Part shown: positions 1-20,798 of the stretch, piece by piece | Layout of the letters: each line of letters begins with the position of its first letter | How positions within the stretch are numbered: the stretch's first letter is position 1 | DNA from: a virus | Strand: one strand, 5' to 3' | Length of the DNA: 20,798 nucleotides | Virus record (IMG/VR): IMGVR_UViG_3300033153_003687 | Span: 1 to 20,798 of that record | Made by a program: the position numbers and the translations under genes | The notes under the pieces: generated by a model | Seen by the model: only the letters and a program-made list of their open reading frames with translations | What the model was told of the DNA's origin: nothing | Database searches by the model: none

Positions 1-297
1 ATCACCACCTTTGGATTCGGCTGAAGGAGCCTCTTCTTCCCCCTCTTTTTCCTCAGATTCTCCATTCATAGACTGAACCTGCTCGAGGATCGCCTTGTAT
101 TCAGGAGTTTCTTTTACCGACGGATTATCATTAGCCAAAACCTCTAACTGGTTCCAGTTACTCATAATCTCTTCTTCGGAAATTTGTTCTTCGTCTCGAG
201 AGGCTTGCTGTTGTTGTTGTTCAGCAGCTCCTTGGCCTTCCCCTTCGTTTACGTCGTTAAATACAACGTCAGGGGCTTCTTGTTCTTCTTCGTTCAT
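1..297 (-). CDS. Acidic Gln/Glu-rich protein, probable capsid scaffold (N-terminal part)
   Basis: The reading frame is open from an ATG at 295-297 to the window edge (99 codons), so the C-terminus is missing. The visible part is strongly acidic and low in complexity: MNEEEQEAP start, a run of five glutamines near residues 27-31, an ISEEEIMSNW segment, then EESEEK/EEEE-type runs near residues 80-92. It is the next gene after the portal in the direction of transcription. In many tailed phages the gene between portal and major capsid protein encodes the scaffold or a capsid-assembly protein, often acidic and helical. The scaffold role is inferred from position and composition only. A TATATTTG box lies 19-26 bases upstream of the start. 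An internal virion protein with an acidic tail is the main alternative. Confidence 0.6.
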   Translation of the reverse strand, partial: MNEEEQEAPDVVFNDVNEGEGQGAAEQQQQQASRDEEQISEEEIMSNWNQLEVLANDNPSVKETPEYKAILEQVQSMNGESEEKEGEEEAPSAESKGGD

Positions 298-315
298 GTT
301 TTACAATTTGATTAA

Positions 316-323
316 CAAATATA
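316..323 (-). promoter_or_regulatory. TATATTTG box, possible Bacteroidota -7 promoter element
   Basis: The minus strand reads TATATTTG, matching the Bacteroidota -7 consensus TAnnTTTG. It lies between the portal stop (330) and the scaffold-like gene start (297). I see no convincing TTG-type -33 element at the usual distance. The same octamer occurs at three other places upstream of leftward genes. Confidence 0.4.
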
Positions 324-329
324 ACTCAT

Positions 330-2576
330 TTAACTCTTAAATGGGTTTTGATCTGGAGGGGTTCCGTTTGCTGCGTACTTCATCTCCTCTCGTTGATTCT
401 TTGCGCCCTCTTTTAGGAGAACCTTGTTTATGTCAGCCTCTCTACTGAGAGCTTGATTCGTTTCGTTTCTATCGATTGCGTCCTGCTCCTGCGCCATCAT
501 AGAGCTATTCATTGCTGCCATCTCCTCTTGTTGGGCAATAGCTGACTGAGCGTCTTCTTTGTCCTTCATTCTAGAAGCCTGAAGCAGTTCTTTCTGGTAG
601 TCTCTCAATGAGTCAGCAATCTGATCGGAGTCAGATCTTCCGTAAAGGTTTGCGAACCTAATATCATCGATAAGATTCATTTGACGTAGAGTGAACAATA
701 GTTCGTTTCCACTAGCCACGGCACTCTGCTCTCCTTCTGATCTGGTAATGAAGGTTCTAAACTCCTCCATCAACATGTCCTTAGTCATAACAATGTTGTG
801 CATCCCTTTGTCGCCGACCATAATGGCTAGACGTCTTGGGTTTTCGGCATAAATTCGTTTACCAACACTAGCGATGTGTTGATGTGCCTGTCTCATTATA
901 GTTGTGAGGGCGTGGTAGAATGGTTCTTGAACAAGAGACCCTCTTTGGATCTGAGACTGGATTACACCAACAAGGGCGTCGGACCCACCTTGGGTTCCGG
1001 TCATAGCCTCATTGATGCCAGTAACGTCCTGAAGTCCTTGCTGAAGCTCTCCAACGATGTTGAAAATAGACATTGTTCCACTTCCAATTGTTGCCCCGTA
1101 AGTTCCCACAGCATTTTGTACACTTCCTGTTCTGGTCGTATCAACGAAGATCGGCTTCGACTTGTTGATGTTCCGCACGAGAGTTTCCTCTCCGTCTCTA
1201 GGGTCTACCGCTTCCTTAGCAATAACGGTACCTTCTCCTCTAGAGTTGTTGATGTGTGATTCAGCTACAGATATAAGTCTGTTGATCAATCGCTGTGGTT
1301 GGATGGCATCGTCGAGGGGGCTTAGAACCTCTCCTTTGTCATACGCCCAAGTGTAGCATTTGTATGGGAACTCTACGTTAGATGGGTCAAACGCGTATTT
1401 CTCTTGATAAGGAAGCTCTCCCCATTCAAGAATAATATCTTCTGCCATATTCGCTCCTACTTCTTCTTTCGGAATGAACACGCAATACCTAAGAACATCA
1501 ACGAAGATTCTCTTCTTCTTTTTGTTGTTCCCTAGGATTTTTTTGTGAGCGTCAGTAGGCGGATCGATAAGGTCTTTGTCGGTGTACTCAGACTCCTCGT
1601 GGTTGATTCTCGTGAAGTGCGGGTAGCCGTAATCATCTTCTATGTACCCATACTCCTGTTGCTCCATGTCTTTCCAGTACACTTCATATACCGGAATTTT
1701 AGAACCGCTAATAGCATAGTAGCTATGAACCATTTTCTGAGTACTGCCGCTTTCGTTCTGAGCATACCTCTCGATGGCTTCGCGCTCGTGCTTGCCGAGG
1801 TTCTGGTACTTCTCAAAAAGAGAAGGGGCATCCATGTAGCTCCACTCGCCCATGTATTCAGCATCGCTGAGGTCTGGCTTTTTGGCGCTTAGATCCCAGA
1901 AGAAGAATAGAGGATCTATAGAATCCCCTAAGTATCTGGAGTTCTGCTCAAATCCTTTGTAAATGCCAAGTCCTGACATAGCCAAGTTCTTACAGATACG
2001 GATCTTAAGTTCGTCCATGTCAATGTCTTGAGCTACAAACTTCAGCAGATTGTTGATGTCTGACTCGTGCTCTTCAATCCAAGAGTTTTCGAATATCTCT
2101 TCTGTCTCTATTGGGGTTTCTCCGATAGGTAGTCGGTCTTTAATGCCTTCCCTCATATCAGGATAGGCCGCAGCAGCCGCTTCATAGAACTGAAGTCTAC
2201 CCAGCTCTTGTTCTCTTCTATTGATCGAGAAGTCTGAGGTAGCTCTGGCCTTGGCGTTAAACGAAAGTCTTATAGCGTTACCTTCGTATTGCTGAACCAT
2301 CGGCTTGATGAGGTTCTTCGCAATCTTCAGTCTGTTTTTCACATCACCAGACTCGTCTAGGAAGAAAGCTTCCAGATCCTCTTCGAAAATCCATTGACCG
2401 TCACCACCCTTATAGAAAGACCAGTTCGTCAGAGTCTTGGCTATAAAGTTCCTGTGGAGAGGATGGTTTATAGATTGAAGACACCATCGGCCCCAGTCGG
2501 AGTGATAACGCTCATCCTTAGATTCAGGCGTCAACCTATTAGGTCGAATCGTACTTGTATTTACAAATAAAGGCAT
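330..2576 (-). CDS. Portal protein
   Basis: This 748-aa protein would form the dodecameric ring at the capsid vertex through which DNA is packaged and ejected. Portal-like features are seen in order: an N-terminal helical region; residues 180-245 with a KNLAMSGLGIYKGF segment followed by DPLFFFWD and DLSDAEYMGEW, a pattern typical of P22/N4-type portals; QPQRLINRLISVAESHI at about 426-442; and DVTGINEAMTGTQGG at about 517-531, the usual late-portal signature, followed by a long helical stretch. The C-terminal 60 residues are Gln/Met-rich and probably coiled, as in portal tails. The ATG start lies 10 bases after the previous gene's stop. It sits between terminase and a scaffold-like gene, as expected. 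The exact portal subfamily (podovirus or crAss-like) is not resolved. Confidence 0.85.
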   Translation of the reverse strand: MPLFVNTSTIRPNRLTPESKDERYHSDWGRWCLQSINHPLHRNFIAKTLTNWSFYKGGDGQWIFEEDLEAFFLDESGDVKNRLKIAKNLIKPMVQQYEGNAIRLSFNAKARATSDFSINRREQELGRLQFYEAAAAAYPDMREGIKDRLPIGETPIETEEIFENSWIEEHESDINNLLKFVAQDIDMDELKIRICKNLAMSGLGIYKGFEQNSRYLGDSIDPLFFFWDLSAKKPDLSDAEYMGEWSYMDAPSLFEKYQNLGKHEREAIERYAQNESGSTQKMVHSYYAISGSKIPVYEVYWKDMEQQEYGYIEDDYGYPHFTRINHEESEYTDKDLIDPPTDAHKKILGNNKKKKRIFVDVLRYCVFIPKEEVGANMAEDIILEWGELPYQEKYAFDPSNVEFPYKCYTWAYDKGEVLSPLDDAIQPQRLINRLISVAESHINNSRGEGTVIAKEAVDPRDGEETLVRNINKSKPIFVDTTRTGSVQNAVGTYGATIGSGTMSIFNIVGELQQGLQDVTGINEAMTGTQGGSDALVGVIQSQIQRGSLVQEPFYHALTTIMRQAHQHIASVGKRIYAENPRRLAIMVGDKGMHNIVMTKDMLMEEFRTFITRSEGEQSAVASGNELLFTLRQMNLIDDIRFANLYGRSDSDQIADSLRDYQKELLQASRMKDKEDAQSAIAQQEEMAAMNSSMMAQEQDAIDRNETNQALSREADINKVLLKEGAKNQREEMKYAANGTPPDQNPFKS

Positions 2577-2586
2577 TTCGTGCTAT

Positions 2587-3156
2587 TTATGGTCGTTCAT
2601 CAGCTCTGTCAGCGACGGCGCTCAAACTAGTCTTAACTTTTATTTTACCTTTTTCCTTATCCCTAACACTGATTCCAAATCCGGATTCCATTGCGATAAG
2701 CATCTCTCCCAAGTTGCCAGATATCTTAATGACAAGATCGGCGTACTTTTTCTTGTCGTCTATGTCCATAACCTTCTTGTCATCATCAGATACGTAGACG
2801 AGTTCCTCAAGGTTCTCGAATATCTTCTGCTGCATCATCTTTCCTCTGAACCTATTGCTAGGTCTAAAGGATGCCATTCTTTTGATGCCGAGGACTATGT
2901 GATCAGGGATGTCTCCCTCGAGCATTTTCTTAGCGTCCCCTTTGTTCTGAGAAGCCCTACCGTAAGATTGAGCTACAGCTGCCTTTAATCTCTTGGCTAC
3001 TGGATAGCCTGCTATCGGACTTGTTCGGTTTCCCATAAGCCAGCATAGTCTTAATTCCCTATCTTTCAGACCCATAAGTTCTGGATACTTAAGGAGCTCT
3101 GGGTAGTCGAGCGCCATATCTCTACCTGTAGGTTCAAATAATGTTATATCATTCAT
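2587..3156 (-). CDS. Unknown 189-aa protein between terminase and portal
   Basis: The product is not recognised. It looks globular and mostly helical, with a hydrophobic N-terminal half (DYPELLKYPELMGLKDRELRLCWLMG, residues 17-42), a basic patch near FRPSNRFRGKMM (about 97-108), and an acidic then lysine-rich second half (VSDDDKKVMDIDDKKKYADLV). Its ATG overlaps the stop of the upstream 54-aa gene as ATGA, implying translational coupling, and the portal gene starts 10 bases after its stop. A role in packaging or head assembly is likely from position. An alternative or auxiliary small terminase subunit is possible, since no classical one is evident, but nothing in the sequence proves it. Confidence 0.8.
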   Translation of the reverse strand: MNDITLFEPTGRDMALDYPELLKYPELMGLKDRELRLCWLMGNRTSPIAGYPVAKRLKAAVAQSYGRASQNKGDAKKMLEGDIPDHIVLGIKRMASFRPSNRFRGKMMQQKIFENLEELVYVSDDDKKVMDIDDKKKYADLVIKISGNLGEMLIAMESGFGISVRDKEKGKIKVKTSLSAVADRADERP

Positions 3157-3317
3157 CCAAACTTGCTTGTGTTAATAAGAGAAGAGGAGCATCGGTTCCT
3201 CTTCTTCTTTTTACGTTTCTTTTTTGACGCACCTTTTTTGCTCCCAACGTAAGCCTTTTTGATAAGGCTGGAATCGTTGAGCAAGGAGTTGTGCGCGTAT
3301 TCAGAAGTGTAGGCCAT
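3153..3317 (-). CDS. 54-aa lysine-rich protein with MAYTS N-terminus
   Basis: This short frame fills the gap between two clear genes with overlaps at both ends: its ATG shares a base with the upstream stop (TAATG at 3315-3319), and its TGA overlaps the next ATG (ATGA at 3153-3156). Such tight packing argues that it is real. The protein begins MAYTSEYAHNSLL and has a very basic core (SKKGASKKKRKKKKRNR, residues 31-42 and around), suggesting contact with DNA or RNA. The N-terminus resembles that of the gene just upstream (MGYTSQRAQDAL), so the two may be diverged copies or share a targeting signal. Function is unknown; a DNA-binding head protein is a guess. Confidence 0.65.
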   Translation of the reverse strand: MAYTSEYAHNSLLNDSSLIKKAYVGSKKGASKKKRKKKKRNRCSSSLINTSKFG

Positions 3318-3646
3318 TACCTGTTTCCAGATACTGAGCCTTTTGGCTTGTTTCCAGACACGGCAGCCTTATTCTTCTTCTTCTGCTCCTCGTAGTATGT
3401 TAACTTTGCAGTACCCCTATTGATGGCTTGTTGCTTATAGGTTCTAGCAGCTCTGTCTCTGACAGCCACGGCCCCTCCCTTAACGTTCTGCTTAGCTCTA
3501 ACTTCTGATGTCTTAGCTTTGGAAACCGTGCTTTTTAGGCCCTTTTTTACTTCCGTCTTAGCTTCTTCTTTCTTGACTGGCGGATCAGTGTCTCTCGATC
3601 CGTGTTTTGCTAGAGCGTCTTGAGCTCTTTGGCTTGTATAACCCAT
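3317..3646 (-). CDS. 109-aa basic low-complexity protein with MGYTS N-terminus
   Basis: The product starts MGYTSQRAQDALAKHGS and continues as a lysine/alanine-rich, probably disordered or helical chain (VKKEEAKTEVKKGLKS, then TYYEEQKKKNKAAVSG near the end). It is strongly basic. The N-terminal 12 residues parallel those of the following 54-aa protein. The gene begins only 18 bases after a strong terminator hairpin, so its expression, and that of everything downstream to the portal, probably depends on read-through. The leader contains AACCAAAAAC instead of a Shine-Dalgarno. A DNA-associated virion or packaging accessory role is inferred only from charge and position. Confidence 0.75.
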   Translation of the reverse strand: MGYTSQRAQDALAKHGSRDTDPPVKKEEAKTEVKKGLKSTVSKAKTSEVRAKQNVKGGAVAVRDRAARTYKQQAINRGTAKLTYYEEQKKKNKAAVSGNKPKGSVSGNR

Positions 3647-3663
3647 GGTTCAGTGTTTTTGGT

Positions 3664-3695
3664 TAAAAAAATAGAGGGGGCTATTACACCCCCTC
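3664..3695 (-). terminator. Strong intrinsic terminator after the 267-aa gene
   Basis: On the minus strand a perfect 7-bp stem GAGGGGG/CCCCCTC (3689-3695 with 3674-3680) encloses an 8-base loop and is followed by TATTTTTTT. It lies just after the stop of the 267-aa virion protein gene and 18 bases before the next start codon. Confidence 0.85.
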
Positions 3696-3701
3696 AATGA
3701 C

Positions 3702-4505
3702 TTACAGTCCTAAGTAATCAGCAGCTGGGGTGTGTGTTCCGTCAAGAACAGCATCCATCTCTGTTGCAAAGGCAGCGTAATTCGTAGCTGTCGCATCAGC
3801 ATACACACGAGTCTCCTCAGTGAAGTACACTTTGCCACCGCTAACACCGTTATGGTTTCTTAGGCGATTAAGCGTAATCTTCCATGTAGTGTACTGACCT
3901 GTAGCTGAAGATGCGCTTGGAGCGTCCGCTTCAACCAATGCCGGAGTACCTGCAGGTGCAACGTATGGAGTTGTTACTGCTTCTACGGCTCCTGCCGGAG
4001 CAGTAGTAGAGAAGTCTCCGTCGTTCACATCGTTAAGCGTAAGCTCAACAACACCAGATCCGCCGCTTGCAGCGGTAACTCTAGTGCTTGCGTCTAAGTT
4101 GATACGGTCAATGAAAAGAGTTTTTAACTCATCAGCTGTTGGAGCAGATCCTACCCATACGGTGTATGAGCGAATACGTAGCAATTCACTCGCTTCGTTA
4201 CGACCGTGGTTTCCGTTGGAAACTAGAACGTTGTTGAAGCCTGCAACTTTAGGAACCTCAATCGACATAACGTATTGAGAGTTTGCAGTAAGAGATACTC
4301 CCGCTAAGTCGTATTCTTTTACTGACGCAGTTCCAGCTGCATAAGCTGATTTTACTACAGCAATTCCATCGCTAATTCTAACGGATTCAGAGAGTAAATC
4401 TACTGATCCATCATTCAACTGCAGCTTGCCGCCCGATAGGACAACATCTGCCGCTACTGCTTGAATCGTGTTCAATACAGCAACATCTGTTGGTTTGTGT
4501 GACAT
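3702..4505 (-). CDS. Probable major virion-associated protein, 267 aa
   Basis: The chosen ATG (4503-4505) gives MSHKPTDVAVL. A longer frame to 4583 uses upstream sequence with cysteine-rich, non-conserved-looking residues and would run through the leader hairpin. The protein is rich in Ala, Thr, Val and Ser, almost free of Cys, and alternates polar and hydrophobic residues as in a beta-rich structural protein (VLSGGKLQLNDGSVDLL, KVYFTEETRVYADA). It ends AADYLGL. It lies between terminase and portal and is isolated by a promoter-like box upstream (4586-4593) and a strong terminator downstream, an arrangement that suits a protein needed in many copies, such as a decoration or cement protein. 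No specific family is recognised. The leader contains AAAACCAAATT. Confidence 0.8.
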   Translation of the reverse strand: MSHKPTDVAVLNTIQAVAADVVLSGGKLQLNDGSVDLLSESVRISDGIAVVKSAYAAGTASVKEYDLAGVSLTANSQYVMSIEVPKVAGFNNVLVSNGNHGRNEASELLRIRSYTVWVGSAPTADELKTLFIDRINLDASTRVTAASGGSGVVELTLNDVNDGDFSTTAPAGAVEAVTTPYVAPAGTPALVEADAPSASSATGQYTTWKITLNRLRNHNGVSGGKVYFTEETRVYADATATNYAAFATEMDAVLDGTHTPAADYLGL

Positions 4506-4585
4506 AATAATTTGGTTTTTGTTTACACAGAGCCAGTATCGGCTCGGTACAGTTAATAAAAAACACCTGCACGGTGCAATCAATA

Positions 4586-4593
4586 CAAATATA
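4586..4593 (-). promoter_or_regulatory. TATATTTG box upstream of the 267-aa virion gene
   Basis: The minus strand reads TATATTTG, fitting TAnnTTTG, in the gap after the terminase gene (ends 4612). Transcription from it would give a leader of about 75 bases containing a GAGCC/GGCTC hairpin (4530-4545) before the ATG at 4505. No clear -33 TTG is seen. Confidence 0.45.
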
Positions 4594-4611
4594 ATCTTTT
4601 TTCAGATACAT

Positions 4612-6687
4612 CTACCTACCGCTCCCAAGGTACCGTATTACCTTTCCGTTCTCATCGACAAGAGCTAGTCTCATTTTCCAGTTAGTGTCGGCATTCTGAA
4701 CATACCTCCTCTGTCTGACGCTCTCCTCTGCACTGTCTATAAGCCTAGGCTCGTACTTAGAATGTGCCTGAGCGTTTATATACGCAAAAACCATTGAGAA
4801 GATACCGTCATCATAATTTGTCTTCAAATCTGCAGCTTGAAATCTTGTCTCACGATGAGACGACCTACCGGCCAGATCCTTTTCGACGAAGGTCTTTATT
4901 TGCTCGAAGAACCACTCGATATAGATATTGGGTGCGTATGCGTCAATCATCTCAATGATCTTACCGGCGATGTAGCCGGCGGTGTTCGCCTTGTTGGCTA
5001 TCCCCCAAAACTTGCTGGACGGGGTTTGCATGTGGGTAGGTAGAGCTCTGTTGGCCACCAATCTTCTACTGTACCCAACCATGTCTTGGAAGTCGACATA
5101 CGAATCACCTATATTGCTCTCCACTAGTTCTTTAGCTCCGCCTCCGACCTGATCAAAGTAGAGACCTTGTAGGAGGCACTGGAGGTAACACTCCTTGTAT
5201 GCCCTTACTCTCCAGAACACCATCGAGGCGCATGTATTGTTCAGAGCATCCCAAATTGAGGAGGACATCTTTGAGTGTCCAGTCTCAGAGTTAATTGGAT
5301 CCGTTCCTTGGTACCATCGATATTCCCAATTCTCCCCCTGAGGAGGATGCTTGAACACCACGGAGGATGTTCTCTCGTCGCCCCGACCTTCCGTAGGAAT
5401 GAATCTACTTCCGACAAGCTTGAATGGAAGAGCTCCATCTGGAGTGGGTGATGTCTGGTCGTATATCGGCTCAAAGTATCCATACTGAGGCTGATCGACT
5501 GGGTTCATGTTGTAAATCTTCGAGAGGTACTTGTTGCATTCATCCACAGGGATTATGGTCAAAGCAGTTCTGAGGAACATGTCCTCAAGGGTTATTGGGT
5601 AGTGCTGGTGGAACTGAACCTTGGATGAGGCTGCGTCAACTCCAGTTACACCGTAGTACAGCTTCTTCTCTGATCTGTACCTCTCGTCCGTCATACCCTG
5701 CCTTGCATAGGCATCAAAGAACAATGGAATGATTCCATGCGCGTGATTGCCTTCTTTCCAGTTCTTGAGAGCTGACTTGAACTCCGCCTCGAATATAGCG
5801 CCACCCTTCCCCATTTCTCCACCAGTTCCCCAGCAGAACAATTGGCGTCTCATCTCCATTTGCTTGGTTTCTGGGTTGAAGAAGAATAGTGTTGGACGAC
5901 CTTCACGAACCATTTTTCCGAAAAGCTCCAATAGGCCAATTTCATCGATAAGAACAAGGTTAGGGGATCCACCGTTAATGGCATCTACAGCTGGAGTCGA
6001 AACCTCGATTCTAGAGTAAGATCCTTTAGTCTCACCCTTCTTAGCTTTTTCTTGAAGAGACAGGACGTTGTGAGCATCATTGTATGCCGGAAGCCTCAAC
6101 CAATCTTCTATCTGACCAAAACCCCATCTAATCTTGTCTCGGAAAATTTCTTCACCCTTATCCTTGGTATGTGTGATAAATTTAACAAAGTACGACTTGT
6201 TGAAGTTAATCTTCTTCATCGCAGCCAGACCCATCGTGGTAGTGAAACCAATCTGGCGACCTTTACCGATGATACAGTTGTATCCGCTGTCCAGAAGGAA
6301 CAGCAGGATCTGCTGTGGTTCCCAAGCTGTGTACTTGATCTTACCTCCTTGGGCGTCACCTTCCTTGAGGTAGCCATACTTGTTGGCGAAGTAAAGGGTG
6401 TTGTCCTGACATCTCTGGTACTCCTGAATGACGTAATCTTCCTGATCAGCCTCATCCCTGTAGTTCAGGATGTCGTCGTCCTCTGCCAGCCAGTTCATGG
6501 CTTGCTTGACGTATATGTCGTAGGGCTTGTACTGGATCCGATTCTTCCAGCCCTTGTTGATGCTGTTTACCCATCTTACAAAAGATTTCGGGTACACCGT
6601 TGGTGCATGAAACGGCATCCATTCCTTGGTCTCGATATGGATAACCTCTTTGCTTAGGTCAAATGGTAAGTCTGAATTGTCGCTCAT
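4612..6687 (-). CDS. terL: Terminase large subunit (packaging ATPase-nuclease)
   Basis: This 691-aa motor protein would translocate DNA into the prohead through the portal and cut it. The ATPase domain shows a deviant Walker A, IIGKGRQIGFTT (residues 139-150), with the lysine at the front as in the KARQxGxST class, then Walker B LVLIDEIG (244-251) and a coupling motif QLFCWGTGG (282-290). The nuclease domain has GTDPINSETG (Asp463), the acidic VESNIG (522-527) and the late motif NYDDGIFS (Asp626/627), all expected for the RNase-H-like fold. The ATG at 6687 is preferred over an upstream TTG at 6714, which would overlap the previous gene by 26 bases; the chosen start lies one base after that gene's stop. 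It is longer than the common 450-600 aa but has all motifs. Confidence 0.93.
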   Translation of the reverse strand: MSDNSDLPFDLSKEVIHIETKEWMPFHAPTVYPKSFVRWVNSINKGWKNRIQYKPYDIYVKQAMNWLAEDDDILNYRDEADQEDYVIQEYQRCQDNTLYFANKYGYLKEGDAQGGKIKYTAWEPQQILLFLLDSGYNCIIGKGRQIGFTTTMGLAAMKKINFNKSYFVKFITHTKDKGEEIFRDKIRWGFGQIEDWLRLPAYNDAHNVLSLQEKAKKGETKGSYSRIEVSTPAVDAINGGSPNLVLIDEIGLLELFGKMVREGRPTLFFFNPETKQMEMRRQLFCWGTGGEMGKGGAIFEAEFKSALKNWKEGNHAHGIIPLFFDAYARQGMTDERYRSEKKLYYGVTGVDAASSKVQFHQHYPITLEDMFLRTALTIIPVDECNKYLSKIYNMNPVDQPQYGYFEPIYDQTSPTPDGALPFKLVGSRFIPTEGRGDERTSSVVFKHPPQGENWEYRWYQGTDPINSETGHSKMSSSIWDALNNTCASMVFWRVRAYKECYLQCLLQGLYFDQVGGGAKELVESNIGDSYVDFQDMVGYSRRLVANRALPTHMQTPSSKFWGIANKANTAGYIAGKIIEMIDAYAPNIYIEWFFEQIKTFVEKDLAGRSSHRETRFQAADLKTNYDDGIFSMVFAYINAQAHSKYEPRLIDSAEESVRQRRYVQNADTNWKMRLALVDENGKVIRYLGSGR

Positions 6688-6688
6688 G

Positions 6689-7246
6689 TCATTCCTCGTT
6701 GTCTTCGCGTCCAAAAGTAAACGGCAAATCCTCTTCCATTGCCTTATCGAACATCGGCAGCTTATACTTGATTCGGTGGAACGAACCTTTCCAAGCGTAT
6801 GCCGGATTAATGTGGTAGACTATACTTCCTTTTCTCCCAGTCGAGACTACAGACCCTGATCTATCAAGTTCCTTCATGGATCTGTTGACCGTTCTAGTAG
6901 ACATACCCAGAAACTCGGCTATCTTTCTATGTGTTAGACCATACGCGCTGTTGTCGTATTTCATATTTCCCAGCATCATACACAGGATCCTAAACGAATT
7001 TCCGCTGAGCTTCTTGCAGAGCTCCATCTGAGTTTCTTGGTAGATCATAGCGAAGCTGAGACCTTTAGTGTTTCGCTTCTTGATGTCTTGAATGAATTTC
7101 TCGGCGTCTTCCGGAATCCCCTCAGCGATAGGGATCATGCCCCCAGTCTGCTTGTCAACAACGTAGATGGTTTCGATCTCGAGAATGTTCTCGTCAATCC
7201 TAGCCAGCTCGTTGTGTAGTAAGTGATATACTCTCTTCGTTCCCAT
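6689..7246 (-). CDS. Winged-helix DNA-binding protein, candidate small terminase (RepL-like fold)
   Basis: Residues 103-150 form a clear winged helix-turn-helix: GLTHRKIAEFLGMSTRTVNRSMKELDRSG (the HTH), then a wing ending SIVYHINPAYAWKG. The tyrosine-x-hydrophobic-NP ending after an HTH is typical of RepL-type plasmid replication initiators and related regulators. The gene sits directly between an HNH nuclease and the large terminase, with one base to the terminase start. In many cos-type phages that slot holds the small terminase subunit, which recognises the packaging site with an HTH. I therefore infer a site-recognition role in packaging; a replication initiator or late regulator is the alternative. 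The N-terminal 60 residues and the C-terminal 30 are not recognised. Confidence 0.85.
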   Translation of the reverse strand: MGTKRVYHLLHNELARIDENILEIETIYVVDKQTGGMIPIAEGIPEDAEKFIQDIKKRNTKGLSFAMIYQETQMELCKKLSGNSFRILCMMLGNMKYDNSAYGLTHRKIAEFLGMSTRTVNRSMKELDRSGSVVSTGRKGSIVYHINPAYAWKGSFHRIKYKLPMFDKAMEEDLPFTFGREDNEE

Positions 7247-7273
7247 TATTGTCTCAACAATTCTTCTTCGGTG

Positions 7274-7618
7274 TTAATTTCCATCGACCTTCCTTTTCTG
7301 CTCAGTGAGTATTTTCACGCTCCCCAGAACTTTCTTTAGGTACGATGCTCTCCTTTTATGCCCTTTAGATTCGAGTCTTATCATGGAGTTAAGCGCCCTC
7401 TCAAACTCCTCTGGGGTCATGTCTCCTTTAAGCTTATTACAGTCTCCACAGCAGTACAGCTTGTTCTTGTTCGCTCGTATTCCGCCGCGACTTTCCGGAA
7501 TCAGGTGGTCAACAGTTCGGCTGAACTCGTCCATCTCATTCTTACAGTAATAACAAACCTTGGGGTTTACTTCTACTTTTACTCCGTAGATTCCCCATCC
7601 ATTTTTTCTCTTGCTCAT
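7274..7618 (-). CDS. HNH endonuclease
   Basis: The 114-aa product has a complete HNH/zinc-binding layout: CYYC (Cys22, Cys25), VDHLIPESRGG with the catalytic Asp-His pair at 37-38, and CGDCNKLKG with Cys57/Cys60 and the Asn-x-x-Lys motif (61-64). The ATG at 7618 is chosen; an upstream TTG at 7624 lies inside the T-run of the preceding terminator. HNH proteins next to terminase genes commonly assist cleavage at packaging sites, and this one lies just before the winged-helix and large-terminase genes, so a packaging role is likely. A homing-type endonuclease is less likely given its small size and neat placement. Confidence 0.9.
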   Translation of the reverse strand: MSKRKNGWGIYGVKVEVNPKVCYYCKNEMDEFSRTVDHLIPESRGGIRANKNKLYCCGDCNKLKGDMTPEEFERALNSMIRLESKGHKRRASYLKKVLGSVKILTEQKRKVDGN

Positions 7619-7622
7619 ATCC

Positions 7623-7651
7623 AAAAAAAAGAAGCGGCACTACACCGCTTC
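7623..7651 (-). terminator. Intrinsic terminator after the 133-aa gene
   Basis: On the minus strand a perfect 7-bp stem GAAGCGG/CCGCTTC (7645-7651 with 7631-7637) with a 7-base loop is followed by eight T. It begins nine bases past the stop at 7660 and its T-run touches the HNH start region, so the HNH gene lies immediately downstream. Confidence 0.85.
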
Positions 7652-7659
7652 ATGTTCCT

Positions 7660-8061
7660 TTACGCTTCCTCTAATTTGCCGATTTTAACATCGAACAACC
7701 AAGCAGGCATAGATACTGTCTTCTTGGACTTGTTCACATCAGCATGCTCACTAGGGAGCCAAACCTCATGACCTTTGATCGATAAGCAGATGCGCTCACC
7801 CCGATCAGCAATTACCTTATTGAAGCCACAACTCTTGTTGCCAGATTCTTTTTTGCCCACTTTTTTGGTGGTCTTCTTTTTGGCTGGTGCAGGTTTATGG
7901 TCTTCTGCTCCTTTTTGAATCTCAGCGAGCGTGGACTTTTTGTCCATGCCTAGATTGAAAGCAACGCGTTCGGATAAAGACCCGATGCTGTCGTCTTCTT
8001 GAAATTCAATGCCTAGATCGCCTGCTGCTTTTTGCCAGTCAGACTTCTTAAACTTTGACAT
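7660..8061 (-). CDS. 133-aa protein with possible HeH/SAP-like N-terminus and lysine-rich linker
   Basis: The product is not recognised with confidence. Residues 6-40 (KSDWQKAAGDLGIEF, then LSERVAFNLG) have the helix-extended loop-helix rhythm of HeH/SAP-type nucleic-acid-binding motifs. Residues 55-72 are a Lys/Pro/Ala linker (KPAPAKKKTTKKVGKK). The C-terminal part (CGFNKVIADRGERICLSIKGHEVWLPSEHAD) looks like a small beta domain. The gene stands alone between a TATATTTG box (8087-8094) and a terminator, like the 267-aa virion gene, which suggests it is made in quantity. It could be a small virion or DNA-binding protein; neither is proven. Confidence 0.8.
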   Translation of the reverse strand: MSKFKKSDWQKAAGDLGIEFQEDDSIGSLSERVAFNLGMDKKSTLAEIQKGAEDHKPAPAKKKTTKKVGKKESGNKSCGFNKVIADRGERICLSIKGHEVWLPSEHADVNKSKKTVSMPAWLFDVKIGKLEEA

Positions 8062-8086
8062 AATCTTGATTTTTAGTTGATTTCAT

Positions 8087-8094
8087 CAAATATA
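8087..8094 (-). promoter_or_regulatory. TATATTTG box upstream of the 133-aa gene
   Basis: The minus strand reads TATATTTG (TAnnTTTG), with a TTG 22 bases further upstream that could serve as a -33 element. It lies 26 bases upstream of the ATG, in the gap between the 148-aa and 133-aa genes. Confidence 0.5.
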
Positions 8095-8120
8095 CAAAAA
8101 CCTGACAAAAGGAAAACAAG

Positions 8121-8567
8121 CTATTTGCCAGCCTTTTTCTTTTTACTGGCCTTCTTCACGACTTTGAGCTTCGACGCCGGCTCCTCGCTTTCGACCTCAG
8201 CGATCATGTCTTCGAGATCCACTTGGTTGTCTTCAGCCTTCTCATCCATGAGTCCAGCCTCCTTGGCATCAGCGGTTGTCTCACTGGCCCGTTCTTCAAC
8301 TCTAGCCATGATTATGTATCCCACGCCATAGGTCAGCAGCTGTAAGTGCAGATAATTGACCATCTCGATGTACGAGTCGTTCTTTTTCTCGGAGTACACC
8401 TTCATCACCGAGGTCTCGTTTGGATTACCTGCTTTTGTGAGAACAGTATTTCCTTTCTCGTCTCTCTCTGCAGCAATGACCTCGACACTCTTTCTGCCAT
8501 CTTTGTTCTTGCATTCGATTCGGCACCCGATCTTGTCTAAGTACCTGCTAAATTCCTTTGCTTTCAT
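8121..8567 (-). CDS. Unknown 148-aa protein with charged C-terminal tail
   Basis: The first 95 residues look globular (FSRYLDKIGCRIECKNKDGRK, VYSEKKNDSYIEMVNYLHLQLLTYGVGYIIMARVEE). The tail is acidic (MDEKAEDNQVDLEDMIAEVESEEP) and ends in a basic cluster KKASKKKKAGK, as seen in many phage DNA-binding accessory proteins. Its ATG overlaps the stop of the 178-aa gene upstream by ATGA. No family recognised. Confidence 0.75.
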   Translation of the reverse strand: MKAKEFSRYLDKIGCRIECKNKDGRKSVEVIAAERDEKGNTVLTKAGNPNETSVMKVYSEKKNDSYIEMVNYLHLQLLTYGVGYIIMARVEERASETTADAKEAGLMDEKAEDNQVDLEDMIAEVESEEPASKLKVVKKASKKKKAGK

Positions 8568-9100
8568 ATTCCTATCTGTTTTAGTATTCTCTTTAATTCT
8601 GATTTGTTTTTGATGGTGCCGTTGAACACCATGTGACTTCCTCTTCCATGTGTGCCAGTCTTCTCTACCAGAACCTTCTTAAGGTGCTCATTGAAGATCA
8701 TAGACGAAGCATCTTCGAAAATATACTCCACCCAAGGACTTGTTTTTGGAGCGTCGCCTTTTACAGAATGTCTACCTCTTTTCCATTTCTTTCCTGTTGC
8801 CTGCTCGACCTTATTCAAGTAATCTTCTATGTCTTTATGATCTAGAGCTTTTACTCTTAACCACTTAACCCCTGCGTCAGGTATATAGAAAGAATCCTCA
8901 TAAACTTCCCAATCACACCAACGGTATCGCTTATATCTTGCACCGTCGCAGTCTTCTCTTTTATCAGTGTCCTCTACGTCTTTCTTTTTTAAACCTTGTT
9001 CATGAACATCTTCAATCCCTCTGAAGTAGTCAACAACTTTTGCTTGATACTCAAAGCCCACATGAAACTCTTCTAATTCTGGAGTGTAGTATTTACTCAT
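8564..9100 (-). CDS. Conserved-type phage protein, YYTPELEEFHVGFEYQ family, 178 aa
   Basis: The N-terminus (SKYYTPELEEFHVGFEYQAKV) resembles a recurrent hypothetical protein of Bacteroidota phages and prophages, by memory only. The middle is charged and Trp/Tyr-rich (RYKRYRWCDWEVYEDSFYIPD). The C-terminal part ends in a helical EHLKKVLVEKTGTHG and SELKRILKQIGI. The whole looks like a small globular alpha/beta protein without a known catalytic motif. It overlaps the upstream 71-aa gene by eight bases and the downstream gene by four, so the three are probably co-translated. The leader has AAACCAAAAGAAT. Confidence 0.8.
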   Translation of the reverse strand: MSKYYTPELEEFHVGFEYQAKVVDYFRGIEDVHEQGLKKKDVEDTDKREDCDGARYKRYRWCDWEVYEDSFYIPDAGVKWLRVKALDHKDIEDYLNKVEQATGKKWKRGRHSVKGDAPKTSPWVEYIFEDASSMIFNEHLKKVLVEKTGTHGRGSHMVFNGTIKNKSELKRILKQIGI

Positions 9101-9308
9101 ATTCTTTTGGTTTTAGTCTTGGATATAATTCAATTAATGTATTCTTTACTCCTTCATTATGTAGTGCATTTTCCAACTGCTGAATATAAGTCTTTACAGC
9201 TTCGTCAACTTTAAAGTGATTATACTCTGTTGGAGAAATTTTTACAGAAACATAATGGCTTGACTTATTATTTTCTTGCCTTTCTTCAAGCATCTCTATT
9301 GTACTCAT
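9093..9308 (-). CDS. Unknown 71-aa protein
   Basis: A small, probably helical protein (KVDEAVKTYIQQLENALHNEG) with a basic/proline C-terminus (YPRLKPKEYE). Its end overlaps the next gene by eight bases. The leader reads AAACCAAAAAGAAG before the ATG, the A/C-rich style of this arm. This and the next stretch are AT-rich compared with the structural genes. No family recognised. Confidence 0.65.
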   Translation of the reverse strand: MSTIEMLEERQENNKSSHYVSVKISPTEYNHFKVDEAVKTYIQQLENALHNEGVKNTLIELYPRLKPKEYE

Positions 9309-9320
9309 CTTCTTTTTGGT

Positions 9321-9533
9321 TTAAAGGTTTCTACTTTCATAACATTCCTTACAATACTTCAACTCCTCCCCATCTTCACCACAAGGAACAAACATCCATA
9401 ACTCTAAAGGCTGCTTTAGGAACTTGGCGTAGTTGACCGTTATCTCCCAAGATTGACTGATAGCCCATCCGTATGATCCACCAGTGTCCTCACATAGCTC
9501 CAGAACAAAATCTGTCATACTAACTAGCTTCAT
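9321..9533 (-). CDS. Conserved-type small phage protein (MKLVSMTDFVLE family), 70 aa
   Basis: The start MKLVSMTDFVLEL and the later FLKQPLELWMFVPC followed by EDGEEL match a recurrent small protein of Bacteroidota phages as I remember it; its function is unknown. It ends KYCKECYES, a Cys pair that could bind metal. The ATG overlaps the previous stop as ATGA and is preceded by AGGAGGT, a canonical Shine-Dalgarno, which is exceptional in this window. Confidence 0.75.
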   Translation of the reverse strand: MKLVSMTDFVLELCEDTGGSYGWAISQSWEITVNYAKFLKQPLELWMFVPCGEDGEELKYCKECYESRNL

Positions 9534-9733
9534 GATCCCACCTCCTCTATTGATTCTTTTCCAGCCCGAATCATGTTAATGGTCCCAAGACTTGAGTACC
9601 TACTTACCCGACTTATGATTTCTATTTTCTGCCCGATAAAAATACCTTTAGCCTGATGCTTATCACTAGCCGATATATGCTTATCTATTAGCAGCTGTCC
9701 GTTTGATAATTCCAATTTACATCTGAACATCAT
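9530..9733 (-). CDS. Unknown 67-aa protein
   Basis: A small protein with beta-type alternation (MMFRCKLELSNGQLLIDKHI, KIEIISRVSRYSS). It ends EEVGS, close to the EAGS end of the gene before it, because both gene junctions share nearly the same 15 bases. A GGAGG lies eight bases before its ATG. It overlaps neighbours by four bases on both sides. Function unknown. Confidence 0.65.
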   Translation of the reverse strand: MMFRCKLELSNGQLLIDKHISASDKHQAKGIFIGQKIEIISRVSRYSSLGTINMIRAGKESIEEVGS

Positions 9734-9978
9734 GATCCCGCCTCCAGTGTTATGGTCCCGTGGAACTGTTCGAATTGGTCCTTGCCAAATTTATTTTCAA
9801 GAATCTGTGACGGACCTTCAGGGCTTAAAGCTATTCCGCTAAAATTAGCTCCAGAGTCTACGCCGCCGGTTACAAGTACTGGTGATACGTCGTCGTGGTT
9901 CTTTAAGACAACTACATTCCCAATGTAGAATATGTTTTCAATAGGTTCAGGATCCCTCTCCTTAATAGTGATTTTCAT
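9730..9978 (-). CDS. Unknown 82-aa protein at the head of the leftward small-gene block
   Basis: The sequence looks beta-rich (IENIFYIGNVVVLKNHDDVSPVLVTGG, residues 13-39; FHGTITLEAGS at the end), like a small barrel or SH3-like protein, with no known motif. It is the first well-supported gene leftward of the divergent control region. Its leader up to the box at 10117-10124 is about 130 bases and contains a hairpin at 10034-10054. Confidence 0.7.
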   Translation of the reverse strand: MKITIKERDPEPIENIFYIGNVVVLKNHDDVSPVLVTGGVDSGANFSGIALSPEGPSQILENKFGKDQFEQFHGTITLEAGS

Positions 9979-9987
9979 AATGATGTA

Positions 9988-10170
9988 TTAGTTAGTAAAT
10001 AGATGTCGATGAAGACTGACGCTTAGAGAAGTAGTCGGTCCGATTAGACCAGACCAACCACAACTCCTATATCCTGCGCCAAGGACAATGGTGTACATTC
10101 CCCACCAAGGGCACAGCAAATATAGTAAATTATCCTTATACCTGACAAACGGAACCCGAAATGTTTTCAT
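9988..10170 (-). CDS. Doubtful 60-aa frame at the edge of the control region
   Basis: The frame starts MKTFRVPFVRYKDNLLYLL and ends nine bases before the next gene, so the spacing would suit a real gene. Against it, its second half (GWSGLIGPTTSLSVSLHRHLFTN) looks like translated leader sequence and covers a probable RNA hairpin, and a TATATTTG promoter-like box lies inside it. I consider it more likely to be leader than gene. Confidence 0.3.
   Translation of the reverse strand: MKTFRVPFVRYKDNLLYLLCPWWGMYTIVLGAGYRSCGWSGLIGPTTSLSVSLHRHLFTN
10034..10054 (-). promoter_or_regulatory. Leader hairpin upstream of the leftward small-gene block
   Basis: On the minus strand GTC-t-GGTC pairs with GACC-GAC around a 6-base loop (seven pairs, one bulged T). 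It would lie in the 5' leader of a transcript from the 10117-10124 box. No riboswitch class is recognised. Confidence 0.35.
10117..10124 (-). promoter_or_regulatory. TATATTTG box with TTTG -33, probable leftward promoter
   Basis: This is the best of the four boxes: the minus strand has TTTG, 21 bases, then TATATTTG, a good match to the Bacteroidota -33/-7 promoter. It lies 139 bases upstream of the 82-aa gene start and would drive the leftward small-gene block from the divergent region. Confidence 0.55.
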
Positions 10171-10367
10171 TCTGTCAATATACCCACTACCTAACTAATT
10201 GAAAACCAACCCCTCTTCCTATCTAATTGTAGTTATTATATATGTTTACTTACTATTAAGTATTGATCCTGCCCCTCCCAGTATTCAGTTCACCAGAATA
10301 ATGTGTGGCACTATACTGCTATATAGCTAACTCTACTCTTTCTTATTAGTATATGCATCGATATTGG

Positions 10368-10405
10368 ATGCGTCCGCATATCCGAGCGCATGTTCGTCCG
10401 CATAT
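10368..10405. repeat. Tandem CGTCCGCATAT repeats, related to the 13.9-kb inverted repeat
   Basis: CGTCCGCATAT occurs at 10371-10381 and 10395-10405 (24-base period). The first, extended as ATGCGTCCGCATAT, matches at 13 of 14 bases the complement of the right arm of the hairpin at 13912-13925. These look like binding sites for one regulator. Confidence 0.5.
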
Positions 10406-10962
10406 ATAGGTACCTGCTATATAGATACCCCTCCCCCTTAATTTATTGGTAGTCAACAAGTTAGGGATGCCTATTTCCTGTCTGGGAGAAAAAACTACTA
10501 GGGGGGCGTTTACAGGGTGTTCGTGTATGTGGGGGTACTATTATATACATCCGGCCCCTCCCCTATCTGAGGGAAAACCGAACCGCGACAAATGCACCTT
10601 ATGAGAGGGCGTAACTATCTTTACCTCTTTTTGGGGCTAATTGATTGAGGGCCAACACGTTACAGGGGGTGATTATTGTCGTTATTTGGCCTATTTGTCG
10701 TGGTTTTGGGGGGTTGTGAGTTGTTTTGGCGCTCGTCTGTAGGAAGAAGTACATAACCCAATCCCCTTAATCCCAGTGATACCAACGCTTTGCGGCTGCA
10801 TTGCGCTCGCATCACCTTAGCATACTACACACACACGGTTAACACTATATTAAGCCTATTATGTTAAGATGTCCAACTAATTACGCTAATTTTATTCTAT
10901 TGATCCTCAGTTAGTTACAAGTTATTTGTTGCGTTCTCGTAACTTTTATTGAAGTATCAGCG

Positions 10963-11023
10963 TTACACTATACAACACCAACAAACAAACATTCATCAAT
11001 ACACACACTAACACACATACATT
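10963..11023 (+). promoter_or_regulatory. G-free A/C-rich leader of the first rightward gene
   Basis: From 10963 to the ATG at 11024 there is no G on the plus strand; the stretch is built of ACA, CAA and CAC steps. Such a leader cannot form stable helices and would leave the start codon open, which fits translation without Shine-Dalgarno pairing. Confidence 0.5.
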
Positions 11024-11488
11024 ATGTCAGTAGTAACAAAACAAGCGCCGAAAGGCAAAGCAACTAAGAAGGCTAACAAGCTAACGAAGGCGGACAAAGA
11101 ACGCAGAGCAAAGCAACCCGCGAAGATGAACAAGCGAGCAGCGAGCGACCTTGCAGCCGTGCAAGCATTCGATAAGGACAACACCAATGCATACAAGCGC
11201 CTGCAGATGACGGCTAAAGTAAAGCGCGTTGATTCTATGGGCCTAAATAAGGCGCTTAAGGACTTCTTGAAGGCGGCCAAGGAAACGATGACGGCTAAAG
11301 AGCTAAAGTGCCTTACATTCGCTAACGTGAAAGCGGCCATAGAAGTGAGTCCAAAGTACAAGGACTTGCAGTTATTCACTGAGGGCCAAATGACGCTCAT
11401 TTGTAACAAGGTGCTAAAGGGTCACAACCAACATATCGCACGTGCCGCAAAAGTGGAGCGTCAGAACAAAGCACAGGCAAAAAAATAG
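11024..11488 (+). CDS. 154-aa highly basic protein, first gene of the rightward arm
   Basis: The first 45 residues are Lys/Ala/Arg-rich and probably disordered (KATKKANKLTKADKERRAKQ), followed by a helical body with a repeated segment in which MTAKVKRVD (about 62-70) and MTAKELKCL (about 89-97) share the bases GACGGCTAAAG. The middle reads ALKDFLKAAKETM and the end NKVLKGHNQHIARAAKVERQNKAQAKK is again basic. It is likely to bind nucleic acid. As the first rightward gene, with a long unstructured leader, it may be strongly expressed early in infection. It lies directly upstream of the structured RNA region, so an RNA-binding partner role is a reasonable but unproven idea. No family recognised. 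Confidence 0.75.
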   Translation: MSVVTKQAPKGKATKKANKLTKADKERRAKQPAKMNKRAASDLAAVQAFDKDNTNAYKRLQMTAKVKRVDSMGLNKALKDFLKAAKETMTAKELKCLTFANVKAAIEVSPKYKDLQLFTEGQMTLICNKVLKGHNQHIARAAKVERQNKAQAKK

Positions 11489-11849
11489 TATTGCCTAGGG
11501 TGTACGCAATAGCGTGAACCGGTGCCACATTGGAACCACCACACCCACTAGTTAACCGCCGCCGAAAGGTAGCAACCGGACAAATGCACGTCTTTACGTG
11601 TGCCCTCTTTAGGGTGTCCAATAGTGTTGCCACTTAGTATGCGTATTATAATAGCGGGGACATCTTGAATGGATTGCATTAATACTAACAATGCAGCACC
11701 CTTGTGACTCGGGGTTAATAGACCAACAACACAGACACGGAACAGCCGTATCAATTGATAGCTATCTGGCAGCATCTTGTTAATCATCGCCGCGATTGAA
11801 ATATCGCCGAGAACCTTAGTAAAGGGGAAACAGTCAGAACAAACAACAA

Positions 11850-11898
11850 CCTATTCACCACTACAAACGTGAGTAGGCCACAGGTCACAATGATCTGT
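11850..11898 (+). repeat. tRNA-like half (anticodon-arm and T-arm look-alike) within the structured RNA
   Basis: A 9-bp hairpin (11850-11877) carries CTACAAACGTGAG at 11861-11873, identical to bases 12026-12038 of the downstream tRNA. It is followed, after two bases, by a 7-bp hairpin ACAGGTC-acaat-GATCTGT that corresponds in place and partly in sequence to the tRNA T-arm (CAGGT and AAT shared). It may be a decayed tRNA duplicate or a tRNA mimic. Confidence 0.5.
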
Positions 11899-11956
11899 AC
11901 ACTAAAGTGTCCGCTGTATCTGCGTAGTGGACGATAAGCTCAACGCAGAGACAACT

Positions 11957-11990
11957 AGCACCGAGGCAACCATAAGACCTCGGTGCTTTT
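11957..11990 (+). terminator. Perfect 10-bp terminator-like hairpin before the tRNA
   Basis: AGCACCGAGG (11957-11966) pairs fully with CCTCGGTGCT (11978-11987) around an 11-base loop, followed by a run of T ending at 11990. It would end the upstream structured RNA. The tRNA starts five bases later, so some read-through or processing is implied. Confidence 0.8.
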
Positions 11991-11994
11991 ATAT

Positions 11995-12068
11995 GTTCCA
12001 GTAGCTCAGTGGCAAGAGCACTCGCCTACAAACGTGAGAGGTCGCAGGTTCGAATCCTGTCTGGAATA
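11995..12068 (+). tRNA. tRNA with 8-base anticodon loop; identity uncertain
   Basis: The cloverleaf is clear: acceptor GTTCCAG/CTGGAAT (one G-T at the end), D-arm GCTC/GAGC, anticodon stem CTCGC/GTGAG (one G-T), variable AGGTC, T-arm GCAGG-TTCGAAT-CCTGT, discriminator A; no CCA is encoded. Between the anticodon stem strands are eight bases, CTACAAAC (12026-12033), instead of seven. Reading after the conserved T gives ACA (would be Cys), an unusual A34 anticodon; shifted readings give CAA (Leu) or a four-base ACAA. Extended loops are known in frameshift-suppressor tRNAs. It may be functional with special decoding, or degraded. It is the only tRNA in the window. Confidence 0.85.
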
Positions 12069-12087
12069 CTCATCAACAATCAATACA

Positions 12088-12195
12088 ATGATCACACTTA
12101 ACTGCCAATGCTGCGGGAAACAATTCCTGAACGCAAGCCAAACACATTCAGCAACTACGTGCATCATCTGCACAGTTAACGCCAAGAAAACATGA
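12088..12195 (+). CDS. 35-aa putative zinc-ribbon protein
   Basis: The chosen ATG (12088) follows an A/C-rich leader with CATCAACAATCAATACA. A longer upstream frame runs through the tRNA and is not credible. The protein has two Cys pairs, CQCCG (Cys6/8/9) and CIIC (Cys25, Cys28), a minimal zinc-ribbon layout. Its stop overlaps the next ATG as ATGA. Function unknown. Confidence 0.65.
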   Translation: MITLNCQCCGKQFLNASQTHSATTCIICTVNAKKT

Positions 12196-12422
12196 ACACA
12201 CCAGAACGTATCAACGACATCCTAGACGGTGCAGGATCCTCATTCTATTCAGACGAGGTAAAGCACGTAAGAGCAAACGTATTCCAATCAATCGAACACA
12301 GCTGCATAGTTCACTACACTAACGCCGAACTTTACTACCTTGACGAAGAAATGTTAATGGTTATGAAGGGTGCCGACGAGGTAATCGAGACAAGCAAAGG
12401 CACCGCATACGCATTCAATTAA
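12192..12422 (+). CDS. Unknown 76-aa protein
   Basis: A small alpha/beta-looking protein (PERINDILDGAGSSFYSDEVKHVRANVF, residues 4-31; VHYTNAELYYLDEEMLMVMKG). It is coupled to the zinc-ribbon gene by a four-base overlap. Its stop TAA begins the leader TAATCTCTATCAACC of the next gene, a variant of the repeated leader motif of this arm. No family recognised. Confidence 0.7.
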   Translation: MNTPERINDILDGAGSSFYSDEVKHVRANVFQSIEHSCIVHYTNAELYYLDEEMLMVMKGADEVIETSKGTAYAFN

Positions 12423-12434
12423 TCTCTATCAACC

Positions 12435-12584
12435 ATGAAATACAAGCTCAACAGGCGTAGAAGAATCGGAGACTCGAACTTCTACATAAGCAGCGGAGGG
12501 CTGTTCTGGACAAGAGCACCCAAAACGCCGGTGACTGGGATAACCCAGCGCGGTAAAACTAAACCATTCTTCACCTGTAACTAG
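12435..12584 (+). CDS. Unknown 49-aa basic protein
   Basis: A short frame starting MKYKLNRRRRIGDSNFYISSGG and ending KPFFTCN. It is basic, and the Tyr/Phe/Trp pattern (LFWTRAPKTPVTG) suggests a small beta fold. It is supported by its leader CTATCAACC and by close packing (12 bases after the previous stop, six bases before the next start). Function unknown. Confidence 0.6.
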   Translation: MKYKLNRRRRIGDSNFYISSGGLFWTRAPKTPVTGITQRGKTKPFFTCN

Positions 12585-12590
12585 ACAGCC

Positions 12591-12737
12591 ATGAAACCTA
12601 AACCAGAGAAATACAGCAGCGCATTCAGCAACGAAGCATCCAGAGTAGCAGCAGCATTCTGCACTGAACTATGGATGAACACCCTAGACGGAAACATATT
12701 TTTACAGGAGATCCAACGTAGGATCCAAGACAATTAA
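12591..12737 (+). CDS. Unknown 48-aa helical protein
   Basis: MKPKPEKYSSAFSNEASRVA followed by AFCTELWMNTLDGNIFLQEIQRRIQDN, largely helical. It fits tightly between neighbours in the array and lies in the same orientation. No family recognised. Confidence 0.6.
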   Translation: MKPKPEKYSSAFSNEASRVAAAFCTELWMNTLDGNIFLQEIQRRIQDN

Positions 12738-12757
12738 TCATCAAACATCGAGACATC

Positions 12758-12940
12758 ATGAAAAATTCAATCAACTCAAAAGCAGTAAAGAACGAAGTGT
12801 TAGCCGCAAAAGCTAAAGGACAGACTTCTAAGGTATCAACCAAGGTGGTATCCGAGACAGCGATCCTGTTAGGGTTCGTGCTCGCACTAGGTGCCGCAAT
12901 CACCATCAACGCTATAAACCATGGCTTCCCGTCATTCTAA
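12758..12940 (+). CDS. 60-aa small membrane protein
   Basis: The N-terminal half is lysine-rich and soluble (KNSINSKAVKNEVLAAKAKG). Residues 34-52 (TAILLGFVLALGAAITINA) form one hydrophobic membrane segment, so an N-in single-pass inner-membrane protein is likely by the positive-inside rule. The leader reads AATCATCAAACATCGAGACATC. Function unknown; small phage membrane proteins often act in superinfection exclusion or takeover, but nothing specific points there. Confidence 0.7.
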   Translation: MKNSINSKAVKNEVLAAKAKGQTSKVSTKVVSETAILLGFVLALGAAITINAINHGFPSF

Positions 12941-12950
12941 ACCCATAACT

Positions 12951-13283
12951 ATGTCAGGTAAAACCAAAAAATGGAAGGTTGTCGGGGAGCTCGATAACAT
13001 CCAGATCGTACAGGAGAAAGACCTCGGAGAAGGCGACATTCAAGACCATGGAGTAGCAAGAGTAGGCTGCTGGAGTCATGAGGTGCCAGACTACCACGAG
13101 GCTGAGGAGAACGCTCACCTCATGTCAGCATCACCAGATCTACTCAAGGCGCTCACCGAACTAACAGATTTCTTGAAGTTCAACCACCCAGAGGAGGGGC
13201 GGAAGTACGACGATGACAGACACGAGGAGCTAACCGCCGAAGCAGAGGCAGCAATCAGGAAAGCTAAGAACCAAAACCCATAA
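12951..13283 (+). CDS. Phage protein with AHLMSASPDLLKAL motif, 110 aa
   Basis: The ATG at 12951 (MSGKTKKWKVVGELDN) is preferred to one at 12921 that overlaps the membrane protein, because its context AAACCCATAACTATGTCAG nearly repeats that of the next gene (AAACCCATAACCATGTCAG). The motif NAHLMSASPDLLKALTEL (about residues 76-92) corresponds to the NAxLIAAAPDLLEAL motif of many small phage proteins of unknown function. The N-terminal part is beta-like (WKVVGELDNIQIVQEKD). It ends with a helix EAEAAIRKAKNQ. A two-base gap separates it from the next gene. Confidence 0.75.
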   Translation: MSGKTKKWKVVGELDNIQIVQEKDLGEGDIQDHGVARVGCWSHEVPDYHEAEENAHLMSASPDLLKALTELTDFLKFNHPEEGRKYDDDRHEELTAEAEAAIRKAKNQNP

Positions 13284-13285
13284 CC

Positions 13286-13510
13286 ATGTCAGTATCAAAT
13301 CCAGACAACAACGTGGAACTAGTATTGAACCTCATGAACTTCAGCCCATTCGGAGCAATGGGTCAAGCATTCATTATCAACGCCATCCGAGAGTACTCGG
13401 AGACTGTAGTAGACAACAACGAGGACGGTGTGTGGTGTGAGATAGCCAAGGACGTCCAGACACGATGCGATGCCTTCTACAACAGACACGATCCTAAACC
13501 TGAGATATGA
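13286..13510 (+). CDS. Conserved-type phage protein (FSPFGAMGQAFIINAI motif), 74 aa
   Basis: The core FSPFGAMGQAFIINAIREYSE, then VWCEIAKDVQTRCDAFYNRH, matches a recurrent small phage protein family as I recall it; the function is unknown. It is helical overall. The stop overlaps the next ATG as ATGA. Confidence 0.75.
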   Translation: MSVSNPDNNVELVLNLMNFSPFGAMGQAFIINAIREYSETVVDNNEDGVWCEIAKDVQTRCDAFYNRHDPKPEI

Positions 13511-13878
13511 ATAACAACGAAAGCAATAAGCTAATAGGTAAATTCATGGGGATCCAAGTCAGAACCTATATGGGAGGAAGGGTTTCCTACAATCCCGACA
13601 AAGACTGGGCTTTACTGATGCCTGTTATCGACAAGCTCGAAAGCATATCAAGACCGGAGCCAGACAGGAAGGACGAATTTCTGGTGTGCGACATAAGAAT
13701 GGAGTTCTGTTCTACATCTAAAGAGAACGGAGACCCATGCTACACTACCACCATCACTGCGTCTTACAAGGATTACGATTTCGGATACATAGCCGAGGTC
13801 AGCCACAGAAGGATCGAATCAGTCTACAAGGCAGCGGTCAGGCTAATAGAATATTTAACCCCATTTATTGTTGATTGA
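13507..13878 (+). CDS. Conserved-type phage protein (DWxxLMPVIDKLE ... ESVYKA family), 123 aa
   Basis: Two landmarks identify the family: LIGKFMG and DWALLMPVIDKLESI in the first half, and RIESVYKAAVRLIEYL near the end. Related proteins are very common in Bacteroidota phages and have no known role. The first half lies around a beta segment, and the middle (VCDIRMEFCSTSKENGDPCY) carries three cysteines. It ends a translational run; a 98-base non-coding gap with inverted repeats follows. Confidence 0.8.
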   Translation: MNNNESNKLIGKFMGIQVRTYMGGRVSYNPDKDWALLMPVIDKLESISRPEPDRKDEFLVCDIRMEFCSTSKENGDPCYTTTITASYKDYDFGYIAEVSHRRIESVYKAAVRLIEYLTPFIVD

Positions 13879-13890
13879 TGAAGAGTGGAT

Positions 13891-13960
13891 ATGCATCCGC
13901 ATTGCTCACGTATATGCGGATGCATTGAAATTCGATGCATTTATTAATAAGATCTATTAA
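13891..13960 (+). promoter_or_regulatory. Intra-operon regulatory gap with two inverted repeats
   Basis: ATGCATCCGCAT (13891-13902) and ATGCGGATGCAT (13914-13925) are perfect inverted copies around 11 bases. A third ATGCAT follows at 13935-13940. TTAATA/TATTAA (13944-13949 with 13955-13960) forms a second inverted repeat. The lack of a T-run after the first hairpin argues against a simple terminator; an operator or promoter region for the downstream genes is more likely. The first repeat shares its core with repeats at 10368-10405. Confidence 0.6.
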
Positions 13961-13976
13961 TTAGAACTATATAGTT

Positions 13977-14267
13977 ATGAAAGTATTAGAAGTAGCCGGA
14001 AGGCGAGTAACCATAAACATAGATCTCTTATCAAGAGGGTTGTGTGACATGCACAATCAGTACGAGGAGAAAAAGCTAGTACTAGCATTCGGAATGCTGG
14101 ACGCTCAGCTTATAGAGATCTTCGAAAGGAATATGACCAAGATGGTCAAGGACGAGTTCACGCCAGAGGCTAACGAACTGTTCAAAGATCGTATCGAGGC
14201 ATTCATCAACGACGTTAACAACGAAATAGCCAAGGGAGTGTACAAGTACGCTACCATGGTCGTTTAA
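13977..14267 (+). CDS. Unknown 96-aa helical protein
   Basis: The N-terminus is a short beta segment (MKVLEVAGRRVTINIDLL); the rest is mostly helical (EKKLVLAFGMLDAQLIEIFERNMTKMV, IEAFINDVNNEIAKGVY). It is the first gene after the 13.9-kb regulatory gap, so it may head a separate transcription unit. No family recognised. Confidence 0.7.
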   Translation: MKVLEVAGRRVTINIDLLSRGLCDMHNQYEEKKLVLAFGMLDAQLIEIFERNMTKMVKDEFTPEANELFKDRIEAFINDVNNEIAKGVYKYATMVV

Positions 14268-14281
14268 TCAATATCAACAGT

Positions 14282-14491
14282 ATGAAAATATTCGATCACA
14301 TACTTGACGGACACGAAGCCACCCTCCAGAACGCTCAAAACCACGCAAGAGGGCTCGACTGGATGGAGGTAGAGGTTATGGAGCAAGACAAACCAGCTCA
14401 TAGCGGGTTCATGATCGAAGAGATCAACGGAGTAGGCATCTATTACGATTACGGTGCCGACTATTACTTTTTCACCGACGAAACGTCATAA
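14282..14491 (+). CDS. Unknown 69-aa acidic protein
   Basis: An acidic, aromatic-rich small protein (HILDGHEATLQNAQNHARGLDWM, then GVGIYYDYGADYYFFTDE). The leader holds an exact TAATCAATATCAACA (14265-14279), whose TAA is the previous stop. Function unknown. Confidence 0.7.
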   Translation: MKIFDHILDGHEATLQNAQNHARGLDWMEVEVMEQDKPAHSGFMIEEINGVGIYYDYGADYYFFTDETS

Positions 14492-14503
14492 ATCAACAAC
14501 ATC

Positions 14504-14758
14504 ATGGGACAACGAGAAAAAAGAATGCCAAAAGATCAGTACTTCCTTTCAAGACTACTTGAATTAAGGCCAGAGATCGACCATTCACCAAAAGGAGTGA
14601 ACTCTATATTCGCACCTCAGAAGGACATCGAGACAGCGAAGGACATGATCAGAAAAGCAGGGGATGACCCAGCTATGATCGAAATAGGCATCGGATGCCT
14701 TATATCAACCATCATAAGCCAGTACTACCTAGTGCCTAAAGATCAGCAAGATGATTAG
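14504..14758 (+). CDS. Unknown 84-aa protein
   Basis: Starts MGQREKRMPKDQYFLSRLLEL and has a hydrophobic helix in the second half (MIEIGIGCLISTIISQYYL) that is probably buried but could contact a membrane. It overlaps the next gene by eight bases. The leader is AAATCAACAACATC. No family recognised. Confidence 0.65.
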   Translation: MGQREKRMPKDQYFLSRLLELRPEIDHSPKGVNSIFAPQKDIETAKDMIRKAGDDPAMIEIGIGCLISTIISQYYLVPKDQQDD

Positions 14759-15152
14759 GCCATTCAAGGTACGCTTCCACCTAGGTGCCGGCAAGAACTA
14801 CATGACGTGGAGAGTAGAGGATCTTCGAACCAAAGAAGTGAACTTCTACCAGCCAGACGAGGTTTGTATAGAGATGGGCGGATGTAAGCTATACAACCAG
14901 AAAGGCATGGCCACTAAGATATATGAGGGACGCAACCGATCGGTATGTGCCTTTATTAGGTGTGACAACATTATGGTACACGTTTTTGACGCTCAACCCA
15001 TGTACGTCACCGTCAATAGATTTGCACCCCAGTTCCGCATATCTTACAACCCTAAGACATTACCATACTGGAGAGATGCCCAAGGAAAGGACATCGACAA
15101 GACGGAGCACACCAGCATCGTCACCAAAGACAGGAGTTTATTCACGACCTAA
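14751..15152 (+). CDS. Phage protein with HLGAGKNYMTWRVE segment, 133 aa
   Basis: The N-terminal part (FKVRFHLGAGKNYMTWRVEDL, then VNFYQPDEVCIEMGGCKLYNQKG) resembles small beta-rich phage proteins seen elsewhere, from memory; the function is unknown. The remainder is also beta-like (SVCAFIRCDNIMVHVFDAQPMYVTV) with a basic tail, including an NPKTLPYWRDAQG segment. The start overlaps the previous gene by eight bases. Confidence 0.75.
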   Translation: MIRPFKVRFHLGAGKNYMTWRVEDLRTKEVNFYQPDEVCIEMGGCKLYNQKGMATKIYEGRNRSVCAFIRCDNIMVHVFDAQPMYVTVNRFAPQFRISYNPKTLPYWRDAQGKDIDKTEHTSIVTKDRSLFTT

Positions 15153-15165
15153 ATCACTATCAATC

Positions 15166-15375
15166 ATGTCAGAAGAACCGAAAAAAGTATATGTAGTAAA
15201 TCATGGAGGGAGCCAAACCTCCTTTTACGAATGGCAAAAAGACGAAGCAGAGAATGATTATTCCTTTTGGAAAGAGTATTACGACATGAGTGACAATGTT
15301 GTGATACTATTCAAGGACGGTGTAGCCGTCAAGAAAGTGACCTACACAACTGTAGTAACAGAAGAAATTCTTTAA
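15166..15375 (+). CDS. Unknown 69-aa protein
   Basis: The ATG at 15166 follows the leader AAATCACTATCAATC; a longer frame beginning at 14923 lies inside the previous gene and is rejected. The protein is acidic and aromatic (VYVVNHGGSQTSFYEWQKDE, YSFWKEYYDMSDNVVILFKDG) and ends in beta-type VAVKKVTYTTVV. Function unknown. Confidence 0.65.
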   Translation: MSEEPKKVYVVNHGGSQTSFYEWQKDEAENDYSFWKEYYDMSDNVVILFKDGVAVKKVTYTTVVTEEIL

Positions 15376-15394
15376 CCGTTTAACAATCAACATC

Positions 15395-15649
15395 ATGACA
15401 ACAGAAGAAGCAAGACACCTAAACCGAGACATCAAGCGTCTGTGGAAGCGATTCCAGAAGGTGTATGGTACTGAAGGATTTCCATTAGAGAACGCGGCAA
15501 TCGAAAAGGAGTGGAAACGTCTATGGAAACTGGACGCACAAGCTGACTTCATGAAGGTCGAGCAGCTTAAAGCAATGATCCGAATGAACAATGCCAGAAG
15601 GTATATGGTTCTTCACTGGGTCGGTATTCAATTTGAACCAAACTTATAA
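15395..15649 (+). CDS. Unknown 84-aa helical basic protein
   Basis: Trp/Arg/Lys-rich helices (RHLNRDIKRLWKRFQKVYG, EKEWKRLWKLDAQADFMKVE) suggest a helical bundle with a basic face. The C-terminus is MVLHWVGIQFEPNL. The leader contains AACAATCAACATC. Two bases separate it from the next gene. No family recognised. Confidence 0.7.
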   Translation: MTTEEARHLNRDIKRLWKRFQKVYGTEGFPLENAAIEKEWKRLWKLDAQADFMKVEQLKAMIRMNNARRYMVLHWVGIQFEPNL

Positions 15650-15651
15650 CC

Positions 15652-15879
15652 ATGAGAACGATCGACAAAATCATTACAGAGGTAAGCACCAAGTTCGGAT
15701 CCCCTATGGGTAGATCCAACACTGGTGTACGACCAGATGAAGGTGCAATCTTTGACTGTGCCGTACCAATGAGCTCATGTGGTGCCTACGACAAAGGAGG
15801 TGCATACTGGGGAATTGGATCACAACTTCGAGTATCGTACACGAAGGATCTATCATACATCGAGTTTTATCGATACTAA
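15652..15879 (+). CDS. Conserved-type phage protein (GGAYWGIGSQLRVSYTKDLSYIEFYR), 75 aa
   Basis: The C-terminal half, YDKGGAYWGIGSQ followed by LRVSYTKDLSYIEFYRY, matches a small phage protein type I recall as common; it may be a standalone beta domain. The N-terminal half includes SPMGRSNTG and a CAVPMSSCG pair of cysteines. Function unknown. Its stop TAA opens an exact TAATCAATATCAACA leader (15877-15891) of the next gene. Confidence 0.75.
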   Translation: MRTIDKIITEVSTKFGSPMGRSNTGVRPDEGAIFDCAVPMSSCGAYDKGGAYWGIGSQLRVSYTKDLSYIEFYRY

Positions 15880-15890
15880 TCAATATCAAC

Positions 15891-16127
15891 ATGGCAAGAA
15901 AATTCGCAGCAACACTCGCAAAAGAGTACGAGTTAGGCAATGAAGCAGAAGACTTCTTCAACTACATCATCGATAGCCTTATAAATGGGCAGCGTCAACA
16001 GATGTCCGACCTTTTCAACGAGATGAGAGGGTACGACCAGAAGACATTTCTTGTTGACTTTCTTGACGAGAGTATCGGGATTCACAAATCAGTTAAAAAC
16101 CTTTGCATAGGAGAGCTAATAAGATGA
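15891..16127 (+). CDS. Unknown 78-aa helical protein
   Basis: The ATG follows directly on the TAATCAATATCAAC leader; an upstream frame from 15777 overlaps the previous gene and is rejected. Mostly helical (FAATLAKEYELGNEAEDFFN, FLVDFLDESIGIHKSVKNL). The stop overlaps the next ATG as ATGA. Function unknown. Confidence 0.7.
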   Translation: MARKFAATLAKEYELGNEAEDFFNYIIDSLINGQRQQMSDLFNEMRGYDQKTFLVDFLDESIGIHKSVKNLCIGELIR

Positions 16128-16534
16128 AAGTACTCAGAGAAGTAGGGCAGTTTAGGCTCTGCGAGGATGACTCAGCAGGGTACAAGGTTTACTACGTGGA
16201 GAACACGATCCTAACCAAGTACACGAAAGGTAAAGGCGGTTCGTACAATTTCGATGAAGAAATCAAGATCTTATTGCTTAGAATGAGCGATTCGAGTTTC
16301 GGGGCCGCATGTAAGTACAGGGCTGGCAACGACATCGACTGCAAGGAAGTGGCTGTAAGCCTGTGGGACGAGCTAGGGGATACACCCGTCGATGATGATG
16401 GGTGTCTGGACGAGGATTTCACTACTCATACCGGAGAGGTATTCGAAAAAGGAACCGATCGAGAAGAAATCTGGCAGTGGTTTGAGAGTTGTTTCAAGCT
16501 ATCTGTAGCAGAGGATCTAATGTTCATCAAATAA
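16124..16534 (+). CDS. Unknown 136-aa acidic protein
   Basis: The start at 16124 (MKVLREVGQFRLCEDD) is coupled by ATGA to the previous stop; an upstream GTG/ATG-type extension from 16103 is not needed. The N-terminal third is beta-like (YKVYYVENTILTKYTKG), followed by helices and a very acidic loop (PVDDDGCLDEDFTTHTGEVF). It ends WQWFESCFKLSVAEDLMF. Function unknown. Confidence 0.7.
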   Translation: MKVLREVGQFRLCEDDSAGYKVYYVENTILTKYTKGKGGSYNFDEEIKILLLRMSDSSFGAACKYRAGNDIDCKEVAVSLWDELGDTPVDDDGCLDEDFTTHTGEVFEKGTDREEIWQWFESCFKLSVAEDLMFIK

Positions 16535-16539
16535 TCGCC

Positions 16540-16728
16540 ATGAAAGTAAAGCGCAAAATTCAAGAGGTTCATATATCATCTATAGCACACGGAGATACAA
16601 TTCTGCACATTGATGGAAATGTAAGAACAGTAAGTAGAGGAAACATAAAAAGAGGTTTTACAGGCATTACACTGTTCGGAGATTCCTATAGAATGGGTAG
16701 TATTCTAGTGAAAAAGATAATTATATAA
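16540..16728 (+). CDS. Conserved-type phage protein (GFTGITLFGDSYRMG motif), 62 aa
   Basis: The ATG at 16540 is chosen (MKVKRKIQEV); the longer frame from 16489 lies in the previous gene. The layout HGDTILHIDGNVRTVSRGNIK, then GFTGITLFGDSYRMGSI, is that of a small all-beta protein recurrent in Bacteroidota phages, function unknown. The gene is more AT-rich than its neighbours. Its start is five bases after the previous stop. Confidence 0.75.
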   Translation: MKVKRKIQEVHISSIAHGDTILHIDGNVRTVSRGNIKRGFTGITLFGDSYRMGSILVKKIII

Positions 16729-16757
16729 ACCCTCATCAAACAATCAATATCAACATT

Positions 16758-17525
16758 ATGAAAATACTTAGCGACAAGGAGCTTGACAAGCTCATGGTGC
16801 TCATAAATGAGCATGGTTTAGAGCCTACTTGGATGAATTACGGCGGATTCTCAAAGCTTTACAAGGCATTTAACCACCACCCTGACCACAGGGAAGAAAG
16901 AGAGCACCTCGAAGGAATGTACGGAATATCGGTTGGCACGATCATATACCAAGTCACTGACGATAAGTACAGCACGTACATCACACCAGAGCAGCACAAA
17001 CGATTTGATGCCCTTGTGTCTGAAATAAAAGAAAGGGAGCAATTCAAGAAGGATCTTCTTTATGCGTTCAACAGCTACACATACGAGTTCACCGTGTATT
17101 CTAGGGCGTTCATAGATGTATCTTGGGGACAGAACTGGTACACAACTAACAAGATGGGCGCTCATCTACCTCTTGATGCCAGCAAGGACAGGGACGACGG
17201 TTTGAGGGCTGAAGCTGAATATAGAGCCAAGAAGATGGTGGCTCATATGGAGAAGAACGGGAAGACCGTTGATGGGTATCAGGTGTGCAAAGTTTACACC
17301 GACGTACACTACCTTAAAGAGGAATGGAACGAGATACTCAACATGGGTAAATCGTTTCACGACAACCACCCCACCCACCAGAGTAGAAGAGCCTCAAGGG
17401 ACAACGTGTCTCATCGAATCGACGATTTTATGCCTGTAACACTGAAGAGTACGGGCAGAAAGATGTTGATGGAAATGAATGGGTACGGTTGGAACTTCAT
17501 CGAAACAGAACCAGTAGTTAAATAA
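16758..17525 (+). CDS. Unknown 255-aa protein
   Basis: One of the larger rightward genes, but not recognised. The N-terminal half looks helical with His-rich AFNHHPDHREEREHLEG (residues 37-53) and TIIYQVTDDKYSTYITPEQHKRF. The middle has SYTYEFTVYSRAFIDVSWGQNWY, and a second part includes the basic HPTHQSRRASRDNVSHR and the end MLMEMNGYGWNFIETE. It lacks clear catalytic motifs. The leader CAATCAATATCAACATT precedes the start. Its stop TAA begins the next exact leader copy. Confidence 0.75.
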   Translation: MKILSDKELDKLMVLINEHGLEPTWMNYGGFSKLYKAFNHHPDHREEREHLEGMYGISVGTIIYQVTDDKYSTYITPEQHKRFDALVSEIKEREQFKKDLLYAFNSYTYEFTVYSRAFIDVSWGQNWYTTNKMGAHLPLDASKDRDDGLRAEAEYRAKKMVAHMEKNGKTVDGYQVCKVYTDVHYLKEEWNEILNMGKSFHDNHPTHQSRRASRDNVSHRIDDFMPVTLKSTGRKMLMEMNGYGWNFIETEPVVK

Positions 17526-17539
17526 TCAATATCAACATT

Positions 17540-18064
17540 ATGACACCAATCAAACTACAACCATTGAGCCAGAGAGCTCTGTACTCCCAGCTTTATGATT
17601 CTATAGGGTATTCGCATTCAGATAGATTTGACAGGGAGACAGATCCAAGCCAAGTCTTAGACAAAGAAACTGGTCAGGTGTACATCATGCCTACTGAAGA
17701 AGAAGAAAACGTTTACAAAGAAGAAAAGGCTCGACTTGATGCCATTGAAGAGAAGCGTAAAGCCAACCTCTACAATAACCATCCGAACATAATCATTGAC
17801 TACAACAATTCTGAGCGATGGAAGGAAGGTCTTTCTGAGCTTAAGAAAGGCGGTATCGTAGAGATGTGCGAAGAATCATTCTGGCACTTTCTGGAGTGTG
17901 TCCCACCAAGAAGACAAGGATCAAACTCCTACGTGAGTGGAGAACCATATACCCACAACAGCAAAGGAGAGTCAGTCTATCTATGTGGGATCCATAAAGG
18001 AAATAAGTATTACGCCCAGTATGGTACCGTGAATGAGTACGAAAACAAAAAACTATTCAAATAA
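17540..18064 (+). CDS. DUF1419-like protein, 174 aa
   Basis: The second half has ESFWHFLECVPPRRQGSNSY (about residues 112-131) followed by VSGEPYTHNSKGESVYLCG, which is the layout of DUF1419-type proteins (SFWyfLexLPPxR ... GEPyxH). That family is known from phages and plasmids and has no assigned function. The first half is helical and charged (EEEENVYKEEKARLDAIEEKRK). An exact TAATCAATATCAACA copy (17523-17537) precedes it. Confidence 0.75.
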   Translation: MTPIKLQPLSQRALYSQLYDSIGYSHSDRFDRETDPSQVLDKETGQVYIMPTEEEENVYKEEKARLDAIEEKRKANLYNNHPNIIIDYNNSERWKEGLSELKKGGIVEMCEESFWHFLECVPPRRQGSNSYVSGEPYTHNSKGESVYLCGIHKGNKYYAQYGTVNEYENKKLFK

Positions 18065-18070
18065 AACACC

Positions 18071-18253
18071 GTGAAAGACTACCTACACTGTACCGTCACC
18101 AAAACTGACGGAAGCACCTACGTTAATGAGCTGATGCTCAGCGAGGTTCACCTCGTCAAAGCTATTCTGAAGGAGGAAAAAAATGAGAGCATTGATGTTC
18201 GCATTACCGAGGTGACCAAAGAGAGGTATGAATCAATATTCGGAAAATCATGA
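18071..18253 (+). CDS. Unknown 60-aa protein with GTG start
   Basis: The frame opens at GTG (18071), six bases after the previous stop, and its TGA overlaps the next ATG. The protein is MKDYLHCTVTKTDGSTYVNEL and later helical (EVHLVKAILKEEKNESIDVRITEV). The unusual start may lower its expression. No family recognised. Confidence 0.65.
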   Translation: MKDYLHCTVTKTDGSTYVNELMLSEVHLVKAILKEEKNESIDVRITEVTKERYESIFGKS

Positions 18254-18510
18254 AGTACACAAGCAAAACATATGCAGACGGAGTAACAGCTATCTATAAG
18301 GACAACGAGTTCTTGTGTGAGACTCATGGGTCCAAGGATGCAGAGCTAATCTTGGACGCCCTTCGTAAGGCTGACATCACGCCGGCGGCGAGAGGATATA
18401 GCCAAGGACGGCGAGACGAGGGATGCGTACACGATTGGACCTTCATAGGTCATCAATTCAATGGACACAAAGAATGCACTAAGTGCGGAGCTCAAGGAGA
18501 GTACAACTAA
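18250..18510 (+). CDS. 86-aa protein with C-terminal zinc-ribbon-like segment
   Basis: The N-terminal part is beta-like (MKYTSKTYADGVTAIYKDNE), followed by a helix (DAELILDALRKADI) and a basic region. The end, CVHDWTFIGHQFNGH then CTKCGAQ (Cys59/His61 and Cys77/Cys80 approx), is a C-x-H...C-x-x-C pattern that could bind zinc, as in short phage proteins with CxHDW motifs. Function unknown. The stop TAA starts an exact leader repeat (18508-18522). Confidence 0.7.
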   Translation: MKYTSKTYADGVTAIYKDNEFLCETHGSKDAELILDALRKADITPAARGYSQGRRDEGCVHDWTFIGHQFNGHKECTKCGAQGEYN

Positions 18511-18525
18511 TCAATATCAACAATC

Positions 18526-18771
18526 ATGGCAAAAACTAAAATTCAATTCCTAATTCACCCAGATGAACCAGAAGTATTCGCTTATTTCCCAGACCTTGAC
18601 TTCGACCTTCAGGGGAATAAAACCTGTTATGCTCACATAGGTCAGCACGGTGCGTGTAATCCAGCCTATGCTCAGGAGTGTAGAGGCGCAACCAAAGAAG
18701 AGTATAAAGCTCTTAAAACGGAGCTTACTGACTTAGTTGGCTACGAAGATCTAAAAGTAATCAAGTCATGA
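18526..18771 (+). CDS. Conserved-type phage protein (VFAYFPDL ... CYAHIGQHGAC), 81 aa
   Basis: Landmarks are EVFAYFPDLDFD, CYAHIGQHGACNPAYAQEC, then EEYKALKTELTDLVGYEDLKV, which together recall a widespread small phage protein of unknown function. Three cysteines and a histidine in the middle may bind metal. The stop overlaps the next ATG (ATGA), coupling it to the PAPS-reductase-like gene. Confidence 0.75.
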   Translation: MAKTKIQFLIHPDEPEVFAYFPDLDFDLQGNKTCYAHIGQHGACNPAYAQECRGATKEEYKALKTELTDLVGYEDLKVIKS

Positions 18772-19655
18772 GTGCGGCGCTAACGGTATTGTCATACGGC
18801 GGTGGTCAAGACTCAGATGCCATACTCAAGAAGATCATGTATGATCCAGAGTTCGCGTCCAAGTACGTCAAGGGCAAGCTGATCGTCATAATGGCCGAGA
18901 CAGGCAACGAGCACCCAGAGACGTATGAACACGTCAAGAAGGTTCAGGAGGAGTGCAAGGTGATGGGGATCGAGTTCTACCACCTCAACTATTACTACAC
19001 CGGAGAAGGCTGGAAAGGCGGTCTGATCGAGTTCTACAAGCGAGGTAACCGAATAGGATCCAAGGCATTCCCTAAGACGTGTACCGACAAGCTTAAGATC
19101 CAGCCCATCTACAAGTTCTTAGAGGACTATGTGTATCTACACTATAACGAGATAGGTGTGGTGGGAAGAAAGAGAGCTATCAAGAAATTCAATAAGCTGT
19201 ACGGTAGGATCAACGTCCTGATCGGTATAGCCAAGGGGGAAGAGAAACGTGCCAGTACAAATGAAGAATCCCCCAGCGTCTGGATGAGAGAGTGCATCAA
19301 CAAGGTGTATCCTCTTATCGAGGAGGGCATGGGGCGACAGGAATGTCAGGACTATATCACATCCAAAGGACACGAGGTTCCTAGGCCATCCGCATGCATC
19401 TTGTGCCCATTCATGAATGACATCGAGCTACTGGCATTGTACAGATTCAAGCCAGAGTGGTACGCCAAATGGGTGGAGCTTGAAGCAAACAAGATAGCCG
19501 CTAACCAACACGTAGAGAACAACTTAGGTGTGTGGGGAAACAAACTACTACCAGAAAAGCTGGTACAGGTGACCGAGAAGTATGGGCACATGACAGACGA
19601 GGATCTGCGTGAGTACACCATGAGTCACGGACATTGCGTAAAATCCAAGTATTAA
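18768..19655 (+). CDS. PAPS reductase / PP-loop ATP pyrophosphatase family protein
   Basis: Residues 9-20, SYGGGQDSDAIL, form the PP-loop (SGGxDS type, with Gln at the usual Lys place), followed by AETGNEHPET (43-52), KTCTDKLKIQPI (103-114), IGIAKGEEKR (152-161) and YPLIEEGMGRQECQDYI (181-197). PSACILCPF (207-215) gives Cys210/Cys213, which with Cys105 and perhaps Cys290 could hold an iron-sulfur cluster or serve redox chemistry. The family includes sulfate-assimilation reductases and the DNA/tRNA sulfur-modification enzymes DndC and TtcA. Phage members are common and their substrate is mostly unknown; nucleic acid thiolation or sulfur supply are plausible. No other dnd-type gene is visible. 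It is the largest gene of this arm. Confidence 0.85.
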   Translation: MSAALTVLSYGGGQDSDAILKKIMYDPEFASKYVKGKLIVIMAETGNEHPETYEHVKKVQEECKVMGIEFYHLNYYYTGEGWKGGLIEFYKRGNRIGSKAFPKTCTDKLKIQPIYKFLEDYVYLHYNEIGVVGRKRAIKKFNKLYGRINVLIGIAKGEEKRASTNEESPSVWMRECINKVYPLIEEGMGRQECQDYITSKGHEVPRPSACILCPFMNDIELLALYRFKPEWYAKWVELEANKIAANQHVENNLGVWGNKLLPEKLVQVTEKYGHMTDEDLREYTMSHGHCVKSKY

Positions 19656-19683
19656 TCAATATCAACACGAAGAAACCAAAACT

Positions 19684-19863
19684 ATGATGACCGAGGAAAG
19701 TATAAAAGATTGGATGTTTGGAGTACTGATTTGTGAGTTTGAAGAAATTGACAAAGACAGACTAAAAGCAGTTAGAGATAGGTTGTTTAACGTGATGACT
19801 GAGGAAGGAAATTTAGTTGTACAACAAAACGAACCTGTAAATCAAAACAAAGAAGATGAGTAA
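19684..19863 (+). CDS. Unknown 59-aa acidic protein
   Basis: MMTEESIKDWMFGVLICEFEE, then a helix DRLKAVRDRLFNVM, and a polar tail ending NQNKEDE. Two adjacent ATG codons (19684, 19687) are possible starts. The leader carries both an exact TAATCAATATCAACA (19653-19667) and AAACCAAAACT. It overlaps the next gene by eight bases. Confidence 0.65.
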   Translation: MMTEESIKDWMFGVLICEFEEIDKDRLKAVRDRLFNVMTEEGNLVVQQNEPVNQNKEDE

Positions 19864-20047
19864 AGAAAACATAGAGTACATGGGAGACGGTGTTTATGCC
19901 GAGTACACAGGATATTCAATAGACATTAGAGTTAATGACCATAGAAACCCCGTATCAGTGTCTTTAGAGCCTGCGGTTCTTGAAGCTATTGTTGACTTTC
20001 ATAAAAGAAAAACACGTCAGCTAAACCAAAGAAAAGAAGATGAATAA
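19856..20047 (+). CDS. Conserved-type phage protein (DGVYAEYTGYSIDIRVNDH), 63 aa
   Basis: The pattern GDGVYAEYTGYSIDIRVNDH with PVSVSLEPAVLEAIVDF recalls a recurrent small phage protein, function unknown. It is a compact beta protein with one C-terminal helix and a KEDE end. The start ATGAGTAA overlaps the previous stop by eight bases. Confidence 0.75.
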   Translation: MSKENIEYMGDGVYAEYTGYSIDIRVNDHRNPVSVSLEPAVLEAIVDFHKRKTRQLNQRKEDE

Positions 20048-20060
20048 AATCACTATCAAC

Positions 20061-20285
20061 ATGAAAAAGCCAACACTAAAAGAAATATTTGAAGATAACA
20101 ACTGGATAATAACTTCTATCCTTAAGGGGTATAACGGAAAACACAGGATCGATGCGAGAAGAAGGCACCCTGTGGCTGACGTAAGTTCGTTCTTCAGCGA
20201 GTGGGGTTCAGAGAAATACCTGAACAAACTATCGATAGATAATTACGGAAGAAAAATATCCGGATTTAAAACCCTCAATTTATAA
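20061..20285 (+). CDS. Unknown 74-aa basic protein
   Basis: I choose the ATG at 20061 because its leader AAAATCACTATCAAC matches the leader repeat of this arm; an in-frame ATG at 20040 overlapping the previous stop would add seven residues and is possible. The protein is basic (HRIDARRRHPVADVSSFFSEWG) and ends SGFKTLNL. No family recognised. Confidence 0.65.
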   Translation: MKKPTLKEIFEDNNWIITSILKGYNGKHRIDARRRHPVADVSSFFSEWGSEKYLNKLSIDNYGRKISGFKTLNL

Positions 20286-20367
20286 CGCACCGTATATGGT
20301 GTGTGGAGTGAAACGGAATACAATATATACTTTGTTAGTTGACGAAGTGAACTTTTAAATTACGACT

Positions 20368-20487
20368 ATGAAAAAAATAATTATAAAATGTAGGTATTGG
20401 CTAGCCTCATTAATAGCCCCAAGTTTTAAATATAATGAGCTTGGAGATAGACTATATGAAATACATAAAGTTGGGTGGCTGAAATAG
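20368..20487 (+). CDS. 39-aa small protein
   Basis: MKKIIIKCRYWLASLIAPSF followed by YNELGDRLYEIHKVGWLK. The N-terminal hydrophobic stretch after three lysines could be a weak membrane anchor. It overlaps the next gene by 13 bases, and the local base composition is AT-rich. The 82 bases before it hold no gene but contain a short CACC/GGTG repeat (about 20288-20301). Confidence 0.5.
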   Translation: MKKIIIKCRYWLASLIAPSFKYNELGDRLYEIHKVGWLK

Positions 20488-20672
20488 ACTTAGCAGCTCA
20501 TTGGGCGATGTACCATTTTTTAACAACTAAGTTACCAACCGAAAAAGAGATGTTTAATGAGGCGGTTAAGTACGCAAAACTTAAAGACTCACTTTACCCA
20601 AAGATAGGCGACCATGTTGCTTTTGAACATTGCTACAAGTACATAACTCAAAAACTGAGAGACACTAAGTAA
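20475..20672 (+). CDS. Unknown 65-aa protein with GTG start
   Basis: The frame opens at GTG (20475) inside the end of the previous gene, giving MAEIDLAAHWAMYHFL; an ATG at 20508 is an alternative. The rest is helical (KEMFNEAVKYAKLKDSLYPKIG, then FEHCYKYITQKLRDTK). No family recognised. Confidence 0.6.
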   Translation: MAEIDLAAHWAMYHFLTTKLPTEKEMFNEAVKYAKLKDSLYPKIGDHVAFEHCYKYITQKLRDTK

Positions 20673-20712
20673 TTTAATTGCAACTAACGGAATAATATAA
20701 AAACAGAAAATT

Positions 20713-20798
20713 ATGGATTATAAGACAGATTACATTGTAGTAGAAGGAGATAGAAACACCTTTGAAAAAGAAATGAACAAGCTAAGTAAGCAAGGCTA
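20713..20798 (+). CDS. Start of a DUF1737-like small protein (cut by window edge)
   Basis: MDYKTDYIVVEGDRNTFEKE then MNKLSKQG is open to the window end (28 codons). The pattern YxVVEGxxxxFExxxNxxLxxG matches the beginning of DUF1737-type phage and bacterial proteins, in which a GW follows. The leader is AAACAGAAAATT. The C-terminus is not visible. Confidence 0.55.
   Translation, partial: MDYKTDYIVVEGDRNTFEKEMNKLSKQG

Follow-up and report, generated by a model that had tools for sequence, protein, structure and literature searches.

A repeated, G-free leader before non-structural genes of an uncultured phage, a probable signal for translation starts that lack a Shine-Dalgarno sequence

The uncultured phage IMGVR_UViG_3300033153_003687 features a 14-nt leader, AATCAATATCAACA, in six exact copies within the window, that is, the whole stretch of 20,798 nt that was scanned. 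The repetition is non-random and far beyond chance. The leader is probably the standard element by which this phage initiates or reinitiates translation without a Shine-Dalgarno (SD) sequence, in a manner resembling the Start-Associated Sequences (SAS) of mycobacteriophages. All six exact copies are on the plus strand and sit between rightward genes, and the leftward terminase/portal half, which is structural, contains none. A T directly precedes the 14-mer in five of the six copies, which yields the 15-mer TAATCAATATCAACA. The five 15-base copies of the original prediction (starting at 14265, 15877, 17523, 18508, and 19653), its 14-base copy at 16742, and its near copies before the starts at 12435, 15166, and 20061 were all recovered at the same places. 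The features are as follows, all on the plus strand.

12088..20285, plus strand: rightward cluster of small non-structural genes using the motif; junctions overlap, abut, or have a spacer of 11–29 nt, usually with the leader
12420..12434, plus strand: near copy TAATCTCTATCAACC; its TAA is the stop of gene 12192–12422; ATG at 12435
14265..14279, plus strand: exact 15-mer; TAA is the stop of gene 13977–14267; ATG at 14282
14489..14503, plus strand: weaker family member TAAATCAACAACATC (3 of 13 positions mismatched); TAA is the stop of gene 14282–14491; ATG at 14504
15150..15165, plus strand: near copy TAAATCACTATCAATC; TAA is the stop of gene 14751–15152; ATG at 15166
15382..15394, plus strand: weak family form AACAATCAACATC (5 of 13 mismatched); ATG at 15395
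15877..15891, plus strand: exact 15-mer; TAA is the stop of gene 15652–15879; the final A of the motif doubles as the first base of the ATG at 15891
16741..16755, plus strand: CAATCAATATCAACA, containing the exact 14-mer from 16742; away from a stop, the previous one lying at 16726–16728; ATG at 16758
17523..17537, plus strand: exact 15-mer; TAA is the stop of gene 16758–17525; ATG at 17540
18508..18522, plus strand: exact 15-mer; TAA is the stop of gene 18250–18510; ATG at 18526
19653..19667, plus strand: exact 15-mer; TAA is the stop of gene 18768–19655; ATG at 19684, after a second A-rich stretch
20045..20060, plus strand: near copy TAAAATCACTATCAAC; TAA is the stop of gene 19856–20047; ATG at 20061

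When up to three mismatches to the motif are allowed, nine matches are observed against 0.90 expected, and the maximum of 100 shuffles is five. Under a stricter null, which preserves the position-specific composition of the leaders, the commonest leader 10-mer still occurs five times against a null maximum of two over 100 sets. Two subtypes are present, AATCAATATCAACA and AATCACTATCAA, and the motif scan places AAATCACTATCAACA at 20047, within the near copy before the ATG at 20061.

The layout at most copies is a stop, then 11 to 15 nt of leader, then an ATG. In all five copies of TAATCAATATCAACA, the gene before the motif terminates in frame at its TAA (ending at 14267, 15879, 17525, 18510, and 19655), as had been claimed for the typical case, and the sole exact copy away from a stop, at 16741, reads CAA in its place. 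The ATG is spaced from the end of the 15-mer by 2, −1 (overlap), 2, 2, and 3 nt in five copies and by 16 nt at 19653; the predicted typical spacing of 0–4 bases does not extend to this last copy, where a second leader-like stretch follows the motif. The genes behind the motif are mutually unrelated, in line with the original description: blastp among the rightward proteins gave no meaningful paralogy (best E about 0.02), conservation does not extend into the flanks beyond the 15 bases, and identity stops sharply at the motif edges. The expectation that the leader precedes many rightward genes proved too broad, as it is repeated before several but marks only a subset of starts. Most other junctions overlap or have a gap of at most 10 nt, whereas the motif, or a variant mismatched at no more than three of 13 positions, occurs in 9 of the 12 junctions with gaps of 11–29 nt. 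The leader would serve the non-overlapping gene pairs, with stop–start coupling serving the overlapping ones (ATGA-type junctions).

The motif contains no G; hence, it is not an SD sequence, and pairing with the CCUCC anti-SD is excluded. The genome as a whole is SD-poor. In the leaders of 28 rightward genes, A occupies position −3 in 82%, −6 in 75%, and −12 in 68%, and the values are still 77, 68, and 64% when the motif genes are left out. These leaders have the makeup of SD-independent Bacteroidota initiation regions (A at −3, −6, and −12/−13; no SD), and in Flavobacterium johnsoniae initiation is reported to be tuned at −3, −6, and −12 (PMC6847099). The register is present at five of the six exact copies; the near copies at spacing 1 (12435 and 15166) lack A at −6. 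Across seven repeated leaders, including those of relatives and with the window motif entered twice at two spacings, five carry AAA at −3/−6/−12 in the true register and zero to two at shifted registers—an argument made post hoc, after the data had been seen. Motif starts are not predicted to be clearly more unpaired than other starts. The host is probably a Bacteroidota bacterium, since a distant terminase homologue lies in a Bacteroidetes MAG and TATATTTG, as in Bacteroidota −7 elements, occurs only on the strand of the leftward genes; no 16S gene was found in that MAG.

In the proposed mechanism, the leader would be part of a polycistronic message, where it separates the stop of a non-structural gene from the following start codon, and may offer SD-independent ribosomes an unpaired, A-spaced landing site. 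Alternatively, ribosomes may reinitiate on it directly after terminating at the TAA. The claim of a translation leader for ribosomes that do not use SD is in this way partly borne out and is the best-supported option, with the SD-poor genome, the A-3/A-6/A-12 pattern, and the convergence of the relatives' leaders in its favor. Against it, the majority of this phage's starts function without the motif, the copy at 19653 lies 16 nt from its ATG and is too far away for a simple initiation-context element, and generic selection acting on initiation regions should produce leaders alike in composition rather than six identical 14-mers. The repetition exceeds the composition null, so something beyond such generic selection is at work.

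The exact identity over 14 bases, its sharp edges, and the unrelated genes behind it would be best explained by an mRNA site for a phage-encoded factor, or one associated with a phage-modified ribosome, that binds RNA and raises or represses the marked genes as a regulon. This was among the predicted options and is on balance unlikely. A sequence confined to one genome, with other leaders in relatives, is what co-evolution with a diverging factor would produce, and a similar speculation exists for SAS, concerning the DUF3310 protein gp51 of Adephagia (PMC11373665). However, no candidate was identified on the contig, which is a fragment, the spacing to the start varies from 0 to 17 nt, and the generic SD-less positions are satisfied as well, so part of the signal needs no special factor. 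Phage-encoded bS21 was considered as such a factor and rejected, with none in 17 records, most of them fragments.

The motif is specific to this genome and otherwise common only to a 99.9% identical strain; it is absent from the other terminase relatives. A 15-mer scan of all viral contigs gave, among the matches listed, mostly single ones, as chance would give. When a near ATG is required, 13 stretches remain, of which only the near-identical strain has the motif before a real gene; in the rest, it precedes very short frames (47 codons or fewer). The original prediction was staked on the motif being kept in related phages with the same genes. It is literally absent there, and in some of these phages the same place is taken by another repeated leader, particular to that phage, which refutes conservation of the exact sequence only and not the idea of a leader element. 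Repeated leaders beside ATG in relatives are TAAACAACAAGAACA (G030), TAAAAACGATAGAT (G044), TAAAACCAAAACAAG (L272), and TAAAACTTATCAATC (G014), and the homologues of one gene have a different leader in each phage. Near-identity within a genome next to other leaders in relatives may reflect homogenization per phage or a phage-specific factor that recognizes the leader. A repeated leader exceeds the composition null in 11 of 165 loci (the window included, and some being overlapping pieces of one genome), and many relatives show none; therefore, repeated leaders are not a universal feature. A search with gene 16758 recovered no relatives, and an alignment of gene 17540 added nothing new. A conserved hexamer common to all SD-poor relatives was rejected: TATCAA is enriched in the window (6 versus 0.5), G014 (9 versus 1.6), and phi38:1 (9 versus 1.4) and not in the rest.

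A dispersed promoter or transcription start element is very unlikely. The copies are short, AT-rich intergenic repeats in a single orientation, and the repeats of halovirus HF2, likewise placed ahead of many genes in a single virus, have been demonstrated to act as promoters (PMC8707807). The HF2 repeats, however, span 29–58 bp and belong to a virus of an archaeal host, and here the motif touches the ATG or lies within 4 nt of it in five of six copies, which would make the transcripts leaderless. In addition, the motif lacks TAnnTTTG (the Bacteroidota sigma-ABfr −7 element), TATATTTG is confined to the opposite, leftward-gene strand, the copies are not preceded by any conserved sequence, and a sigma-70-type scan of the region found 18 sites against 20.5 expected, that is, no excess.

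Sharp identity borders at junctions of unrelated genes, and the junction at 19653 with its motif plus a second leader-like stretch, would also suit a recombination seam—a short homology for cassette exchange or insertion. This reading, too, is very improbable, and the predicted cassette shuffling gained no positive support. The motif is missing from the gene 17540 homologues of L272 and L273 and from the gene 18768 homologue of L208; those in L272 and L208 have the repeated leader of their own genome, so this leader is not carried along with cassettes. A single strain shares the region and shows no gene swap, and 14 bases are very short for homologous recombination. Least probable of all is an A-rich leader without sequence-specific function, recently copied by duplication or gene conversion and not yet drifted: its restriction to this phage and the near-identical strain and the two subtypes fit copying plus drift, but flanks and downstream genes bear no trace of a copied neighborhood, six copyings of exactly the leader are hard to explain, and the same pattern occurs with other sequences in other phages.

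The leader bears on two questions: how the ribosomes of Bacteroidota, which ignore SD sequences, are guided to their starts, so far answered only in part, and what mycobacteriophage SAS do, open since 2011. As the repeated leader lacks an SD core, its repetition cannot be an SD effect, which separates the two. A rather improbable extension would be that SD-less Bacteroidota phages place genome-specific leader "addresses" on non-structural genes, read by a co-evolving phage factor or a phage-altered ribosome; the second, SD-bearing leader class that some relatives have in the same genome would then permit a switch from ordinary to bS21-lacking ribosomes or back. Should the leader prove sequence-specific, it would make a useful defined expression element for Bacteroidota.

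Among known systems, SAS occur in cluster K mycobacteriophages (Pope et al. 2011, PMC3203893) and cluster EF Microbacterium phages (PMC7302621); their putative role is translational. Like the present motif, they are short (13–14 bp), asymmetric, and near-identical, occur in a single orientation a few nucleotides from the starts of unrelated small non-structural genes (here, −1 to 3 nt in five of six copies), and sometimes overlap the upstream stop codon. As a positive control, the same repeat test was applied to phage TM4 and recovered its known SAS (six copies, null maximum two). In contrast to the present motif, SAS hold the SD core AGGAG, which pairs with 16S rRNA, and their sequence, GGGATAGGAGCCC, is kept across a phage cluster; no upstream element resembling the ESAS is seen beside the motif. 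The SD-independent, Kozak-like context of Bacteroidota (A-3 and A-6; PMC6847099) shares the absence of SD and the A positions with the motif; there, individual positions show a statistical base preference, whereas here an identical 14-mer stands at several genes. The cultured Cellulophaga baltica phage phi38:1 features a stop-linked element, TAAACACTATCAAA, identified in this analysis, that differs in its flanking letters, its looser distance to the start, and its unrelated phage family. In its first 50 kb, CTATCAA occurs 18 times on the leftward-gene strand versus twice on the other. Both phages have a TAA stop with a TATCAA-containing element between it and the next start, which makes the leader question directly testable in a cultured phage.

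The leftward half of the window carries the terminase (4612–6714), the portal (330–2576), and other genes, and the rightward half carries small genes, mostly without informative matches. A rightward gene at 18768–19655 (+) resembles PAPS reductase by protein similarity. All copies of the repeated motif are confined to the rightward cluster, on its coding strand:

14265, 15877, 17523, 18508, and 19653, plus strand: exact 15-mer TAATCAATATCAACA (five exact matches)
16742, plus strand: sixth copy, exact match to the 14-mer AATCAATATCAACA
12420, plus strand: near form TAATCTCTATCAACC
15150, plus strand: near form TAAATCACTATCAATC
20045, plus strand: near form TAAAATCACTATCAAC

The five exact 15-base copies and the 14-base copy of the original prediction were all recovered in place, and the near copies that it set before 12435, 15166, and 20061 correspond to the three near forms. 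With up to three mismatches, the motif occurs nine times in the window versus 0.9 times in dinucleotide-preserving shuffles. Whether A-rich leader composition alone yields repeats was tested by regenerating the leaders of called genes from a position-specific first-order model in 100 synthetic sets; the commonest 10-mer occurs in five real leaders versus a synthetic maximum of two. In the same kind of test, phage TM4, a carrier of the Start-Associated Sequences (SAS) of cluster K mycobacteriophages, features GGATAGGAGCCC in six leaders (null maximum two)—the test hence detects a known SAS case.

Gene junctions fall into two classes, with either an overlap or gap of up to 10 nt or a gap of 11–29 nt; 9 of the 12 junctions in the latter class hold the motif or a form with up to three mismatches in 13. 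The TAA, predicted to be typically the stop of the gene before, is the in-frame stop in all five copies that carry it. The copy at 16741 lies away from any stop and reads CAA; the initial T of the others thus probably serves the stop codon, with the 14-mer AATCAATATCAACA as the actual element. This copy has an extra spacer upstream of the motif, and the copy at 19653 has a second A-rich stretch between motif and ATG; the motif is therefore not strictly tied to either the stop or the start. Upon alignment of the copies, the motif is identical throughout and the flanks are at background similarity only. The downstream genes are unrelated, as had been claimed, with paralogy of their proteins limited to weak chance-level matches.

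Absence from related phages, named beforehand as a refutation of the motif, applies to the exact sequence only: of 47 records sharing a related terminase or PAPS-type gene, many of them short fragments, a 99.9% identical strain is the only one to carry it. In gene 13286–13510 (near 13365 in the window), 12 nt are missing from this strain without loss of frame. Another strain, G001, is identical to the window over the left part and does not extend into the motif region. Several relatives have their own repeated leader, placed immediately ahead of ATG:

G030: TAAACAACAAGAACA
G044: TAAAAACGATAGAT or -C
L272: TAAAACCAAAACAAG and AAGGAGGACTRATT
G014: TAAAACTTATCAATC
G022: TAAAACAAAGTAA
G012: GGAGGTATAAG

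In the phages examined for it, genes sharing one leader are unrelated to each other. Gene 17540 and its homologues in L272 and the related locus L273 each have a different leader, three in all, and the PAPS-type gene bears the phage's own leader in the related locus L208 and none in the window. As judged by such differing leaders on homologous genes, the leader is a property of the genome rather than of the gene. Since 11 of 165 sampled loci (window included) exceed their null, repeated leaders are a minority feature. In addition, the 12.8-kb contig L086 contains ACCTCTTTACCT seven times, three of them near an ATG.

Shine–Dalgarno (SD)-like sequences are rare in the window (12% of leaders). 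The host is probably a Bacteroidota bacterium, as indicated by a terminase homologue with 37% identity in a Bacteroidetes MAG and by the word TATATTTG described below; the terminase search found no close terminase in cultured phages. In the leaders of 28 rightward genes, A occupies positions −3, −6, −12, and −13 in 82%, 75%, 68%, and 54% of cases (77%, 68%, 64%, and 55% without the six motif genes); the same positions have been reported in Flavobacterium johnsoniae (PMC6847099). The motif carries A at every third base. In the five exact copies with a near start, 0, 3, 3, 3, and 4 nt separate the end of AATCAATATCAAC from ATG; spacings of 0, 3, and 4 place A at −6 and −12, and 1, 2, and 5 would not. 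This fit, noticed afterwards and with a chance of about 3% if spacings of 0–5 are equally likely, is suggestive only. Among seven repeated SD-less leaders (the window motif enters twice, at two spacings), five have A at −3, −6, and −12 together at the true start versus zero to two when the start is moved by 1–3 nt. Repeated leaders of unrelated sequence hence converge on the register of SD-independent initiation, in support of a translational role.

The motif stands at the right place and in the right register for initiation, and a translation initiation or reinitiation leader, which would act on translation, is the best-supported reading. The exact identity of the repeats exceeds what generic leader selection explains, and a phage factor recognizing the leader sequence may be involved. 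A promoter function is disfavored by the distance of the motif to ATG, the lack of a −7 element in it and of conserved sequence upstream of its copies, and promoter-like sites without excess. The word TATATTTG, of the type found in Bacteroidota −7 promoter elements, occurs at 323, 4593, 8094, and 10124 (−), all four on the leftward-gene strand. Cassette shuffling at the motif is disfavored because homologues bear other leaders, the relatives compared including none of intermediate identity.

Two adjacent leftward genes of the window, 9533 and 9733 (−), feature the SD-bearing leaders GAGGAGGTGGGATC and TGGAGGCGGGATC before ATG, and AAGGAGG leaders occur in gene runs of the relatives G012 and L272 (L259 16460–19947; L272 15874–18219). 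Flavobacterium ribosomes without bS21 use strong SD sequences (PMC9976891), so such leaders in otherwise SD-poor phages could form a second translation class; no S21 gene was found in the records searched.

The window carries further features:

11489–11990, plus strand: about 500 nt without obvious gene
11995–12069, plus strand: tRNA with an 8-nt anticodon loop and the four-base anticodon ACAA (ARAGORN)
13891–13925: 12-bp inverted repeat without mismatches, ATGCATCCGCAT / ATGCGGATGCAT, lying in the gap of 98 bp that precedes gene 13977

The first region is strongly folded together with the tRNA after it (z −3.1). At its own end the region has a GC-rich hairpin with T's behind it, and it has no Rfam match at useful score. 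It holds a hairpin around CACTACAAACGTGAG, repeating the tRNA anticodon-arm sequence CTACAAACGTGAG; the tRNA is possibly frameshift-suppressor-like. The inverted repeat is a possible operator, and words similar to it lie at about 10352–10406.

Cellulophaga phage phi38:1 (NC_021796), of another family, is a cultured counterpart: it carries a stop-linked repeat, TAAACACTATCAAA, between leftward genes, with a TATCAA core like the window motif. In the first 50 kb, the leftward-gene strand has 18 copies of CTATCAA and the opposite strand has two; most lie a few nucleotides past a stop and 1–20 nt ahead of a start. Leaders of the window, G014, and phi38:1 show an enrichment of the core TATCAA; those of the other phages tested do not. 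By the 10-mer test alone, phi38:1 fails to exceed its null because its leaders are very A-rich; therefore, the strand bias is the evidence for its repeat.

The closest known system is SAS, whose role is not known according to its authors. In position, orientation, identity, and class of gene, the motif resembles SAS; two SAS features, an SD core and a conserved sequence, are missing from it. The motif is therefore akin to SAS but outside the SAS family.
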